From: Arthrobacter cavernae
GTDB lineage: Bacteria; Actinomycetota; Actinomycetes; Actinomycetales; Micrococcaceae
Length of the DNA: 64,000 bases
Reading direction: 5' to 3'
Assembly (NCBI RefSeq): GCF_017368795.1
Contig: NZ_JAFNLL010000012.1
Location: 62,001-126,000 of the forward strand
Under the pieces are notes generated by a model. It was given only the letters and a program-made list of their open reading frames with translations, searched no databases and was not told where the DNA came from. The number at the start of each line of letters is the position of its first letter. The first letter of the stretch is position 1. Position numbers and translations under genes: made by a program. This document shows positions 1 to 64,000 of the stretch, piece by piece.

Positions 1-173
1 ATCAGGGTGGAGAGGATGTGGACGATCGTCGTCTTGCCGGCGCCGTTGGGGCCGAGGAGGGCGAAGATGGTTCCCGCCGGAACGGTGAGGTCAACGCCGT
101 CGAGGACTTGTTTGCTGCCGTATGCCTTGCGCAGCCCGGCCACCGTGATGGCCGCAGGGGTGGTGCTTGCCAT
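1..173 (-). CDS. ABC transporter ATP-binding protein, N-terminal fragment (cut by window edge)
   Basis: Only the first 57 residues are visible; the gene continues beyond base 1. The start ATG at 173 follows an AGGAAGAG ribosome site. The visible part reads as a drug-export type ABC ATPase: a short strand and turn (AITVAGLRKAYGS) and then the Walker A loop GPNGAGKTT, followed by IVHILSTL. It would couple ATP hydrolysis to export by a membrane partner that lies outside the window. It is on the same strand as, and about 50 bases downstream of, the DUF4097 gene, so it is probably the third gene of one operon with the ribbon-helix-helix regulator. Substrate cannot be told. Confidence 0.85.
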   Translation of the reverse strand, partial: MASTTPAAITVAGLRKAYGSKQVLDGVDLTVPAGTIFALLGPNGAGKTTIVHILSTL

Positions 174-224
174 GACTCTTCCTTTGCTTGGATCGTGCGT
201 GGGTCTTACCGGGTTCCTTGGGTC

Positions 225-1088
225 TTACAGTGCGGGGGCAGGGGAGCGCCGCACGGTGATGTCGCCGTAGGCGCTGCGGGCCCGGATCTCCACTTTGGCG
301 TCCGTCTCGCCCGGCCCGGACGTGGCGTCGAGTCCGTTGCGGACGCGCCCGTACTTGGTGCTGAGGTCCAGCCACGCGGCGCTGCCTTCGCGGATGCCGA
401 TGGCCAGTGATCCGGCTGCGGTCTGGAGGGTGAGGGTTCCGCGGGCCACCTCGCCGATGGTGATGTCGCCGTTGGAGGCCTTGATGGTTGTATTGGCGCC
501 GGCCCGTTCCAGGACGACGTCTCCATTGGCGGCACTGACGTGGAGTTCGCCGGCGGCATCCACGATGTGCGTGCTGCCGTTGCCGTTCTTGACGCTGGCA
601 ATTCCGTCGATGTCCCGGACCCGGATCTTGCCCGAGCCAGTCTTGATCTCGGCCCGGCCCGCGACGCGTTCCACGGTCACGTCGCCCATGCCCGTGTGGA
701 CCCGGAGGTCGGTGCAATGGTCGATCCGGACGTGGCCCATGTCCGTCTTGAGATCGGCGGAGCTGAACTCGCCCTCGCAGCGGAGGTCGCCCATGCCGGA
801 CTTCAGGTCCAGGCCGCAGCCGATGGGCACTTCTACGGTGATGTCCACCGCTCCGCCGTCGCTGAACCAGGTGTGGCGGAGCGCGGGACGAAGCCTGACC
901 TGCAGGCGGCCGTCCGAATAGTCCACCGTGGTCTGCTCGGCCATTTTGATGTCCAGGGCGCGGCTTGCGGTGCGCGGCTGAACGTTGACCACAGTGTCGC
1001 TGCGGTTGCCGGCGACGATCCAGATATCGGCACGGACAGAAACGTCCACGACCACGGCGATCGGCTGGGGGGTCTCGAAGGTTGTCAT
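225..1088 (-). CDS. DUF4097-family beta-strand repeat protein
   Basis: About 287 residues made almost wholly of short alternating beta-strand/turn units (for example GDLRCEGEFSSADLKTDMGH and SGKIRVRDIDG), the pattern of the DUF4097 putative-adhesin family. No signal peptide or membrane segment is seen, so it is probably cytoplasmic or peripheral. The chosen ATG (1088) overlaps the stop of the upstream regulator gene as TGATG, which indicates translational coupling; an in-frame ATG at 1100 (MGTLM) is the alternative. In actinobacteria such proteins often sit beside ABC exporters, as here. Biochemical function is unknown; the family assignment is by repeat pattern. Confidence 0.8.
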   Translation of the reverse strand: MTTFETPQPIAVVVDVSVRADIWIVAGNRSDTVVNVQPRTASRALDIKMAEQTTVDYSDGRLQVRLRPALRHTWFSDGGAVDITVEVPIGCGLDLKSGMGDLRCEGEFSSADLKTDMGHVRIDHCTDLRVHTGMGDVTVERVAGRAEIKTGSGKIRVRDIDGIASVKNGNGSTHIVDAAGELHVSAANGDVVLERAGANTTIKASNGDITIGEVARGTLTLQTAAGSLAIGIREGSAAWLDLSTKYGRVRNGLDATSGPGETDAKVEIRARSAYGDITVRRSPAPAL

Positions 1089-1606
1089 CAGCGTGCCCAT
1101 CCTGTGAAGTTCTGCTCGCCGGGGTCCCGACGTGCCGTCCGTTGCGATTGTTGGCTGCCCTTGAGGGCATCCGCCACAGCCCGGATCAACCAGGAGTTGA
1201 CGGACAGGCCTTCGAGGCCCGCGGCCTCTTCGACCTGCTGCTTGAGGAGGTCCGGGAGGCGGAGCGTGGTACGGGAGGTGCTGCCGCCGTCGGGCTCCTC
1301 CGCGGAAAAGGCGCGCGTCGGCTGGCTCGATCGCTCGCTGACGGCCTCGAAGTCGGCTGCGGCCGGCTGGTTGGTGACCACGAACTCCGGATCGCGGCCC
1401 CGCAGCCGGACCTCCACCGAGGCCGGGGCGAGCTCCAGGGTGATTTCGCTGGCGGCGTCGGAGAGGGCTTCCAGCAGGACGAGGCGGACGGTGGATTCAA
1501 GGGCGGCGGTGAGGCGTTCGCTCAGGGCAAGCGCGTCCGGTCCGCCGGCCTCCGCGGCCACGTCCAACTGGTGTTGGACTGAGGTGACGTATTGGTTGAG
1601 TTGCAT
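1088..1606 (-). CDS. Ribbon-helix-helix (HicB/Arc-like) transcriptional regulator
   Basis: 172 residues. The C-terminal third (about residues 110-150: SRTTLRLPDLLKQQVEEAA, then SVNSWLIRAVADAL) is a typical ribbon-helix-helix unit: a strand with TTLRLP followed by two helices, as in HicB/Arc-type DNA-binding proteins. The N-terminal part is a helical and strand region with no family I recognise. It is the first gene of a minus-strand operon with the DUF4097 and ABC ATPase genes. Its start codon lies inside a perfect inverted repeat (see the operator at 1605-1668), so autorepression is likely. There is no HicA-type toxin next to it, so I do not call a toxin-antitoxin pair. Confidence 0.75.
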   Translation of the reverse strand: MQLNQYVTSVQHQLDVAAEAGGPDALALSERLTAALESTVRLVLLEALSDAASEITLELAPASVEVRLRGRDPEFVVTNQPAAADFEAVSERSSQPTRAFSAEEPDGGSTSRTTLRLPDLLKQQVEEAAGLEGLSVNSWLIRAVADALKGSQQSQRTARRDPGEQNFTGWAR

Positions 1607-1668
1607 GACACCATCCTGACGTCATAATGGTGTCATGTCAAGAACTTGGTGGGGAAAAATGGTGTCAT
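1605..1668 (-). promoter_or_regulatory. Palindromic operator/promoter of the ribbon-helix-helix operon
   Basis: ATGACACCAT (1605-1614) and ATGGTGTCAT (1627-1636) form a perfect inverted repeat around a central TGACGTCA (1617-1624); 28 of the 32 bases are symmetric. A third identical half-site ATGGTGTCAT lies at 1659-1668, exactly 32 bases from the second. On the minus strand TTGACA at 1641-1636 is a good -35 box and CAGGAT 17 bases downstream a possible -10. The start codon of the regulator is inside the left half-site, so a bound repressor would cover promoter and translation start. An AGGA precedes the ATG by 7 bases. Operator function is inferred. Confidence 0.7.
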
Positions 1669-1840
1669 ATGTGGTGTCGGGTGGCAGCTCGCGCGGCGCC
1701 TGGGGCGGTGATGAGTCCCGGGTGGGGTCCCTGCAAACGGATCGTTACACCTTGTCCTGTGGGCGGAAACATGCCGCGGCGTGTCCGGAAACAACGGCGG
1801 ACCACCATGGAAGAGTCAGCCGGCCGAAAGGACTTGCCCC

Positions 1841-2188
1841 GTGATCGCCAAGAATCTCTTCCTGCAGGGCATCTACCCTTTCGAGGGTTCCGGGCTGGAC
1901 AAGCCGGTTCCCATCCATGCTGAGCTCTCCCACTTCGTCCCGGACGGCGTCATCAACCAGACCCTCTACTTCCGAGGCGGCAATTCGAGCCCGGAACTCA
2001 TCACCGTGGTCCTCATGCGCGACGGCGTCCCCATGCGGTACTTCCCGATCGGCGCCAAGAGTGACGTCCATGTGCCCCTCCGGGTGGTGGAAGACACCGA
2101 CGGCGGGTCGGTGATCGAAGTCTTCATCGTGGCACCGGTGGGCGTCAGGGGTTCCGTGGTGGTGGACCTGGGCATGGTGGAACACTGA
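1841..2188 (+). CDS. Small conserved-looking protein next to nirB remnant
   Basis: 115 residues from a GTG start (1841) preceded by AAAGGAC at proper spacing; an upstream in-frame ATG at 1781 lacks a good ribosome site. The protein is beta-rich with no signal peptide or membrane segment (ELSHFVPDGVINQTLYFRGG, then LITVVLMRDGVPMRYFPIG). Its stop overlaps the start of the NirB-like gene as TGATG, so the two were co-expressed. I do not recognise a named family. Its place suggests a role near nitrite/nitrate assimilation, but the partner is now decayed. Confidence 0.65.
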   Translation: MIAKNLFLQGIYPFEGSGLDKPVPIHAELSHFVPDGVINQTLYFRGGNSSPELITVVLMRDGVPMRYFPIGAKSDVHVPLRVVEDTDGGSVIEVFIVAPVGVRGSVVVDLGMVEH

Positions 2189-3165
2189 TGACCAGCGTTC
2201 TGGACCGGCCGCAGGCCGCAACGGATGGGGCCGCGTCACGGCGGCGGCTGGTGGTGATCGGCAACGGAATGGCAGGCGCCCGTGCCGTCGAGGAGGTCCT
2301 CGCCCGCGGCGGCGGGGGCCAACTCGACATCACCATGTTCGGTGACGAGCCCTACGGGAACTACAACCGGATCATGCTCAGCCACGTTCTCTCCGGCGAG
2401 GCAAGCGATGCGGACATCTTCCTCAACGCCCTGCCGTGGTACCGGGAGAACAACATCACGCTTCATGCCGGGGTCCGGGTGGAACGCGTGGACAAGTTCA
2501 GCAAGCACGTCTTCGCCGGCGACGGCCGCGTGGTGCCGTATGACGTCCTGATCATCGCGACCGGGAGCCGTTCATTCCTGCCACCGATGGACGGCCTCTA
2601 CACGCCCAGCGGATCGGTGCGGCATGGCGTCTTCACGTTCCGGACCTTGGACGATACCCGCAGGATGGTCCAGTTCGCCCGGCAGGAGCACCACCGCCGC
2701 GCCGTGGTGATCGGCGGCGGATCGCCCGGCCTGGAAGCAGCCCGGGGGCTGCAGGCCCGCGGCATCGACGTCGCCGTGGTGCACTCCGGAAGCCACGCCA
2801 CGGCGATCCTGGGCAAGGACCGGATCACCGGCGTCCGGCTGCGGGACAAACCGGACCTCGACCGCGACATGGTGGTGGTTGCCGCCGGCATCAGGCCGAA
2901 CGTTGATGTCGCCGTCGTGAGTGCTTTGGCCGTGGAGCGGGCCATCGTGGTGGACGACCAGCTGCGTGTCATGGACGAAGAGGACATCTACGCCGTGGGC
3001 GAGTGCGTGCAGCACAGGGGCGAGGTCTACGGACTGGTGGCTCCGCTGTGGGAGCAGGCCGCCGTCCTGGCGGACCACATCACTGGCGCGGACAGGACCG
3101 CCGCTTATCTCGGTTCCGGGCGTTCTTTGTTGCCTGCGTCACTGGCTGCCCCGGGGATCCCGTAA
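2188..3165 (+). pseudogene. nirB: NirB-type nitrite reductase remnant (FAD/NAD(P)-binding part only)
   Basis: 325 residues match the N-terminal pyridine nucleotide-disulphide oxidoreductase part of assimilatory nitrite reductase NirB: LVVIGNGMAGARAVEEVL near residue 22 (FAD), YGNYNRIMLSHVL, IIATGSRSFLPP, and a second dinucleotide motif VVIGGGSPGLEAARGL. Full NirB is about 800-850 residues with ferredoxin-like, [4Fe-4S] and siroheme domains; all are missing. There is also an internal loss: after DVAVVHSGSH the text jumps to ATAILGKDRITGVRL, so roughly 40 residues that normally follow the second dinucleotide fold are absent. The C-terminus ends in unrelated sequence (RSLLPASLAAPGIP). It cannot reduce nitrite; a residual reductase role is possible but unlikely. 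Confidence 0.7.
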
Positions 3166-3321
3166 GATAGACGAGTTGCGCGAACCTTCGACGTTTCGCG
3201 GTCTTTGGCTCACAGTCAGGCTCCCAACCGGGAAAACCTCGAATTATGTATGCCAAAACTGCCTGTGTTCCGGCACTGGCACGACTCCCTACAGCAAGGC
3301 CCCAACCCACAAGGAACAGCT

Positions 3322-4779
3322 GTGCAAAGTACCCCCACAGATCTCCAGAGCCCCACGGCCGCACCCACCGCCGTCGGCTCCTCCCTCAGCGCCGAGGGCT
3401 ACCAGAAAACCCTGAGCCGCCGCCACGTCACCATGATCGCGATGGGCGGCGCCATCGGCGTCGGCCTGTTCATGGGCGCGGGTGGCCGCCTGGCCTCCAC
3501 CGGCCCGGCCCTGATCTTCTCCTACGCCATCGCGGGCGTCATCGCCTACCTGCTGATGCGCGCGCTCGGTGAACTCATCATGTACCGCCAGACGTCTGGC
3601 TCCTTCGTCAGCTATGCCGGCGAAATGTTCGGCAAGAAGGGCGCCTTCCTGTCCGGCTGGATGTACTTCATCAACTGGGCCATGACGGGCATCGCCGAGC
3701 TGATCGCGATCGGCCTGTACTTCCAGTTCTTCTTCCCGAACGTCCCCGTTGAACTGTCCGCCATCGCTGCCCTGGTGCTGCTGGTGGCCGTGAACCTGTT
3801 CAGCGTGAAGGCCTTCGGCGAAGTCGAATTCTGGGCCTCCTGCCTCAAGGTCGCCGCGATCGTCATCTTCCTGGCCGTGGGCACCTTCATGGTGGTCACC
3901 AACGCCCAGGTCGGCACCGGCCACGCTTCCGTGACCAACCTGTTCAACGGCGACGGCGGCATGTTCCCCAAGGGCGGCCTGGTGATGATCCTGGTCCTCA
4001 ACGCCGTGATCTTCGCCTACAACGCCATCGAACTGGTCGGCATCACCGCCGGCGAAATGGAAAACCCGAAACGCGAAGTGCCCAAGGCGATCCGCGCCGT
4101 CGTCATCCGCATTGTGGTGTTCTACGTCGGTTCCGTCATGCTGCTCGCCATGCTGCTTCCCTCGGACCAGTACAAGGCCGGCACCTCGCCGTTCGTCACC
4201 GTCTTCGGCCAGATGGGCCTGGGCTGGATGGGCGACGTCATGAACATGATCGTCATCACCGCCGCCCTGTCCTCCTGCAACTCGGGCCTGTACTCGATCG
4301 GCCGCATCTTCCGCACCATGGCCAACAACGGCCATGCCCCGCAGTGGCTGACCAAAATGTCCACGCGCCACGTGCCGTACGCTGCCATCCTGGCCATCGG
4401 CGGTGTCTACCTCGTGGGCATCCTGCTGAACATCTGGCTGGGCGGCTCCCACGCCTTCGACCTCGCGCTGAACACCGCGTCCATCGGCGTCATCTTCACC
4501 TGGGGCTCCATCTTCGCCAGCCAGATCGCGCTGCGGAAGAAGCGCGGCAACGTCTCCAGCCTGCCGATGCCCGGTTCGCCGTGGACCAGCTGGCTGGGCC
4601 TGGTGGCTCTGCTGGCCATCACCGTGCTGATCGGCTTCGACACCATGACCAGCAAGTCCGGTGAGGTGTTCTACCTGGGCCTCTGGACCCTGGCCACCAT
4701 CCCGTTCTTCGCCGTGGTCCTGTGGCTTGGCTGGCAGAAGGTCAAGAACAACGAGCCGAAGAGCGAGCTGTTCAGCTAG
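3322..4779 (+). CDS. ansP: Amino acid permease, L-asparagine permease-like (APC superfamily)
   Basis: About 485 residues with 12 predicted membrane segments. The N-terminus GYQKTLSRRHVTMIAMGG followed by AIGVGLFMGAGGRLAS and GWMYFINWAMTGIAELIAIG closely fits the AnsP branch of the amino acid/polyamine/organocation family, which imports amino acids with protons. The start chosen is GTG 3322 with AAGGAAC just upstream; the longer in-frame reading from 3205 lacks a ribosome site. A conserved FAYNAIELVGITAGE and AALSSCNSGLYSIGR are typical of the family. It stands alone, with no asparaginase beside it. Family is firm; the exact substrate is inferred. Confidence 0.85.
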   Translation: MQSTPTDLQSPTAAPTAVGSSLSAEGYQKTLSRRHVTMIAMGGAIGVGLFMGAGGRLASTGPALIFSYAIAGVIAYLLMRALGELIMYRQTSGSFVSYAGEMFGKKGAFLSGWMYFINWAMTGIAELIAIGLYFQFFFPNVPVELSAIAALVLLVAVNLFSVKAFGEVEFWASCLKVAAIVIFLAVGTFMVVTNAQVGTGHASVTNLFNGDGGMFPKGGLVMILVLNAVIFAYNAIELVGITAGEMENPKREVPKAIRAVVIRIVVFYVGSVMLLAMLLPSDQYKAGTSPFVTVFGQMGLGWMGDVMNMIVITAALSSCNSGLYSIGRIFRTMANNGHAPQWLTKMSTRHVPYAAILAIGGVYLVGILLNIWLGGSHAFDLALNTASIGVIFTWGSIFASQIALRKKRGNVSSLPMPGSPWTSWLGLVALLAITVLIGFDTMTSKSGEVFYLGLWTLATIPFFAVVLWLGWQKVKNNEPKSELFS

Positions 4780-4929
4780 CCTTCCGCCTTTTCCGCCCAA
4801 GTCTTAGTACGCTGGGCCATACCGACGGCGGGTGCTTCCATCTGGGGGAGGCACCCGCCGTCGTGCTTTTTCCGATGCAGCCATTTTCCGGTGCAGCCAT
4901 TTGTCGGTGCCCGGGGCTAGGCTCGGTCC

Positions 4930-5388
4930 ATGGACCACAGCACCAGCCTCAGCCAGCACATCAACGCCGCCCCGGACAAGGTCTGGGCCGTCATCTCGGA
5001 CATTCCCGGCTCCGCCGCCACCCTTTCCGGCATCGACTCCGTGCAGATGCTCAGCGACGGCCCCTACGGCGTGGGTACGCGATGGAAGGAGACCCGCACC
5101 ATGATGGGCCGGCAGGAAACCGTGGAAATGTGGGTGTCCCAGACGGATCCGCCGCGCAGCACCACGGTCAAGGCCGTGCAGGGCGGCGCCGATTACACCA
5201 CGCGCTTCACGCTGGAAGAGCGCGACGGCGGCACTGAGCTGACGCTTTCCTTCGGGGCCGAGATCCTCAAACCAAGCCTGCTGAGCAAGATCGCCATGGC
5301 CCTTTTCGGGAAAATCGGCATGAGCATGACGCGCAAGGCGCTTGCCAAGGACCTGGCGGAGATCGCCGCGAAGGCGGAGTCGCTTTAG
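4930..5388 (+). CDS. SRPBCC (polyketide cyclase/START-like) family protein
   Basis: 152 residues with the pattern of the SRPBCC helix-grip fold: an N-terminal strand and helix (SLSQHINAAPDKVWAVISDI), a central sheet (GVGTRWKETRTMMGRQETVEM) and a long C-terminal helix (MTRKALAKDLAEIAAKAESL). The fold binds small hydrophobic ligands; the ligand here is unknown. The stop overlaps the GTG start of the next gene as TAGTG, so both are translated together. Confidence 0.8.
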   Translation: MDHSTSLSQHINAAPDKVWAVISDIPGSAATLSGIDSVQMLSDGPYGVGTRWKETRTMMGRQETVEMWVSQTDPPRSTTVKAVQGGADYTTRFTLEERDGGTELTLSFGAEILKPSLLSKIAMALFGKIGMSMTRKALAKDLAEIAAKAESL

Positions 5389-6044
5389 TGGTCGCCGCGA
5401 AAGTCACCGCCCCGCGCCTTTCCCCCGTTCGCTTGGACGGGCTGCGGGACGACGCTGCCCCTGACTTCCAGCGCGGCGAGCGGTACGACGGCGTCCGGTA
5501 CAGCCGCGCCTCGGCCGACGGCCTGGAGCTGAGCGGCGCCGACTTCATCGAATGCGAATTCGCGGGGGTCTCCTTCAACGAGACCCAGCTGCGCGGGGCG
5601 ACGTTCCGGGACTGCATCCTGGCCGAACCCTCTGCGCCGGTCCTCATGGCGGCGCGGACGTCGTGGCAGGAGGTGGAGATCGGCAATCCGCGCTGGGGCT
5701 CCGCCGAACTGTATGAGGGCAGCTGGCGCTCGGTCAGGATCGACGGCGGCAAGCTGGACTATGTGAACCTGCGCGGTTCCAAGCTGGTGGACGTCCTGAT
5801 CTCCGACTGCATCATCAACGAGCTCGATCTTGGCGCGTGCACGGCCAACCGGGTCGCGCTGAAGAACTGCACCATCGGCACTCTCGACGTCACCGGCGCC
5901 AAACTCAAGGACGTGGACCTCCGCGGCACGGACTTCCGGGCGGTCAACGGACTCGATGGCCTGGCCGGTGTGGTGATCGACGACTACCAGCTCAGCCTGC
6001 TGGCGCCCCTGCTGGCCGGGCATCTGGGCATCCGGGTGGTCTGA
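5388..6044 (+). CDS. Pentapeptide-repeat family protein
   Basis: 218 residues starting at GTG 5388, overlapping the upstream stop. Five-residue A(D/N)LxX-type repeats can be followed through the protein: GLELSGADFIECEFAGVSF, TQLRGATFRDC, then GKLDYVNLRGSKLVDVLI and GAKLKDVDLRGTDF. Such repeats fold as a right-handed quadrilateral helix. Some members (MfpA/Qnr) mimic DNA and protect gyrase; others have no known role, and nothing here singles out gyrase binding. The co-transcribed SRPBCC gene gives no further clue. It is followed by insertion-sequence relics. Confidence 0.8.
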   Translation: MVAAKVTAPRLSPVRLDGLRDDAAPDFQRGERYDGVRYSRASADGLELSGADFIECEFAGVSFNETQLRGATFRDCILAEPSAPVLMAARTSWQEVEIGNPRWGSAELYEGSWRSVRIDGGKLDYVNLRGSKLVDVLISDCIINELDLGACTANRVALKNCTIGTLDVTGAKLKDVDLRGTDFRAVNGLDGLAGVVIDDYQLSLLAPLLAGHLGIRVV

Positions 6045-6058
6045 AGTGCCGCGCTCCT

Positions 6059-6084
6059 GAGTTTGTGTACAGATAGTCGCCCTT
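6059..6084 (+). repeat. IS630-type terminal-repeat-like sequence, left copy
   Basis: The run from GAGTTTGTGTACAGATAG to CGCCCTT is very similar to the arms of the long inverted repeat at 10859-10920 (GTTTATGTACAGATAACG and its complement). It lies just after the pentapeptide gene and points inward, towards the AraC-ALDH-GMC module. Probably an insertion-sequence end. Confidence 0.55.
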
Positions 6085-6090
6085 GAAACC

Positions 6091-6231
6091 CAATACCGTT
6101 CAGTTAACGGCCAAGATGAGGATTTGGGGTTCGTGGCCGGGCATCGGGCAGCCGGGTTTCAGTAGTCGGCTTCAACTGTCCGGAACGAGGCATGAAACCA
6201 GACTCCCATCAATCCTCACTGAACGGTATTG
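6091..6231. mobile_element. Miniature inverted-repeat element (MITE-like), about 141 bp
   Basis: CAATACCGTTCAGT at 6091-6104 is perfectly inverted at 6218-6231 (ACTGAACGGTATTG). The 113 bases between hold no coding frame that I can support. A third, one-base-different copy of the same terminus (CAATGCCGTTCAGTTA) lies at 10558-10574, after the GMC gene. The structure fits a non-autonomous element or the two fused ends of a deleted insertion sequence. The rest of the 6045-6414 gap holds only this element, the repeat at 6059 and the AraC leader. Confidence 0.6.
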
Positions 6232-6414
6232 AGGCTAGTCAGGCTCACAGCGAGGGGTCTCGATGGGCGGGAGGACGCAGGAGATCAAAGACTTCTCCAG
6301 GATCGGTCCAAGCCTTCGTTGGCTGAGGCCGGCCCCGGGTCGGATCGTGTGGCTGCGGTACATTGGTTCTCATGTGGCACGCGGCACCTGGCGCCGCGTT
6401 GGAGAAGGGCAACG

Positions 6415-7359
6415 ATGTACCGGATCGACCATGCGGACTCCTTTGCCGGTTGGCGCCGGCTGATCTCATCCTCGTTCGTGCCCCTTGGCGCCGAGCCCGT
6501 GCGTCGCGGGCCGTTCCGCGGGCAGGTCGGCGGGCGACGCCTGAACGAGGTCGGAATGATGCAGGTGGAAGCCTGCGCGCACACCGTGGTGCGGACCCCT
6601 GAACTGATCGCCGCCGGGGGAGTGGGACAGTACAAGCTCAGTCTCCAGCTCGGCGGGCACGGGCTGCTGCTGCAGGACGGGCGGGAAACCGTGCTGCGCC
6701 CCGGGGACCTGGCCATCTACGACACCCAGCGTCCCTACACCCTCACCTACGACGAGGACTTCCGCACGCTGGTGCTGATGTTCCCGCAGCACCTGCTCGG
6801 CCTCTCGCCGCAGGACGTTTCCGAGCTCACCGCAGTCCGGCTGGGCAATGGCCAGCGGCTCGGCGAGGCCGTGGCCCCGTTCGTCGCCCAGATCGGCCAG
6901 ATGCTTCCCACGCTCGAGGGCCCCATCGGCTACCGGCTGGCCATGAACATCGTCGACTTGCTCTCCACCCTGCTGGCCGACGAGGTCTACTCCCGCCCCG
7001 GTCAGGCCGCCGACGGCCACGGCCGGCTCCTGCGCCGGATCCAGCATCACATCGACGCACACCTTGCCGACCCGCAGCTTGACCCGCCGGGCATCGCCGC
7101 TGCGCACTTTATCTCCACCCGGACCTTGCACCAGCTCTTCGCCGACGCCGGGCACACCGTCGCCGGATGGATCCGCGAACGCCGGCTGGAGCGCTGCCGC
7201 CGCGACCTGCTCGACCCGCTGCACGCCGACGTGCCGGTCGGCGCCATCGGGGCCCGCTGGGGACTGCCCGACGCCGCCCATTTCAGCCGCGTCTTCCGCG
7301 GCACCTTCGGCGCGTCACCCACCCAGTACCGCCGCGCGGCCCAGGCCGCCGTCTCCTGA
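6415..7359 (+). CDS. AraC-family transcriptional regulator
   Basis: 314 residues. The N-terminal two-thirds match the AraC-binding-like ligand domain (GVGQYKLSLQLGGHGLLLQ, LRPGDLAIYDTQRPYTLTY), and the C-terminal 100 residues hold two helix-turn-helix units (HFISTRTLHQLFADAGHTV and AIGARWGLPDAAHFSRVFR) ending in FGASPTQYRR, typical of AraC/XylS proteins. ATG 6415 has AAGG six bases upstream; longer readings run into the MITE-like element. It directly precedes, on the same strand, the aldehyde dehydrogenase and GMC oxidoreductase genes and probably activates them in response to the alcohol substrate. Confidence 0.85.
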   Translation: MYRIDHADSFAGWRRLISSSFVPLGAEPVRRGPFRGQVGGRRLNEVGMMQVEACAHTVVRTPELIAAGGVGQYKLSLQLGGHGLLLQDGRETVLRPGDLAIYDTQRPYTLTYDEDFRTLVLMFPQHLLGLSPQDVSELTAVRLGNGQRLGEAVAPFVAQIGQMLPTLEGPIGYRLAMNIVDLLSTLLADEVYSRPGQAADGHGRLLRRIQHHIDAHLADPQLDPPGIAAAHFISTRTLHQLFADAGHTVAGWIRERRLERCRRDLLDPLHADVPVGAIGARWGLPDAAHFSRVFRGTFGASPTQYRRAAQAAVS

Positions 7360-7487
7360 ACCCCGCACTGGATGACAAACTTCGCGCCGGGAAAGACAAA
7401 ACGCCGCGCGGTGACCTGGGTCATAGTGGGATGAGAGGCATTCCCACGCGCCGCGGCCCGCCGGCCGCCCCACCACAGGAGACGATG

Positions 7488-8918
7488 ATGTCGATCCAGC
7501 CAGACACCCAGCTGCACACTTGCCAGGAACTGCTCGCCGCGATCGCGCCGACGGGGGAGTCGCGCGTGATCACGGATCCGGCTACCGGCGAGGTTGTCGC
7601 CACCGCACCCGTGCACACCGCCGACGACCTGGACGCAGCGGTCGCCGCCGCCCGCGCAGCCCAGCCGGGGTGGGCTGCGCTCAGCCACGCCGAGCGCAGC
7701 GAATACCTGAACAAGGCCGCCGATGCAGTCGAAGCCTCCGCTGAGGCGCTGGCCGAACTGCTCTCGCGCGAGCAGGGCAAGCCGCTAAACGGTCCTAACG
7801 CGCGCTTCGAGGTCGGTGCGTGCGCCGCGTGGCTGCGCGCCACGGCGTCGTTCGAATTGGAGCCGGAAGTGGTGGTGGACGACGGCGAGACCCGCGCCGA
7901 GGTGCACTACCGGCCGCTGGGCGTGGTGGGCGCGATCGGGCCGTGGAACTGGCCGATGATGATCTCCGTCTGGCAGATCGCCCCGTCGCTGCGCATGGGC
8001 AACACGGTGGTCGTCAAGCCCAGCGAGTACACGCCGCTGAGCGTGCTGGCCCTCGGCGCGGTGCTGAACCAGGTGCTGCCGAAGGACCTGCTGCACGTGG
8101 TTTCCGGCGGGCGCGATGTGGGCGAACGCATCTCCGCGCACCTGGGCATCGACAAGATCATGTTTACCGGCTCCACCGCCACCGGCAAGGCGATCATCCG
8201 CTCCTCCGCCGACACGGTGAAGCGGCTGACCCTGGAACTCGGCGGCAACGACGCGGGCATCCTGCTCGACGACGTGGACCCGAAAGCGATCGCGCAGGAC
8301 CTGTTCTGGGGTGCGTTCATCAACACCGGCCAGACCTGCGCCGCGCTCAAGCGCCTCTACGTCCCGGACTCGATCTACGACCAAGTCTGCGATGCGCTGG
8401 TCGAGGTCGCGGAGCAGATGCCGATGGGCGTGGGGCTGGACGAGAACAACGTGCTCGGCCCGCTGCAGAACAAGGCGCAGTTCAACATCGTCGCGAGACT
8501 CGTCGAGGCAGCCAAGGCCTCTGGCGCCCGCGTGCTCATCGGCGGCAACCCGGACGAAAGCCAGCCGGGCTACTTCTACCCGACCACGCTGGTTGCTGAC
8601 ATCGACAACGACAACCCTCTGGTGGCCGAGGAACAGTTCGGCCCGGCGCTGCCGATCATCCGCTACTCCACCGTGGACGAGGCGGTGCAGATGGCCAACG
8701 GGCTGGACGTAGGACTCGGCGCCTCGGTGTGGTCCGCCGACCCGGCGAAGGCCCGGCAGGTTGCCGCCCGGATCGAGGCGGGCACCGTGTGGATCAACAA
8801 ACACGGTGCCGTGGACCCGCGCATCCCGTTCGGCGGGGCGAAGCAGTCAGGCTACGGCCTGGAGTTCGGCGTCGCCGGTCTCAAGGGGCTCGGCACCCCG
8901 CAGGTCATCAACGGCTAA
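7488..8918 (+). CDS. NAD(P)-dependent aldehyde dehydrogenase
   Basis: 476 residues of the ALDH superfamily. The cofactor region has GAIGPWNWPMMISVWQ and MFTGSTATGKAI; the general-base glutamate is in LELGG (about E250) and the catalytic cysteine in NTGQTC (about C284). The C-terminal IPFGGAKQSGYGLEFG is the usual family ending. An AGGAG lies six bases before ATG 7488; the ATG three bases earlier is less well spaced. It sits between an AraC regulator and a GMC (choline dehydrogenase-like) gene, so it likely oxidises the aldehyde made by that enzyme. Choline to betaine is one possibility, but the sequence does not decide it. Confidence 0.85.
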   Translation: MSIQPDTQLHTCQELLAAIAPTGESRVITDPATGEVVATAPVHTADDLDAAVAAARAAQPGWAALSHAERSEYLNKAADAVEASAEALAELLSREQGKPLNGPNARFEVGACAAWLRATASFELEPEVVVDDGETRAEVHYRPLGVVGAIGPWNWPMMISVWQIAPSLRMGNTVVVKPSEYTPLSVLALGAVLNQVLPKDLLHVVSGGRDVGERISAHLGIDKIMFTGSTATGKAIIRSSADTVKRLTLELGGNDAGILLDDVDPKAIAQDLFWGAFINTGQTCAALKRLYVPDSIYDQVCDALVEVAEQMPMGVGLDENNVLGPLQNKAQFNIVARLVEAAKASGARVLIGGNPDESQPGYFYPTTLVADIDNDNPLVAEEQFGPALPIIRYSTVDEAVQMANGLDVGLGASVWSADPAKARQVAARIEAGTVWINKHGAVDPRIPFGGAKQSGYGLEFGVAGLKGLGTPQVING

Positions 8919-8987
8919 AGCGCCCCCAACATACCAGGCTCCCGCACCGTGGCGGAGCCACGCCCAACAACCGGAGAAAGGCCTCCC

Positions 8988-10554
8988 ATGAAAGAACTCG
9001 ACTACATCGTCGTCGGCGCAGGATCGGCCGGCAACGTCATCGCCCGCCGCCTGCTCGACGCCGGCAAACGCATCGCCGTCCTCGAGGCCGGGGACGACGA
9101 CACCAACCCCAACATCGAGCGGCTCTACACCCTCGGCGCGCTCTGGCACAGCCCGCAGGACTGGGACTACTACACCACCGAACAGGAAGGCTGCACCGGC
9201 CGCCGCCTCCACCTGCCCCGCGGCAAGGTCATGGGCGGTTCCCACGCACTCAATGCCACCATCTGGGTCCGCGGCGCCCGGCAGGACTACGACACCTGGG
9301 CGTACCTCGGCTGCCCCGGCTGGTCCTGGGAGGACGTGCTGCCGGTCTTCAAGGCCATCGAAAAGTACGACGGCGGGGCCTCGCCCACGCGCGGAGCGGA
9401 CGGCCTGCTGGACGTCACCGCGGAATTTGAGCGCAACCCGATCCAGGAAGCCATGCTCGAGGGCGCCGTCGAGGCTGGATTCCCGCTCAACGACGACTAC
9501 AACTCCGGGGACCCCGAGGGCGTCTCGCGCATGCAGCTCAACGTGCGCGACGGCAAACGCTTCAACACCTGGCACGCCTACCTCAAGCCGGTGGCGGACC
9601 ACCCGAACCTCACCCTGCTCACCGGGGCACATGTGCGCCGGCTGATCATCGAGAACAGCACCGTCGCGGGCGTGGAATTTGAGCACGACGGCGAAACGAA
9701 GGTATTGCGGGCGACGGAAACGGTCCTTTCGGCCGGGGCGATCAACTCCCCGGAGCTGCTGCTGCGCTCGGGGATCGGCCCGGCCACCGAACTGCGCGAG
9801 GCCGGTGGAACCGATGCTCGATCTGCCCGGCGTGGGCAAGAACCTGCAGGACCACCTGCTCTCCCCGGTCATCTTCACCACCAGAGCCCAGCCCGTCCCC
9901 GCCCCGGAGGTTGCCCCGGCGGAGGTGCACCTGTTCGCGAAGAGCCGGGAGGACCTGCCGGTGCCGGACACCCAGCCGATCTTCTTCTCCGTGCCGATGT
10001 ACTCGCAGGACTACGCCCCGGCAGAGATGATCGGACCGGACAACGGGTTCTCGATGCTCGGCGGCCTGGTCCGCCCGCAGAGCCGCGGCGAGATCACGCT
10101 CACCGGGCCGGATGCGTCCGATCCGATCAGCATCGACCTGCGCGCGCTCTCCGAGCAGGCCGACGCGGACGCGCTGGTCGCCTCCGTGCGGCACTGCCGC
10201 CGGATCGGCCGCACGGCGGCGTTGGCCGAATGGGGTGCCGAGGAGATTTACCCCGGCCCGTCCGTGTCCGACAGTGACGAGGACCTGGAAAAGTATGTGC
10301 GTGATTCGGTGGTGACCTACCACCATCAGGTCGGCACCTGCCGCATGGGCCTGGATGCCGGCGCCGTAGTGGACCCGCGGACGCTGAAGGTCCACGGGCT
10401 GGACGGCGTTCGTGTGGCCGACGCCTCGATCATGCCGCTGGTGACCACCGGCAACACCAACGCCCCGTCCATCATGATCGCCGAACGCGCCGCTGCCATG
10501 CTGCTCGGCGATGCCGCCTCGTTCGAATTGGACGCCGAGCCCGCATCGGTCTAG
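8988..10554 (+). pseudogene. GMC-family oxidoreductase (choline dehydrogenase-like) with a frameshift
   Basis: Two reading frames together spell one complete 520-residue GMC flavoprotein. The first frame gives the FAD motif VVGAGSAGNVIARRLLDAG and GGSHALNATIWVRG; the second gives LPGVGKNLQDHLLSP, the active-site region TYHHQVGTCRMG, and TTGNTNAPSIMIAERAA. They join at about 9804-9808, where GGTGGAACC is best explained by loss of two bases from GGTGTGGAA (expected AGVEPMLDLPG). The enzyme would oxidise an alcohol with FAD, and would feed the ALDH. As written, translation leaves the frame and stops at 10277. It may be a true inactivation or a sequence error. Confidence 0.75.
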
Positions 10555-10557
10555 CCC

Positions 10558-10846
10558 CAATGCCGTTCAGTTAGGGAGGTTGACGGTGTATTCGAAGGCG
10601 TGGGCGGCGTACCAGGCCGACTCGGACGCGGTAGAGGAATGGAAGGAACGCGAGTATCCGCAGATCGCCGCCGAGGCCAGAAGGCCGGGGCCGAGATCTA
10701 TTTCGCCGACGAGGCCTCGGTGCGTTCGGACTACCATGCCGGCACGTGGGCCCCGGTCGGGCAGACCCCGGTCATCACCGCCACCGGGCCAGGTTCTCCG
10801 TGAGCATGATCTCGGCCGTCACGCCCCGCGGGAAGCTATGAGGATT
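10558..10846 (+). pseudogene. IS630-family transposase remnant
   Basis: Starts with CAATGCCGTTCAGTTA (10558-10574), a copy of the terminus seen at 6091 and 6218. Then fragments of one transposase appear in different frames: SKAWAAYQADSDAVEEWKER, then AEIYFADEASVRSDYHAG followed by TWAPVGQTPVITATG, then a third frame reading RFSVSMISAVTPRGK. The segment with FADE and TWAPVGQTP is typical of the catalytic (DDE) part of IS630/Tc1-like transposases. The N-terminal DNA-binding part and the C-terminus are missing, so it is dead. Confidence 0.7.
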
Positions 10847-10858
10847 GCCGGATCCCCG

Positions 10859-10920
10859 GGTTTATGTACAGATAACGCCCTTAAGCGCTTCGCTTAGGGG
10901 CATTATCTGTGCATAAACTC
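10859..10920. repeat. Long inverted repeat, IS630-type end(s)
   Basis: Arms of about 28 bases (10860-10887 and 10891-10918) match as GTTTATGTACAGATAACG... and its complement, with a three-base loop CTT. The right arm, read inward, is GAGTTTATGCACAGATAA, the mirror of the sequence at 6059-6084. Together they bracket the AraC-ALDH-GMC module. The hairpin could also act as a terminator after the module, though no T-run follows. Confidence 0.6.
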
Positions 10921-10965
10921 GCTCGTGGGGAAGGGAAAAGGGGAAGGGGATGGTGGCTTCATGTG

Positions 10966-11017
10966 TTGACCGCATGGCGGCAGCGTGTAATCTTTATAGA
11001 ACGAACGGTCGGTAATT
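10966..11017 (+). promoter_or_regulatory. Promoter and PaaR-type operator of paaJ-paaF-paaH
   Basis: TTGACC (10966-10971) and TAATCT (10988-10993) with a 16-base spacer form a likely promoter. AACGAACGGTCGGT (11000-11013) lies just downstream, where RNA polymerase would start. Read on the other strand it is ACCGACCGTTCGTT, and it is identical to the site before paaA (30041-30054). It resembles the ACCG-NN-CG-NN-CGGT core described for PaaR operators in Corynebacterium. Repression by the TetR gene at 20904-21506 is inferred. Confidence 0.75.
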
Positions 11018-11059
11018 TATTCCCGGACCGGCCCTTTTCCCTTCGCGAAGGATGTTCTC

Positions 11060-12283
11060 ATGGTTGAGGCTTTTCTTGTTGGCGGTGCCCGCACACCTGT
11101 AGGCCGGTACGGCGGCGCGCTGTCCGCCGTCCGCGCCGATGACCTTGCCGCCCTGGTGGTCCGGGAGGCCGTGGCCCGGGCCGGCGTGGACCCGGACGCC
11201 ATCGACGAGGTCATTCTGGGGAACGCGAACGGCGCCGGCGAGGAAAACCGCAACGTGGCCCGCATGGCCACGATCCTTGCAGGCCTGCCGCTCCACATCC
11301 CTGGCATCACCGTCAACCGCCTCTGCGCCTCCGGGCTGAGCGCCATCATCATGGCGAGCCAGATGATCAAATCCGGCGCCGCGGACATCGTGGTGGCCGG
11401 CGGTGTCGAATCCATGAGCCGCGCCCCCTGGGTCCAGGAGAAGCCCGCCACGGCCTTCGCCAAGCCGGGACAGATCTTCGATACCTCCATCGGCTGGCGC
11501 TTCGCCAACCCGCTCTTCACCAAGGGCGAGCTGTCCCGCGGCGGCAAAATGACGTACTCCATGCCCGAAACCGCGGAGGAAGTGGGCCGCGTGGACGGCA
11601 TCAGCCGCGAGGACGCCGATGCCTTCGCTGTCCGCTCCCACGAGCGTGCCCTGGCCGCCATCGCGGGCGGCCGCTTCAAGGACGAAATCGTCCCCGTCAC
11701 CGTCAAGACCCGCAAGGGCGAGACCGTGGTGGACACCGACGAAGGCCCGCGCGAGGGCACCACCATGGACGTCCTCTCCGGGCTCCGGCCCGTGGTGGCC
11801 GGCGGGTCCATCGTCACGGCAGGCAACTCCTCCACGCTCAACGACGGCGCCTCGGCCATCATCGTTGCCTCGGAAGCGGCCATCAAGAAGTTCGGCCTCA
11901 CCCCGCGGGCCCGCATCATCGACGGCGCTTCAGCCGGCTGCGAGCCCGAGATCATGGGCATCGGCCCGGTGCCGGCAACGCAGAAGGTCCTGGCCCGCAC
12001 CGGACTCTCCGTGAACGACATCTCCGCCGTGGAACTCAACGAAGCCTTCGCCACCCAGTCACTCGCGAGCATGCGCCGCCTGGGCCTGGACCAGGAAATC
12101 GTAAACCTCGACGGCGGTGCGATCTCCCTGGGGCACCCGCTGGGTTCCAGCGGCTCGCGTATCGCCATCACCCTCCTGGGCCGCATGGAGCGCGAGCTGG
12201 CCGGCACGGAACGCAAGATCGGCCTCGCCACGATGTGCATCGGCGTCGGGCAGGGGACCGCGATGTTGTTGGAAGGCGTCTAA
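11060..12283 (+). CDS. paaJ: Acyl-CoA thiolase of phenylacetate degradation (3-oxoadipyl-CoA thiolase type)
   Basis: 407 residues, a full-length thiolase. The acylated cysteine is C89 in NRLCASGLSAI, with H359 in GGAISLGHPLGSSGS and C393 in TMCIGVGQG completing the active site. It would cleave 3-oxoadipyl-CoA and 3-oxo-5,6-dehydrosuberyl-CoA into smaller CoA esters, the last steps of the phenylacetyl-CoA pathway. ATG 11060 has GAAGGA upstream. Its stop overlaps the start of the next gene (TAATG). The PaaR-type operator in front ties it to the other paa blocks; without that, a general acetyl-CoA acetyltransferase would be equally possible. Confidence 0.85.
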   Translation: MVEAFLVGGARTPVGRYGGALSAVRADDLAALVVREAVARAGVDPDAIDEVILGNANGAGEENRNVARMATILAGLPLHIPGITVNRLCASGLSAIIMASQMIKSGAADIVVAGGVESMSRAPWVQEKPATAFAKPGQIFDTSIGWRFANPLFTKGELSRGGKMTYSMPETAEEVGRVDGISREDADAFAVRSHERALAAIAGGRFKDEIVPVTVKTRKGETVVDTDEGPREGTTMDVLSGLRPVVAGGSIVTAGNSSTLNDGASAIIVASEAAIKKFGLTPRARIIDGASAGCEPEIMGIGPVPATQKVLARTGLSVNDISAVELNEAFATQSLASMRRLGLDQEIVNLDGGAISLGHPLGSSGSRIAITLLGRMERELAGTERKIGLATMCIGVGQGTAMLLEGV

Positions 12284-13092
12284 TGGCACTGAACCCCGAA
12301 GACTTCAGCACGCTCCTGGTCGAGGAACGCGAAGACCGCCTCATCGTGCTGCTCAACCGGCCCGAGGTCCGCAACGCGATCGACCAGCAGATGGTGGACG
12401 AACTCCACGCCGTCTGCGCCCATCTTGAGCGCGAACCGAAAATCCTTATCGTCGCCGGCGTCGAGGGCGTGTTTGCCTCCGGCGCGGACATCGGACAGCT
12501 GCGCGAACGCCGCCGCGACGACGCCCTGCAGGGCATCAACTCCACCATCTTCGTGCGGATCGCCAAACTGCCCATGCCCGTCATCGCGGCCCTGGACGGC
12601 TACTGCCTGGGCGGCGGCGCGGAGCTCGCCTACGCCGCCGACTTCCGCATCGGCACGCCGAGCGTGCGCATCGGCAACCCCGAAACCGGCCTGGGCATCC
12701 TTGCCGCAGCAGGTGCCTCGTGGCGGCTCAAGGAGCTCGTGGGGGAGCCCGTCGCCAAGGAAATCCTCCTGGCTGGCTTGGTTCTCCGGGCCGAGGATGC
12801 CCTGCGGGTGAACCTGGTCACCGAAATCCACGAGGCCCCGGTGCTGATGGAGGCTGCCCATAAACTGGCGGACCGCATCTCCCGCCAGGACCCCTTGGCC
12901 GTCCGCATCACCAAGTCCGTTTTCCACGCCCCGGCGGAGGCCCATCCGCTGATCGATACGCTCGCCCAGGGCATCCTCTTCGAATCGCAGGCGAAGTTCG
13001 ACCGCATGCAGGCGTTCCTGGACAAGAAGAGCACGGACAAGAAGAGCACCACCGCAGACGCGGGCACCACCGCAGACAGGACCGAGAAATGA
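12283..13092 (+). CDS. paaF: Enoyl-CoA hydratase of phenylacetate degradation (PaaF-like)
   Basis: 269 residues of the crotonase family. The two oxyanion-hole segments are ASGADIGQLRE and the GYCLGGGAELAYAADFRI helix; a glutamate follows in NPETGLGILAAAG. It probably hydrates 2,3-dehydroadipyl-CoA. The tail is unusual, an extension of low-complexity DKKSTDKKSTTADAGTTADR after the normal end. ATG 12283 overlaps the thiolase stop, and its own stop overlaps the next start (ATGA), so the three genes are coupled. Confidence 0.85.
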   Translation: MALNPEDFSTLLVEEREDRLIVLLNRPEVRNAIDQQMVDELHAVCAHLEREPKILIVAGVEGVFASGADIGQLRERRRDDALQGINSTIFVRIAKLPMPVIAALDGYCLGGGAELAYAADFRIGTPSVRIGNPETGLGILAAAGASWRLKELVGEPVAKEILLAGLVLRAEDALRVNLVTEIHEAPVLMEAAHKLADRISRQDPLAVRITKSVFHAPAEAHPLIDTLAQGILFESQAKFDRMQAFLDKKSTDKKSTTADAGTTADRTEK

Positions 13093-13952
13093 CAGCCGTT
13101 CCCCCCATCCCGCACGTCGTCGGAGTCCTCGGCGGCGGCCGCATGGGCGCCGGCATCGCCCATGCCTTCCTCATCAAGGGCGCCACGGTGGTGGTTGTGG
13201 AGCGCGACCACGAATCAGCCGCCGGCGCACAGGGCCGCGTGGCCGAAGCCGTGGCCAAGTCCGCGGACCGCGGCACGCTCAGCGAAACAGCGGAAGAGGC
13301 GCTGTCCCGTTTCAGCACCTCCACCGACTACGAATCCTTCATCCACTGCGGGCTCGTGGTGGAAGCCGTGCCGGAAGACTATGAGCTCAAGGTCGCAGCA
13401 CTGAAAGCCGTCGAAGAGCACCTCTCCGGGGACGCCTACCTGGCCTCCAACACCTCTTCGCTCTCGGTCACGGGCCTGGCAAGTGCTCTGCGCCGTCCGG
13501 CCAACTTCGTGGGCCTGCACTTCTTCAACCCGGTGCCTGCCTCGACGCTGATCGAAGTCGTCCTGGCCAAGGAGACCTCGCCAGAGCTCGCCGCCGCCGC
13601 CAAGGACTGGACCGAAGCACTCGGCAAGACCGCGGTCGTCGTGAACGACGCGCCGGGCTTCGCGTCCTCGCGCCTTGGTGTGGCCATCGCGCTGGAGGCC
13701 ATGCGCATGGTGGAGGAGGGTGTTGCCTCCGCCGAGGACATCGACGCCGCCATGGTGCTCGGCTACAAGCACCCCACCGGCCCGCTGAAGACCACGGACA
13801 TCGTGGGCCTGGACGTTCGGCTAGGCATCGCCGAATACCTGCATTCCACGCTGGGAGACCGCTTCGCCCCGCCGCAGATCCTGCGCGACAAGGTGGCCCG
13901 CGGGGAGCTCGGCCGCAAGACCGGCAAGGGCTTCTTCGACTGGAACGACTGA
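13089..13952 (+). CDS. paaH: 3-hydroxyacyl-CoA dehydrogenase (PaaH-like)
   Basis: 287 residues, the usual length for a stand-alone 3-hydroxyacyl-CoA dehydrogenase. The NAD motif GVLGGGRMGAGIAHAFLIKG is at the start; VEAVPEDYELK, SNTSSLSV and the catalytic histidine segment GLHFFNPVP follow, with the C-terminal domain GYKHPTGPLKTTDIVGLD. It would oxidise 3-hydroxyadipyl-CoA with NAD, between the PaaF-like hydratase and the thiolase, both in the same operon. A hairpin at 13981-14021 ends the operon. Confidence 0.88.
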   Translation: MTAVPPIPHVVGVLGGGRMGAGIAHAFLIKGATVVVVERDHESAAGAQGRVAEAVAKSADRGTLSETAEEALSRFSTSTDYESFIHCGLVVEAVPEDYELKVAALKAVEEHLSGDAYLASNTSSLSVTGLASALRRPANFVGLHFFNPVPASTLIEVVLAKETSPELAAAAKDWTEALGKTAVVVNDAPGFASSRLGVAIALEAMRMVEEGVASAEDIDAAMVLGYKHPTGPLKTTDIVGLDVRLGIAEYLHSTLGDRFAPPQILRDKVARGELGRKTGKGFFDWND

Positions 13953-13978
13953 CGACGGCGGACCGCCGCCTGACGCAG

Positions 13979-14022
13979 TAAAGCCGCGCGGCGGACCCCC
14001 AAGGGCTCCGCCGCACGGCTTA
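13979..14022. terminator. Bidirectional terminator hairpin
   Basis: AAGCCGCGCGGCGGA (13981-13995) pairs with TCCGCCGCACGGCTT (14007-14021), 14 of 15 bases. It lies between the converging paaH gene and the SGNH hydrolase gene and would stop transcription from both sides. Confidence 0.7.
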
Positions 14023-14055
14023 CCATTCGCGGCCGCTTTGCAGGCCGGGCCGTTC

Positions 14056-14886
14056 CTACTTCTTGAGGGCGGCGTTCACCGCCGTGCGGTAGCCGTTGTT
14101 GTAGCCGGCGGCGTTCGGGTGGAAGTTGTCCGTGTTCAACGGGTTGCCGTCGAAGTTGATCCACGGCGCGTCCGAACCGATGCCATGCCCGTTGAAGCGG
14201 CTGGTCACGTCCACGAAGGGCACGCCAGCCTGAGCGGCTCCGGCCTTGACGGCGGCATTGAGCTTGTCTGCCATGTCGTTGAGCTGGGTGGCGAGGGGCT
14301 GCAGCGAGGGGTCCATGCCGCTGACGGTGAAGAGCCGCGGATAGCCCGTCACCACGACGTCGGCATTCGGTGCCAAGGTCTGGACGTAGTCCACCAAGTC
14401 GGCCACATTCGTTTGCACGTCCGGCAACGTGCCCGGCACGGCGGCAATGGCCCCGGCACAGGCCGGGCTGAACGGAGCGGCAACGCAGAAGGCGGTAACA
14501 GCGCCAACTCCGGCATCGTTACCGCCCGCGGTGATGGTCACTTCCGTGGCCTGGCCCAGAACAGCTGCCGACAACGTGGCAATGCCTGCGACTTGGCCGG
14601 TGGTGGCACCGAAGCAGCCGAGGTTGGTGCCATCCAGCAAGGCGGGGTAGGCCTGGGAAGTCTGCTTGCAGTCAAGTGGGGGGAGGGGGCTCGGAACAGC
14701 GGTGCCGCCGCCGGTGCCGGCAGCATAGGAATCACCGAGGGCAACGTAGACCTCCGGCTGCTTTTCGGCGAGAGGGGAAACCGGGGCGGCCTGGGCCGGC
14801 GCGCCGGACAGGCCGAAAGCGAGGGCCACGGTGGCGACGCTGGCCGCCAAGGCGAGCGGCCGGCGTCGGGCATTAAGGACTTTCAT
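14056..14886 (-). CDS. Secreted SGNH/GDSL hydrolase
   Basis: About 276 residues from ATG 14886, which has GAAGGGAAG upstream. Residues 1-33 form a signal peptide (MKVLNARRRPLALAASVATV, then hydrophobic stretch ending APAQA). The mature part has the SGNH blocks: VALGDSYAAG (nucleophile serine), TITAGGNDAG, and the Asp-x-x-His block TDNFHPNAAGY near the C-terminus. Paired cysteines (LDCKQT, LGCFGA, AFCVAAPFSPACA) suggest disulphides, fitting an exported esterase/lipase. Substrate unknown. It is an isolated gene. Confidence 0.85.
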   Translation of the reverse strand: MKVLNARRRPLALAASVATVALAFGLSGAPAQAAPVSPLAEKQPEVYVALGDSYAAGTGGGTAVPSPLPPLDCKQTSQAYPALLDGTNLGCFGATTGQVAGIATLSAAVLGQATEVTITAGGNDAGVGAVTAFCVAAPFSPACAGAIAAVPGTLPDVQTNVADLVDYVQTLAPNADVVVTGYPRLFTVSGMDPSLQPLATQLNDMADKLNAAVKAGAAQAGVPFVDVTSRFNGHGIGSDAPWINFDGNPLNTDNFHPNAAGYNNGYRTAVNAALKK

Positions 14887-14984
14887 GGAACTTCCCTTCA
14901 GTCGCACTGACATGGTGATTGGCACACTACGTCATGGGGTTTTGGAAGTCGGGGAAGTCGGTGCGCGTTTTTTCGGAGGGGCGC

Positions 14985-15752
14985 CTAGAACAGCCCGTTG
15001 CCGTGCGGCAGCTCGGCCGGGATCGGTGCTATGACATCCCAGTGCTCCACGATCTTGCCGTCGGACACGCGGAAGAGATCGTAGAAGGCCACCGGAACCC
15101 CGAACTCACCCTCGGACTGCAGAAGCACGAACTCGCCGTCGGCTATGACCTTGTGCACCGTGTCGTATTTGAGGAGCTTGCCCTCCTCGGCCCACTTGGC
15201 AGCGGCCGCGCCGAACCCATCGAGGCCGTCGGCGGCCTCGGGATTGTGCTGTTGGTAGCTCTCGGCGGAGATGTAGTCAGTCAGTACCGCGTAATCGGCG
15301 CCTTTCAGGACCTTTTCCGCAAACTCGGTCACCAGGGCACGGTTCGCTTCGGTTGACTCCGGCTCGGCCACAGCCGTGGGGCCGTCCGTCTGGCTGCGGC
15401 CGCTGGCTGTCTGGGCAACCACGGGCTGCAGCGCATCCCAGTGTTCCGCCAGTTTCCCGTCTTCCACCCGGAAGACGTCGAACGCCGCCAGCGGGTCCGG
15501 GCCGAAGCCATGGTACGTGCCGTGCAGCGCCACCAGGTTCCCGTCAACGAGGAACCTGGCCGGCTCGTAACGGAACCCTTCTGGCAGATTGGCCACCAGG
15601 CCCCGCAGGGCCTCCGGTCCGTCGGCAATGAGGGCGCTGTGTTGGCGGTAGCTGGCTGAAACCAAGCGGTCCACGGCTGATGCGTCTCTGTTCTCGAACA
15701 ATTCGGTCGCGGCGGCGGCAACTACGTCTCTGGCGTCCATCTCAATGCACAT
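14985..15752 (-). CDS. Tandem SnoaL-like domain protein
   Basis: 255 residues with two similar SnoaL-like (NTF2-fold) domains in a row. The halves share matching ends: AAFDVFRVEDGKLAEHWDAL in the first (about residues 90-108) and AFYDLFRVSDGKIVEHWDVI in the second (about 222-241); both also have an SxxYxQHxxxxxDG stretch (SASYRQHSALIADG and SAESYQQHNPEAADG). The linker is low complexity. Single-domain relatives are often polyketide cyclases or unknown enzymes; the role here is unknown. ATG 15752 is used; ATG 15740 is a possible shorter start. Confidence 0.75.
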   Translation of the reverse strand: MCIEMDARDVVAAAATELFENRDASAVDRLVSASYRQHSALIADGPEALRGLVANLPEGFRYEPARFLVDGNLVALHGTYHGFGPDPLAAFDVFRVEDGKLAEHWDALQPVVAQTASGRSQTDGPTAVAEPESTEANRALVTEFAEKVLKGADYAVLTDYISAESYQQHNPEAADGLDGFGAAAAKWAEEGKLLKYDTVHKVIADGEFVLLQSEGEFGVPVAFYDLFRVSDGKIVEHWDVIAPIPAELPHGNGLF

Positions 15753-15865
15753 CGCTTTCGTCGTTGAAGTATTGCGGGCGAGCTGCGCTCAGCTGAAACC
15801 CAGTGTAGGGAGGGGCACCTCCGCCCGCCAGAGATTCCAAGGGCGCCGGTGGTTACGGCGCTACT

Positions 15866-16461
15866 ATGCTAAACCGGGTGACTTCAATCGAGCCCATCAC
15901 CCTGACCGGCCAGTTCGTGACCCTGGAGCCCTTGGGCCCGGAGCACCACGACGGACTCGTGGACGCCGTCAACGACGGCGAACTATGGAAACTTTGGTAC
16001 ACCTCCGTCCCGGAACCCGAGGGCATGGCGGCGGAGATCGGGCCCTGCAAGCAGCGGGATCCATGGTGCCCTTCGCCACCCGGCTGAATGCCACCGGCAA
16101 GATCATCGGCATGACGACATACATGAACATCGACGCCGCAACGCCCCGGGTGGAGATCGGCTCCACCTGGAACGCAGCCTCGGCCCATGGCAGCGGCAGC
16201 AACCCGGATTCCAAGCTCCTGCTCCTCCGCCATGCCTTCGAGACCCTGGGCTGCCCCGCCGTGGAGTTCCGCACGCACTGGCTGAACCACCAATCGCGGG
16301 AAGCCATTGCCCGGCTCGGGGCCAAGCAGGACGGCGTGCTGCGCAACCACTCCCGCACTAGCGACGGCGTGCTGCGGGACACCGTGGTGTTCTCCATCCT
16401 GGAACACGAATGGCCCGCCGTCCGCAACGGACTCGAGTTCAGGCTGGCGAAGCATCGCTAG
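15866..16461 (+). pseudogene. GNAT-family N-acetyltransferase with a frameshift
   Basis: The N-terminal frame (MLNRVTSIEPITLTGQFVTL, then EPLGPEHHDGLVDAVNDGEL) and a later frame (LQAAGSMVPFATRLNATGKI, then VEFRTHWLNHQSREAIARLG) are parts of one GNAT protein of about 200 residues that would acetylate an amine with acetyl-CoA. The frame breaks at about 16041-16046, after MAAEIG, where a few bases coding an arginine/leucine-rich turn appear to be lost. As written it yields only a 73-residue product. Confidence 0.65.
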
Positions 16462-16629
16462 TCCGTCGGCGCCACAACGTCCGACCACTTTTGGCGCCAT
16501 CCTGGGGGATGTCCCTTGGATCCACGAGGGCCAGGTGCCAATTGAATGCGCAAACATGGTCGGATGTGGTGGGCCAGCGTCCTGAAAACGTGCCTGTGCC
16601 TGCGCCCACCATGTGCTTAGCTGTCCGGT

Positions 16630-17358
16630 ATGGAGGGGATTGCGGCAGCGGCACAGCATTTTGGCGTCCGCTGGGACGGCGCCGTCAACGCCTGGCTGAT
16701 CGCCGGCGGCGTGTACCGGATGGGGCGCCGCGAATGGCTCAGCGAGGCCGGGTGGCGCCAGATGTACGACGACGGCGTCCGCACCGTGATCGATCTGCGG
16801 AGCCTTGCGGAGGGGCAGCGCCGGGAGACGGACCCGTTGGTGGGTGCCGAAGCCATGGCCGGCATCGACGTCGTGCATTGCCCCACGGAAGACCCTGTCA
16901 ACGGGGAGTTTACGGCGCTCGTGGGCCCCTACCTCAAGGATCCCGCGCACTATGCCGACTATGTGCGGCTGTTCCCGGAGAAGCTGGCGGCCGTGTTCGC
17001 GGCGATTGCGGCGGCCCGGGGCAAGGTGGTGGTGCACTGTTCGGCGGGGCGGGACCGCAGCGGGATCATCGCCGTGATGCTGCAGGATCTGGCCGGTGCC
17101 ACCGATGAGGACGTGCTCCGTGGCTATGAACTGGGCGCCCGCGGCATCAATGACCGCCACCGCGTCCACCCTGCCCCGCATACCCATGATCCCTACCTTG
17201 ACGAGCCCGCGCTGGAAGCCCTGCTGGAGTCGCGCCGCGCCAGCCTCCTGGCGTTCAGGCATTCCCTGGACACGGCCGAATTTCTGCAGGCCAACGGCCT
17301 TTCCGCCGGTGGGCTTGCGGCGCTCCGGGCGAAGCTGGGCGGCAGCGCCACGCCGTGA
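16630..17358 (+). CDS. Tyrosine-specific protein phosphatase (dual-specificity/MptpB-like)
   Basis: 242 residues. The catalytic loop VVVHCSAGRDRSG holds C137 and R143 (HCx5R) of protein tyrosine phosphatases; upstream VRTVIDLRSLAEGQRRE is the matching acid/loop region of the Y_phosphatase3 group. No signal peptide or membrane segment, so it acts in the cytoplasm or leaves by a non-classical route. No kinase is adjacent; the Wzc-like kinase at 51-53 kb is far away. ATG 16630 was chosen as first in frame; its ribosome site is weak. Confidence 0.82.
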   Translation: MEGIAAAAQHFGVRWDGAVNAWLIAGGVYRMGRREWLSEAGWRQMYDDGVRTVIDLRSLAEGQRRETDPLVGAEAMAGIDVVHCPTEDPVNGEFTALVGPYLKDPAHYADYVRLFPEKLAAVFAAIAAARGKVVVHCSAGRDRSGIIAVMLQDLAGATDEDVLRGYELGARGINDRHRVHPAPHTHDPYLDEPALEALLESRRASLLAFRHSLDTAEFLQANGLSAGGLAALRAKLGGSATP

Positions 17359-17380
17359 CAGGGCAGCGCCACGCCGTGAC
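17341..17380 (+). repeat. 21-base-period tandem duplication at the phosphatase stop codon
   Basis: GGCAGCGCCACGCCGTGAC occurs at 17341-17359 and again at 17362-17380. The first copy includes the TGA of the phosphatase gene. It looks like a small slippage duplication without coding effect. Confidence 0.7.
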
Positions 17381-17436
17381 GGGGCCGGTCCGGTGAAATT
17401 GCTGCTGTGCACCGGGGCGACTTCATGTACCCTGTA

Positions 17437-17462
17437 TATATTACCGAACGGCCGGTCAGTAA
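17437..17462 (+). promoter_or_regulatory. PaaR-type operator upstream of paaZ
   Basis: ACCGAACGGCCGGT (17443-17456) with flanks ATT and CAGTAA is the most symmetric of the four copies; the right half CGGTCAGT fits the PaaR palindrome best. TATATT (17437-17442) directly before it is a probable -10 box; no clear -35 is seen. Confidence 0.75.
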
Positions 17463-17529
17463 TACCCTCCTGATGCCGCGCCGGTCAGCCATGCCATGAT
17501 CGCCACCGTCTTGGAAGGACCCGTCGACG

Positions 17530-19629
17530 ATGACCAGTACCGCAGTCGCTCCGGAAACCACAGCTGTTGCCACCGTCCCCAGTTACATCAAGGATGCCTG
17601 GTGGACGCCTGCCGCCGAAGCGGCCGGTGTCCCGGTCCGTGACGCCAGCACCGGCGAACTCCTCGCCACGGTCAGCACCGACGGCCTGGACCTCGCCGCC
17701 GTCGTGAACCACGGGCGCACTACCGGCCAGGCCGAACTCGGCAAACTGACCTTCCACCAACGCGCCCTCAAGCTCAAGGAACTCGCGCAGTACCTCAACG
17801 GCCGCCGCGAAGAGCTCTACGCCTCCTCCGCCAAGACCGGCGCCACCAAGATCGACTCGATGATCGACATCGACGGCGGCATCGGCGTGCTGTTCACCTT
17901 CGGCTCCAAGGGCCGCCGCGAGCTGCCGAACTCGCAGGTGGTGGTGGATGGCCCCATGGAGGTCCTGTCCAAGGATGGTTCCTTCGTTGGCGAGCACATC
18001 TACACCCGCATCCCGGGCGTCGCCGTGCAGATCAACGCGTTCAACTTCCCGGTCTGGGGCATGCTGGAGAAGTTCGCCCCTGCCTTCCTGGCCGGCGTCC
18101 CGACCATCGTGAAGCCGGCCACGCCCACGGGCTACGTGGCCGCCGCAGCCGTCAAGGCCATGGTGGAATCCAACATCCTGCCTGCCGGCTCGCTGCAGCT
18201 GATCTCCGGCTCGGCACGCACCCTCATGGACGAACTCGACTACCGCGACCTCATGGCCTTCACCGGCTCGGCCTCCACCGCCAACTCGCTCAAGTCGCAC
18301 CGCAACGTCATCGAGGGCGGCGTCCGCTTCACCTCGGAAACCGACTCCCTCAACGCCGCGATCCTCGGCCCGGACGCCGTCCCCGGCACCCCGGAGTTCG
18401 ACGCCTTCGTCAAGGCCGTCGTCACGGAGATGACCGTCAAGGCCGGCCAGAAGTGCACCTCCATCCGCCGCATCATCGTGCCTCAGGAGCTCACGTCCGA
18501 GGTCTCCGCCGCCATCGGCGCCCGCATCAGCGAGCGCGTCGTGGTCGGGGACCCGCGCGCCGAGGGCGTCACCATGGGTGCGCTCGCATCCCTTGAGCAG
18601 CTGGCCGACGTCCGTGCCGCTGTCCAGGCCATGCTCGACGCCGGCGGTGAGCTCGCGTACGGGACGCTCGATTCGCCGTCGGTCACCTCCGTCGGCGGCA
18701 CCGTGGGCGTCGTGGAAGACGGCGCCTTCATGTCCCCCGTGCTGCTCAGCTGGGCCGACGCCGAAGCCGAGGAAGTCCACTCGCTCGAGGCCTTCGGCCC
18801 GGTGTCCTCGGTGATCGGCTACACGGACCTGGCCGACGCCACCCGCCTCGCGGCCCGCGGTGCCGGCTCCCTGGTGGCCTCCGTGTGCACCAATGATCCT
18901 TCCGTTGCCCGCGAGCTCGTGACCGGCATCGCTGCCCACCACGGCCGCGTCCACATGCTCAACCGTGAGGATGCCCGTTCGTCCACCGGCCACGGTTCAC
19001 CGGTTCCGCACCTGGTCCACGGCGGCCCCGGCCGCGCCGGTGGCGGCGAGGAGCTGGGCGGCATCCGCTCGGTCATGCACCACATGCAGCGCACCGCCAT
19101 CCAGGGCTCGCCGAACATGCTCACCGCCGTGACCGGCGTCTGGCACGCCGGCGCGGACCGCAACTTCACCGTGGAGACCGAGGGAACGCACCCGTTCCGC
19201 AAGTCCCTGGCGACCCTGCACATCGGCGACGCCGTCCGTTCGGAGCTGCGCCAAGTCACCCTCGAGGACATCACCGCCTTCGCCAACTCCACGGGTGACA
19301 CCTTCTACGCCCACACCAACCAGGAAGCCGCGGCGGCCAACCCGTTCTTCCCGGGCATCGTGGCCCACGGCTACTTGCTCCTGAGCTGGGCCGCAGGCCT
19401 GTTCGTGGAGCCGGCTCCGGGCCCCGTCCTGGCCAACTACGGCCTGGAGGGCCTGCGCTTCATCACCCCCGTGGCGGCCGGCGATTCCATCCGCGTCACG
19501 CTCACCGCGAAGAAGATCACACCGCGTGAAACCGACGAATACGGCGAGGTCGCCTGGGACGCCGCCCTGACCAATCAGAACGACGAAATCGTGGCCACGT
19601 ACGACGTCCTGACCCTCGTAGAGAAGTAG
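17530..19629 (+). CDS. paaZ: Bifunctional oxepin-CoA hydrolase / 3-oxo-5,6-dehydrosuberyl-CoA semialdehyde dehydrogenase
   Basis: 699 residues, full length for PaaZ. Residues up to about 520 are an aldehyde dehydrogenase domain with AFTGSASTANSLKSH and catalytic C309 in VKAGQKCTSIRRI. The last 150 residues are a MaoC-like hot-dog hydratase domain (DITAFANSTGDTFYAHTNQE, then FFPGIVAHGYLLLSWAAGLF). The hydratase half opens the oxepin ring and the dehydrogenase half oxidises the reactive aldehyde, so the intermediate can pass within one protein. It stands alone behind its own PaaR-type operator. ATG 17530 follows GGAAGGA. Confidence 0.93.
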   Translation: MTSTAVAPETTAVATVPSYIKDAWWTPAAEAAGVPVRDASTGELLATVSTDGLDLAAVVNHGRTTGQAELGKLTFHQRALKLKELAQYLNGRREELYASSAKTGATKIDSMIDIDGGIGVLFTFGSKGRRELPNSQVVVDGPMEVLSKDGSFVGEHIYTRIPGVAVQINAFNFPVWGMLEKFAPAFLAGVPTIVKPATPTGYVAAAAVKAMVESNILPAGSLQLISGSARTLMDELDYRDLMAFTGSASTANSLKSHRNVIEGGVRFTSETDSLNAAILGPDAVPGTPEFDAFVKAVVTEMTVKAGQKCTSIRRIIVPQELTSEVSAAIGARISERVVVGDPRAEGVTMGALASLEQLADVRAAVQAMLDAGGELAYGTLDSPSVTSVGGTVGVVEDGAFMSPVLLSWADAEAEEVHSLEAFGPVSSVIGYTDLADATRLAARGAGSLVASVCTNDPSVARELVTGIAAHHGRVHMLNREDARSSTGHGSPVPHLVHGGPGRAGGGEELGGIRSVMHHMQRTAIQGSPNMLTAVTGVWHAGADRNFTVETEGTHPFRKSLATLHIGDAVRSELRQVTLEDITAFANSTGDTFYAHTNQEAAAANPFFPGIVAHGYLLLSWAAGLFVEPAPGPVLANYGLEGLRFITPVAAGDSIRVTLTAKKITPRETDEYGEVAWDAALTNQNDEIVATYDVLTLVEK

Positions 19630-19654
19630 GCCCCGCCCCCGAACAGCAGCCCCC

Positions 19655-19706
19655 GACGCTCTCTCACCTTTGGGCTGTTTGGGCCCAACGCTCTCTCACC
19701 TTTGGG
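19655..19706. repeat. Paired short repeat ACGCTCTCTCACCTTTGGG, 32-base spacing
   Basis: ACGCTCTCTCACCTTTGGG occurs at 19656-19674 and 19688-19706, exactly 32 bases apart, between the paaZ stop and the terminator. A related pair with the same 32-base spacing is at 20854-20904 in the other orientation. Function unknown. Confidence 0.6.
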
Positions 19707-19711
19707 CCCAA

Positions 19712-19772
19712 AAACAGAAACCCTCCTTCACCACGTGACCAGTTCACGGACGGTGGGGGAGGGTTTCTGTTC
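19712..19772. terminator. Bidirectional terminator between paaZ and mscL
   Basis: ACAGAAACCCTCC (19714-19726) pairs perfectly with GGAGGGTTTCTGT (19758-19770) across a 31-base loop that itself holds GTGACCAGTTCAC. It lies between two converging genes and carries A/T runs on both outer sides. Confidence 0.7.
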
Positions 19773-19779
19773 TTCCGGG

Positions 19780-20253
19780 TCAGGCGATGCCGTCGTTGGG
19801 GTTCTGCCAGCCTTCGCGCTTCTTGAGTAGTTCGACGTCCTCTTCCTCAAGCTGCCCGGGCTCGATGTCGGCGGTGCAGAACTTGCACTTGATGGCATCG
19901 ATGGCCACGAATTCCTTGCAGTACGGGCATTCCTGCTGGCCCTGGGCCCGGAAGTTGCCCATGCCGAAGCGCTTGAGGAGCTTGACGATTCCGAAGAGCA
20001 CGAGCGCCAGCAGCAGGAACTGGATCAGCACGGTGAGGAAGCTGCCATACCTGATCTCGGCGTCGTTGAGAGTGAAGCTCAGCGCCGTGAAGTCCGGGGT
20101 GCCAAAGATTGCTGCCACGAGCTGCAGCAGGATGTCGTTGGCGAGGCTCTCCACAAGGGCAGCAAATGCAATTCCGATGATGAAGCCAAGGGCCAGATCA
20201 AACATGTTGCCGCCCATGGCAAAGGCTTTGAATTCTTTCCACATATTCGACAT
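19780..20253 (-). CDS. mscL: Large-conductance mechanosensitive channel MscL with zinc-ribbon tail
   Basis: 157 residues. The N-terminus MSNMWKEFKAFAMGGNMFDL followed by ALGFIIGIAFAALV is the amphipathic helix and pore-lining first membrane helix of MscL; a second membrane helix is at about residues 71-92. The channel opens under membrane tension to release solutes on osmotic down-shock. The odd part is the tail: after the second helix come C109-P-Y-C112 and C123-K-F-C126, a small zinc-ribbon-like pattern, in place of the usual charged helix. The end is acidic then basic (EEEDVELLKKREG). Confidence 0.88.
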   Translation of the reverse strand: MSNMWKEFKAFAMGGNMFDLALGFIIGIAFAALVESLANDILLQLVAAIFGTPDFTALSFTLNDAEIRYGSFLTVLIQFLLLALVLFGIVKLLKRFGMGNFRAQGQQECPYCKEFVAIDAIKCKFCTADIEPGQLEEEDVELLKKREGWQNPNDGIA

Positions 20254-20372
20254 GGCTCGATGCTAGACCTGCCGGGCTCCCATCGGGCAGGGGTGCGGAG
20301 CCTGTGGTTTCTCCCTGGAAGGATCTTTCAGAGCCCGCCCGGCGTAAAATTTTCAAGGTAGGAGGTGGCCAC

Positions 20373-20780
20373 ATGACCCTAGCACCCAGCACAGCCACAA
20401 CCATCCTGCCAGTCGACGATGCATCCCGGGCCCGCACGTTCTATGCGGAAAAGCTCGGCCTCCGGCACCGCGGCACCACGTGGGATGGAAACGATCTATT
20501 TGGCACCGACGGCGGCCCCATGCTGCAGCTGATGCCCGTCACGGACGGTATGCACTCCGAGCACACTGCCGTGAGCTTTGAGATCCGTGATATTGAACGG
20601 ACAGTCGCGGAAATGGAGGCAAGCGGTGTCACGTTCCAGGATTACGACCTTCCGGAACTGAAGACCGAAAACCACATCTGTACCACCGACGCCGACAAGT
20701 GCGCCTGGTTCATGGATACAGAGAACAACATCCTGTGCATCCATGAAACCTTGGGCACTCAGGCCGAGTACCAGCTGTAA
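20373..20780 (+). CDS. VOC (glyoxalase/bleomycin resistance) family protein
   Basis: 135 residues starting at ATG 20373 with a strong GGAGGTGG ribosome site. The first half (TTILPVDDASRARTFYAEKL) and second half (EHTAVSFEIRDIERTVAEME) show the beta-alpha-beta repeats of the vicinal oxygen chelate fold; the typical closing segment is AWFMDTENNILCIHE. The metal ligands and substrate cannot be assigned with confidence. A perfect hairpin follows at 20808-20840. Confidence 0.82.
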   Translation: MTLAPSTATTILPVDDASRARTFYAEKLGLRHRGTTWDGNDLFGTDGGPMLQLMPVTDGMHSEHTAVSFEIRDIERTVAEMEASGVTFQDYDLPELKTENHICTTDADKCAWFMDTENNILCIHETLGTQAEYQL

Positions 20781-20807
20781 GCGACGGCCCGCTTCGCCAT
20801 CAACGAC

Positions 20808-20840
20808 GAAACGCTTCCCAGCACCGCTGGGAAGCGTTTC
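20808..20840. terminator. Perfect-stem terminator hairpin
   Basis: GAAACGCTTCCCAGC (20808-20822) pairs perfectly with GCTGGGAAGCGTTTC (20826-20840) across the loop ACC. It lies between the converging VOC and paaR genes. Confidence 0.75.
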
Positions 20841-20853
20841 GGCGTTTGGCAGA

Positions 20854-20904
20854 CCCGGATGTGAGAGAGCGTTCCTGGAAACTGGCCCGGATGTGAGAGA
20901 GCGT
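20854..20904. repeat. Paired short repeat CCCGGATGTGAGAGAGCGT, 32-base spacing
   Basis: CCCGGATGTGAGAGAGCGT is at 20854-20872 and 20886-20904, 32 bases apart. The complement (ACGCTCTCTCACATCCGGG) shares ACGCTCTCTCAC with the pair at 19656 and 19688. The second copy abuts the paaR stop codon. Confidence 0.6.
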
Positions 20905-21506
20905 CAGGCCGCGGCGTGGAGGCCGTCGAACGCCATGGTGATGACGTCGTCGGCGAGCTTCTCGGGGGAGAGCGAACCGCCTGGCTTGTACCACTCGACG
21001 ATCGAGTTGATGGTGCCGAACAGCAGCCGGGTGACGGTGCGCGGGTCAATGTCCTGGCGCAGCGAGCCGTCCTCACGGGCCGCTGAAATCAGCGCAGCCA
21101 CCTTGTGGTCGAAGGCGCGCCGCCGCTCAAGGGCGTCGCGCTCGATCTCCGTGTTGCCGCGCAGCCGCAGCAGCAGGGTCACGAACGGGAGCCTGTCCAC
21201 CAGCACGGCAATGGTCTGTCGCAGCACGAATTCCAGGCGGGCATCGGCTGGCCCGGACATGGCCGCGGGCTGCTCCAGAATCGCCTCCAGGCCGCCCAAG
21301 GCGTGCTCCAAGGCGAGCTTCAGCAGCTCGCCCTTGGACGGCACGTGGTGGTAGATGGCCGACTTGGAGATCCCGAGGTTCTCGGCCAGGATGCCCATGG
21401 ACGTGGCGTCGTAGCCGTGGCGGTTGAAGACGTCGACGGCGATCCGCAGCACCGACTGCTGGTCGTAGCCGGGGCGGCCCCGCTTGGTGGTTGTCTCAGT
21501 AGGCAT
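20904..21506 (-). CDS. paaR: TetR-family repressor, probable phenylacetate regulator PaaR
   Basis: 200 residues. The N-terminal 60 residues are a TetR helix-turn-helix (VLRIAVDVFNRHGYDATSMG, then ILAENLGISKSAIYHHVPSK); the rest is a helical ligand-binding and dimer domain with no sequence clue to its ligand. It lies on the same strand behind paaI and paaK, which are preceded by one of four PaaR-type operators in the window. In related bacteria such repressors are released by phenylacetyl-CoA. Assignment as PaaR rests on context and on the operator copies. Confidence 0.8.
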   Translation of the reverse strand: MPTETTTKRGRPGYDQQSVLRIAVDVFNRHGYDATSMGILAENLGISKSAIYHHVPSKGELLKLALEHALGGLEAILEQPAAMSGPADARLEFVLRQTIAVLVDRLPFVTLLLRLRGNTEIERDALERRRAFDHKVAALISAAREDGSLRQDIDPRTVTRLLFGTINSIVEWYKPGGSLSPEKLADDVITMAFDGLHAAA

Positions 21507-21586
21507 GGTGGCATTTTCTCACGATCTCTTGGCGGGCGGCCGTTCAGCGACGCCGCATGTCAGTGACACGCGGCGTCGCCAAACGC

Positions 21587-22924
21587 TCAGCCCTTGGGGC
21601 GCAGGTCGTAGATGCGGCGCAGCTTGCCGCTGGACCGCTCAAGCGAGCCCGGCTCCACCACGTCCACCACGCAGGAGGACCCCACGTGGATCTTGATCTG
21701 CTCGCGCAGGGCCAGGGCCGCCGTCGAGCTTGCCTCGCCCGTGACGTTCTCGCGGCGTTCGATCTTGACCGTGAGGGAGTCCATGCGCTTGCCCTCGGGG
21801 CGGGTGATTTCGAGCTGGAAGTGCGGGCTCAGCTCCGGGATGCGCAGGGCGATTTCCTCGATCTGCGAGGGGAAGATGTTCACGCCGCGCAGGATGATCA
21901 TGTCGTCGCTGCGGCCCGTGATGCGGCCGATGCGGCGGTGCGCCGGGCGGGCGGTGCCGGGCAGCAGGCGCGTGAGGTCCTTGGTGCGGTACCGGATGAT
22001 CGGCAGCGCTTCCTTGGTCAGCGAGGTGAAGACGAGCTCGCCCGGTTCGCCGTCGGCCAGGACCGTGGTGTGGTCGAACGGGTCGATGATCTCGGGGCGG
22101 AAGTGGTCCTCCCAGATGTGGCAGCCGTCCTGGGTTTCCACGGCTTCGCCGGCCACGCCTGGGCCCATGACCTCGGACAGGCCGTAGATGTCGGAGGCCT
22201 TGATGTTCATGGTGGTCTCGAGCTCGTGGCGCATTTCCTCGGTCCACGGCTCGGCGCCCAGCACGGCGTACTTGAGCGAGGTGGAGGCCGGATCGATGCC
22301 CATGTGCGCCATGGCGTCGGCGATGGTCAGCAGGTAGCTGGGCGTGGCCAGGATGGCGTCCGGCTGGAAGTCCTGGATGAGCTGGATCTGGCGTTCGGTC
22401 TGGCCGCCGGACATGGGGATGACGGTGCAGCCGAGGGCCTCGGCGCCTGCGTGAGCGCCCAGGCCGCCGGTGAACAGGCCGTAGCCGTAGGCGTTGTGGA
22501 CCTTCATGCCGGGACGGATACCCGAGGCGCGGAAGCAACGGGCAACCAGGGTGGCCCAGTTGGCGAGGTCGTTCTTGGTGTAGCCCACCACGGTGGGGCG
22601 GCCGGTGGTGCCGGAGCTGGCGTGGATCCGGGCCACCTCGTTCTGGGGCACGGCGAACATGCCGAAGGGGTACTCCAGGCGGAGGTCTTCCTTGGTGGTG
22701 TACGGGAACTTGCCGAGATCGCCCAGCTCGCGGAGGTCCGAGGGGTGGACGCCGGTCTCGTCGAACTTGCGCTTGTACAGCGGCACGCGCTCGTAGGCGT
22801 AGGCCACGGTGTGCTGGAGGCGGCTGAGCTGCAGCGCCTCAAGCTCGTCCCGGGACATGGTTTCTTCGCGGTCCAGCACGGGGGCGTCCGGGGCGGACAC
22901 TGCGGCGGCGGTGTTCTGGGTCAT
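21587..22924 (-). CDS. paaK: Phenylacetate-CoA ligase
   Basis: 445 residues, the usual length of PaaK. YAYERVPLYKRKFDETGVHP near the start and the phosphate-binding loop IHASSGTTGRPTVVGYTKND are family hallmarks; later YGLSEVMGPGVAGE and IIRYRTKDLTRLLPG follow, and RIGRITGRSDDMIILRGVN opens the C-terminal domain. It joins phenylacetate to CoA with ATP hydrolysed to AMP, the entry step of the pathway. It lies 7 bases downstream of paaI and upstream of paaR on the minus strand. Confidence 0.94.
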   Translation of the reverse strand: MTQNTAAAVSAPDAPVLDREETMSRDELEALQLSRLQHTVAYAYERVPLYKRKFDETGVHPSDLRELGDLGKFPYTTKEDLRLEYPFGMFAVPQNEVARIHASSGTTGRPTVVGYTKNDLANWATLVARCFRASGIRPGMKVHNAYGYGLFTGGLGAHAGAEALGCTVIPMSGGQTERQIQLIQDFQPDAILATPSYLLTIADAMAHMGIDPASTSLKYAVLGAEPWTEEMRHELETTMNIKASDIYGLSEVMGPGVAGEAVETQDGCHIWEDHFRPEIIDPFDHTTVLADGEPGELVFTSLTKEALPIIRYRTKDLTRLLPGTARPAHRRIGRITGRSDDMIILRGVNIFPSQIEEIALRIPELSPHFQLEITRPEGKRMDSLTVKIERRENVTGEASSTAALALREQIKIHVGSSCVVDVVEPGSLERSSGKLRRIYDLRPKG

Positions 22925-22931
22925 GGGATTC

Positions 22932-23393
22932 CTACTTCTTGGAGATGGTGCGGCTGCGGCCGCGGAACTCGGCGATGAGTTCGCCTGGTGTCGCCGGATC
23001 GGTGGTGGTGCCGGCGTCCGCTGCGTAGATCTGGATGTCGTAGAGCCCGCTGCGGCCGGTGTGGGCGCGGCGGTTCGCGACGGCGGTGATCACCTGGCCC
23101 TGGTATGCGGGCTTGAGGAAATTGATGTCGACGCCGGACGCCACCGTGATCTTGTGTGCTTCAGCCGGCGTGGGGTTGGCCGGGTTGCAGGCGAGGGCGA
23201 AGGCGGAGTCCGCGAAGGCGAAGATCATTCCACCGTGCGCCATGCCGAAACCGTTGAGCATCTCCTGCCGGAGTGACATGCGGATGGTGGCGTGGCCGTG
23301 CGCCAGTTTGAGGACTTCGATGCCCATCCATTCGGAGGCGTGGTCGTTCGCCAGGATGTGGTGCGTTGCACCGGAAAGGGTTGCTTCAACCAT
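22932..23393 (-). CDS. paaI: Hydroxyphenylacetyl-CoA thioesterase PaaI
   Basis: 153 residues of the hot-dog thioesterase fold. The central helix segment LNGFGMAHGGMIFAFADSAF with its HGG and aspartate is typical of PaaI; DINFLKPAYQGQVITAVANR is the following strand pair. It removes CoA from stalled intermediates of the phenylacetate pathway and frees CoA. ATG 23393 has a GGAGG ribosome site 10 bases upstream. First gene of the paaI-paaK-paaR operon, right behind the operator at 23416-23437. Confidence 0.9.
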   Translation of the reverse strand: MVEATLSGATHHILANDHASEWMGIEVLKLAHGHATIRMSLRQEMLNGFGMAHGGMIFAFADSAFALACNPANPTPAEAHKITVASGVDINFLKPAYQGQVITAVANRRAHTGRSGLYDIQIYAADAGTTTDPATPGELIAEFRGRSRTISKK

Positions 23394-23415
23394 GCGTCAT
23401 TGCCTCCAGCTTTAT

Positions 23416-23460
23416 TTACCGAATGTTCATTAGGTAATCCCAGATCGCTTGAACTGTCAA
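23416..23460 (-). promoter_or_regulatory. PaaR-type operator and promoter of paaI-paaK-paaR
   Basis: The 22 bases at 23416-23437 begin TTACCGAATG and end CATTAGGTAA; 18 of the 22 are symmetric. Core ACCGAATGTTCATT aligns with the three other copies (11000, 17443, 30041). On the minus strand TTGACA (23460-23455) is a perfect -35 box, which puts the -10 region inside the operator. Confidence 0.7.
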
Positions 23461-23508
23461 GAGCGGGCCCTTAATGGGCGGAGCTCGGGAAGGGGTAGCC
23501 TCGATGCC

Positions 23509-23853
23509 ATGCCCGAGATTGAACCCCCATCACCACCGAACGGCGAACTGGTGCTGAAACGGCTACCGGGGGCCGGGCGGGGCGAGCTGGGCTGGATCCT
23601 GGCGCCCGAAGGCCGCGGCCAGGGCATCGCCACCGAGGCAGCGGAGGCCGTGATGCGCATGGCGTTTGAAGAGCTGGGCTTCCACCGGATCGACGCCAAG
23701 CTGGACCTCCTCAGCACGGCTTCGGCAGCGATCTGCCGGCGCCTGGGCATGCGCCTGTAGGCCACGCTGGTGGACAACTGGCACTACAAGGGCCAGTGGG
23801 CCTCCGAGGCCATCTACGCCATCCTCGACTCGGAATGGCGCGCCCGTCAGTAA
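23509..23853 (+). pseudogene. GNAT N-acetyltransferase remnant with a nonsense codon
   Basis: GELGWILAPEGRGQGIATEA and LGFHRIDAKLDLLSTASAAI are the acetyl-CoA-binding half of a ribosomal-protein-type GNAT enzyme. A TAG at 23758-23760 interrupts GMRL, and the frame then continues as ATLVDNWHYKGQWASEAIY and ends DSEWRARQ, the expected C-terminus; a GAG to TAG change is the simplest cause. The N-terminal half of the enzyme is also missing (only about 25 residues precede the GELGW block). Two independent lesions make it a decayed gene. Confidence 0.7.
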
Positions 23854-23872
23854 GCGCGCCCCCGCGCCGGAA

Positions 23873-25105
23873 TCAGTTGGCAGCCGTGGGCGCCTGGACC
23901 AGGCCGGCCCCGACGTCGACGGGATCAGTCCCCGCCTTGAGCGGCGTGAACGTTCCGGAACCGATCAGTTTGGACTGCAGCAGGGTGGGGCTCAAGGGGC
24001 CCTGCGCCAGCAGCCGTTCGGCCCAGAGTGCGGTCACGCCGGCCACGTGCGGCGTTGCCATGCTGGTGCCGCTGATGGTCTTGGTCCCGCCGTTGAGCCA
24101 CGCGCTGGTGACGGCGACGCCGGGGCCCGCAACGGTGGCCATGGTGTTCGAGAAAGGCGCCACGGTGTGGCCGTTTGCGCCCTCCGCGAGGGCCGCCACG
24201 GATGTGATGCCGTAGGCCGCCGCGGGAGGGGCCACGTTGATCTCGTACGCCGGGTTGCTGGCGCGCTCGCTTTCGTTGCCTGCCGCCGCCACCACCAGGG
24301 TGGTCTGGGCCACCGCGGCGCGGGCGTTGAGCAGGCTTGCCAGTTGCTCAAACAGCCGGATGTTGGCCCGGTAGCCATCCAGGGCAATCGATGTGGCAGC
24401 GGGGATGGGCAGCCCGTTGACCTGGACCAGCTCGTCCACCAGCCCCGGGAAGTCCATGCCCAGGGACATGGAGATGACGTTGGCGCCGTTGTCCGCCGCC
24501 CACAGCATGGCCGCCGCGAGCGTGTCGCTGCGGCCGCCGTCGGGTCCACCCAGGACCTTGCCGATGAGCGCCCGCTGGACACCGCGGGCCACGCCGATGC
24601 GTTGGCCCGCCAGGTCGCGGCCGAAGATGGTGCCCGCGCAGTGCGTGCCGTGGCCGTTGTCGTCCTCGGCGCTTCCCGCGCCCGTGAAGTCCTTGGTGAC
24701 CAGGTCGACGCCGGTGAACGCCGGATGGTCGGCGTCGATTCCGGTGTCCAGGACGGACACCGTGACGCCGGCCCCGGTGTAGGGGGAGGTGTCCGCGCCC
24801 ACGGCCTTGACACCCCAGGTTACGGCTGCGGCTGCGGCCGGCTCGGGGGCCGCGAGCGGCTCGATGAGTTTGATGGGCATGAACGGTGCGTAGCCCAGGA
24901 CAGTGGGGTCCCGGTGCAGGGCATCGATCGTGGCGCTGCTGGGATTTTCCGCTGTCTCTGCCTTGAGGGCAACGGCCCGTTCCGCCTGGGCGCCGTTGGG
25001 GTCGCCGAGACCCCTGGCGCCCAGGCCGTCAAAAGGGTCGCGGGTGGCCCGCAGGGCGGGCGCACGCAGGATGAGGATGTTTTGCTTGACTGTTGTTGCG
25101 GGCAT
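23873..25105 (-). CDS. S8-family subtilisin-like serine peptidase
   Basis: 410 residues with a complete triad: D120 in VSVLDTGIDADHPAF, H152 in DDNGHGTHCAGT and S348 in ISGTSMATPHVAGV; the oxyanion asparagine is in VVAAAGNESE. The N-terminal 90 residues look like a propeptide-like region. No signal peptide is seen at the chosen ATG 25105, so the enzyme is either cytoplasmic or exported in an unusual way. A segment between H152 and S348 (about residues 205-255) is long for a bacterial subtilase. Isolated gene between a broken GNAT gene and oligopeptidase B. Confidence 0.88.
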   Translation of the reverse strand: MPATTVKQNILILRAPALRATRDPFDGLGARGLGDPNGAQAERAVALKAETAENPSSATIDALHRDPTVLGYAPFMPIKLIEPLAAPEPAAAAAVTWGVKAVGADTSPYTGAGVTVSVLDTGIDADHPAFTGVDLVTKDFTGAGSAEDDNGHGTHCAGTIFGRDLAGQRIGVARGVQRALIGKVLGGPDGGRSDTLAAAMLWAADNGANVISMSLGMDFPGLVDELVQVNGLPIPAATSIALDGYRANIRLFEQLASLLNARAAVAQTTLVVAAAGNESERASNPAYEINVAPPAAAYGITSVAALAEGANGHTVAPFSNTMATVAGPGVAVTSAWLNGGTKTISGTSMATPHVAGVTALWAERLLAQGPLSPTLLQSKLIGSGTFTPLKAGTDPVDVGAGLVQAPTAAN

Positions 25106-25366
25106 GGGGTGCTCCTTGGCCGCCTGCGCCGCCGGGCCGGCCCGTCAGGCCGGGGCGGCGGTATGTGGATGTGCAGGCGCCGGGCCTGCACGCCCGGCGC
25201 GGAACGGAGTACTGGCCCCAGCCGCGGAACTCCATGGCGGACGGCTGCGAATCCCGTTGGATGAGCCGGACGCTGGGTTATTCAAATGAATGCACTAAAA
25301 GGCTAGTGGCGGCCCAAGAGGCTGTCAATGGGATTCTGAAAGGCAGCCGCGGCCCGGCCCGCGGGC

Positions 25367-27556
25367 CTACTTCAGGCCCGCGCCCGGCAGCAGCAGGACT
25401 GCGCCCAGGGCGTCGGCCACGAAGGCGTAGTCCCAGGCCCGCTCGCGCCACTGCACGTACCGGCCGGAGGCCCCACCGTGGCCACCGTCCATCTCGATCT
25501 TCATGACGATCGGTTCCGAACCGGTGGTCAGGGACCGCAGTTTCTGCACCCACTTGGCGGGTTCCACATAGAGCACGCGCGTGTCATTGAACGAGGTCAC
25601 GGCCGCAATCCGCGGGTAATCCACTGCACGCACATTCTCGTACGGAGTGTAGGCCTTCATGTAGCGGTAGACCTCCGGATCCGTGATCGGGTTGCCCCAT
25701 TCCTCCCACTCGAGGGCGGACAGCGGCAGCTCGGGATCCAATATGGTGTTCAGCGCATCCACGAACGGCACCTGCGCCACCACGGCGGCATACTTCTCCG
25801 GGGCCAGGTTGGCGATGGCGCCCATGAGGAGCCCGCCGGCCGATCCACCCATGGCCGCGATCCGGCCCGGCGCCACCCAGCCGGACTGCGCCAGCCAGTC
25901 GGTGGCGGCCACGAAGTCCGTGAACGTGTTCATCTTGCTGAGCTTCTTGCCGTCCTCGTACCACTGCCGGCCAAGTTCGCCGCCGCCACGGATGTGCGCG
26001 ATCACCATGACGATGCCCCGGTCCAGCAAGGAGAGCCGGGGCACGCCGAAGCCCGGGTCCATGCTCACCTCGTAGGAACCGTAGCCGTACACCAGGCCGG
26101 CGGCGGTGGAGTCCTGCGGCACCGAGGCATGGCGCAGTACGGACAGGGGCACGCGGGTGCCGTCGGCGGCAACGGCCCACTCGCGGGTGGCCACATAGTC
26201 GGCGGCGGAGTAGCCGCCCAGTACGGGGCTTTCCTTGCGGAGCAGCAGCTCGCCCGCGGGCTGTTCCGCGGTCGGCAGGACGAAGTCGTAAACCCGCGAC
26301 GGCGTGAAGTAGGAGGTGTAGCCCATGCGGACCACGGGCGCTTCGTAGTCCGAGCCGGAAACGCCGGCCGTATAGAGCTCCTCGTCGAAGGCCGGCTCCA
26401 CCGCGGCGCCCTGCTCCGGCGTCCCCAGGCCGGCGAGCGGCAGGACCTGGACGCGCTCAATCGTGTCCTCGCGGACGGAGAGCAGCAGATGCGTTGAGGT
26501 GACACCCGCGCCGTTGACGCGGACGGCGTCGGAATGCTCGACGACGGTGCGCCAGTGCTGCTCGCCGAGCGGCTTGGCGAGCTCGGACGGGTCCACCAGG
26601 CTCACCATCGAGTTGACGGCATTCTTGTTGTGCGTGATCAGCAGGGTCTCGCTGCCATCCAGCAAGAAGGGCTCAGCCTCGTACAGCAGGTGCTCGTCGC
26701 GGGAGATCACGGTGGACAGGCCCGCGTCGTAGTCGTCGAAGCGCAGCAGGCGCGTTTCGCTGAACTCCGAGCAACCGATGCCCACCACGAGGTGGCGGCG
26801 GTCCGCGGACTGCTCGAAGCCCAGCCACATGGCGACGTCGTCCTCTTGGTAAAGCACCTCGTCCTCGCTGACGGGCGTGCCCAGGACGTGCGACTTGACC
26901 TGGTACGGGCGCCAGGAATCGTCCACCACGGTGTAGAAAATCCGGGTGCCGTCGGGGGTGAAGGCCAGCCCGTAGAAGACGTCCTCGATGACGTCCGGGA
27001 GCAGTTCGCCAGTGCGCAGGTCCTTGAACCGCACGGTGAAGCGTTCCTCGCCGGTGTTGTCCACGGCGTAGGCGTACAGGTTCCCGTCGATGGTCACCGC
27101 GGCACTGCCGACGGAGAAGAACGGCTTGCCTTCGGCCTCCACGTTGCCGTCCAGCAGGATTTCCTCACCGGGGATTGCGACGCCGGCCTCCACCACCGGG
27201 GGAGTCCAGTCGGCCACCGGATCGCCGGAATCGACGGCCCGGACGCGGCACTGGATGCTGTATTCCTTGCCTTCGACCGAGCGCGAGTAGTACCACCAGG
27301 CGTCCTTGCGGTTGGGCACGGACAGGTCCGTTTCCTGGGTGCGTCCCTTGATCTCCTGGAACATGGCCTCGCGCAGGGGTTCCTGGTGCGCCGTGACGGC
27401 TTCCTGGTAGGCATTCTCGGCCTTCAGATGCGCCACAACCTCCGCGGAGTCCTTCTCCCGCAGCCACTCGTAGTTGTCCACAAAGACGTCGCCGTGGTGT
27501 TCGCGGGAGGTGGGGACGCGCTTGGCGACGGGCGGCTGTGCTGGGGACTGGCTCAT
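25367..27556 (-). CDS. ptrB: Oligopeptidase B (S9 prolyl oligopeptidase family)
   Basis: 729 residues. An N-terminal beta-propeller (residues about 70-440) precedes an alpha/beta hydrolase domain. The nucleophile is S572 in AAMGGSAGGLLMGA, and the end DGGHGGASGRYVQWRE holds the catalytic histidine. The start region PPVAKRVPTSREHHGDVFVD followed by NYEWLREK is typical. It cuts short peptides after basic residues in the cytoplasm; no signal peptide. It stands alone, 261 bases after the subtilase gene start; that gap holds nothing I can assign. Confidence 0.92.
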   Translation of the reverse strand: MSQSPAQPPVAKRVPTSREHHGDVFVDNYEWLREKDSAEVVAHLKAENAYQEAVTAHQEPLREAMFQEIKGRTQETDLSVPNRKDAWWYYSRSVEGKEYSIQCRVRAVDSGDPVADWTPPVVEAGVAIPGEEILLDGNVEAEGKPFFSVGSAAVTIDGNLYAYAVDNTGEERFTVRFKDLRTGELLPDVIEDVFYGLAFTPDGTRIFYTVVDDSWRPYQVKSHVLGTPVSEDEVLYQEDDVAMWLGFEQSADRRHLVVGIGCSEFSETRLLRFDDYDAGLSTVISRDEHLLYEAEPFLLDGSETLLITHNKNAVNSMVSLVDPSELAKPLGEQHWRTVVEHSDAVRVNGAGVTSTHLLLSVREDTIERVQVLPLAGLGTPEQGAAVEPAFDEELYTAGVSGSDYEAPVVRMGYTSYFTPSRVYDFVLPTAEQPAGELLLRKESPVLGGYSAADYVATREWAVAADGTRVPLSVLRHASVPQDSTAAGLVYGYGSYEVSMDPGFGVPRLSLLDRGIVMVIAHIRGGGELGRQWYEDGKKLSKMNTFTDFVAATDWLAQSGWVAPGRIAAMGGSAGGLLMGAIANLAPEKYAAVVAQVPFVDALNTILDPELPLSALEWEEWGNPITDPEVYRYMKAYTPYENVRAVDYPRIAAVTSFNDTRVLYVEPAKWVQKLRSLTTGSEPIVMKIEMDGGHGGASGRYVQWRERAWDYAFVADALGAVLLLPGAGLK

Positions 27557-27633
27557 GGGGCAAGTCTAGGGACCGCCCCTGACAGGCGGCCAACGATTTC
27601 GCTCAGAGCGGGGTGAGTGCCCCAAGAGGGGGA

Positions 27634-28755
27634 CTACGGGCCGTATTCGGCCAGTCTCCCTTCGGCCAGGGCGGCCGAGACGGCTGCAATCCCGGCGTAG
27701 TCGGGGAACAAGATCGACTGCCCCGTCGACGAGAAGCCGGTTCCCGCCGTCGGGAGCGTGAAGAACACCGCTGCGCCGGGGTCGACGCCGCGCAGCCCGT
27801 ATGCCAGGCCTGCCAGGTTCAGGACATCGAAGCCCTGGTCCACCACGAGGTACGGAGCCACGCTGGTGATGAACCCCAGCGTGCGGGCCGGGTCGTTCAG
27901 GGTGCCGGAGTTCACCAGGGTGGCCATGATTGCCCGGACGAAGGTCTGCTGGTTGCGGACCCGCTGGTAGTCGCCGTCGATGAACGCATACCTCTCGCGC
28001 ACGAACTCAAGGGCGGCCTGCCCGTCGAGTTTGTTCACACCGGCCGGGAAATAGTGGTGCGTGTCGTGCGTGGAGGTGAACGGTACCGTGACGTTGACGT
28101 CCACCCCGCCGAGGAAGTCCGTCAGCGTCTTGAGGCCGTTGAAGTCCAGCATGACGGTGTGGTCGATGCGGGTGTTCAGCAGCGAGCCCACGGCCTGCGC
28201 CACGAGCGGCACGCCCCCGACCTCCAAGGAGGCGTTGATTTTGGATGCGCCGTACCCCGGAATGTCCACCCACAAGTCGCGCATGATGGAAATCCCGTAG
28301 ATCCGTTGGTGGTCGGCCGGAATGTGGATGAGTATCAGGCTGTCCGAGCGGTGGTCGGACGGCTGGCCCGTGGTTGCCGTGTATTCCGCTGCCGCCCGGG
28401 CATCCCCGCGCATATCGCTGCCGATCAGCAGGATGTTCATGGGCGTAGTGGGCAGTCCGGGCAGGACCGGAGGCAGCGGGACAGCGGGGGCAGCCGGTGC
28501 CGGCGGGGCCGGCGGCTCCGAGACGCTGGGAGTGGCTGTGTGTGTGGAGTTGGCTTGGGCGCTGGTGCCCGACGGCGGGCTGCCCGGCACCGCTGTCCGG
28601 TTGACGTTGACGATGATCCCTGCAATGACGATGCCGAACGCCAGCACCATGGCGAGTACCGCGCCTACCCGGAGGCGCCGTAGCCGTTCGCTGGACTTGC
28701 CGGCCGGTGGCGGAGGTTCCGTAGCGGCTCCGCCCGGATCAGACTGAGGTTCCAT
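27634..28755 (-). CDS. LytR-CpsA-Psr (LCP) family glycopolymer ligase
   Basis: About 373 residues from ATG 28755 (an in-frame GTG at 28779 is possible). A short cytoplasmic N-terminus is followed by one membrane segment (VGAVLAMVLAFGIVIAGIIV) and a Pro/Ala/Ser-rich stalk. The LCP domain has SDSLILIHIPADHQRIYGIS, SIMRDLWVDIPG and FVRERYAFIDGDYQRVRNQQ, holding the arginines and aspartates that bind polyprenyl pyrophosphate. LCP enzymes attach wall polymers to peptidoglycan outside the cell. A paralogue is at 35899-36957. Confidence 0.88.
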   Translation of the reverse strand: MEPQSDPGGAATEPPPPAGKSSERLRRLRVGAVLAMVLAFGIVIAGIIVNVNRTAVPGSPPSGTSAQANSTHTATPSVSEPPAPPAPAAPAVPLPPVLPGLPTTPMNILLIGSDMRGDARAAAEYTATTGQPSDHRSDSLILIHIPADHQRIYGISIMRDLWVDIPGYGASKINASLEVGGVPLVAQAVGSLLNTRIDHTVMLDFNGLKTLTDFLGGVDVNVTVPFTSTHDTHHYFPAGVNKLDGQAALEFVRERYAFIDGDYQRVRNQQTFVRAIMATLVNSGTLNDPARTLGFITSVAPYLVVDQGFDVLNLAGLAYGLRGVDPGAAVFFTLPTAGTGFSSTGQSILFPDYAGIAAVSAALAEGRLAEYGP

Positions 28756-28932
28756 GCACGGAACGTACCACCGGCCCACTCCGAAAACACGAGCGCCAAT
28801 GACTCAATATGGCAACAGATTCTGCGCAGCTGTTTAGACCCTCAATGCGCTCAAACTGTTGCGCACGTCACATTTCGCGCTAAAGTGATGAGCGGTCGCA
28901 GCGTCGCGGCCTTGCATGACGGGAGAACCATT

Positions 28933-29250
28933 TTGAACGAGAAGCTCCGTGTCCTGGTCCGGGTGGATCTTGATTGCAGTGAGGCGCAGGTCGCCGCCCA
29001 GGGTTATGTGAATTCCCGAAACCTTCAGGCCCTCTACGTCGTCATGAGGCGCGCCAACCACCTCAGGCAGGGCATCAAGCTCGTGGTCGATGTCAGCCAT
29101 GCCCGCGTGGAACCCTCCGCCCTTGAGCAGCTCCGCGAATGCAGCGAATCCCACCACCTGCCCGCCTCCATCGACCCGCTGCAGGCCGACTACCAGCTCA
29201 GCATCCTGGAACCCCGCGAGCACGCGGCGCCGGTGGCGCTCGCGGCCTGA
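28933..29250 (+). CDS. Hypothetical protein, possible STAS-like fold
   Basis: 105 residues from a TTG start (28933) preceded by GGGAGAA at good spacing. An upstream in-frame ATG (28885) has no ribosome site. KLRVLVRVDLDCSEAQVAAQ, then LYVVMRRANHLRQGIKLVVD, VSHARVEPSALEQLREC and YQLSILEP suggest alternating strands and helices like the anti-sigma-antagonist (STAS) fold; I cannot point to a phosphorylatable serine with confidence. It lies between the divergent LCP gene and a converging low-molecular-weight phosphatase. Confidence 0.6.
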   Translation: MNEKLRVLVRVDLDCSEAQVAAQGYVNSRNLQALYVVMRRANHLRQGIKLVVDVSHARVEPSALEQLRECSESHHLPASIDPLQADYQLSILEPREHAAPVALAA

Positions 29251-29261
29251 GCCCGCGAGCC

Positions 29262-29864
29262 CTACAGTCCGGCGCTGACCCGGGCGAAGCGCAGGATGGT
29301 CAGGATGGCCGGTGCCAGCTGGTCCTCCATCTGCGCGTACACTTCCGGCCCCCGGCGGTAGGGGTCCACGACGTCGTTGTCCCCGGAGTCGGCGGCCAGC
29401 GTCAGGTGCCGCACGGCGGCGGCGCGCTTGGGCAGCTCCCGCCAGAACGCGGCGGTTTCAGCGCCCGACGCCGGGGCCCCGCCGTCGCGGTCCTGAAGAA
29501 CCTCAAGCATCCGGGCAAATTCGCGGATGGTGAACGTGCGCTTGAGCAGGGAAGCGTCCAGCTGGAGGACTTCGCCGCGGTGCTTGGTGGTCATGGTGAG
29601 GACAATGTCCGTCTGGCGCAGGATCCGCTCCGTGAGCTGCCGTGCGGCAAAGTGGTCAGGGGTGCCGCCGAAGGCTCGGATGATGGCGGCCGACGGCGGC
29701 TGGATCGGCTCGCCGACCATGGCCCGCGTTCCCGCGCTGCGCACCTCGAAGGCGCCCGGCAGCACCTGGTCGAGCCCGGCCTGCAGCAGTCTTTCCGCCA
29801 CGGGGGAGCGGCAGATGTTGCCTGTGCAGACGGTGAGGATCCGGACGGGTGCAGACGATTCCAC
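29262..29864 (-). CDS. Low-molecular-weight protein-tyrosine phosphatase
   Basis: 200 residues from GTG 29864, which has GGAAAGAG upstream; a TTG at 29882 is possible. The P-loop VCTGNICRSP holds C13 and R19 (Cx5R) and the C-terminal DPYRRG gives the acid aspartate, as in the LMW-PTP family. In capsule systems such phosphatases counter Wzc-type kinases; a Wzc-like kinase is at 51.2-52.7 kb, so that link is possible but they are not adjacent. Next gene is paaA, on the other strand. Confidence 0.85.
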   Translation of the reverse strand: MESSAPVRILTVCTGNICRSPVAERLLQAGLDQVLPGAFEVRSAGTRAMVGEPIQPPSAAIIRAFGGTPDHFAARQLTERILRQTDIVLTMTTKHRGEVLQLDASLLKRTFTIREFARMLEVLQDRDGGAPASGAETAAFWRELPKRAAAVRHLTLAADSGDNDVVDPYRRGPEVYAQMEDQLAPAILTILRFARVSAGL

Positions 29865-30009
29865 GAATAGGGCTCTTTCCAAGGGGCGTGCGGCAAAAGC
29901 TAAGGATCGGGCAGATCCTTCCCCAAGTTAACACGCGGGCGCGCGGCGGTCTTGTCACACGGCCCTTTCGAGAATCGCGCAGCATTTCTTCTCCTGTAGT
30001 CCTTGACGC

Positions 30010-30058
30010 TTGACGGAAATCACGGCTTCCGCATATTCTGAACGAACGGTCGGTAATT
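30010..30058 (+). promoter_or_regulatory. Promoter and PaaR-type operator of paaABCDE-paaG
   Basis: TTGACG (30010-30015) and TATTCT (30034-30039) are -35 and -10 boxes with an 18-base spacer. AACGAACGGTCGGT (30041-30054) follows, identical to the site before paaJ (11000-11013), and overlaps the start region. It would block initiation when PaaR is bound. Confidence 0.78.
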
Positions 30059-30072
30059 TATTAGGAGCAACC

Positions 30073-31068
30073 ATGGCATCGCAGAACCTGCAGTCTGTGC
30101 CCGCTGAGCTGTCCCCGGAAGAGCAAGAGCGGGAGGCGGCCGGTCAGGCGTACTTTGACCGCATCATTTCGGAGGACTCGCGCATCGAACCGCGCGACTG
30201 GATGCCGGAGGCCTACCGCAAGACGCTTCTGCGCCAGATCTCCCAGCACGCCCACTCGGAAATCATCGGCATGCAGCCGGAAGCGAACTGGATCACCCGC
30301 GCTCCCAGCCTGAAGCGCAAGTCCATCCTCATGGCGAAGGTCCAGGACGAGGCCGGCCACGGCCTCTACCTGTACTCGGCGGCGGAGACCCTTGGCCAGA
30401 GCCGGGACAAGATGATGGATGACCTCATCGCCGGCAAGGCGCGGTACTCGTCCATCTTCAACTACCCCGCGATTTCCTGGGCAGACATGGGCGCGATCGG
30501 CTGGCTGGTTGACGGCGCCGCCATCTGCAACCAGGTTCCGCTCTGCCGCGCCTCCTACGGTCCCTACGGCCGCGCGATGGTGCGCGTCTGCAAGGAAGAA
30601 TCGTTCCACCAGCGCCAGGGTTTCGAAATCCTCCTCGAGCTCTCCAATGGCACGCCTGAGCAGAAGCAGATGGCCCAGGAGGCCGTGAACCGCTGGTACG
30701 CGCCGTCGCTGATGATGTTCGGTCCGCCGGATGACGATTCCCCCAACTCCAAGCAGTCCATGGCCTGGAACATCAAGCGCTTCAGCAACGACGAACTGCG
30801 CCACCGCTTCGTCGGAATGATGGTGGAGCAGGTCCGTGTCCTCGGGCTCACGCTTCCGGACAAGGACATCCGCTTCAACGAAGAAACCAAGAAGTGGGAA
30901 CACGGCCCCCTGGACTGGAACGAGTTCAAGGAAGTTCTGGCCGGCCGCGGCCCCTGCAACTCGCAGCGCATCGAGCGCCGCCGCGAGGCACACGAAAACG
31001 GTGCCTGGGTGCGCGAAGCCGCCGCAGCGTACGCCCGCAAGCAAGCACAGAAGGAATCCGCAGCATGA
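30073..31068 (+). CDS. paaA: 1,2-phenylacetyl-CoA epoxidase, catalytic subunit A
   Basis: 331 residues. Metal-ligand helices of the di-iron monooxygenase are visible: [36 protein letters not shown] and [17 protein letters not shown]. It holds the di-iron site that epoxidises the ring of phenylacetyl-CoA. ATG 30073 has TTAGGAGC upstream; the longer reading from 30010 would overlap the promoter. Its stop overlaps the paaB start (ATGA). First of six genes in the operon. Confidence 0.95.
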
Positions 31069-31418
31069 TCCCCAACGACTCCCCAACCTCGCAAGCTCGG
31101 CCAGGGACCCCGGTCGTCGTGGCCCCAACGCCAGAAGAAACCCCCTGGTCCCTTTGGGAAGTCTTCGTCCGCTCCAGCCGCGGCCTGTCCCATGTCCACG
31201 CCGGCTCCCTGCACGCCCCGGATGCCGCGATGGCCCTGCGCAACGCCCGTGACCTGTACACGCGCCGCAACGAGGGCGTCTCCATCTGGGTTGTCCCGGC
31301 CGAGGCGATCTCCTCCAGCGATCCCGACTCCAAGGGATCCTTCTTCGAGTCCCCGCAGGGCAAGGACTACCGCCACGCCACGTACTACACCAAGAGCGAA
31401 GGCGTGAAGCACCTGTGA
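31065..31418 (+). CDS. paaB: 1,2-phenylacetyl-CoA epoxidase subunit B
   Basis: 117 residues. [20 protein letters not shown], then [20 protein letters not shown] and [17 protein letters not shown] are the full PaaB pattern; the protein joins the PaaAC core of the monooxygenase complex. The N-terminal 25 residues are a species-specific extension. Overlaps paaA by ATGA and paaC by GTGA. Confidence 0.93.
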
Positions 31419-32332
31419 CTGACAAAGCAACCGACTTCGCGATCGAGGGCCACGGCGATATCTCCGTGGGCGTCTCCGGCGCCGGCGCTTCCGGCGATGG
31501 TTCGGCCAGCGCCACGCGCATCACGCCGGGCAACGCCCTCCGTCCCGAGGACATCGCCCTCGAGATCCGCCGCGGCCAGGTCAAGCCGAGCGACGACGTC
31601 GCCGAATTTGCGCTGCGTATCGGCGACGACGCCCTCATCCTGGCCCAGCGCCTGGGCCACTGGATTTCGCGTGCACCGGAGCTTGAGGAGGACGTGGCCC
31701 TCGGCAACATCGCCCTGGACCAGCTGGGCCATGCCCGTTCCTTCCTCACGTACGCTGGTGCGGCCTGGGGGAAGTCCGAGGACGATCTTGCCTACTTCCG
31801 CAGCGAGCCGGAGTTCCGGTCCGCGCACCTCGTCGAGCAGCCCAACGGCGACTTCGCGGTCACCATTGCCCGGCAGTTCGTGGTGAGCTACTACCAGTAC
31901 GAGCTGTACCGCAGGCTGACGGAGTCCACCGACGCCACCCTCGCCGCCATTTCGGCCAAGGCCGTCAAGGAAGTGGACTACCACCGCGACCACAGTGCCC
32001 AGTGGGTGCTGCGCCTGGCCGGCGGCACGGAGGAATCCCGCGCCCGCATGATCCAGGGCTTCCAGCTGATCTGGCCCTATGTCGACGAGCTCTTCGAGGA
32101 TGACGAGCTCACAACCCGCCTGGCTGAAAGCGGCGCCGCTGTGGAGCCTTCCAGCCTGCGCGGAGACTTTGACCGCCTCACCGGCGAGGTCCTCGCCGAG
32201 GCTGGCCTGGACATCCCGAAGGTTCCGCAGGCCCTGGGCGGTGGCCGCCGCGGCAAGCACTCCGAGTTCCTCGGCTACGTGCTGGCGGAAATGCAGGTCC
32301 TGGCCCGCGAACACCCCGGCGCAAGCTGGTGA
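31415..32332 (+). CDS. paaC: 1,2-phenylacetyl-CoA epoxidase structural subunit C
   Basis: 305 residues. The helical body (IGDDALILAQRLGHWISRAP, then VALGNIALDQLGHARSFLTY, and later VKEVDYHRDHSAQWVLRLAG) is that of PaaC, the subunit that pairs with PaaA and is related to it but carries no functional di-iron centre. The first 45 residues (Gly/Ser/Ala rich) are an extra. GTG start overlaps the paaB stop; stop overlaps the paaD GTG start. Confidence 0.93.
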   Translation: MTDKATDFAIEGHGDISVGVSGAGASGDGSASATRITPGNALRPEDIALEIRRGQVKPSDDVAEFALRIGDDALILAQRLGHWISRAPELEEDVALGNIALDQLGHARSFLTYAGAAWGKSEDDLAYFRSEPEFRSAHLVEQPNGDFAVTIARQFVVSYYQYELYRRLTESTDATLAAISAKAVKEVDYHRDHSAQWVLRLAGGTEESRARMIQGFQLIWPYVDELFEDDELTTRLAESGAAVEPSSLRGDFDRLTGEVLAEAGLDIPKVPQALGGGRRGKHSEFLGYVLAEMQVLAREHPGASW

Positions 32333-32877
32333 GCAGCGTGGACACGCAGGCAAGAACGGCCGAGCAGCAGGCCTGGGACATCGCGTCCACGGTCTGCGAT
32401 CCGGAGATTCCGGTCCTCACCATCGCGGACCTGGGGATCCTCCGGGACGTGCGGCTGTCCGGAAACGGTGAAACGCCCGACGACGGCGGGTCCCGTCCCG
32501 CCGTCGAGGTCACCATCACGCCCACGTACTCGGGCTGCCCGGCGATGGACGCGATCGGCGACGACCTGCGCACCGCGTTCAAGGACGCCGGCTACCCGAG
32601 CGTGCACATCAACCTGGTGCTCGCACCGGCCTGGACCACGGACTGGATGACCGAGTCCGGCAAGGCCAAACTGGAGGAGTACGGCATCGCCCCGCCTACG
32701 GGCCGGGCCGCGGCCGGTGGGCACTCGGGCCCTGTGCGCCTGAGCCTGGCCGTGAAATGCCCCCAATGTTCCTCGCTGAACACGAAGGAACTCACCCGCT
32801 TTGCTTCCACGTCCTGCAAGGCGCTGTTCGTCTGCCAGGACTGCAAGGAACCGTTCGACTACTTCAAAGTCATCTAA
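32329..32877 (+). CDS. paaD: Phenylacetate pathway assembly protein PaaD (DUF59)
   Basis: 182 residues. The N-terminal half is a MIP18/DUF59 domain (DIASTVCDPEIPVLTIADLG, then TPTYSGCPAMDAIGDDL) thought to help assemble the metal centre of the epoxidase. The C-terminus has a cysteine pattern, CPQCSS...SCKALFVCQDC, that could bind a metal. Length and layout match PaaD. GTG 32329 overlaps the paaC stop. Confidence 0.92.
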   Translation: MSSVDTQARTAEQQAWDIASTVCDPEIPVLTIADLGILRDVRLSGNGETPDDGGSRPAVEVTITPTYSGCPAMDAIGDDLRTAFKDAGYPSVHINLVLAPAWTTDWMTESGKAKLEEYGIAPPTGRAAAGGHSGPVRLSLAVKCPQCSSLNTKELTRFASTSCKALFVCQDCKEPFDYFKVI

Positions 32878-32885
32878 GGAACAGC

Positions 32886-34091
32886 ATGACCACCGAAACC
32901 CAGACGGCCAGCCGCCGTCGTGCGTCTTTCCATAAGCTCACCGTCGCGGAAGTCCGGCGCCTGACGGATGACGCCATCGAGGTCACCTTCGGTGTTCCCG
33001 CCGAGCTGGCCGGGCAATACGACTACCTCCCCGGCCAATACGTCGCCCTGCGCACCACGCTGCCGGACGAAGACGGCGAGCCGCACGAGATCCGCCGCAG
33101 CTACTCCATCTGCGCAGAGCCGCGCAGCTTCGAGGACGGCAGCAGCGAGATCCGGGTGGCCATCAAGAAGGACCTGGGCGGCCTCTTCTCCACCTGGGCC
33201 AACGCCGAGCTCAAGGCCGGCGACACCCTGGACGTCATGAGCCCGCAGGGTGCGTTCATCTCCCGGCACGGCAGGGACGGCGCCCCAACGCAGTACAACG
33301 TCATGAACTCTATGAACAATCCGGAACAGCTTGCTGGCGACGCGGGTTCTTTCGTGGCCATCGCCGCCGGCTCCGGCATCACCCCGGTGATCGCGATCGC
33401 GCGGACGCTCCTGGCAGCGAACCCGGAGACCCGCTTCGACCTCATCTACGCCAACAAGGCCGCCATGGACGTCATGTTCCTCGAGGAACTCGCGGACCTG
33501 AAGGACAAGTACCCCTCGCGCCTGGCGCTGCATCACGTGCTGTCCCGTGAACAGCGGATCGCGCCGCTGATGACCGGCCGCATCGATTCCGAGAAGCTGC
33601 AGGCCCTGCTCGGCAGCGCCATCCATGCCGAAGACGTGGACGAATGGTTCCTCTGCGGGCCGTTCGAGCTGGTCCAGCTCTGCCGGGACACGCTGGCTGC
33701 CCGCGGCGTGGAGCCCGAGCACATCCGCTTCGAGTTGTTCACCACCGGACGCCCGGACCGCCCCGAGGGCAACGCCGGCCGCCCCGTGGTCGAGGACGAG
33801 TCGCAGGACACCTTCAAGATCACCTTCAAGCTGGACGGCCTCAGCGGCGAGGTGGCCAGCCCCACGCACGCCCGCGAGTCCATCCTGAACGCGGCCCTGC
33901 GCGTCCGCCCGGATGTGCCCTTCGCTTGTGCCGGCGGCGTGTGCGGCACCTGCCGCGCCAAGCTGGTCACCGGTACCGTGACGATGGACGAGAACTACGC
34001 GCTGGAGCAGGATGAGCTGGACAAGGGCTATGTGCTCACGTGCCAGGCCCACCCCACCAGCGAAGCCGTCACCGTCGACTTCGACGTCTAA
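32886..34091 (+). CDS. paaE: 1,2-phenylacetyl-CoA epoxidase reductase subunit E
   Basis: 401 residues: an FAD/NADPH ferredoxin-reductase module (YDYLPGQYVALRTT, RRSYSICAEP, AAGSGITPVIAIARTLL) followed by a plant-type [2Fe-2S] ferredoxin with CAGGVCGTCRAKLVTG and a last cysteine in YVLTCQAHP. It passes electrons from NADPH to the di-iron subunit. ATG 32886 has AGGAAC; longer readings run back into paaD and are rejected. Confidence 0.94.
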   Translation: MTTETQTASRRRASFHKLTVAEVRRLTDDAIEVTFGVPAELAGQYDYLPGQYVALRTTLPDEDGEPHEIRRSYSICAEPRSFEDGSSEIRVAIKKDLGGLFSTWANAELKAGDTLDVMSPQGAFISRHGRDGAPTQYNVMNSMNNPEQLAGDAGSFVAIAAGSGITPVIAIARTLLAANPETRFDLIYANKAAMDVMFLEELADLKDKYPSRLALHHVLSREQRIAPLMTGRIDSEKLQALLGSAIHAEDVDEWFLCGPFELVQLCRDTLAARGVEPEHIRFELFTTGRPDRPEGNAGRPVVEDESQDTFKITFKLDGLSGEVASPTHARESILNAALRVRPDVPFACAGGVCGTCRAKLVTGTVTMDENYALEQDELDKGYVLTCQAHPTSEAVTVDFDV

Positions 34092-34116
34092 TCCCCGACG
34101 ACAACGAGGAGCACGC

Positions 34117-34896
34117 ATGATCGAGCTGACCATAGCCGGCGGCATTGCCGAAATTGTCCTGAACGCCCCGGAAAAGCTGAACTCGCTTGACGAGGCGGCG
34201 CTTGCCGAACTGGATACAGCGTACGACGACGCCGCTGCCGCTGCCGGCCGCGGGGAGGTGCGGGCGCTGCTGCTCCGCGGAGAGGGCCGCGCCTTCTGCG
34301 CGGGCCGAGACATCGCGGGCGTGACCCCGGAAACCGATGACGCGCAGGCCTACCTGGGCGGCATCGTGGAGCCGCTGCTCAAAAAGATGGCCGCCTTCCC
34401 GGCGCCCACCTTCGCTGCCGCGCATGGGGCGTGCCTCGGCGTCGGGCTCGGCCTGCTGCTGGCCACGGACGTTGTCTATGTGGCGGACAACGCCAAGTTC
34501 GGTTCGCCGTTCGCCAAGCTGGGAGCAACCCTGGACTCCGGCGGCCACTGGTACTTCGCCGAGCGCCTGGGCATGCACCGCACCCTGGACCTCATCTACA
34601 CCGCCGAGCTCATGAGCGGCACCGAAGCCGTGGCGCAGGGCATGTTCAGCCGTGCCATGCCTTCCGATGTGTTGCTCGCGGAGACGCGCGCCATTGTGGA
34701 GCGCGTGGCCGTAGGAGCCACCGGCGCTTTCAACGCCAGCAAGGAGCTCGTGGCCCACATCCGCGACCAGCGCCTGGGCCTGTGGGCCTCCATGGCCGAG
34801 GAAAACACGGAGCAGGCCCGCCTGTGCAAGACCGACGACTATGCCGAAGGCTTCCGCGCCTTCCAGGAGAAGCGGGCGCCGGTTTTCAAGGGGTAG
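34117..34896 (+). CDS. paaG: Crotonase-family 1,2-epoxyphenylacetyl-CoA isomerase
   Basis: 259 residues of the crotonase fold. Oxyanion segments are RAFCAGRDIAGV and AAAHGACLGVGLGLLLATDV. An aspartate in LGATLDSGGHWYFAERLG sits where PaaG isomerases carry their catalytic acid, which favours PaaG over a plain hydratase. It would turn the ring epoxide into the seven-membered oxepin-CoA that PaaZ opens. Last gene of the operon, 25 bases after paaE, with its own GAGGAGC ribosome site. Confidence 0.85.
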   Translation: MIELTIAGGIAEIVLNAPEKLNSLDEAALAELDTAYDDAAAAAGRGEVRALLLRGEGRAFCAGRDIAGVTPETDDAQAYLGGIVEPLLKKMAAFPAPTFAAAHGACLGVGLGLLLATDVVYVADNAKFGSPFAKLGATLDSGGHWYFAERLGMHRTLDLIYTAELMSGTEAVAQGMFSRAMPSDVLLAETRAIVERVAVGATGAFNASKELVAHIRDQRLGLWASMAEENTEQARLCKTDDYAEGFRAFQEKRAPVFKG

Positions 34897-34983
34897 CTTC
34901 AAGGGCCATCTCCGAGACCCGCCCTCACACTCCCGTCGCACGTATCGGCTAGGATTCGCTTCATATGTCTTTTTGATCTATGA

Positions 34984-35877
34984 ATGGGGACGCAGATGCG
35001 CAAGGCAGTTATTCCGGTTGCGGGGCTTGGGACGCGGTTCCTGCCGGCCACGAAGGCCACGCCGAAGGAAATGTTGCCGGTGGTGGACAAGCCGGCCATC
35101 CAGTATGTGGTGGAAGAGGCAGTCCGTGCCGGTATCGGCGATGTCCTGATGATCACGGGCCGCAACAAGCGTCCGCTGGAGGACCATTTTGACCGTGTCC
35201 CGTTCATCGAGCAGACGCTCGAGGCGAAGGGGGACCACGAGAAGCTGGCTGCCGTGCGGGAGGCGTCCTCGCTGGCGGACATCCACTTCGTCCGCCAGGG
35301 CGACCCGAAGGGCCTGGGGCATGCTGTCCTGCGGGCCAGGAGCCACGTCGGGAATGAGCCGTTTGCGGTTCTGCTGGGCGATGACCTGATCCATGAGAAG
35401 GACGAGGTCCTGCGGGCCATGATGAAGGTCCAGGAGGAAACGGGCGGTTCCGTCGTCGCGCTTCTTGAAGTGGATCCTGCGGACATCAGTGCCTACGGCT
35501 GCGCAGAGGTGGTCCCGGCAGGCAACGGCGACTACGTGAAGGTCAACGGCCTGGTGGAGAAGCCGGCCGCGGACGAAGCGCCGTCGAACCTGGCCGTGAT
35601 CGGCCGGTATGTCCTGCATCCGCGCGTCTTCGATGTCCTCGAGGTCACGCCTGCGGGCCGTGGCGGAGAGATCCAGCTGACCGACGCCCTGCAGGCCCTG
35701 GCTACGGCAGAGGGCGAAGGGGCCGGCGTTTACGGCGTCATCTTCCGGGGCCGCCGCTTCGACACCGGCGACAAGCTGAGCTACCTCAAGGCCGTGTTCA
35801 CCATCGCCTCCGAACGCGAGGATCTCGGCCCCGCCCTGAACGAATGGCTGGACTCCCTCAGGACGCCCGCGCGGTAA
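34984..35877 (+). CDS. galU: UTP-glucose-1-phosphate uridylyltransferase
   Basis: 297 residues. The nucleotide-binding start RKAVIPVAGLGTRFLPATKA and KEMLPVVDKPAIQYVVEEAV are GalU hallmarks; AVLLGDDLIHEKDEVL holds the metal-binding aspartate. It makes UDP-glucose for surface polysaccharides, fitting the glycan genes that follow. ATG 34984 is near a possible TAGGAT -10 box; ATG 34996, with GGGGA five bases before it, is the better spaced start and would give MRKAVIPV. Confidence 0.93.
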   Translation: MGTQMRKAVIPVAGLGTRFLPATKATPKEMLPVVDKPAIQYVVEEAVRAGIGDVLMITGRNKRPLEDHFDRVPFIEQTLEAKGDHEKLAAVREASSLADIHFVRQGDPKGLGHAVLRARSHVGNEPFAVLLGDDLIHEKDEVLRAMMKVQEETGGSVVALLEVDPADISAYGCAEVVPAGNGDYVKVNGLVEKPAADEAPSNLAVIGRYVLHPRVFDVLEVTPAGRGGEIQLTDALQALATAEGEGAGVYGVIFRGRRFDTGDKLSYLKAVFTIASEREDLGPALNEWLDSLRTPAR

Positions 35878-35898
35878 ATGCCTCAGCGGCCTGTCGCG

Positions 35899-36957
35899 TC
35901 AGTTTCCGGATTCGAGGGAGTTGGAGGCCACGTAGTCGCCCAGCTTGTCCGCAGCCAGGGCAGCGGCGATATCGGCGATGGCCACCGGGTCTGCGAGGAC
36001 AATGGATTGCCCGTCGGTGGACGTACCAGTGCCCAGGGTCGGCAATGTGAACAAGACGACGTCCTTTTGGCCGATGTCCCTTAGCCCAAGCCCCAGTCCA
36101 GCCAGGGTGGCGGCGTCCAAGCCTTTGTCCACGCTGATGAAGGGGGACACCGAACCCACCAAGTTGCTGATGGTTACGGGGTTGGTCAGGGTCTCGGCGC
36201 TGATCGTCTTGCCGATGACGGCCTTGAGGTACGCCTGCTGGTTACGGACCCGCTGGTAGTCGCCGTCCGTGAAAGCGTACCGCTCACGGACAAAGGCCAA
36301 GGCCTGCTCGCCGCCGAGGGTGTTCCTGCCCGCTGCGAAGTAGTGCCCATTGCGCCCGGACGACGTGAACGGCTCCTTGACGGTCACGTCCACGCCACCG
36401 AGCGCATCGGTCAGGCCCTTGAATCCTTCAAAGTCCACCATGGCTACGTGGTCGATCCGCTGCTGGAAAACGGATTCGATCGTCTGGACCATCAGCGGGA
36501 CCCCGCCCTGGGCAAGCGCAGCGTTGATCTTAGCCTCACCGTGTCCGGGGATTTCCACCCAAAGATCCCGCATGACGGAAATCGTGTACACATGCCGGCG
36601 ATCGGCCGGGATGTGCATCAGCATCAGCGTGTCCGCACGTTGATCCGTCGCGGCACCGTTGACCGCGTCGACTTCCGTGGCCCCGCGGCTGTCGCTGCCC
36701 ATCACCAGGATGTTCATGGCGGCCGTGCCGGTCTTCTGCGGTCGCAACGCCTCTTCAGGGAACGCGGACTCGATCTTGGTGGTTCCGGTGTTGAACGTCT
36801 GGGCCAGGTGGAACAAATATCCGCCGCCCACAAGAGCCGTGACAACCACAAAGGCAACGACGCCGATCAGTACGTTCCGCCTCCTTTTCCTGGAGCTCTT
36901 CCGGCGCCGCAGCCCGGATTCGGCGGTGGGTTCATCGGTGTCGAACGGGAGCGTCAT
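35899..36957 (-). CDS. LCP family glycopolymer ligase, second copy
   Basis: 352 residues from ATG 36957, which follows AAGGAAGAC. A basic cytoplasmic stretch (RRRKSSRKRRRN) is followed by one membrane segment (VLIGVVAFVVVTALVGGGYL) and the LCP domain: ADTLMLMHIPADRRHVYTIS, SVMRDLWVEIPGHG, FVRERYAFTDGDYQRVRNQQ. It is clearly a paralogue of the gene at 27634-28755. It would link glycopolymers to peptidoglycan. It converges on galU. Confidence 0.88.
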   Translation of the reverse strand: MTLPFDTDEPTAESGLRRRKSSRKRRRNVLIGVVAFVVVTALVGGGYLFHLAQTFNTGTTKIESAFPEEALRPQKTGTAAMNILVMGSDSRGATEVDAVNGAATDQRADTLMLMHIPADRRHVYTISVMRDLWVEIPGHGEAKINAALAQGGVPLMVQTIESVFQQRIDHVAMVDFEGFKGLTDALGGVDVTVKEPFTSSGRNGHYFAAGRNTLGGEQALAFVRERYAFTDGDYQRVRNQQAYLKAVIGKTISAETLTNPVTISNLVGSVSPFISVDKGLDAATLAGLGLGLRDIGQKDVVLFTLPTLGTGTSTDGQSIVLADPVAIADIAAALAADKLGDYVASNSLESGN

Positions 36958-36994
36958 GTCTTCCTTGAGGTCGGGATCGGCTTCCTGGATAGTA

Positions 36995-37429
36995 TCAACG
37001 CGCCCTGTGGGACCGCTGCGGCCGGCGTCGCCAGAGCCGGACGCCAGCCACGCCAAGAATGGTGCCCAAAGTGTTGGCGGCGACATCAAACCAGCTCGGA
37101 TAGCGGGCTTCGAGGAAGAGCATCTGGCCGAGTTCAATGCACAGGGAGGCAAGCATCCCGATGCCTGCGTTGTGCCACCAACGGCTGCCCGGGAATGACA
37201 GCGCAGCAAGGATGCCCACAGGCACGAACAGCATGGCGTTGGCGCTGGACTCCAACAAGTTGTACCCGAACCAGTCCGGGAAGCCGCGCCGGTGCAAGAA
37301 CCTGAAGAGGCTGTCGAGTGTTCCCTGGGCCGGTTTGTCCACTGGCGTCGGCCAGAAGCCCACGAAGGCCAGGAGCAGGGAATAGAGAGTCAGCAGCCGC
37401 CGTGAAAGGCGCGAAGGAGCCAGTGTCAC
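36995..37429 (-). CDS. VanZ-like membrane protein
   Basis: 144 residues from GTG 37429. Four hydrophobic segments are seen (LLTLYSLLLAFVGFWPTPVD, ANAMLFVPVGILAALSF, IGMLASLCIELGQMLFLEAR, DVAANTLGTILGVAGVRLWR), and NAMLFVPVG...IELGQ...D.xxNTLG is the VanZ-like pattern. Function in most bacteria is unknown; some members affect glycopeptide resistance. It starts 7 bases after a small membrane protein gene and ends shortly before the LCP start, so the three may form an operon. Confidence 0.8.
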   Translation of the reverse strand: MTLAPSRLSRRLLTLYSLLLAFVGFWPTPVDKPAQGTLDSLFRFLHRRGFPDWFGYNLLESSANAMLFVPVGILAALSFPGSRWWHNAGIGMLASLCIELGQMLFLEARYPSWFDVAANTLGTILGVAGVRLWRRRPQRSHRAR

Positions 37430-37436
37430 GTCCGGA

Positions 37437-37583
37437 TCAGGTCGTTTTCGCGATGGCCAGTGCCGCCACTCCGAAGGACGCGGCAGCCAGAAGCGCAAGA
37501 AGGATGTATGGCCTCCAGCTTTGTGGGATCTCGGGGATGTCCAGCCCGAAGCTCAGTCTTCGTCGTCGCCAGTGTCGCCCCAT
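37437..37583 (-). CDS. Small single-pass membrane protein (48 residues)
   Basis: ATG 37583 with AAGAG upstream opens a 48-residue frame. A basic N-terminus (MGRHWRRRRLSFGLDIPEIP) is followed by one hydrophobic segment (YILLALLAAASFGVAALAIA), then a stop 7 bases before the VanZ start. I know no family for it. The tight spacing to vanZ supports a real gene; the shortness leaves doubt. Confidence 0.5.
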   Translation of the reverse strand: MGRHWRRRRLSFGLDIPEIPQSWRPYILLALLAAASFGVAALAIAKTT

Positions 37584-37766
37584 GTCTCTTAAGGTACCGC
37601 AAGGCGCCCTCGAATCTCCTGTGGCACCCGTTGCGAAAGCCAATGCGCGTCCATGCTCAGGTCCGCTGGAATCTTGAGTTCCTCTGTCTGCGAGACCGAC
37701 CTTCGAAGCCGTGAAAACCATGTGACTTTTCTGTTTCCCGCAATTGTGATATTCCATCTCTGGAAT

Positions 37767-37840
37767 GTGACATCTCGTTTACTGCTTTCTGAAAAGTGAC
37801 ATCTCGTTTACTTCTTTCTAGAATGTGACTTGTAGGTTAC
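37767..37840 (+). repeat. 29-base-period tandem repeats upstream of the gmd operon
   Basis: GTGACATCTCGTTTACT begins at 37767 and at 37796, and a diverged copy (GTGACTTGTAGGTTAC) at 37825, all 29 bases apart, with the filler (CTTTCTGAAAA type) also repeated. They lie in an AT-rich 440-base gap (37584-38025) that otherwise holds only the gmd leader. Possible regulator binding array, or relic of an insertion sequence with repeated ends (IS21-like). Confidence 0.65.
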
Positions 37841-38025
37841 AGCGGCATTAAAACTTCACACGTACTTCTTACGGTCACAGTCATATTGTCAACGAGCATG
37901 GAAGTTTGGCTCTATTATTTGACTAGCTTTTATTCACATCATCTGAATGAAGCTCGCACCATAATTTCCCCGTCGCTTATCACTCGGGTCCGCACCTATG
38001 CAGTAGCTGCCCATCAAGGAGAACA

Positions 38026-39006
38026 ATGCCTCGCGCGCTTATCACTGGCATCACAGGCCAGGACGGCCTGTACCTCGCCGAACTGCTGGTTTCCAAGGGG
38101 TACGAGGTGTACGGGCTTGTCCGTGGACAGAACAATCCGAAGATCGAGCTTGTCCACCAGACTGTGCCCGAGGTCAAGATCCTCACCGGTGACCTCTCGG
38201 ACATGGCCGGCCTGACCCGTGTTTTCGCCGAGGCCCAGCCGGACGAGGTCTACAACCTCGGGGCCATCTCCTTTGTGGCCTACTCCTGGGAAAACGCTGC
38301 ACTGACCAGCGAAGTCACAGGCAAGGGCGTGCTCAACGTCCTGGAGGCAACCCGCCTGTATGCGGGTTCAGACCTTGACAAGGTCAAGTTCTACCAGGCG
38401 TCGTCCTCGGAGATGTTCGGCAAGGTCCAGGACGTGCCCCAGCGTGAGTCCACTCTGCTCTGGCCACGTTCGCCGTACGGTGTTGCCAAGGTGTTTGGTC
38501 ACTACATGACCATCAACTACCGGGAGTCCTACGGAATGCACGCGTCCAGCGGCATCCTGTTCAACCACGAGTCGCCGCGCCGCGGCCCCGAATTCGTCAC
38601 CCGCAAGGTCACCCGCGCAGCGGCACGCATCAAGCTCGGGCTGCAGGATGAGCTGGTGCTCGGAAACCTGGACGCCCAGCGGGACTGGGGCTTCGCCGGC
38701 GACTACGTTGAGGCCATGTGGCGCATGCTGCAGCAGCCCGAAGCTGATGACTACGTCATTGCCACGGGTGAAACCCACTCCATCCGGGACCTTCTGGACT
38801 CAGCCTTTGCCGCCGTCGAGATTGATGACTGGAGCCGCTACGTGCGCCAGGATCCGGCCTTCATGCGGCCTGCAGAGGTGGATCTGCTGATCGGCGATCC
38901 GTCCAAGGCACGCGAAAAGCTCGGATGGAAGCCCACGGTGACCTTCCCCGAACTCGTTTCCATGATGGTCGAGCATGACCTCAAGGAACAGAGGGGTCTG
39001 GCCTAG
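38026..39006 (+). CDS. gmd: GDP-mannose 4,6-dehydratase
   Basis: 326 residues. Short-chain dehydrogenase extended type: [20 protein letters not shown] binds [22 protein letters not shown] holds the catalytic Ser/Glu, and [13 protein letters not shown] has the YxxxK pair. [20 protein letters not shown] is typical of Gmd. It turns GDP-mannose into GDP-4-keto-6-deoxymannose, a precursor of fucose, rhamnose or perosamine. AAGGAG lies before ATG 38026. First gene of a ten-gene glycan operon ending at 48498. Confidence 0.9.
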
Positions 39007-39009
39007 GCC

Positions 39010-40017
39010 GTGCCGGAGAACAGCCCACGGGCTTTTGTTACGGGAATAACGGGGCAGGACGGCAGCTACTTGTCCGAGCAGTTGCTCGGCGCCGGCTGGG
39101 ACGTGCACGCCCTGGTCCGGCGGGAGCAGGGCTCCGAGCCCGCAACACCCGCAGCCCCGGTGCTGTTGGATCAACGCATCCGGCAGCACCGGGGTGACTT
39201 GGCCGATCCGTCACAGCTGGCCGCCTTGATTCAGGACATCCAGCCCGGCGTCGTCTTCAACCTCGGGGGCATCAGCTCGGTGGCCCGCTCGTGGGAGGAA
39301 CCCGCACTCACGGCCCAGGTAAGCGGTGTTGCTGTCACCGCAATGCTGGAAGCCGCATGGCGGTTCCAGGAGAACAGTGGCAAGCCCGTGAAGTTCGTGC
39401 AGGCATCCAGCGCTGAGATCTTCGGCAGCGCCACGCACAGTCCGCAAACGGAGGAAACCGCCATCCGACCGGTGTCTCCGTACGGTGCGGCCAAGGCGTA
39501 CGCCCACAGCATGGTGGACATCTACCGGGAGCGCGGGCTCGCGGCGTCGTCGGCCATTCTGTACAACCATGAGTCGCCGCGGCGTCCCCTGGATTTCGTC
39601 ACCCGCAAGATCACCTCCCAAGTGGCCGCAATTGCCGCGGGCTCCGGCGAACGCTTGGGGCTGGGCAATCTGGAGGCCCGGCGGGACTGGGGCTGGGCCC
39701 CGGACTTCGTGGATGCCATGCTCCGGATGGCAGCCGCTGAGACGGCCGATGACTACATCATCGCGACCGGCACGGCGCATTCAGTCAGTGACTTCGTGGC
39801 CGCCTCATTCGCGGCAGTCGGGATCGAAGACTGGGAAGAGCACGTGTTCATTGACCAGCGATTCGTCCGACCGGCGGATGCTTCGGAAATGCGGGGCGAC
39901 GCCTCCAAGGCCCGTCGCCAGCTGGGTTGGGAACCCACCGTGGAATTCAAGGAAATTGTGGCCAGAATGACCAGGCACGACGTCTCGCTGCTTGAGAAAG
40001 ATGGCCTGCACGAATGA
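39010..40017 (+). CDS. GDP-mannose 4,6-dehydratase-like enzyme, second copy
   Basis: 335 residues from GTG 39010, 3 bases after gmd. It belongs to the same family: [61 protein letters not shown]. The two proteins are clear paralogues but well diverged. It may be a second dehydratase, act in a mixed complex with Gmd, or serve as the 4-ketoreductase (Rmd-like) needed to finish the sugar. The sequence alone does not decide. Confidence 0.82.
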   Translation: MPENSPRAFVTGITGQDGSYLSEQLLGAGWDVHALVRREQGSEPATPAAPVLLDQRIRQHRGDLADPSQLAALIQDIQPGVVFNLGGISSVARSWEEPALTAQVSGVAVTAMLEAAWRFQENSGKPVKFVQASSAEIFGSATHSPQTEETAIRPVSPYGAAKAYAHSMVDIYRERGLAASSAILYNHESPRRPLDFVTRKITSQVAAIAAGSGERLGLGNLEARRDWGWAPDFVDAMLRMAAAETADDYIIATGTAHSVSDFVAASFAAVGIEDWEEHVFIDQRFVRPADASEMRGDASKARRQLGWEPTVEFKEIVARMTRHDVSLLEKDGLHE

Positions 40018-40030
40018 GGAAGTCGGCAAG

Positions 40031-41173
40031 ATGTCCGGAATGATCGTCCACGAATGGCTGGAACCGCATGGGGGAGCGGAAAAGGTCATGGAAGAAATCG
40101 CAGCGGTTTTCCCGGATGCCCCCATCAGATGCCTGTGGGACGACGCCCCGGGGCGTTTTGCACGCGAACGCGTGTCCGAGACCTGGCTGGCGCGCACCCC
40201 GCTCAGGAAATCCAAGAGCCTGGCGCTGCCGTTTATGCCCGCCACGTGGCGGAACCTGGGAAAGAGCGACGCCGATTGGCTGCTGTGCAGCTCGCACCTG
40301 TTTGCCCACCACGCCCGCTTCTCCGGCCTGGCCAGGGATGTGCCCAAGTTCGTGTACGCCTACACCCCGGCCCGCTACATCTGGACGCCGGAACTGGACC
40401 CGCGTGGGTTGTCCCTCCCCGTGCGCCTGGCTGCTCTTCCGCTGAAGGGTCTGGACCGCAAGCGCGCCCAGGAGCCCGTGGCCATCGCCGGCATCAGCAA
40501 GTTTGTGGTCAGCCGGATCCGGGAGACCTGGCAGCGCGAAAGCGATGTCATCTACCCCCCCGTCAACGTGGGGGACTTCGACACGGAGGAACTCGGGGAC
40601 TTCACCCCGGAAGAAGAGCGGATCCTGCAGGACCTGCCGGAATCCTTCATTCTGGGTGCGTCCCGGTTCATCCCGTACAAGCGGCTGGACCTGGTGATCG
40701 CTGCCGGTGCAGCGGCCGGGATCCAGGTGGTGCTCGCAGGAAGCGGCCCCAGCCTGCCGGCCCTGAAGGCCCAGGCGGCCAACCATCCGGGGCTCGTGAC
40801 CTTCGTGGACCGTCCATCCCACGCGTTGCTGCGCGAGCTCTACCGCCGCGCCCTCGTCTTCGTTTTCCCGCCTGTGGAGGACTTCGGCATCATGCCCGTG
40901 GAGGCGATGGCCACCGGCACGCCCGTGGTGGCGGCCGCCGTCGGGGGTGCGTCCGAAACAGTGCTCGACGGCGGGACCGGACGGCTGCTGGAAGCCTTCG
41001 GTGACCGTGAACTTAAGACGGCCATCGAGCAGGCGGCGGGCATGGATCCGGCAGCGTGCAAGAAGCAGGCCTGGACGTTCGACCGCCAGGTCTTCCGGGA
41101 CAACATCCGGTCCTGGATCGAAGAATCCGGCCACGTTGGCGAGGAGCCAGCGGCCGCAGTGACAGCCGGTTAA
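40031..41173 (+). CDS. GT4-type glycosyltransferase (mannosyltransferase-like)
   Basis: 380 residues from ATG 40031, which has GAGGAAG upstream; in-frame starts at 39992 and 40001 would overlap the previous gene. N-terminal MIVHEWLEPHGGAEKVMEEI is the sugar-acceptor Rossmann half; the C-terminal half has FILGASRFIPYKRLDLVIAA and FPPVEDFGIMPVEAMATGTP, the GT4 donor site with its EX7E-type motif. VYAYTPARYIW is typical of mannosyl/rhamnosyl GT4 enzymes. Donor is likely GDP-linked given the gmd genes. Confidence 0.85.
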   Translation: MSGMIVHEWLEPHGGAEKVMEEIAAVFPDAPIRCLWDDAPGRFARERVSETWLARTPLRKSKSLALPFMPATWRNLGKSDADWLLCSSHLFAHHARFSGLARDVPKFVYAYTPARYIWTPELDPRGLSLPVRLAALPLKGLDRKRAQEPVAIAGISKFVVSRIRETWQRESDVIYPPVNVGDFDTEELGDFTPEEERILQDLPESFILGASRFIPYKRLDLVIAAGAAAGIQVVLAGSGPSLPALKAQAANHPGLVTFVDRPSHALLRELYRRALVFVFPPVEDFGIMPVEAMATGTPVVAAAVGGASETVLDGGTGRLLEAFGDRELKTAIEQAAGMDPAACKKQAWTFDRQVFRDNIRSWIEESGHVGEEPAAAVTAG

Positions 41174-41183
41174 GGGGAACACA

Positions 41184-41720
41184 GTGAAGCTGAAAAACGT
41201 ACTCGACCATGCAGGGGTTGTCCTGTACAACTTCGTGGTCACCCAGGTGCCCTCGCACAACGTCCGGGTGGGCTTCCTGCGCGCCTTCGGAGCCGAAATC
41301 GGCGCGGACTCGGCCGTCTTCCGCGGCACCACGGTGCTGGGCATCCGGCAGCTGAAGATCGGCGAGGCCTGCGTGGTCAGTTTCCGCTGCCTCCTGGACG
41401 CGCGCGGCGGGCTGACCATCGGCAACAACGTGGTGATTGCCAGCGACACCCAGTTCATCACCGCCCACCATGAACCGAACTCGGACGATTTCGCCGCCGT
41501 CACCACCCCCACGGTGATCGAGGACTCCGTCTGGATCGCCAGCCGCTCCACCATCCTTGGCGGCATCACGGTGGGCAAGGGTGCGGTGGTGGGAGCCTGT
41601 TCCCTGGTCCGCAAGAGCGTGGAGGCCATGGACATCGTGGCCGGCGTTCCTGCCGAGGTCAGGGGCCAGCGGACGTCCTCGCTCGACTACCGCCCCAAAT
41701 ACCGCCCGCTGTTCTTCTGA
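41184..41720 (+). CDS. Left-handed beta-helix (hexapeptide) acyltransferase, copy 1
   Basis: 178 residues with hexapeptide repeats (IGADSAVFRGTTVLGIRQLK, SVWIASRSTILGGITVGKGA, then VVGACSLVRKSV) of O-acetyltransferases of the maltose/galactoside type. It likely acetylates a sugar of the polymer using acetyl-CoA. ATG 41184 follows AGGGGA. It is a close paralogue of the next gene, sharing the leader VVLYNFVVTQVPSHNVRVGF and the end LDYRPKYRPLFF. Confidence 0.85.
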   Translation: MKLKNVLDHAGVVLYNFVVTQVPSHNVRVGFLRAFGAEIGADSAVFRGTTVLGIRQLKIGEACVVSFRCLLDARGGLTIGNNVVIASDTQFITAHHEPNSDDFAAVTTPTVIEDSVWIASRSTILGGITVGKGAVVGACSLVRKSVEAMDIVAGVPAEVRGQRTSSLDYRPKYRPLFF

Positions 41721-41771
41721 GCCTTTCCGGCTGAGCCGTTCTGCTGATTCACAACGCATAGGAGCCTTCAC

Positions 41772-42305
41772 GTGCTACTCAAGGCCTGGGACCGACTCGG
41801 GGTCATCTTCTACAACTTCTTTGCCACCCATGTGCCCTCCCATGCCTTTCGGCTGGCCGTCCTGAGGCTCTGGGGCGCCACCATCGGCACGGGCAGCAGC
41901 GTGTTCCGCGGCACCACCGTGCTGGGCATCCGCAACATCACCATCGGGGACAGCGTGGGCATCGGCTTCCGCTGCCTGCTGGACGCCCGCGGCGGGCTCA
42001 GCATCGGCAGCAATGTGGTGATCGCCAGCGACGTCCATTTCATCACGGGAACCCACCTGCCGGACTCGGACACCTTCGACTACGTCCTGCTGCCCATCAC
42101 GGTGGGGGATTTCGCCTGGATCGCCAGCCGCGCCACGGTGCTGCCGGACGTCACCATCGGCAGGGGCGCCGTGGTGGGCGCCGGTTCGCTGGTCCGCAAG
42201 GACGTCGAAGAGATGAGCATCGTGGCGGGCATCCCCGCCAAGGTCCGCGGCACCCGCGAATCCGCGCTCAGCTACGATCCCTCCTACCGCCCCCTCTTCT
42301 TCTGA
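41772..42305 (+). CDS. Left-handed beta-helix (hexapeptide) acyltransferase, copy 2
   Basis: 177 residues from GTG 41772 with GGAGCC upstream. Same plan as copy 1: VIFYNFFATHVPSHAFRLAV, IGTGSSVFRGTTVLGIRNIT, FAWIASRATVLPDVTIGRGA, end LSYDPSYRPLFF. Two copies side by side suggest tandem duplication with later split in acceptor sugar or position. The stop overlaps the next start as TGATG. Confidence 0.85.
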   Translation: MLLKAWDRLGVIFYNFFATHVPSHAFRLAVLRLWGATIGTGSSVFRGTTVLGIRNITIGDSVGIGFRCLLDARGGLSIGSNVVIASDVHFITGTHLPDSDTFDYVLLPITVGDFAWIASRATVLPDVTIGRGAVVGAGSLVRKDVEEMSIVAGIPAKVRGTRESALSYDPSYRPLFF

Positions 42306-43468
42306 TGGCGGACCACATGGCGGACTTCTCCGGCCACCGGCTCATCTACCTGGCCCCGCACACCGGAACCAGCGGTGTAGGCGACTACGCCGATGACTTC
42401 ATTGCCGCCGTCGGGCCCCATTTCGCACAGGTGCGCGAATACCGGCACGGCGCCCCGGGCGCTGACAGCGTGCTGGACATCCTGCGGCACCGCCGTGAGC
42501 TGCGCCGCATCATCGCGGAGGCGCCGGACATCCCCACGATCGTCCATTCGGAGCAGAGCGGCGGCGCGGTGGTCCCGTTCTGGGCCACGCTGGGGCTCCG
42601 CAACGTCACAGTCACCGCCACGGTGCACGATCCCCCCTACCCGGTCTGGTGGCCGTTCCGCACGCGCCTCGTGGCGGCCTCGCGGGTGCTCAACCACGGC
42701 ATCCACCTGCCGCTGAGCAGGATCACGCCGTGGCTGGAGGCATGGGCCGGCAAGTCCCGCACGCTCTTCACCCTCAGCTCGCTGGGCGCCCGCAGGCTCC
42801 AGTCGGTCATGAAGGGTTCCACGGTCATCCCCACGGCCTTGTTCGTTCCCGAACGCCCTGCGCTGGCTCCCGTTGCCGAGCGGCCGCTGGCCGTCGGCCT
42901 GTTCGGTTATGTGTACCGCGGCAAGGGCTTCGACGGCCTCGCGGCGCTGCGTGAAGCGCTCGACGACGACATCACCATCCGGATCGCCGGCCGCGGCACC
43001 GAGGTGCTCGAGTCGATGCCGGGCGTTGAGGTGCTCGGCGAAGTCAATGGCCCGGAGGAGGACGCGTTCTTCAACTCCATCCGGATGCTCATGGTGCCCT
43101 ACAACGGCCGCACCTCCTACGGCCGCGAGGCCTTCCCCGCCGCCAGCACGGTCACGCGGTCCATCGCCTACCAAACGCCGGTGCTCGCCCGCGCCTACGG
43201 TTCCCTGCGGGAACTCGAAGCTGAAGGTGGCTCCGTAGTGGTCGACGGCGGCGCGGAGGAGATCTGTGCTGCCGCCAATGCGCTGCTGCGGGATGACGCG
43301 AAACTGGCTGAGCTGCAGGAGAGTGCCCTGCAGCTCAAGGAGAAGTGGTCCGTGGCCAATGTGACGTCCACCTTCCTGGCAGGCTGGGCCGCTGCCGCGG
43401 GCCTCGCCCCGGCTCCGAACGCCGCGTCCCTGGTCGGCGCCGGCGGCAAGAGCGGGAACCCCGCATGA
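42305..43468 (+). CDS. Glycosyltransferase family protein
   Basis: 387 residues. RLIYLAPHTGTSGVGDYADD at the N-terminus and AVGLFGYVYRGKGFDGLAAL with MVPYNGRTSYGREAFPAAST at the C-terminal half fit a GT-B fold glycosyltransferase; the C-terminal end SIAYQTPVLARAYGSLREL is where GT4-like enzymes bind the donor. Donor and acceptor are unknown. ATG 42305 overlaps the previous stop; ATG 42317 is an alternative. Stop overlaps the next start (ATGA). Confidence 0.8.
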   Translation: MADHMADFSGHRLIYLAPHTGTSGVGDYADDFIAAVGPHFAQVREYRHGAPGADSVLDILRHRRELRRIIAEAPDIPTIVHSEQSGGAVVPFWATLGLRNVTVTATVHDPPYPVWWPFRTRLVAASRVLNHGIHLPLSRITPWLEAWAGKSRTLFTLSSLGARRLQSVMKGSTVIPTALFVPERPALAPVAERPLAVGLFGYVYRGKGFDGLAALREALDDDITIRIAGRGTEVLESMPGVEVLGEVNGPEEDAFFNSIRMLMVPYNGRTSYGREAFPAASTVTRSIAYQTPVLARAYGSLRELEAEGGSVVVDGGAEEICAAANALLRDDAKLAELQESALQLKEKWSVANVTSTFLAGWAAAAGLAPAPNAASLVGAGGKSGNPA

Positions 43469-44673
43469 TCCGCCGCCTGCTCAAGGAAAACCTGATCAGC
43501 CAGAATCTGCTCAAGGCGGGGATGGCGGCCTCGTGGATCGTGGCCGGCAGGGTCATGGGGCTGGCCTGGACCACCGCGATGATCGTCTCGCTCGGCATTT
43601 CCGATTACGGCCGCTACGCCATGGCATTGTCCTTTGCCGCGATCATCGCGGCACCCCTGGACAATCCCTTCCTGGTCCGTTCGCTGCGCAGCAGCGATGC
43701 ACTGTTCCGTGCGGAGCGAACCGGCCGCGCACTCCTGGGCATCGGCCTGTTCCTTGCCGGGCTCCTCGCCTACGGCCAGTTCTTTGTGGCTGGCTTCGCC
43801 CTCATGGTGGCTGGCGGGGAGATCGCCTTCAACGCGTTCAAGAGCGAGGCCCTGCGTAACGGCCATCCGAACATCATCATGCGTTGGGACGTGGTGCGCC
43901 AGGCGGCGTCCGTGGCCGGGGCCGCCGCCGTGGTGTATCTGGTGCCCGGACGCAACCTTGAGCTCGTGTGCCTGGCCTACCTGGCGCCCTATCTGGTGGT
44001 GGTGGCCCTGGCCGGCTTCTCGGCCAGGCAGTCGCGCCCCGGTTTCCCGGGCAGGTTCAAGGAATGGGCGCTCCTGTGGTCGGATGCGCTGATCGTGGCC
44101 CTCCACATCCAGGGGGACATTCTGCTGCTGGGCCTGCTGACCGACAGCACGGTTGCCGGATACTACTCGGTGGCATCCGTGGTGGTGATGGCGGTGGCCT
44201 CCTTCGGCCAGATGTACGCGCACACCTTCCACGAGCCGCTGAGAATGGCAGGCGGCCACCCCGCCGCCGGCCCGCGGGCACGGAGCATCGTCATTCTGTC
44301 CGGGCTCTTCGGACTCATGGTCCTGCTGGCAGGGCTGGCCCTCCTGGCCACGGGCATTGCCCCGGACGTAGCCACTGCGTTGATCATCCTGAGTGCCTTC
44401 ACGGTGCTGCGCTGCGTCACCCTGGTGATGACCACCGTCCTGTACGTCCAGAACCGTGACGGCCACCGAGTGGTGGGCGGCGGTTTGGCGGCCTTCGTGA
44501 AGCTGGGCCTCATTGCCGCCCTGGCACCCCTGGGTGCCGCGGGGGCCTCGCTGGCAGCGGTGGCCGGGGAAGCGGTCCTCGCCGCATGGTTTGGCTGGGC
44601 AGCAAACAAGGACCTCGAAAGATTGACGCCGCTAGAAGTCGAGTTGGAAACAGTGAAGGAAAGTACTCCGTGA
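43465..44673 (+). CDS. Polysaccharide flippase (Wzx-like), copy 1
   Basis: 402 residues, about 12 membrane segments (AGMAASWIVAGRVMGLAWTT, YGRYAMALSFAAIIAAPLDN, and so on), with the plan of Wzx/MATE-like exporters that move lipid-linked repeat units across the membrane. A positively charged N-terminus MIRRLLKENLISQN precedes the first helix. It lies among glycosyltransferase genes, overlapping both neighbours (ATGA and GTGA). A second, unrelated-looking flippase is at 58856. Confidence 0.85.
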   Translation: MIRRLLKENLISQNLLKAGMAASWIVAGRVMGLAWTTAMIVSLGISDYGRYAMALSFAAIIAAPLDNPFLVRSLRSSDALFRAERTGRALLGIGLFLAGLLAYGQFFVAGFALMVAGGEIAFNAFKSEALRNGHPNIIMRWDVVRQAASVAGAAAVVYLVPGRNLELVCLAYLAPYLVVVALAGFSARQSRPGFPGRFKEWALLWSDALIVALHIQGDILLLGLLTDSTVAGYYSVASVVVMAVASFGQMYAHTFHEPLRMAGGHPAAGPRARSIVILSGLFGLMVLLAGLALLATGIAPDVATALIILSAFTVLRCVTLVMTTVLYVQNRDGHRVVGGGLAAFVKLGLIAALAPLGAAGASLAAVAGEAVLAAWFGWAANKDLERLTPLEVELETVKESTP

Positions 44674-45776
44674 AGAAGGCAACATTTCTGCTCTCCAAGG
44701 ATCCCAGCACCACACACGGCGGTGACCTGACGTTGTCCCGCCTGCTGGTGGACCTCGCCCGCGAATCGGCTGAAGTGGATCTGCTGTGCTTGTCCTACGA
44801 GCCCTCTTCCACCACGGACGGCCTGCGCCGGGTGCAGAAGCCGGACGTCAGCCTGGCCCGCATCGCCGCGCGGAGCCTGCGGGACAACATGAGCCTGGTC
44901 CACACCCGCTTCAACGTGGACGCCTACGCCGAGGCCCTCGATGAGATCGACTCGGACATCTTCATCGCGGACCACAGCTACATGGCCGAGCCCTACCTGC
45001 GCTCGCGCCACCATGGCTCCGATGCCAAGCTCCTGGTCAACACGGTGATCTCCGAATCCCTGGTGTGGACCGCCACCCGCGGCATCGTGGGCAAGCTGGA
45101 CGCCCCCCGCATCCGCCGCGATGAGTTGCGCGTGGCCCTGGCCGCGCATGCCGTGGGCACGTACGACGAGGAAGAGGCCCAGGACTACCGGCAGAACGGC
45201 GTGGAAAGCGTCCACTGGCTGGATGTCACCCTGCCGCCCAACACCAAGATCGACGTCGCGTCCACGGGCCGCCGGCTCGTGTTCCTGGGCGACCGCACAT
45301 GGCCGCCCAACCAGGAGGCCTTCAAGATCCTCATTGACTGGTGGCCGTCCATTGCGGAAGGCATCCCGGGCGCCGAGCTTCTGGTGGTTGGCAAGCGTTC
45401 CCCGGAGAAGCTCAAGGTGGATCTGCCCCAGGGCATGGTGGACGTCGGCTTCGCGGATGACCTCATTGCCACCCTCGGCTCCTGCCGCGCGCTGATTGCC
45501 CCGGTGATCACCGGCGGCGGCGTGCGCGTCAAGATCCTGGACTCTGTCAGCCGCGGTTTGCCCCTGGTTGGCACTACGCCGGCGGTCGGTTCGCTGGCCC
45601 CCGTGTTCCAGCTCCCCACCTTCGACGCCAAGGACGACTTCGTGGCCCGGTGCCGCGAGTTCCTGCTGGACGCTTCCACCGCGGCTGCCGAAGGCGAGCG
45701 GCTGTACGAACTGAATGCGCACCGCTGGAACAGCGGCGCACCGCAGTCCACGGTGCAGAACTGGCTGAACGCTTGA
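44670..45776 (+). CDS. Glycosyltransferase (GT4-like C-terminal donor domain)
   Basis: 368 residues from GTG 44670. KKATFLLSKDPSTTHGGDLT is the N-terminal acceptor part; LVFLGDRTWPPNQEAFKILI, AELLVVGKRSPEKLKVDLP and IAPVITGGGVRVKILDSVSR are donor-site motifs of the glycosyltransferase-1 type (GGG-R-K-E/D pattern near the C-terminus). Linkage made is unknown. Overlaps the flippase (GTGA) and the polymerase (TTGA) genes. Confidence 0.82.
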   Translation: MKKATFLLSKDPSTTHGGDLTLSRLLVDLARESAEVDLLCLSYEPSSTTDGLRRVQKPDVSLARIAARSLRDNMSLVHTRFNVDAYAEALDEIDSDIFIADHSYMAEPYLRSRHHGSDAKLLVNTVISESLVWTATRGIVGKLDAPRIRRDELRVALAAHAVGTYDEEEAQDYRQNGVESVHWLDVTLPPNTKIDVASTGRRLVFLGDRTWPPNQEAFKILIDWWPSIAEGIPGAELLVVGKRSPEKLKVDLPQGMVDVGFADDLIATLGSCRALIAPVITGGGVRVKILDSVSRGLPLVGTTPAVGSLAPVFQLPTFDAKDDFVARCREFLLDASTAAAEGERLYELNAHRWNSGAPQSTVQNWLNA

Positions 45777-47167
45777 ACAAAATGCTCGTTCTGGCGGCAG
45801 CCCTGGCCGCGCTGCTGGCGGGTTTCCTGGTGGGGGACCCGTTCAGCGGCGGCCGGATCCTGGCCGCCGTGATGGTGGGGCTGCCGTGGCTTGTCTACAT
45901 TGCGGCGACACGGCCCAGGATCATCTATGGCGCCCTGGCCCTGGCCTTGTCCATGCTGCCCTTCGGCGTGGTTCCCGGAACCCCGCTGCCACTGGTGCTG
46001 CTGTTGGCCGTCAGCGCCGCCTTGGCCGCAGTCCTGCGACCGCGAAGGCCCGGGGCACGGATCCCCGCCATGGCGTGGTGCATCATCGTGCTGATGACGG
46101 TCGGCGGCATTTCCATGGCCGTCACGTACGTGGGCAGTTTTGACCTGGCGGAATTCGCCAAGTGGCTGATTGCGACGTCGGCGGGGCTTTCAGTTTTGCG
46201 GCTGGACCGGCCGGAGCGGGCCGCCTTTGGCCGGCTCTTTGTGTATGGCTCGGTGGCCGCTGCCGTGTTTGGCCTCTTTGGTGTGCTGGTGGACAAGTCC
46301 GGGCAGGCCATGAGGCTGCTCAGCATTTTCGGGTACCAGTCAGGCGAGTCCACGCTGCGGTTTGTGTTCGGCTCCACGGAACAGTCAACGCGGCTCACGG
46401 GCACGTATGTGGACCCCAACGCGGGGGGACTGTTCCTGTATGTGGCGCTGTTCCTGGCCCTGGCAATGTTGCGGGGGCCGCGGCTTGTCATTGCTGGCGG
46501 AATCCTGGCCACCGCCCTGACCCTGACCCTGAGCCGTGCGGCCATCTTTTCCGCCGTCGTGGCTCTCCTCGTGTTCTTCGCCTTCCAGAGCATGCGGCTG
46601 AGCGGACGCATCAAGACGCTCGGCGTGGGCGCCGCGGCTTCCGCCGCGCTGTTCGCCGTCCCCGAGGTCCAGAACCGGATCTTTGACTCATTCGGCAATT
46701 CCGACGCCGGTTCGTCCGCCCGCTCTGAGGCCTTGGCCAACTTCCCGGGGCACATGGAGGGGCATTGGCTGTTCGGACTGGGCTGGGGCCGCATTGAGTT
46801 CCGCGACGCCGAGGCCGGCTTCCTGGTGAACCACGTGGCCAATGCTCCGCTGCTGTCCATCTACCGCGGCGGGCTGGTGACCGGCCTGGTCTTCTGCACG
46901 CTGCTGATCGTGGGCCTGGTGCTGGCCGTGAAGGGTCTTCGCGGGGCCGACACCGCAGCCGGCTACGTGGGCGCAGCCTTCATTGGCCTCGTGTTGGTGG
47001 CACTGCAGCTCGACTTCCCCGTGGTCACCATTCCGCCGGTGGCCACCCTCTTCGCCGTACTTCTGGGCTTCCTTCCGAGGTCCGAGGACTTTCCCATTAA
47101 GGACAAAGTGAGCATGGAACTTACAATCGTGCCGGCGCCCCGGCGCCTGGTGAAGGTGCCTGCGTGA
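45773..47167 (+). CDS. O-antigen polymerase/ligase-like membrane protein (Wzy), copy 1
   Basis: About 464 residues with 11-12 membrane segments and a large outside loop around residues 310-360 (IFDSFGNSDAGSSARSEALA, then GHWLFGLGWGRIEFRDAEAG), as in Wzy polymerases and WaaL-type ligases. TTG 45773 overlaps the previous stop (TTGA), matching the spacing habit of this operon; ATG 45782 is the alternative. It would join exported repeat units into a polymer. Low sequence conservation of the family limits certainty. Confidence 0.8.
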   Translation: MNKMLVLAAALAALLAGFLVGDPFSGGRILAAVMVGLPWLVYIAATRPRIIYGALALALSMLPFGVVPGTPLPLVLLLAVSAALAAVLRPRRPGARIPAMAWCIIVLMTVGGISMAVTYVGSFDLAEFAKWLIATSAGLSVLRLDRPERAAFGRLFVYGSVAAAVFGLFGVLVDKSGQAMRLLSIFGYQSGESTLRFVFGSTEQSTRLTGTYVDPNAGGLFLYVALFLALAMLRGPRLVIAGGILATALTLTLSRAAIFSAVVALLVFFAFQSMRLSGRIKTLGVGAAASAALFAVPEVQNRIFDSFGNSDAGSSARSEALANFPGHMEGHWLFGLGWGRIEFRDAEAGFLVNHVANAPLLSIYRGGLVTGLVFCTLLIVGLVLAVKGLRGADTAAGYVGAAFIGLVLVALQLDFPVVTIPPVATLFAVLLGFLPRSEDFPIKDKVSMELTIVPAPRRLVKVPA

Positions 47168-48498
47168 GCCGGCAGCTGGCCCGTTCCCAGGGGCCCAACG
47201 CCGCAACGGCCAAAACCGCCGGCGCGGCCTCAGGCCGCCTGCCTGGGCTGGAAGGCACCCGCGGGCTCCTGGCGCTCATGGTGGTCCTTGTGCACACGGC
47301 GGCATTGCTCACGCCGGGAGTCACGGAAGCCACCAAGGTGGGTTACCTGGGCAACCTCATCGTTTTCTTCCACGTGCTTTCCGCGTTTTTCATCTACATG
47401 CCGTTTCTCTCGGCCTTGGTGGACGGGAAGAAATTCCCCAGCGTCAGTGTCTACGCCGTAAACCGCGGGCTCCGTGTTTTTCCGGCGTACATCGTGGCAT
47501 TTGCCGTGGCCAACTTTATTTTCCGATCCGTGTACGTGACCAACGCGTACGAAACATCCGCTCCGCGCACGGACCAGGGCAGCGGAATGATCACCGATCC
47601 CATCACGATTCTGTTGCACCTGACGTTGCTGCAGAACTATCTGCCATCCGGGCTGCAGACGGGGATCAATCCCTCGTGGACCCTCACCATGGAGATCGCT
47701 TTCTATTTGGTGCTGCCGCTCCTTTCACTGGGATGTTTTGCCCTGCGAAAGCGGACCACCTGGAGTCCTTGGCTAATAGCCCTCCTTCCCGCCGCCATTT
47801 TCCTGGTGGTGGGCGTTGCTTGCCGCATCATCGCGGGATTGTCCCTGGCCTGGTTGCCCGGGCTCAGTCCGTTGCAGGCCGAGTGGGGCGCCAACTGGCA
47901 TGCGGTCTTCGCCAGGAGCCTGTTCCTGTGGTCGGACAACTTTGCCTTCGGCCTGGCCGCGGCGGTGCTGTACGTGGCCTTCAAGCGCGGCCTCGTGCAG
48001 CGACTGCCTGCCCTGCGGCTGCTGTTGGCGGCTGCTTTGGTGCTTGGACTGATCGCCTCGGCCGCCACGCTCCTGCTGCAGCCGCGCTACCTGCCCACGG
48101 TGCTCTCGGCGGCGTCCGCCGTGGCCGTACTGCTGCTGGTTCTCCCCAACCGGGGCGGAAATGCTCCCTTTGCGGCCTTGGCCTTGGACATCAAGCCGCT
48201 CAAGTATCTGGGCGACATTTCGCTCAGCATCTACTTGTGGCACTATCCGGTCCTGCTGTTGGTCACTCGCTGGGGGACAGTCGGCGGTGACACCCTTGCC
48301 GGTGCCGCCTGGAACTATGGGCTGGTCACCGTAATCACGGTTGCGCTGGCGGCCTTGTCCTACCACCTCGTGGAGATGCCCGCCATGAAGCTCAGGCCAA
48401 GGCTGATCAAGAAGCCGGCGGCTTCCGCGGAGGCCTCGACGCCGGTGGAGACGCCCGTAGCTGAGCAGCCGGTGGCCGAACCCGCCGAATCCCGGTAA
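47164..48498 (+). CDS. Acyltransferase family 3 membrane protein (OafA-like)
   Basis: 444 residues with 10 membrane segments. PGLEGTRGLLALMVVLVHTA near residue 30 holds the conserved R and H pair of the acyltransferase-3 family; ISLSIYLWHYPVLLLVTRWG near the end is the second hallmark. Members O-acetylate cell-surface sugars in the membrane. The N- and C-termini are loose, Ala/Pro/Glu-rich. GTG start overlaps the polymerase stop. Last gene of the operon, before the hairpin at 48527. Confidence 0.88.
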   Translation: MSRQLARSQGPNAATAKTAGAASGRLPGLEGTRGLLALMVVLVHTAALLTPGVTEATKVGYLGNLIVFFHVLSAFFIYMPFLSALVDGKKFPSVSVYAVNRGLRVFPAYIVAFAVANFIFRSVYVTNAYETSAPRTDQGSGMITDPITILLHLTLLQNYLPSGLQTGINPSWTLTMEIAFYLVLPLLSLGCFALRKRTTWSPWLIALLPAAIFLVVGVACRIIAGLSLAWLPGLSPLQAEWGANWHAVFARSLFLWSDNFAFGLAAAVLYVAFKRGLVQRLPALRLLLAAALVLGLIASAATLLLQPRYLPTVLSAASAVAVLLLVLPNRGGNAPFAALALDIKPLKYLGDISLSIYLWHYPVLLLVTRWGTVGGDTLAGAAWNYGLVTVITVALAALSYHLVEMPAMKLRPRLIKKPAASAEASTPVETPVAEQPVAEPAESR

Positions 48499-48526
48499 TT
48501 GGCCGAACAGGTAATTTGGCCGAACA

Positions 48527-48568
48527 AATAAGAATGTCCCGGAGAATTCTCTCCGGGACATTCTTATT
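48527..48568. terminator. Perfect bidirectional terminator between the two glycan operons
   Basis: AATAAGAATGTCCCGGAGA (48527-48545) pairs without mismatch with TCTCCGGGACATTCTTATT (48550-48568) around ATTC. A/T ends on both sides let it stop transcription from the converging acyltransferase and anchored-protein genes. Confidence 0.88.
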
Positions 48569-48596
48569 TACGGAACCTGTTTCCTTGCGCTGGCTT

Positions 48597-49178
48597 TTAG
48601 GCCTCGGAGCGCTGGCGGCGGCGGGCAGCCACCACGGTAGCGGCACCTGCCAGCAATGCGCCGCCGCCCACGAGGGACCAGATCAGGATGTTGGAGTCGA
48701 TGCCGGTTTCGGCGAGCGCGCCGGACCCCGAGGCCGAACCGTTGCCATTACCGCCGGAACTCGCCGCAGTTGCGGAAACGGAGGCGCTTCCGTTGATGCT
48801 CTGGTCGGCGTTGACTGCGGTGATGAGGTAGGAGCCTGCCGTCGGGAGGAGGATGGACGCGGAGAGCTTGCCGCTGCCGTCAGCCGTTACGGAGGAAGTC
48901 ACAGGGGCTGTGGGAACGATGCCCCGGGCCGCGCCAACGGAGCCGGCTCCGCCGCCGCCGAATGCCTGCGCAGCTCCCGTCTGGGTGTTGGTGATGGTCA
49001 CTGCGTCAAAGGCCTTGAAGCCAGAGCAGCTGAAGGTAACAGAACTGGCTGCCGGGACGCTGGCGGCATCCACCACGCAGGGCGCTTGAGCTGCAGGGTA
49101 AGGCGCCGCAGTAGCAGCAGCGCCGGATACGAGAGCGACTGAACCGGCAAGGACGATTGTCGCGATGGTCTTTTTCAT
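48597..49178 (-). CDS. Cell-wall-anchored small protein with LAETG sorting signal, copy 1
   Basis: 193 residues from ATG 49178 (GGGGAG six bases upstream). Signal peptide at residues 1-25 (MKKTIATIVLAGSVALVSGA, then AATAA); a beta-rich middle domain (about 26-125) with one Cys pair; a Ser/Gly/Asn-rich spacer; then LAETG (155-159), a membrane helix (ILIWSLVGGGALLAGAATVV) and RRR. LAxTG is the signal used by class E sortases of high-GC Gram-positives. No sortase gene is in the window. Paralogue at 53580. The DUF4012 gene lies upstream on the same strand. Confidence 0.85.
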   Translation of the reverse strand: MKKTIATIVLAGSVALVSGAAATAAPYPAAQAPCVVDAASVPAASSVTFSCSGFKAFDAVTITNTQTGAAQAFGGGGAGSVGAARGIVPTAPVTSSVTADGSGKLSASILLPTAGSYLITAVNADQSINGSASVSATAASSGGNGNGSASGSGALAETGIDSNILIWSLVGGGALLAGAATVVAARRRQRSEA

Positions 49179-49345
49179 CATTGACTCCCCAAATATAATG
49201 TAAGGAATATCGCGCTATCAATTAATTCTCTGCCGCGATTGGATCCGACCGCGGTCCGCGATTCCTCTAAAAACTATCATGTGTCATCGGCCACAACCAA
49301 TTTGACTGTGAACTTTACCTATAATTCACAAAGTTTACAAACATG

Positions 49346-51220
49346 TCAAGCGCATGGCCTGGACCGCATGGCCTGGACAACCTCCGCACGGTCCTGGATG
49401 GTTGGCGTCACAGTCAATTGCGGGGCTTCAAACCGGGAGACCTGGTCGAAGCTGACTTCCGTTGTGGCGGATTCGCCGGGCGCCAGCTGGACCGTCATGG
49501 TGCCAACGGGTCGCTCCAGTTGCCTGAAAGAGCCCACAGGCGCCGGCTGGCCGTTTAGGCTCGCCTCGGACAGCTCTGACTCTGCCGGTCCGTAGACGGC
49601 CACCACTGTGCGCACGTTGCCCGGTTTGACACCCCAGTTTCCGTCGCCCGTCACGTATTTTGGCAGGGACGTACCCGCATCCAACGGCGCACTATTGGTT
49701 AGTGTGACTTTTGCTGTGTAACCGGAAGCTCCATCGGGGGTGCACGTCTGAATTAATTGCACGCTTCGCTTGACGTAATAGTCCATTTTGGCGCCGGTGC
49801 CGTCATTGAAATAGACGCCAAAGGCCGCACCCGGGACGCTCGGTCCCGAAATCGCCCCGCCGATGGGAAGCTGCTGGATGATCCCCTGTTCCTGGCTGCG
49901 CCCGGACCACATCAGCAAGCGGCCGTCGGCGGCGCTGGCGGAGACCGACTTGATCAATTCTTCCGCTGACCCTTGGCCCCCGGCCACGGCATTGAAGACG
50001 TTCCGGGCCACGGCGTCGAAGTAGTCGTCTTGTTCCTCCGGGTCAGGAAGCTGGGCATAGGCATCCGAGAGCAGGGTCTTCATGAGGTTGTCATGGGCCA
50101 GCCGCGTGGCCAGGGCTCCGCTGGACGTTGCCGAAACCGTGCCGGCGGGGATTTCCACGGGCCCCGTTGCCAGCAGGAGCCGGGCCATTGCCATGGTGTC
50201 CACCGCCAGGACGCCGTCGATCACTTGGCCGGGATGGCGCGTCTCCCACATCGTCTTGGCTGTTGCCGCGGCGGTGGGGAAGTCGGGGGTGGTGTTGACG
50301 TCCTGCATGTACGTTCCGAGGCGGTCCGTGAAAATGGCGGTCTGGGCGGGGTCCACGGGGACGGCTGGCGTGAAGGCGCCCAGCTCCGAGGCGGCGGCCT
50401 GTGCCTCCATCCGGATCTTGCCGTGATCCGCCCGGATCACGGCAAGCGCGCCCGGGATGCCGCCGCTTGCCCTGACCTCGGCGTTGTTCTGGATCAGGAC
50501 CAGGTAGTTCCGGGGACCCTCCCCGCCCATCATCGCCGGGAGAAGTTGCACCGCTCCGGCCGCTGAGTTGAGCGAAAGCCGGACGTCATTGAGTTTGGCC
50601 CGGGTGTCCACGAGGGGGTCCCGGACTGGCGGCAGCAGGCCCCCTGCGTCGATGGACTCAAGGCGGTCATGGGCAAGCTGGACGGTCTTGGCTGCGGCGA
50701 TGATGCTGGGTGAGGTGTTCCGGATCGGTTCCAGGCTGATTTGCCCGTCCACCGGTGTCATCGCTTCCCAATCGAGGGAACCGAAGGCCCGGATCATGGG
50801 GGCCGCCGCGAGCCGCGCTATGTCGTCCGCGGCCTTGGCCACCTCGGCGCCGGCGGCCAGATTGGGGCCGAGACCGGGAAGCAGGCTGGCGGCCGACCAC
50901 AGGGGGTCGCCGGCCGCCTGGCGGGCCTTGGCGGTGTGGCCCTGCAGCGCGGCGAGGGTCTGGCTTGCACCCGCCGTGTCGTTGGCCAGCACCTGCTCCT
51001 TGAGCTGCGGCAACAATGCGGAGGCGCTCTCCAGGCCGTCCTTGAGCTGGAGTCCCTGGTAACCGATCCATGCCGTCGCGGCGCCCAATACTGCGGCAAC
51101 GGCAGCGCTGCTCAGCGCCACGCGGATCACACGACTGCGGCGCTGGAGGATCTTGCGCCGCTGGACGGTGCGGCGGCGTCGCACTTCGGTACGAACGCCG
51201 GCGTCCGGCGTCGCGGGCAT
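49346..51220 (-). CDS. DUF4012 membrane protein, copy 1
   Basis: 624 residues. A basic N-terminal region (VRRRRTVQRRKILQRRSRVI) is followed by one membrane segment (VALSSAAVAAVLGAATAWIG), then a long extracytoplasmic part with a helical stretch (residues 70-200) and the DUF4012 core: YLVLIQNNAEVRASGGIPGA, LGTYMQDVNTTPDFPTAAAT and DGVLAVDTMAMARLLLATGP. The function of the family is unknown. ATG 51220 overlaps the kinase stop (TAATG). Similar in length and all motifs to the copy at 54358-56229. Confidence 0.82.
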   Translation of the reverse strand: MPATPDAGVRTEVRRRRTVQRRKILQRRSRVIRVALSSAAVAAVLGAATAWIGYQGLQLKDGLESASALLPQLKEQVLANDTAGASQTLAALQGHTAKARQAAGDPLWSAASLLPGLGPNLAAGAEVAKAADDIARLAAAPMIRAFGSLDWEAMTPVDGQISLEPIRNTSPSIIAAAKTVQLAHDRLESIDAGGLLPPVRDPLVDTRAKLNDVRLSLNSAAGAVQLLPAMMGGEGPRNYLVLIQNNAEVRASGGIPGALAVIRADHGKIRMEAQAAASELGAFTPAVPVDPAQTAIFTDRLGTYMQDVNTTPDFPTAAATAKTMWETRHPGQVIDGVLAVDTMAMARLLLATGPVEIPAGTVSATSSGALATRLAHDNLMKTLLSDAYAQLPDPEEQDDYFDAVARNVFNAVAGGQGSAEELIKSVSASAADGRLLMWSGRSQEQGIIQQLPIGGAISGPSVPGAAFGVYFNDGTGAKMDYYVKRSVQLIQTCTPDGASGYTAKVTLTNSAPLDAGTSLPKYVTGDGNWGVKPGNVRTVVAVYGPAESELSEASLNGQPAPVGSFRQLERPVGTMTVQLAPGESATTEVSFDQVSRFEAPQLTVTPTIQDRAEVVQAMRSRPCA

Positions 51221-52725
51221 TAGACGCGGCTCTTCGGGGACGCAGCCGCCGGGCGCTCTTCCAGGCCGACGACGGCGACTGGAACCTTGGCGTCCGGCTC
51301 GCCAGCGGGGATGTCCTCGATGGCAGGCGCATCGGCGCCTGCACTGCGGGCGCCTGCACTGCCGGCCGGGTTGAGGCTTTCGTAGTTGTAGTAGCTGTAC
51401 GCGTATGCGTCGGCGCCCTTGGTGGGGAGCTTGTTGAGAACAACGCCCAGCACGCTCGCGCCAACCAGCTTCAGGGCACCCAGGGACTTCACGAGGTCGT
51501 TGTGCTTGACCTTCTGGCTGCTGACCACAACGATCACGCCACCCACGTGCTGGGACAGGACTGCGGCGTCCGTCACGGGCAGGAGCGGAGGAGCATCGAT
51601 GATCACGGTGTCGAACTCGCGTTCCAGGTGCCGCACCACCTTGAGCATCTCGTCGGAGCCCAGGAGTTCACTCGGGTTCGGCGGTATCTGGCCGGAGCTG
51701 AGCACATAGAGCTCGTCCTCGCCCCAGTGCTGCAGGAGATCGTCAACGTGGGCCTTGCCCAGGAGAACCGTGGTGAGGCCTGCATTGCGGTCCAGGCCCA
51801 GGTATTCGTTGACCGTGGGGCGGCGGAGATCGGCATCCACCAGCGCCACGCGCTGGCCGGCCTGTGCCAAAGCGATGGCGATGTTGGTGGCCGTGGTGCT
51901 CTTGCCTTCGCCGGGGAGGGACGAGGTCACCATGACGGCGCGGGATTTCTGGCTGATGTTGGCGAACTGCATGTTGGTGCGCAGCTGGCGGAAGGATTCG
52001 GCGCGCGGACTCTGCGGGGCCGTCTGCGTGATGAGCGGCCTGCGGGCCGCGTCCTTGTCGAACGCGATGCCGCCCAGCAAGGGAATATCGGTGATCTTGC
52101 GGAGGTCTGCCTCACCGCGGACCTTGTTGTCCAGGGCCGTCCGGAGCACGGCGTATCCGATGCCGAAGGCAAGGCCTGCCAACAGGCCTACGAGTACGTT
52201 GATGCGGACGTTCGGTGCGGACGGGGAATCAGGGGCTTCCGCCGGGGTGATGATGGAAAGCTTCACGGGGGAGTCGCCGGTCTTCTCGGATTTCTCCAGG
52301 CCATCCACGGTCTTCACCAGGCTGTCACCCACTGCCTGGGCAATGGCTGCTGCCTGCACGGCCGAGCCGTCGGTGACGGAAATCGTGATGAGCACGGTGT
52401 TGCTGTCCGCGGTGGCCTTGACCTTGCCGGCCAGCTCCTTGGGTGTGGCGTCAAGTCCCAGGCTCTCGATGGCAGGCTTGAGAACAGCGGGGGAAACAAC
52501 CGTTTTGAGGTAGGACTGAACGCGGGCCTGGCTGAAGCTGTTGCCCATTTGGAGGTCGGTGACGGAGCCGGAGTTTTGGATGGCGACGAACAGTTGGGTT
52601 TCGGCTGTGTAGCTCGGCTTGGCAAGAATTGTGGCTCCCGCGGCACCCAGCACGCCCAGAAGCGTCAGGCACGTCATGATGATCCAGTTGCGCCTGAGTA
52701 TCCGGATGTAGTCGCGTAGCTCCAC
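51220..52725 (-). CDS. Polysaccharide-biosynthesis tyrosine autokinase (Wzc/CapAB-like)
   Basis: 501 residues from GTG 52725 with GAGAGG upstream. An N-terminal Wzz-type chain-length domain with two membrane segments (IIMTCLTLLGVLGAAGATIL; INVLVGLLAGLAFGIGYAVL) is fused to a BY-kinase: Walker A MVTSSLPGEGKSTTATNIAI (K275), then ALVDADLRRPTVNEYLGLD and VIIDAPPLLPVTDAAVLSQH. A tyrosine-rich tail (DAYAYSYYNYES) is the likely autophosphorylation site. It would regulate polymer length and export. Transcribed with the two DUF4012 genes. Confidence 0.9.
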   Translation of the reverse strand: MELRDYIRILRRNWIIMTCLTLLGVLGAAGATILAKPSYTAETQLFVAIQNSGSVTDLQMGNSFSQARVQSYLKTVVSPAVLKPAIESLGLDATPKELAGKVKATADSNTVLITISVTDGSAVQAAAIAQAVGDSLVKTVDGLEKSEKTGDSPVKLSIITPAEAPDSPSAPNVRINVLVGLLAGLAFGIGYAVLRTALDNKVRGEADLRKITDIPLLGGIAFDKDAARRPLITQTAPQSPRAESFRQLRTNMQFANISQKSRAVMVTSSLPGEGKSTTATNIAIALAQAGQRVALVDADLRRPTVNEYLGLDRNAGLTTVLLGKAHVDDLLQHWGEDELYVLSSGQIPPNPSELLGSDEMLKVVRHLEREFDTVIIDAPPLLPVTDAAVLSQHVGGVIVVVSSQKVKHNDLVKSLGALKLVGASVLGVVLNKLPTKGADAYAYSYYNYESLNPAGSAGARSAGADAPAIEDIPAGEPDAKVPVAVVGLEERPAAASPKSRV

Positions 52726-52919
52726 GTTGTAACCTCTCTGAATGCTGCTGTGAACTGCGGCCTGGCAAAGCCCCCGAATTAGCTTACTTGCATCAGGGAC
52801 CACATTCTAACCGTCGTGAATTTCAGTACATGACGCGCTGTTAACAAACTGTGAACATTGGATTACAAAGATCTCAAGATCACTCAATCGACTGTCGGCA
52901 GGCAGTTAAGGCCGGTTTG

Positions 52920-53483
52920 TCAGCAACCCGGGCGGAGCCCCGCTTTGACGAAAGCTGCCGTCTGGTAGAGGTACTGGAATGCCCAGAGGGCGGGATCCAT
53001 ATCCTCGTAGTACGGGATCATCCTGAACGCGCCCTCGTAACATCTGCCCACGATTTCCTTGGCGCGGGTTACGTGGAACTGGGATGTCAGGATGTTGGCA
53101 CTGCGCCAACCGTATTCCTCGGCCATGTCGGCCAGGACCCTCGCTTCACCCTGGGTGGTAAAGGGCTCGGGGTGGAAGCAAATGATCCTGTAGGGGCGTT
53201 TCGCCTCGCAATATGCACCCTCAATTTCGCCGTCGCTGTTCAGCGGCATGGACACGGCGATTGTGGGGGCGAGGCCGGCGTTCATCAGTTTTTCGGCGTA
53301 TTCGACGCGGGCGGTTGGCGGCCCCAGCACGAACAACACATCGGCGGGCTGCGGCTGTCCAGTTGGAGGCGAAACGTACAGCGGCACGCCGATCACAATC
53401 CACGCCACCAGGATCACGGCGCCAACAGGCAGCCACCATGTGCGCTTCCTGGGCGCGTGCGCACCGGTCCGGCGCAAAAGCAT
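52920..53483 (-). CDS. YdcF/SanA-like (DUF218) membrane protein
   Basis: 187 residues. One membrane segment near the start (WWLPVGAVILVAWIVIGVPL), then PADVLFVLGPPTARVEYAEK, LAPTIAVSMPL and GEARVLADMAEEYGWRSANI with TSQFHVTRAKEIVGRCY, the pattern of the DUF218/YdcF group thought to act in envelope metabolism. Paired cysteines may form a disulphide. It lies between the kinase and the second anchored-protein gene. Confidence 0.8.
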   Translation of the reverse strand: MLLRRTGAHAPRKRTWWLPVGAVILVAWIVIGVPLYVSPPTGQPQPADVLFVLGPPTARVEYAEKLMNAGLAPTIAVSMPLNSDGEIEGAYCEAKRPYRIICFHPEPFTTQGEARVLADMAEEYGWRSANILTSQFHVTRAKEIVGRCYEGAFRMIPYYEDMDPALWAFQYLYQTAAFVKAGLRPGC

Positions 53484-53511
53484 GAATTCTCCCTTTCAGA
53501 GTCAAAGCAAA

Positions 53512-53550
53512 GGGCAGGTGCTTTCCGGTTTCCCGGAGAAGCACCTGCCC
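53512..53550. terminator. Terminator hairpin after the second anchored-protein gene
   Basis: GGGCAGGTGCTTTCCGG (53512-53528) pairs with CCGGAGAAGCACCTGCCC (53533-53550) with one bulge. It lies between the anchored-protein and YdcF genes, so the minus-strand block may be two transcripts or have a read-through control point. Confidence 0.7.
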
Positions 53551-53579
53551 CCTGTGAAGACGTGTTACTTGACTGGAGC

Positions 53580-54191
53580 CTAGGCCTGGGCTCCAGCATC
53601 CTTGGCGCGGCGACGAACCACCGCTACGGATGCTGCGCCGGCGGCCAGTGCGCCTGCGCCGACCACCGACCACAGGACCAGGCTGGAATCGGCACCGGTG
53701 TTGGCCTGGCCGGTTGCGGTGCCCGCGGCGGTAACGCTGGACACAGTTTTACCGGAAAAAGCCTCGCCCTTACCGCGACCGCTGTTGTCGTCGTTGTCGT
53801 CGTGGTTGCCGTTGTTCACAACCACGACTGCCCAGCGCGTGTTGCCGGACGTGGTGCCGACGGCGCTGATCAGGTACTTGCCACTGTCCATGAAGGTGAT
53901 GGTGGTGGAGAAAGCGCCGGTGCTGTCAGCGCTGATACTGAAGTTGGACGGGGCGGGCCGCTCGCCGTTCGAATCCTTCTGGCCGCCGTTCCGCTGGAAC
54001 GTGATGTTGATGGGTTCGCCGGCGATGTAGCCGCTGCCGGAGAAAGTGATGGATTCGCCGCGGGCTATGGTGCCGTCGGAAACGGTTCCCTGCTCATTGC
54101 CCGGCGCCGGGTAGGTGGCTGCCACGGCCGGGGCGGTGCCAGTCAGTGCGATTGTTCCTGCAAGTGCAAGTGCTGCAATAGTCTTCTTCAT
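53580..54191 (-). CDS. Cell-wall-anchored small protein, copy 2, variant sorting signal
   Basis: 203 residues from ATG 54191 with GGGGGAC upstream. Signal peptide MKKTIAALALAGTIALTGTA then PAVAA; a beta-rich domain (SITFSGSGYIAGEPINITFQ, SADSTGAFSTTITFMDSGKY); a spacer with acidic NHDDNDDNSGRGKG; then QANTG (162-166), a membrane helix (LVLWSVVGAGALAAGAASVA) and RRRAK. Layout equals copy 1 (48597), but the LAxTG leucine is replaced by Gln, so sortase E use is uncertain. The matching DUF4012 gene lies just upstream. Confidence 0.82.
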   Translation of the reverse strand: MKKTIAALALAGTIALTGTAPAVAATYPAPGNEQGTVSDGTIARGESITFSGSGYIAGEPINITFQRNGGQKDSNGERPAPSNFSISADSTGAFSTTITFMDSGKYLISAVGTTSGNTRWAVVVVNNGNHDDNDDNSGRGKGEAFSGKTVSSVTAAGTATGQANTGADSSLVLWSVVGAGALAAGAASVAVVRRRAKDAGAQA

Positions 54192-54357
54192 TTGTCCCCC
54201 CTGAGACGAATATACGAAACTCACGTGATGGTGGGGATTCAGATCCCCATGCGGTAGCTTGCCGAAATCCCATATGTCTAGCCGGTGACGACGGTATCAT
54301 TCACGGCTTGCTCCAGCAAAGTAAATCCAGGGCAGTTACAAAGGGTTAACCTGCGGT

Positions 54358-56229
54358 CTACCTGATCGACTCACAGCTTAGTATTTCGGTGTCGCGAATC
54401 ACATTTGTGACAGAATCAACAGTGGGTGTGACAAGAAGTTCACTCTCCGTGTGCTGCACGATCCGGCTGAACGTGAAGTCCACGGTTGTGCTTTGGCCTG
54501 GTGCCAGCGTCACTGTGACCGTGCCGACAGGCCGTTCGGCGTGATGGTTGGCGCCGAACGGACTTTTCTTGCCGTTTACAGCCACCGTTTCAACGTTTGA
54601 CTGGACGGGACCGTAAACCATGATGTTGCTCTGTGCCGATCCTGCCGGCACACCAAACGCGCCTCCGGCCGTAACGTACTTGGGCAGCGACGTTGCGGCG
54701 TCGGCCGGTGCGGTATTCGTACTCGTGACACGCACGGTGTAGCTGGCGTAGTCTCCGTCGGTGCACTGGCGGACCAGCTGCGCAGTTCTTTTGACGTAGT
54801 AATCCATTTTCGCGCCGGTACCGTCATTGAAGTAGACGCCGAATTGGGCGGCGGGGACGCTCGGTCCGCTGATCGAGCCGCTCAGGGGATATTGCGCAAT
54901 TGTTGACTGTTCAGCGGCATCAGCTGACCACAGGAGAATGCGGTGCTGCTCCACTCCCTTGGCGATGCCATCAATAAGCCCTTTGTGGTTGCCTTGGCCG
55001 CCTGCCAGCGCCATGAAGATTTCCTTGGCCACAGCGGCGAAGTAGGCGTCCTGCTCGGCCGGCTTTTCGATTTTCGCGTAAACATCGGAGAGCAGAGTGT
55101 GCACCACGTTCTTGCCGGTCAGTTCGGTGGGCAAGCCGCCCTTGGAGAGTGCCAGCACACTTGAATCCTTGAGTTTGACCGGCCCGGTGCTGTCCAGGAT
55201 GAAGCCAAGGGCAATGGGATCAATCGAGATGACGCCATTGAGTCGTTCGCCGGTCTTGGCTGCCCACATGTTCTGGGCAGTACGGGCCGCCGTGGGGAAA
55301 TCCGGAGTCAGGTTGACGTCCTGCATGTACGTGCCGAGCCGTGTGGAGTAGATCCGCTCCTGCTCCACGTCGACAGGCAAGGCTTTGTCCTGTTTTCCCA
55401 GACCATCGGCCGTTGTCTGGGCACCGAGCGTGAGCTTGCCCTTGTCCATCGTCAACACCGCCAGGGCCGTAGGAATACCTCCGGACGCGCGGATTTCAGC
55501 GTTGTTCTGAATGAGCAGCAGATACCGGCGGGTTTCACCGGAACCAAGCATGGCGGGCGCCAGCCGGGATGCTTCAGCGGCCGAGTCCAGGGTCCCGCTG
55601 ACTGCACGTAGCTGTTCGCGGGCCTGGACCAGAGGCTCTGCCACCTGCGGGAACAGCGTGCCCGGGTTTATGGCTTCGAGCCGTTCGGCGGAGACACGGA
55701 CGGCGTGCGCGGCGGCCGCCACGCTGGGCGCGGCATTCTTGATGGGTTCCAGATCGGAGCCCGATTCGCTAGGCAGCAGGCTGTTCCAATCAAAGGAATC
55801 GAACACCTTGACCAAGGGCGCAACGCCAAGGTTGGCAACGTCGTCGGCCGACCGTGCGATTTCGGCCGTCGCCGAGAAGTTGGCGCCCACCCACGGAATA
55901 GCACCCGCGATGGTCCACACTGGATCCGCCGCCGCTTCACGGGCTGACGCAGTGTGGGTTCTGAGTTGTTCCGCCTTGCCGGTGGCAGCCTCCCGCCGGT
56001 TCTGAACGAGGTCATCCTTAAGGCCCGGAACCAGCTTCATAGTTGCCTCAAGCTCGGACTTGATAACGGATGCCTTGACTCCGAGCCACGCCGTTGCCGC
56101 AACGGCGACTCCGGCCAGCGCGGCAGTCCAGATGGCAGCCGTCAGCAGCCGACGGCGGAATCGCCCGCGTGCGGGCCCATCGCTAGGACCGCTCGATGTT
56201 GTTAATACGGTGTCAGTCGTTCGTGGCAC
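54358..56229 (-). CDS. DUF4012 membrane protein, copy 2
   Basis: 623 residues from GTG 56229, preceded by GGGGGAAGAG. One membrane segment at the start (LLTAAIWTAALAGVAVAATA), then the same plan as copy 1: YLLLIQNNAEIRASGGIPTA, LGTYMQDVNLTPDFPTAART, NGVISIDPIALGFILDSTGP, VYFNDGTGAKMDYYVKRTAQ. Most of the protein should lie outside the cell. Enzymatic role unknown. It sits between the initiating sugar transferase and the second anchored-protein gene. Confidence 0.82.
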   Translation of the reverse strand: MPRTTDTVLTTSSGPSDGPARGRFRRRLLTAAIWTAALAGVAVAATAWLGVKASVIKSELEATMKLVPGLKDDLVQNRREAATGKAEQLRTHTASAREAAADPVWTIAGAIPWVGANFSATAEIARSADDVANLGVAPLVKVFDSFDWNSLLPSESGSDLEPIKNAAPSVAAAAHAVRVSAERLEAINPGTLFPQVAEPLVQAREQLRAVSGTLDSAAEASRLAPAMLGSGETRRYLLLIQNNAEIRASGGIPTALAVLTMDKGKLTLGAQTTADGLGKQDKALPVDVEQERIYSTRLGTYMQDVNLTPDFPTAARTAQNMWAAKTGERLNGVISIDPIALGFILDSTGPVKLKDSSVLALSKGGLPTELTGKNVVHTLLSDVYAKIEKPAEQDAYFAAVAKEIFMALAGGQGNHKGLIDGIAKGVEQHRILLWSADAAEQSTIAQYPLSGSISGPSVPAAQFGVYFNDGTGAKMDYYVKRTAQLVRQCTDGDYASYTVRVTSTNTAPADAATSLPKYVTAGGAFGVPAGSAQSNIMVYGPVQSNVETVAVNGKKSPFGANHHAERPVGTVTVTLAPGQSTTVDFTFSRIVQHTESELLVTPTVDSVTNVIRDTEILSCESIR

Positions 56230-56268
56230 AGCTCTTCCCCCATGATGATCTTTCGTGCGACGAGCCTG

Positions 56269-57705
56269 TCAGTAGGCGCCGGTGCTGTGGAATACCGCAC
56301 GAGCGGTACGGAGCAGGATGACCAAGTCCCCAGCGAGTGACCAGTTCTCCACATAGTAGAGATCCAGTCGCACGGAGTCTTGCCAGGACAGGTTGGAGCG
56401 GCCGCTGACTTGCCACAACCCGGTGAGGCCTGGCTTGACCAGAAGCCGGCGGCGCACGTCGTGCTCATAGACTTCCACTTCCCTTTGCAAGGGAGGCCGC
56501 GGACCCACAAGGCTCATGGAGCCGCCGAAGATGTTGAACAGCTGGGGAAGCTCATCGAGGCTGTACTTTCGCAGGAACCTTCCGGACCGCGTAACCCGGG
56601 GGTCGTTCTTGATCTTGAACAGGACGCCGTTTCCCTCGTTCTTGTCTGCGAGCGCAGCAAGGCGTGCCTCGGCGTCGACCACCATGGACCGGAATTTAAG
56701 CATCCTGAATTGGCTGCCTTCGATGCCCACACGCTCTTGTTTGAACAGGACCGGCCCGGGGCTGTCGAGTTTGACCACCAGCGCCAGCAACGCCATGAGA
56801 GGCGAAAGCAGGACGATGAACGTGCCGGACACGGCAATATCGAAAAGCCGCTTGATGACACGTTGCCCGCCCTCGAGGCTGGGCGTTGTGACATGGATGA
56901 GCGGCAGTCCAGCAACTTGCTGCGTGTGAATCCGGGGGCCGGCGATGTCCGTAAGGGCCGGAGCCATGATGAGCCCGACGTTGCGGGACGCTAGTTCCCA
57001 GCCCAGATGCCGCAGGGTCTGCGGGTGCAGCTGCACGCCTGCGGACACGGCGACTGCGTCGGCATCGCACCGGCTAATTGCGTCCAGAATCATGTGCGTA
57101 TCCGCTTCGTGGCCCATCACAGGAAGGCCGGATGCGGCCTCTGTTGCCGTTTTGTCCTGAACGCCCGGCGTGTAGGCGGCGATAGGCAGGTAGCCGGCAT
57201 GCTTGGCGCCCTGCAGGCTGGCTGCAAGGTGTGCAACCGCACCTGGTCCGCCCAGCAGCATGAGGCGGGACATGCTGTCACCTCTTTGCCTGTTCACGCT
57301 CAGATGTTGCCGGAGCAGCCAGCGCGCCAACAGGAGGCCGACGATACCGACCGGCAAGGCGATGGCGACGTATCCGCGGGCCGTGTCAACGCGAAGAACA
57401 TACGAAATGATGGCGACTAGTCCAAAGAGCCAAAGTGACGCAGCCGCAACCCTCTTGTACTCGTCCGGACCAGCTCCCAGGATCCGGCTTTGCCGGCTAT
57501 TCCAGGCGCCGAGCATGCTCCACCAGACGATCGAGAGTGCAACGGAAACCCACACGTAGCTAGCTTCTTGACCGGTGCCCACAAAGGTTGGCTCGAATCC
57601 GAAGCGAATCACATAGGCTCCGGTCACAGCCCACAGGATTACAAACGCATCAACCACCTGCAAGGTACGGGAAGTCCGTACCCGCCAGTCTCGCAATTTC
57701 CTCAA
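56269..57705 (-). CDS. Initiating polyprenyl-phosphate sugar-1-phosphate transferase (WcaJ/CpsE-like)
   Basis: 478 residues from TTG 57705 (GGGGA six bases upstream). Four to five membrane segments, a CoA-binding-like middle domain (RLMLLGGPGAVAHLAASLQG), then the catalytic domain: VIKRLFDIAVSGTFIVLLSP, LKLDSPGPVLFKQERVG-like VKLDSPGPVLFKQERVGIEG, YSLDELPQLFNIFGGSMSLV and GRSNLSWQDSVRLDLYYVEN. It puts the first sugar phosphate on undecaprenyl phosphate and so starts repeat-unit synthesis. First gene of the minus-strand block. Confidence 0.92.
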   Translation of the reverse strand: MRKLRDWRVRTSRTLQVVDAFVILWAVTGAYVIRFGFEPTFVGTGQEASYVWVSVALSIVWWSMLGAWNSRQSRILGAGPDEYKRVAAASLWLFGLVAIISYVLRVDTARGYVAIALPVGIVGLLLARWLLRQHLSVNRQRGDSMSRLMLLGGPGAVAHLAASLQGAKHAGYLPIAAYTPGVQDKTATEAASGLPVMGHEADTHMILDAISRCDADAVAVSAGVQLHPQTLRHLGWELASRNVGLIMAPALTDIAGPRIHTQQVAGLPLIHVTTPSLEGGQRVIKRLFDIAVSGTFIVLLSPLMALLALVVKLDSPGPVLFKQERVGIEGSQFRMLKFRSMVVDAEARLAALADKNEGNGVLFKIKNDPRVTRSGRFLRKYSLDELPQLFNIFGGSMSLVGPRPPLQREVEVYEHDVRRRLLVKPGLTGLWQVSGRSNLSWQDSVRLDLYYVENWSLAGDLVILLRTARAVFHSTGAY

Positions 57706-57718
57706 TTGCTATCCCCAT

Positions 57719-58054
57719 TTACCTAGACGAACCGAGTCGACGGGGTATTCCCCGTCGCAAGGATACAGCTACGCTTCCTAGCGGACAGAATATTGCGTAG
57801 CGATGCCACTGGTGACGTCTGCGGACAACATACCGGCGAAGCCGCTTCTCATCGCGTAGCCTGCCAGGGCACGGCAGGCTGCGCCCGCAGGACAAACGAC
57901 TGCCACAACACAACTTTGAGCGTGAGAGACGCTGTCGTAGGATACGATCGGATCGTTGTAGCAGAACTCGTTCCGGCCGAGGGCGATCTACCTGCTCTAA
58001 TCCAGTCAATTTTGACGTGGGTGTTGACTCGCCAACTTTGAGGGGAAACTAGCG
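57719..58054. promoter_or_regulatory. Divergent intergenic region between the two glycan blocks
   Basis: About 335 bases with no supported gene. It holds a hairpin AGCCTGCC (57858-57865) / GGCAGGCT (57873-57880) and a palindrome ACGATC-G-GATCGT (57944-57956) within the likely leader of the plus-strand gene at 58055. Base composition becomes visibly more AT-rich from here on. Promoters for both directions should lie here; I cannot point to a clear -35/-10 pair. Confidence 0.45.
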
Positions 58055-58834
58055 ATGACTAAGACACTCTTTAGTGCAGACCCGCGGGGAAAACTGCTTC
58101 TTAATGAAATGCCGATTTATTCCGGCAGTCATAGTGAGTTACTACAAGAACTATCTCGGCTGTCAGAGCAGGCAATCCCATTGCTTGTTGTCACACCGAA
58201 TGTTGATCAGGTCTTGACGCTAGACCAATCAAGTGAATTGTTGACCGCATTCAAGTTGGCCTCATTGCGGACCATCGACGGAATGCCACTAAGGCTGCTG
58301 GCCAAGTTGGTTGGCGTCAAAAACCCGCATCGCAATACAGGGGCGGACTTGCTGCCGAGCGTCTGCAGCTCGGATTTGTTCCGAGGTAAGACCATAGCGA
58401 TCACAGGTGGCCGCGATGACGTACTCGAATGCGCGGTGAATCAGCTCTCGGTGGACAACCCTGAAGCAAACATTGTCGGCATACCATTTCCACACATTAA
58501 GTCCATCCAAGATGAAGCTAGTTGGTCCACGATCCGTGCTTTGAAGGAATGCAGTCCTGCAGTCGTCTTCGTGTGCCTCGGTGCTCCCAAGCAAGAAGCC
58601 TGGTTTGCTGAATGGCGGCAGCACTTACCGGCAGGGGTCTACATCGGAGCAGGAGCAGCAGTTGACTTTGCTGCTGGCGCTGTCAGCCGGGCGCCACGGT
58701 GGATGCAGCGTGCTGGTCTCGAATGGGTGCACCGATTGGTCAAGGATCCTAGGCGGCTTGCTCACAGATACTTGGTCAAGGGGCCCCGATTCCTACCGAT
58801 CATGATTCGATCCATTATTCATGCATCCAAGTAG
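58055..58834 (+). CDS. WecG/TagA/CpsF-family glycosyltransferase
   Basis: 259 residues. VVTPNVDQVLTLDQSSELLT, IDGMPLRLLAKLVGVKN and VFVCLGAPKQEAWFAEWRQH, then GAGAAVDFAAGAVSRAPRWM followed by GLEWVHRLVKDPRRLAHRYL are the WecG/TagA/CpsF hallmarks. The family adds the second sugar (ManNAc-type or glucosyl) to the lipid-linked starter made by the initiating transferase. It opens the second, lower-GC glycan cassette and is preceded by GAGGGGAAA. Confidence 0.92.
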   Translation: MTKTLFSADPRGKLLLNEMPIYSGSHSELLQELSRLSEQAIPLLVVTPNVDQVLTLDQSSELLTAFKLASLRTIDGMPLRLLAKLVGVKNPHRNTGADLLPSVCSSDLFRGKTIAITGGRDDVLECAVNQLSVDNPEANIVGIPFPHIKSIQDEASWSTIRALKECSPAVVFVCLGAPKQEAWFAEWRQHLPAGVYIGAGAAVDFAAGAVSRAPRWMQRAGLEWVHRLVKDPRRLAHRYLVKGPRFLPIMIRSIIHASK

Positions 58835-58855
58835 GCTCTGTGCTAGGCACAGAGA

Positions 58856-60127
58856 GTGCTTATATATACTGACCGGACCAATGACGTGAACTCTGAGCCA
58901 ATAGCTCGACGTTTGAGCAGAATTGTGCTCGCTGTCCTCAGCCAGGGCATGGCGAGCGTCGCGTCAATGGTGCTGTCAATTATGATCGCTAGGGCGGTTC
59001 CGGTCGATGATTTCGGGGTTTTTGCGATAACGTTTTCAACGTGGATCATCGTAGTTGGTTCGATTCGGGCAGGTACGGCTGAGCTTTTCGTTTTTGAGCA
59101 TTCGGCCAAGAGCTCAGCTCAGTTTCATAAAAAAATGTCGGATGCCCTCTCGGCGGGCTTGGTCCTGTCCGCTTGCGGAAGTCTTGGGCTGGTTGTCATT
59201 GCCTTATTCATTCCATATCTTACGACTGCGTTTCTGATTCTCGCTGCAGGGGTCCCCGCTCTCTACTTGCAGGATGCCAATAGATACTTCTTGGTTGCTA
59301 AGAAACGACAGCTTTCCGCATTGGGAATAGATCTATTGTATGTCGTCCTTATTATTGTGATAATGACGGTGATTACCACATCGAATGAATTATCCACCTA
59401 TCTGTGGGAATGGGTTGCAATATCCTGGATCGCGGCGGCAGTGGGAACTGCACTTGTTCGGCCGAAAATTGGCCTGATGGGCAGCCGGTCATGGATCGGC
59501 GAGCAGTCCAAGAGCGTGATTTACTTTTTCCTCGATTTCATAGTTGCGAATGGTGTTGCAAACTCAGCCGTATACTTCGTTGCCGCATGGGGCTCGTTGG
59601 CTGATTCTGCTGCGCTCAGAGGTAGCCAAGTCCTCCTTGTGCCAATCCTCCTAATCATGCGAGGTGCCAGTGTCGCGCTAGGACCTGAACTTGCGAGGTT
59701 TGTCTCGAGGGGCAGGAAACATCGAGTAGTTCAAATTGTCGGCCTACTCAGCCTTGTCCAACTCATCGCTGTGTTGATGGCTTGGGTTCTCGTAGCTGTC
59801 ATCCCGGTTACTACGGCCGAGGTCATTTTGGGTGACAGTGCGAGCAATACGCTGTCCATCTTCCCGTTCGCAGCGCTAGCTACGCTCATGCTTGGTCTGG
59901 CCACCGTTGCGATGGTCGGGTTAAAGGCCGCTGGCGACGTCCGCCACTCGCTCAAGCTAAAGATTGCAACTGCGCCGATCACTCTCGGACTGCTGGTGAG
60001 TGGCATCTTCGTTTCGGGTGCAGCAGGATCATCGGGTGCAGCAGGATCCCAGGTCGGCCTCGCAGCCGGTGAAGGCGTACGTACGGGGCTGCAGTGGGTT
60101 CGATTACGTCTCTGGAAGAATACGTAG
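58856..60127 (+). CDS. Polysaccharide flippase-like membrane protein (Wzx), copy 2
   Basis: 423 residues from GTG 58856 (GTG 58886 is an equally possible start; neither has a strong ribosome site). At least ten membrane segments; MASVASMVLSIMIARAVPVD followed by DFGVFAITFSTWIIVVGSIR is the usual first part of a Wzx/MATE-type flippase. It would flip the repeat unit assembled by this cassette. The C-terminus contains a small duplication (GAAGSSGAAGS), and the DNA for it is a 15-base repeat. Shares little with the flippase at 43465. Confidence 0.78.
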   Translation: MLIYTDRTNDVNSEPIARRLSRIVLAVLSQGMASVASMVLSIMIARAVPVDDFGVFAITFSTWIIVVGSIRAGTAELFVFEHSAKSSAQFHKKMSDALSAGLVLSACGSLGLVVIALFIPYLTTAFLILAAGVPALYLQDANRYFLVAKKRQLSALGIDLLYVVLIIVIMTVITTSNELSTYLWEWVAISWIAAAVGTALVRPKIGLMGSRSWIGEQSKSVIYFFLDFIVANGVANSAVYFVAAWGSLADSAALRGSQVLLVPILLIMRGASVALGPELARFVSRGRKHRVVQIVGLLSLVQLIAVLMAWVLVAVIPVTTAEVILGDSASNTLSIFPFAALATLMLGLATVAMVGLKAAGDVRHSLKLKIATAPITLGLLVSGIFVSGAAGSSGAAGSQVGLAAGEGVRTGLQWVRLRLWKNT

Positions 60128-60265
60128 ACGTGAATCGCTATCCTAGCCATGCTTACTCTGATCGTGCGAATCTCTCCAGCTGAGTCAAAATCTATCCAGG
60201 CTACAGCTTCTGGCTAAGCCATTGCAGTGAAACCGTACTAATACTTAAGGGGGAATGGGGCCCAT

Positions 60266-61219
60266 ATGAAGACGATCTTGAAAGAGATTCTGCCTCGGCC
60301 GCTTATCAGGCTGGTCGGCCGGCTGATTGCGCCGTTTGAACATGTTCGTGAGTTCTCTATCGACGCATGGCGGTATTTGAAGCACAGTTCGCCTCGCGAT
60401 GGCGTTGTCGGTCCCGCCGACGGGGTGGCTCGTCTGGAAGCCCAGATTACAAAGGACTATCACAGGGTCGAGAAAGGCCTGACGCTCAGTGAGCCAAAGC
60501 GTCCTTTCGGCATTGAGGTTCATAACAGGCTCAGTTCCCTCGTCCCCCAAGCGCGGGAGAGGGTTCCTCAGGCGTCCTTCGTTCGATTTGCTGACGACGC
60601 GCTGGAGGCCCTTGCCTCATGGAATGAGCTTGGTACGATAAATTCCCTCGTCAGTCCGGAGGTGTCAAATACTGCCGGGCGACTAGACGACGCAACATTG
60701 TCGACGTTCTTTTCTACACGCCGAAGTGTACGTAACTTTGATACGGCGAAGCCTGTTGACACAGCTCTGCTCCGTCAGGCCACGATGTTGGCTTTGAATA
60801 CACCATCTGTGTGCAACCGACAGGCAGGCCGCGTTCACTACTTCACCGACAAGTTTGACGTGGAAAGAATACTGCGGCTCCAAAATGGAAACGCAGGCTT
60901 TAGGGCATCAGTTGGTGCCGTGGCAATCGTTACAGTGGATTCTCGGCTGTTTACAGGTGCGACGGAACGGAATCAAAGATGGGTTGATGGTGGACTTTTC
61001 GCGATGACATTGGTCTGGGCGTTGCATGGCGTCGGGCTCCAAACGTGCATGCTCAATTGGTCCGCCACTAACAGGCGGAGTCAGTTGTTGCGAGCAGAAA
61101 CTAACGTTGATGCACACGAAGACATCGTCGTGCTCATTGCCATTGGCCATGCCCAAGAAGGTCACCGAGTTGCACGATCCGAGCGCCGTCAGCTGCATGA
61201 AGTCATGACTCTGGCCTAG
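60266..61219 (+). CDS. Nitroreductase-family protein in a glycan cassette
   Basis: 317 residues. The C-terminal two-thirds fit a flavin nitroreductase: FFSTRRSVRNFDTAKPVDTA, LALNTPSVCNRQAGRVHYFT and LVWALHGVGLQTCMLNWSAT, with the last lining the FMN site. The first 100 residues (HVREFSIDAWRYLKHSSPRD, then YHRVEKGLTLSEPKRPFG) are an extension seen in polysaccharide-locus homologues. Likely redox acts on a sugar or lipid intermediate, but no substrate can be named. ATG 60266 has AGGGGGAA upstream. Confidence 0.82.
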   Translation: MKTILKEILPRPLIRLVGRLIAPFEHVREFSIDAWRYLKHSSPRDGVVGPADGVARLEAQITKDYHRVEKGLTLSEPKRPFGIEVHNRLSSLVPQARERVPQASFVRFADDALEALASWNELGTINSLVSPEVSNTAGRLDDATLSTFFSTRRSVRNFDTAKPVDTALLRQATMLALNTPSVCNRQAGRVHYFTDKFDVERILRLQNGNAGFRASVGAVAIVTVDSRLFTGATERNQRWVDGGLFAMTLVWALHGVGLQTCMLNWSATNRRSQLLRAETNVDAHEDIVVLIAIGHAQEGHRVARSERRQLHEVMTLA

Positions 61220-61263
61220 CTTGACGTCAACTTCTTGTCGCCAGAGGCAAAGAACATGTACTA

Positions 61264-62574
61264 ATGCGCGCACCAAAGGGGAGAATATTGAATTTGCGTG
61301 ACACTGCCAGGTTGCTTCGTAATTCGAAGCTTTACGACCATATTGTCAGAAGTCGAGCGTACTACAGACTCCATTGTCTTTCAGACTCGTTGGCGCGAAT
61401 ACTGGGCAGTATCCGCTCGAATTTTGGCCTTAAGAATGCGGCATCCAGGCACCTGATTTTCGCCCCAACAGGGGGCGGCAATATTGGAGACCAAGCACTC
61501 TTGGAGGCGACTCTCTACGCACTGCACGGGCCGGTGACTGTCTTAGCTACGTCAGAGTCGGCCTTAGTGATTCCTGAAGCTGACCGAGAGCGAGTCCGGT
61601 TCGAGTCAATTGCTGGCTTTACTTACTTACCACCCTTACTTCGTATTCCGGCCGCAATTAGGTTTGTTCGTATCCTTGCCGCGGGAAGGAGCCTTAGCGT
61701 CATCGGCGCTGACTTGATGGACGGGGCCTACAACGCCGGAGCGTCACTTGCAAGAAGCAGTGGATTGTGGCTCGCAGCCAAGCAAGGAATTCCAAGTGTT
61801 TTGCTTGGATGTAGCTGGGCCGGTTCGGCGGTGCCTACCTGTACTTTGGCTCTCAAGAGGGCTGGTGCAGCAGGCGCCCACCTCAATTTTCGTGACGCCA
61901 TCTCACAGCGTCGCGCGGCAGCTTCGGGTATTGCCGGGGCTCGTCTCACGTCAGACATCGTTTTTGGCGACGTCCGGATTGAAAGTACGCATAGGCTGTC
62001 CTCCTTTGTGGAGACATCGAGGAACGAGGGACGTAGAGTCGCCCTGGTGAACGCAAGTGGCCTCGTTGGAAAAAGAATTGATCAGAAGGGGGAGTATGTC
62101 GATATAGTTAAGTCGCTGCTCTCGAGTCATTTTTCCGTTATCTTGCTCCCACACGTCTTTCGATCAACGGGAGACGATCTGCATGAATGCCAAGGCATTC
62201 TCGAAGCGCTCAATGAGCCAGGTGTCATGCTCGTCGACTCAATGCTCCGGCCAAGCGAAATCAGAGCTCTATGCCGAGATTCGGATCTAGTAGTAACTGG
62301 GCGTATGCACCTTGCAGTAATGGCATTAGGCCAAGGCGTCGTGCCAATCACGCTGGGAACGCACGGGAAAGTTGAAGGCCTCTACCAGCACTTTGACGGG
62401 CTCGACTTCTGCGTAGAACCGACAGTTGGTTTCGGGCAGCGGGTGGTGGACCTATGGCCGGAAGCAATGACTCAGGATTCTCTCTGGACGCGGTCACTTC
62501 CTGCAGTCGTGTCGCTGTCTCAAGGAAACTTCGTCTTGCAGGCTCCCGACCTCTCACCCAGCGAGAGTCAGTAG
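61264..62574 (+). CDS. Polysaccharide pyruvyl transferase family protein
   Basis: 436 residues. LIFAPTGGGNIGDQALLEAT is the family's start motif, and LVVTGRMHLAVMALGQGVVP is its C-terminal motif with conserved R and H. Such enzymes put a pyruvyl ketal on a sugar of the polymer using phosphoenolpyruvate, adding negative charge. ATG 61264 is chosen as the first in frame; its ribosome site is weak. Codon use is more AT-rich than upstream of 57.7 kb. Confidence 0.88.
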   Translation: MRAPKGRILNLRDTARLLRNSKLYDHIVRSRAYYRLHCLSDSLARILGSIRSNFGLKNAASRHLIFAPTGGGNIGDQALLEATLYALHGPVTVLATSESALVIPEADRERVRFESIAGFTYLPPLLRIPAAIRFVRILAAGRSLSVIGADLMDGAYNAGASLARSSGLWLAAKQGIPSVLLGCSWAGSAVPTCTLALKRAGAAGAHLNFRDAISQRRAAASGIAGARLTSDIVFGDVRIESTHRLSSFVETSRNEGRRVALVNASGLVGKRIDQKGEYVDIVKSLLSSHFSVILLPHVFRSTGDDLHECQGILEALNEPGVMLVDSMLRPSEIRALCRDSDLVVTGRMHLAVMALGQGVVPITLGTHGKVEGLYQHFDGLDFCVEPTVGFGQRVVDLWPEAMTQDSLWTRSLPAVVSLSQGNFVLQAPDLSPSESQ

Positions 62575-62580
62575 TTTTCA

Positions 62581-64000
62581 ATGGCACTTGCCACATTGAA
62601 TTCCCAGATGCGTGCTCGAAAGCATCCAACGCCCAGCGTCAAATCGTGGTCTGGGTTTGCGTCGTTTTGCTTTGCGTTCCTCGCAACTAATATTACGTAC
62701 GGCGCGCCAGTAGTCCTCGGGACCATGCTGGACTCATTTGTCACCCTCGTTATTAGTCTCGTGATTCTTGTGTCCATTAGCTTCGGGCTACTTCTCGCCG
62801 ATCCACGACATTTTTGTCTATATTGGCTGCATCTTGTGATACTCCAGAATGCCGTCTCGGGCTTGTGGTTTTCCGACTCCGAAGGTGAAATTCCGCTCGT
62901 TGTAACTGAGGCCAAGACCTTAGCTATGGTCGTTGCAGTCATGTTCTGTCTACCACGCATTCTGAAAGTTCTATCCGCGGACAAATGGCTTGTTGGCGGG
63001 GTCACAGTTTATTTCGCAGGGCTTGTGCTGAACTTCACGGGCTTCGGCGCTCTTGCCTTGGCCACGCTGAGGAATTTTACGATCCCTTTGGCAGCTCTAT
63101 TTGTGGCTGCTTCCCTGGCCCGGGAATTGAATGTCCGGGAACGCATTGCGTTCCTGCGTGTTGTGCTCGGTTGTGCGACGTTTTGGCTGGTTTTGGGAGC
63201 AGCGGGGGAGATGGTATTTACAACTCCGCAATGGCGGGCAGCGTTTAACGCTGATTCTCTCGGAGGGCTAAATTCGCTTTCCGAAGTCACCTCTATCTTC
63301 GGTTACGAACTGTCGCGTATTGGCGGCCTCCTTCTAGAGCCCGTCAACGCTGGATATATGGCTGCTTCAGTTTTGGTCGTGCTTTGGGTGCTTAGGCGCT
63401 CGAAGCGCGGCGTCGGTGATTCCATCTCGGACAGAGTGTGCCTTCTCGGTTCAACATTTGCTTTGGTGTCAGCGGCGACGAAGAATGGCCTTATGATGTT
63501 TCTCCTTGCGGGAGTTGTGAGCATTCTTCTGCACCGTGGAATTCGACGGGATGTCGTAGTCATCGTGTCGTGCTTTATTTCATTCGTCACGACTCTGGCC
63601 TACGCAACCCTTGTAAAGGGACCAGCATATTTGCAGACCGTTTTCTTGAATCCTGTAGGCGCTTCCGGGGGAGAAAGCACCAGCATTCACATGGCTGGAC
63701 TAATCAGCGGCTTTCAAGGTTTGGCGGATTCCCCGTTTGGACACGGCCTGGGCACAGGAGGAAACTTTCTCAAGCTCTTTGACCCGACAGTCTCACGTGT
63801 CACGTGGCTGTCAACTGGCGGAGAAAGCGCCTGGGGGACTCTGGCATATCAGGGCGGACTGCTCTGCGTTGCCGGACTCTTGTTGATTGTGGTAAGGATC
63901 GCGAGAGCGTACGGGGCTGAGTCGGCCATACTGCTCGCGGTTTGGGCAGGCGCAGCACTGTTTGCAGAGTCATTCTTCGGACCCATTGCATCGTCCATTC
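62581..64000 (+). CDS. O-antigen polymerase/ligase-like membrane protein (Wzy), copy 2, cut by window edge
   Basis: The reading frame from ATG 62581 is open to base 64000 (473 codons) and continues outside the window. Many hydrophobic segments (ATNITYGAPVVLGTMLDSFV, LVISLVILVSISFGLLLADP, TVYFAGLVLNFTGFGALALA and more) and an outside loop with PFGHGLGTGGNFLKLF and STGGESAWGTLAYQ (as in Wzy/WaaL proteins with conserved G-G and S-W-G) suggest a polymerase. It starts 6 bases after the pyruvyl transferase stop. Functional call is by family layout only. Confidence 0.8.
   Translation, partial: MALATLNSQMRARKHPTPSVKSWSGFASFCFAFLATNITYGAPVVLGTMLDSFVTLVISLVILVSISFGLLLADPRHFCLYWLHLVILQNAVSGLWFSDSEGEIPLVVTEAKTLAMVVAVMFCLPRILKVLSADKWLVGGVTVYFAGLVLNFTGFGALALATLRNFTIPLAALFVAASLARELNVRERIAFLRVVLGCATFWLVLGAAGEMVFTTPQWRAAFNADSLGGLNSLSEVTSIFGYELSRIGGLLLEPVNAGYMAASVLVVLWVLRRSKRGVGDSISDRVCLLGSTFALVSAATKNGLMMFLLAGVVSILLHRGIRRDVVVIVSCFISFVTTLAYATLVKGPAYLQTVFLNPVGASGGESTSIHMAGLISGFQGLADSPFGHGLGTGGNFLKLFDPTVSRVTWLSTGGESAWGTLAYQGGLLCVAGLLLIVVRIARAYGAESAILLAVWAGAALFAESFFGPIASSI

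Follow-up and report, generated by a model that had tools for sequence, protein, structure and literature searches.

The locus lies within a 64,000-nucleotide stretch of an Arthrobacter cavernae contig (NZ_JAFNLL010000012.1; hereafter the window) and comprises seven genes, all on the minus strand, in the order sugar transferase, DUF4012(2), anchored protein(2), YdcF, kinase, DUF4012(1) and anchored protein(1), an arrangement that had been predicted from the sequence and that the ORF coordinates bear out. The first gene (56269..57705) encodes a polyprenyl-phosphate sugar-1-phosphate transferase (TIGR03025, 427 bits; Pfam Bac_transf). It is followed by DUF4012(2) (54358..56229) and by the gene of anchored protein(2) (53580..54191, 203 aa), which starts with MKK at an ATG at 54191, preceded by GGGGGGA, while the first GTG would give 54224. 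The YdcF-like DUF218 protein (52920..53483; PF02698, 31 bits, cut-off 27.6) and the kinase (51220..52803) come next, the latter being a Wzz/Wzc-type fused chain-length regulator and tyrosine autokinase (PF02706 Wzz; NCBIfam TIGR01007, 188 bits against a cut-off of 108) with a C-terminal tyrosine cluster. The kinase gene shares one base with DUF4012(1) (49346..51220), and the gene of anchored protein(1) (48597..49181, 194 aa) closes the series. The lengths of 623 and 624 residues claimed for DUF4012(2) and DUF4012(1), respectively, also agree with their ORFs.

Both DUF4012 proteins matched the Pfam profile PF13196 (155 bits for DUF4012(1) and 151 for DUF4012(2), cut-off 28), and they were the only DUF4012 matches in the genome. 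The domain occurred in 99 of the 248 genomes sampled from the order and in 93 of the 296 sampled from the phylum, and the literature passages that mention DUF4012 give neither a fold nor a partner for it. DUF4012(1) consists of an N-terminal hydrophobic helix, a long helical stalk, a core resembling LytR-CpsA-Psr (LCP) proteins at about residues 228-451 and a C-terminal beta domain; we assume the same layout for DUF4012(2), which was the best window match, at 50-65% identity, for most DUF4012 proteins of the Arthrobacter group. The N-terminal hydrophobic stretch (mean 2.3 over 12 residues within the first 60; predicted helix 12-78) would tether the protein to the membrane, from which it probably faces outward. 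An alignment of 56 DUF4012 sequences combined the two window genes with 49 of 60 loci of other families, where 11 with overlong or irregular reading frames were omitted, and with 5 of 59 loci from Arthrobacter. In this alignment E248, Y388 and K478 were invariant (56/56 each) and R250 (54/56) and D341 (53/56) nearly so, a conserved set that, judged from the sequences, suggests an active or ion-binding site.

The AlphaFold model of the DUF4012 core had a pLDDT of 93.3 and a pTM of 0.89, and LCP transferases made up 25 of its best 26 VIA-align rows, which were drawn from structures ranked high by Foldseek, so that low-ranked LCP folds could not appear. The LCP-type rows reached Z 8.6-11.9 over 150-186 residues at 3.5-5.0 A, among them Actinomyces oris LcpA (5v8c; Z 10.1, 4.3 A, 172 residues). 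Sequence comparison with the PF03816 proteins of the window confirmed 23 of these 25 structures, and the remaining two (4obm and 9a9g) are presumably LCP proteins, judging from their titles. Foldseek alone gave weak similarity, with LCP chains at E of about 0.001-0.01 (all above 0.001) and target-normalised TM of 0.34-0.47. In the predicted model, the alpha-beta-alpha LCP fold is present in the DUF4012 core, and a confidently modeled core with LCP transferases as its best structural matches is what is new here.

At the sequence level, the PF03816 profile matched neither DUF4012 protein of the window, and PF13196 was the only Pfam profile above its cut-off in a search up to E 1. DUF4012 and an actinobacterial LCP profile aligned colinearly but with poor scores: hhalign gave one pair an E of 0.008-0.055 at a probability of 5% or less, and a global run covered 14 columns with E 0.58. 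The LCP alignment was a second version of 23 sequences, about half of them untrimmed to the LCP domain, which left out five wrong-frame sequences of the first (L190, L192, L198, L205 and L207). The LCP catalytic arginines (R149 and R266 of LcpA), for which we take the PRD and R..RQQ motifs, had no conserved equivalents in the 56 aligned DUF4012 sequences, the correspondence coming from the weak profile alignment, in which an arginine may be displaced. No column reached 40% Arg+Lys at residues 272-285 and 391-411, and the columns with at least 40% were 237, 250, 268 (55%), 390 (43%), 428 and 434. Homology to solved structures was also sought by sequence, and the 10 matches up to E 1 contained no LCP chain; the best was a designed coiled-coil protein (E 0.00034), the alignments shown falling in the helical part.

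Both anchored proteins begin with a hydrophobic segment, and near the C-terminus of each another hydrophobic stretch is followed by an RRR tail. They passed the NCBIfam model TIGR01167 (LPXTG_anchor, cut-off 15.9) with 19.4 bits for the first and 17.6 for the second, and with Pfam Gram_pos_anchor (cut-off 20) they gave 11.4 bits and no match, respectively. The LAxTG-type signal attributed to both proteins held for anchored protein(1), which carries LAETG, and failed for anchored protein(2), which reads QANTG at a position occupied by LANTG or LASTG in 53/56 relatives (two loci with broken frames, L108 and L116, were excluded from the motif counts). One sortase was found in the genome, belonging to class E (NF033747, 252 bits, cut-off 160), and a motif search detected no sortase genes near DUF4012 in 60 loci of other families. 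Class E sortases take LAxTG, and anchored protein(1) has the features of their substrates, namely a signal peptide, LAETG, a hydrophobic stretch and a basic tail. It differs from other class E substrates in its pairing with DUF4012 and in that two to four consecutive L[AS]xTG motifs are found in 36/56 relatives. We infer that the class E sortase attaches the partner to peptidoglycan.

The exported part of the partners is less uniform than their anchor. Anchored protein(2) carries an Ig/Fn3-like beta-sandwich (residues 29-127) followed by QANTG, a hydrophobic stretch and RRRAK, and across the partners the ectodomain is Ig-like, another beta domain or a bare Ser/Thr/Pro stalk (kinds assigned by sequence reading and Ig-domain HMM E-values), the export signal and the anchor remaining constant. 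Searches of nine partners gave no Pfam name above cut-off except Gram_pos_anchor in one. In family f82 (10 partners) the ectodomain is reduced to 44-124 residues with 45-60% Ser+Thr+Pro, followed by LAYTG, and such partners look less like enzymes than like acceptor stalks. DUF4012 may also be a non-catalytic LCP-fold binder of lipid-linked polysaccharide, acting as a scaffold or in the control of chain length or release, with the partner holding the finished polymer non-covalently. This would agree with the unconserved arginines, with the large extra helical and beta domains of the model and with an Ig/Fn3-like partner that could act as a binding module; however, the conserved set of DUF4012 itself suggests an active or ion-binding site and the stalk partners have no evident sugar-binding domain, and we regard such a binder as somewhat unlikely.

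The association of the two genes was surveyed across genomes. In 150 genomes of the genus, a partner lay downstream on the same strand at 108 of the 110 DUF4012 places, found in 106 genomes, at a median distance of 892 nt from the domain, one of the two misses being a contig end. No partner match of at least 60 bits was obtained in the 44 genus genomes without DUF4012; the genus matches arise in part by construction, since 28 of the 56 Arthrobacter partners sat in the search alignment, together with 14 others and both window genes. In the 13 other families of the order, an exported xxxTG-anchored ORF was directly downstream of 51/116 DUF4012 genes and upstream of 7 more (58/116 in sum), against 6/327 control ORFs with one downstream, the controls being long non-overlapping open frames, unverified as genes and considered on the downstream side only. 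The anchor detector was crude and overlooked both L122, with its LASAG, and an LPHTG protein lying upstream in L133, and the single partner between the two DUF4012 genes of L244 was counted twice. The pairing is far more frequent than chance, with Fisher P values that ignore relatedness, and it recurs in 9 of the 13 other families. Where genomes carry several copies, each copy often has its own partner: 2/2 in each of three genus genomes (G000, G074 and G127) and 1/2 in a fourth (G099), 12/17 copies in family f4, and 9/13 in f77, with one partner common to two. Among 28 LCP comparison loci, whose flanks were too short for a count, an anchored ORF was found in one. The original prediction had read the repeated pair as a working unit, and the adjacency on which it leaned was common in other genomes rather than rare. 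Exopolysaccharide loci of actinobacteria contain DUF4012 and a small anchored protein as a conserved unit of two genes.

The remaining genes of the locus are less regular companions. Of 59 genus loci with flanks of about 8 kb, 14 had a kinase homologue upstream in the same orientation, and the idea that the unit operates under the kinase was not borne out; the same loci had no YdcF homologue besides the window itself, and the 60 loci of other families had one match. Kinase and YdcF are thus neighbours and not constant parts of the DUF4012-partner unit. The sugar transferase had an upstream homologue in 56/59 genus loci (one of them fragmented) and in 10/60 loci farther off, and is a conserved upstream neighbour within the genus. 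Since gene order within one genus can be inherited, DUF4012 and its partner might themselves simply sit side by side in a conserved exopolysaccharide operon and have no direct bearing on each other's function. The mirror-tree correlation between them (r 0.65, permutation maximum 0.29; L108, L116, L114 and L076 left out) does not discriminate, because it reflects shared ancestry, and anchored protein(1) lay no nearer to the clade that its DUF4012 belongs to (0.403 vs 0.395), so that co-transfer of pairs is not demonstrated. Nevertheless, the pairing recurs in other families, where the ectodomains differ and the sugar transferase is usually not a neighbour, and the partner tracks DUF4012 presence across the genus; both observations make mere neighbourhood very improbable.

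In three families the partner was missing from every DUF4012 place (f72 0/17, f83 0/11 and f86 0/3; 0/31 in all), and a small adjacent xxxTG partner was absent from the five DUF4012 loci sampled outside the class. At one locus outside the class (L181), an 864-aa ORF with TVVTG lies 307 nt downstream of DUF4012. Absence of sortase was ruled out as the cause of partner absence, as sortases were present in 50/50 genomes and in all 25 searched from these three families. Partnerless DUF4012 would be expected if the protein attached polysaccharide directly to peptidoglycan or another acceptor, like an ordinary LCP enzyme, the anchored protein being an accessory such as a spacer or an adhesin, and an exopolysaccharide cluster of Bifidobacterium longum that includes a DUF4012 gene, as described in part of one report (PMC5412050), is in agreement with this. 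On the other hand, the near-total pairing in the genus and the absence of the partner where DUF4012 is absent imply a closer tie, and the locus already has ordinary LCP genes (two of the four PF03816 genes of the genome are inside the window); direct attachment therefore seems improbable to us.

LCP-fold enzymes transfer glycopolymers carried on a polyprenyl-pyrophosphate lipid to a wall acceptor. By analogy with LcpA and GspA, we tentatively favour, as a possible rather than an established mechanism, that a sortase-anchored carrier receives lipid-linked exopolysaccharide, which DUF4012 would either load on this carrier or tie to it. DUF4012 would take the lipid-linked polysaccharide made by the locus, whose sugar transferase, acyltransferase, pyruvyl transferase and kinase are taken as support for this model, and would then load it covalently on the partner as acceptor, or hand it over; with the exported partner itself linked to peptidoglycan through the class E sortase, the polymer would be fixed to the wall via an anchored protein. 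Several points speak against loading: the unconserved arginines, the lack of a PF03816 match, the weak Foldseek and hhalign scores, QANTG in the second partner, the partnerless families and the departure of anchored protein(1) from its DUF4012 clade. The two ordinary LCP genes of the window could also do the wall attachment. It is more doubtful that DUF4012 represents a second class of LCP-fold glycopolymer transferases, evolved separately and with E248, R250, Y388 and K478 as catalytic set, that links capsule or exopolysaccharide to sortase-anchored carriers; if so, whole polysaccharides would be wall-fixed through protein and not through peptidoglycan sugars. Overall, our results suggest that DUF4012 and its anchored partner are a route tying polysaccharide to the cell surface in soil actinobacteria. 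An LCP-like core with a dedicated anchored partner provides a testable hypothesis for exopolysaccharide retention on actinobacterial cells, for which the conserved DUF4012 residues and the partner are concrete test targets.

DUF4012 shares the core fold and the setting in a polysaccharide locus with LytR-CpsA-Psr proteins (PF03816) such as Cps2A and TagT, and differs from them in lacking a match to that profile and conserved PRD or R..RQQ-type arginines. In B. longum 105-A, the DUF4012 gene BL105A_0406 lies between the priming transferase gene and wzz and, in the portion of the report considered, is annotated only as an auxiliary protein for an envelope protein (PMC5412050); unlike the anchored pair of the window, it is described in a text that contains neither "sortase" nor "anchor". 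The view that no system of this make-up had been described needs qualifying, since LcpA, whose fold is like the DUF4012 core, and its substrate GspA are a close functional precedent. According to excerpts of that study, the two A. oris genes are adjacent, GspA is sortase-anchored, GspA glycosylation and LcpA phosphotransfer were demonstrated by experiment, and the authors regard LcpA as the first known case of an LCP enzyme modifying a protein anchored to the wall (PMC6381275). The DUF4012 pair is similar in its adjacent genes, its predicted membrane protein of LCP fold, its predicted sortase-anchored exported partner and its actinobacterial host. It differs in that DUF4012 has no conserved equivalents of R149 and R266 and carries additional helical and beta domains, in being known here from sequence and a predicted model, and in its position in a polysaccharide locus, whereas the GspA glycan comes, in the same excerpts, from an unknown pathway (PMC6381275). 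If the loading mechanism is true, the LcpA precedent would extend to a broad group.

The seven-gene order of the original prediction was confirmed on the minus strand of the window, from 57705 to 48597. DUF4012(1) (49346-51220) and DUF4012(2) (54358-56229) match PF13196 with 155 and 151 bits, and downstream of each, on the same strand, lies a small exported partner (48597-49181 and 53580-54191) that ends in a sorting-type signal, matched by TIGR01167 at 19.4 and 17.6 bits (cut-off 15.9). Both of the proposed pairs are present; the second partner, most likely starting at the MKK methionine at 54191 behind GGGGGGA, carries QANTG in place of LAxTG. The unit sits within a predicted polysaccharide locus, in which family searches recognized a priming sugar transferase, an acyltransferase, a WecG/TagA-type glycosyltransferase, a GDP-mannose dehydratase, a pyruvyl transferase and an O-antigen-ligase/Wzy-like protein (PF04932, 29.9 bits, under the cut-off of 31.7); more glycosyltransferase-like and flippase-like proteins were read from the ORF sequences alone, without family search. 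Two similar adjacent proteins of 178 and 177 residues, encoded in tandem on the plus strand (41184-41720 and 41772-42305), look by sequence like hexapeptide-repeat acetyltransferases. The genome assembly has two DUF4012 matches (profile search), a single sortase (class E) and four LytR-CpsA-Psr (LCP) genes. Two ordinary LCP genes (PF03816; 27634-28779 and 35899-37209, minus strand) share the window with the two DUF4012 genes, and therefore both LCP-fold kinds may serve one region.

The survey of DUF4012 genes and their anchored neighbours supported the pairing at genus level. A scan of named genomes for close DUF4012(1) relatives gave 59 Arthrobacter/Pseudarthrobacter-group loci, and a homologue of either window partner lies 3' of DUF4012 on the same strand in 58 of them, with broken frames in two (L108 and L116); at the sole exception (L076), the contig ends 241 bases past DUF4012. 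The final motif among the 56 intact partners is LANTG in 45, LASTG in eight and LAATG in two, one being missed by the pattern. In 36 of these 56, L[AS]xTG occurs in tandem, in two to four copies (three in 28), ahead of the hydrophobic stretch (loci L063-L121, e.g., L098:9997-10596 and L104:9955-10554). Of 150 genomes drawn evenly from the genus, 106 have DUF4012, at 110 places, and a partner-profile search placed the partner downstream at 108. The two misses were genome G136, where the contig ends after DUF4012 and the partner opens another contig, and the second DUF4012 copy of G099, with no anchored ORF within its 9 kb stretch (L275). Among the 44 genomes without DUF4012, no partner match reached 60 bits, and weaker matches in longer frames occurred in seven. 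Sixteen of the 128 partner places of at least 60 bits, including that of G136, do not follow a DUF4012 gene, all in DUF4012-bearing genomes; some genomes thus carry an additional partner homologue at a distance from any DUF4012 gene (e.g., G054, contig C47, 133198-133815; G012, contig C1, 2193953-2194570).

Beyond the genus, a draw of 248 genomes of the order contained 116 DUF4012 places over the cut-off in families other than that of the window, and all were read, calling as partner a same-strand frame within 400 nt with a hydrophobic N-terminus, xxxTG, a hydrophobic stretch and a basic tail. A partner was detected at 58 places (51 downstream, 7 upstream only), and with this detector, applied downstream only, other long ORFs of these loci were positive in 6 of 327 cases (Fisher P about 1e-27 for the downstream enrichment, ignoring relatedness of genomes); an earlier, slightly different detector gave 24/60 loci versus 5/208 controls. 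By family, the partner accompanied DUF4012 at 17/25 places in f4, 3/3 in f71, 1/2 in f73, 1/4 in f75, 8/12 in f76, 16/22 in f77, 1/1 in f78, 1/4 in f81 and 10/11 in f82, and the detector found none in f72 (0/17), f80 (0/1), f83 (0/11) and f86 (0/3). Outside the order, a partner was detected at two of five loci from the same class, once downstream and once upstream, and none of five more distant loci outside the class had a small one; one of the latter (L181) carries an 864-residue ORF with TVVTG 307 nt downstream of DUF4012. The pair is therefore a habit of several families and not a universal need, since DUF4012 is also found without a partner. At six loci (L146, L150, L161, L165, L257 and L260), DUF4012 lies inside frames of 900 to more than 1700 residues, possibly fusions or simply open frames that are too long.

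Genomes with several DUF4012 genes often have one partner per copy. This was observed for both copies in G000, G074 and G127 of the genus and in G601, G546, G648 and G373 of the wider order, for two of three in G466, G580 and G606, for one of two in G099, G416, G518, G532 and G675, and for one of three in G614; in G642 two DUF4012 genes have a single partner in common, and none of the f72 copies has a partner. The pairs had also been placed under the Wzc-type kinase (51220-52803, minus strand), which was not supported: a kinase homologue was found upstream on the same strand at 14 of the 59 genus-group loci (read by eye, within the flanks covered) and was seen at 24 of 60 wider-order loci, so the kinase is context and not a member of the unit. 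Wzy-system kinases control polymer length and export, and by analogy this is most likely what the window kinase sets. For YdcF (52920-53483, minus strand), no homologue beyond the window itself was matched among the 59 loci, and one among the 60.

Export and anchor are the constant features of the partners. The model of the second partner contains a beta-sandwich (residues 29-127, pLDDT block means 85-98), with signal, linker and anchor at low confidence, and its structural matches are mostly Ig-/Fn3-like sandwiches (Z up to 10.0 for PECAM-1; Nir2, 9.8). Reading of the sequences assigned the same ectodomain kind to the downstream partners of f4, to f71 and to part of f77, and another beta domain with a C-x-x-D-x-P motif to f76, f81 and the upstream partners of f4. 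In f82 the ectodomain is a short stalk ahead of LAYTG in which Ser, Thr and Pro make up 45-60%, a composition that suits an acceptor more than it does an enzyme or an adhesin.

The AlphaFold model of DUF4012(1), built on a 56-sequence alignment (pLDDT 93.3, pTM 0.89), opens with a hydrophobic helix at the N-terminus and continues through a long helical stalk and a mixed core (about 228-451) to a beta domain at the C-terminus. Two cysteines of the C-terminal part are well kept (C493 in 47/56, C623 in 49/56; gene at 49346-51220) and could form a disulfide. LCP-type structures made up 25 of the best 26 VIA-align PDB rows (Z 8.6-11.9, 150-186 residues, 3.5-5.0 A), including Cps2A with polyprenyl pyrophosphate (3tel, 10.3), TagT (6mps, 10.0) and A. 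oris LcpA (5v8c, 10.1); the other row, separase, aligned on the stalk. Because several entries have no family name, they were checked against the window PF03816 proteins, which 23 of the 25 match by sequence; 4obm and 9a9g showed no such match, and we take them to be LCP-type, judging by title. LCP chains also ranked top in Foldseek, although E-values lay between 0.001 and 0.01 and TM, normalised to the target, between 0.34 and 0.47. The PF03816 profile matched neither window DUF4012 protein, and the alignment of the DUF4012 and LCP profiles was colinear and weak (E 0.015 over 212 columns, 0.008 over 81). We therefore describe DUF4012 as LCP-like in fold and not as an LCP protein, since the sequence tests do not place it in that family and the LcpA arginines have no conserved counterpart at the positions given by the alignment.

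The term DUF4012 occurs in three papers of the literature searched; the passages on the family locate one member within a capsule cluster of B. longum (PMC5412050), name one such gene a biofilm hub gene and note the family in CPR and other bacteria. These passages mention neither its fold nor an anchored partner, and the term PF13196 does not appear in the literature searched, which left out most subscription papers and all of bioRxiv; the pair may already be published elsewhere. Searches on sortase together with LCP pointed to the LcpA work, reviews and other papers.

By analogy with LcpA and GspA of A. oris, the simplest and most likely reading is that the locus would supply a lipid-linked polymer, DUF4012 would load it onto the partner, and sortase E would then fix the loaded partner. 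The chief difficulty for this loading is the absence of the LCP arginines: LcpA of A. oris requires R149 and R266 (PMC6381275), and no column with 40% Arg or Lys occurs at DUF4012 residues 272-285 or 391-411 (56 sequences, weak alignment). Columns above that level lie nearby at 268 (55%), 390 (43%) and 434 (68%), and E248, Y388 and K478 (56/56 each), R250 (54/56) and D341 (53/56) are invariant or nearly so. Either DUF4012 has a catalytic set of its own, or it acts without catalysis, as a carrier or a scaffold.

In the A. oris model, LcpA glycosylates GspA, which sortase then fixes to the wall, and the two genes adjoin (PMC6381275). DUF4012 resembles this system in being a predicted LCP-fold membrane protein with a neighbour made for sortase, and differs from LcpA in having, where the weak alignment places them, no conserved arginines equivalent to R149 and R266.
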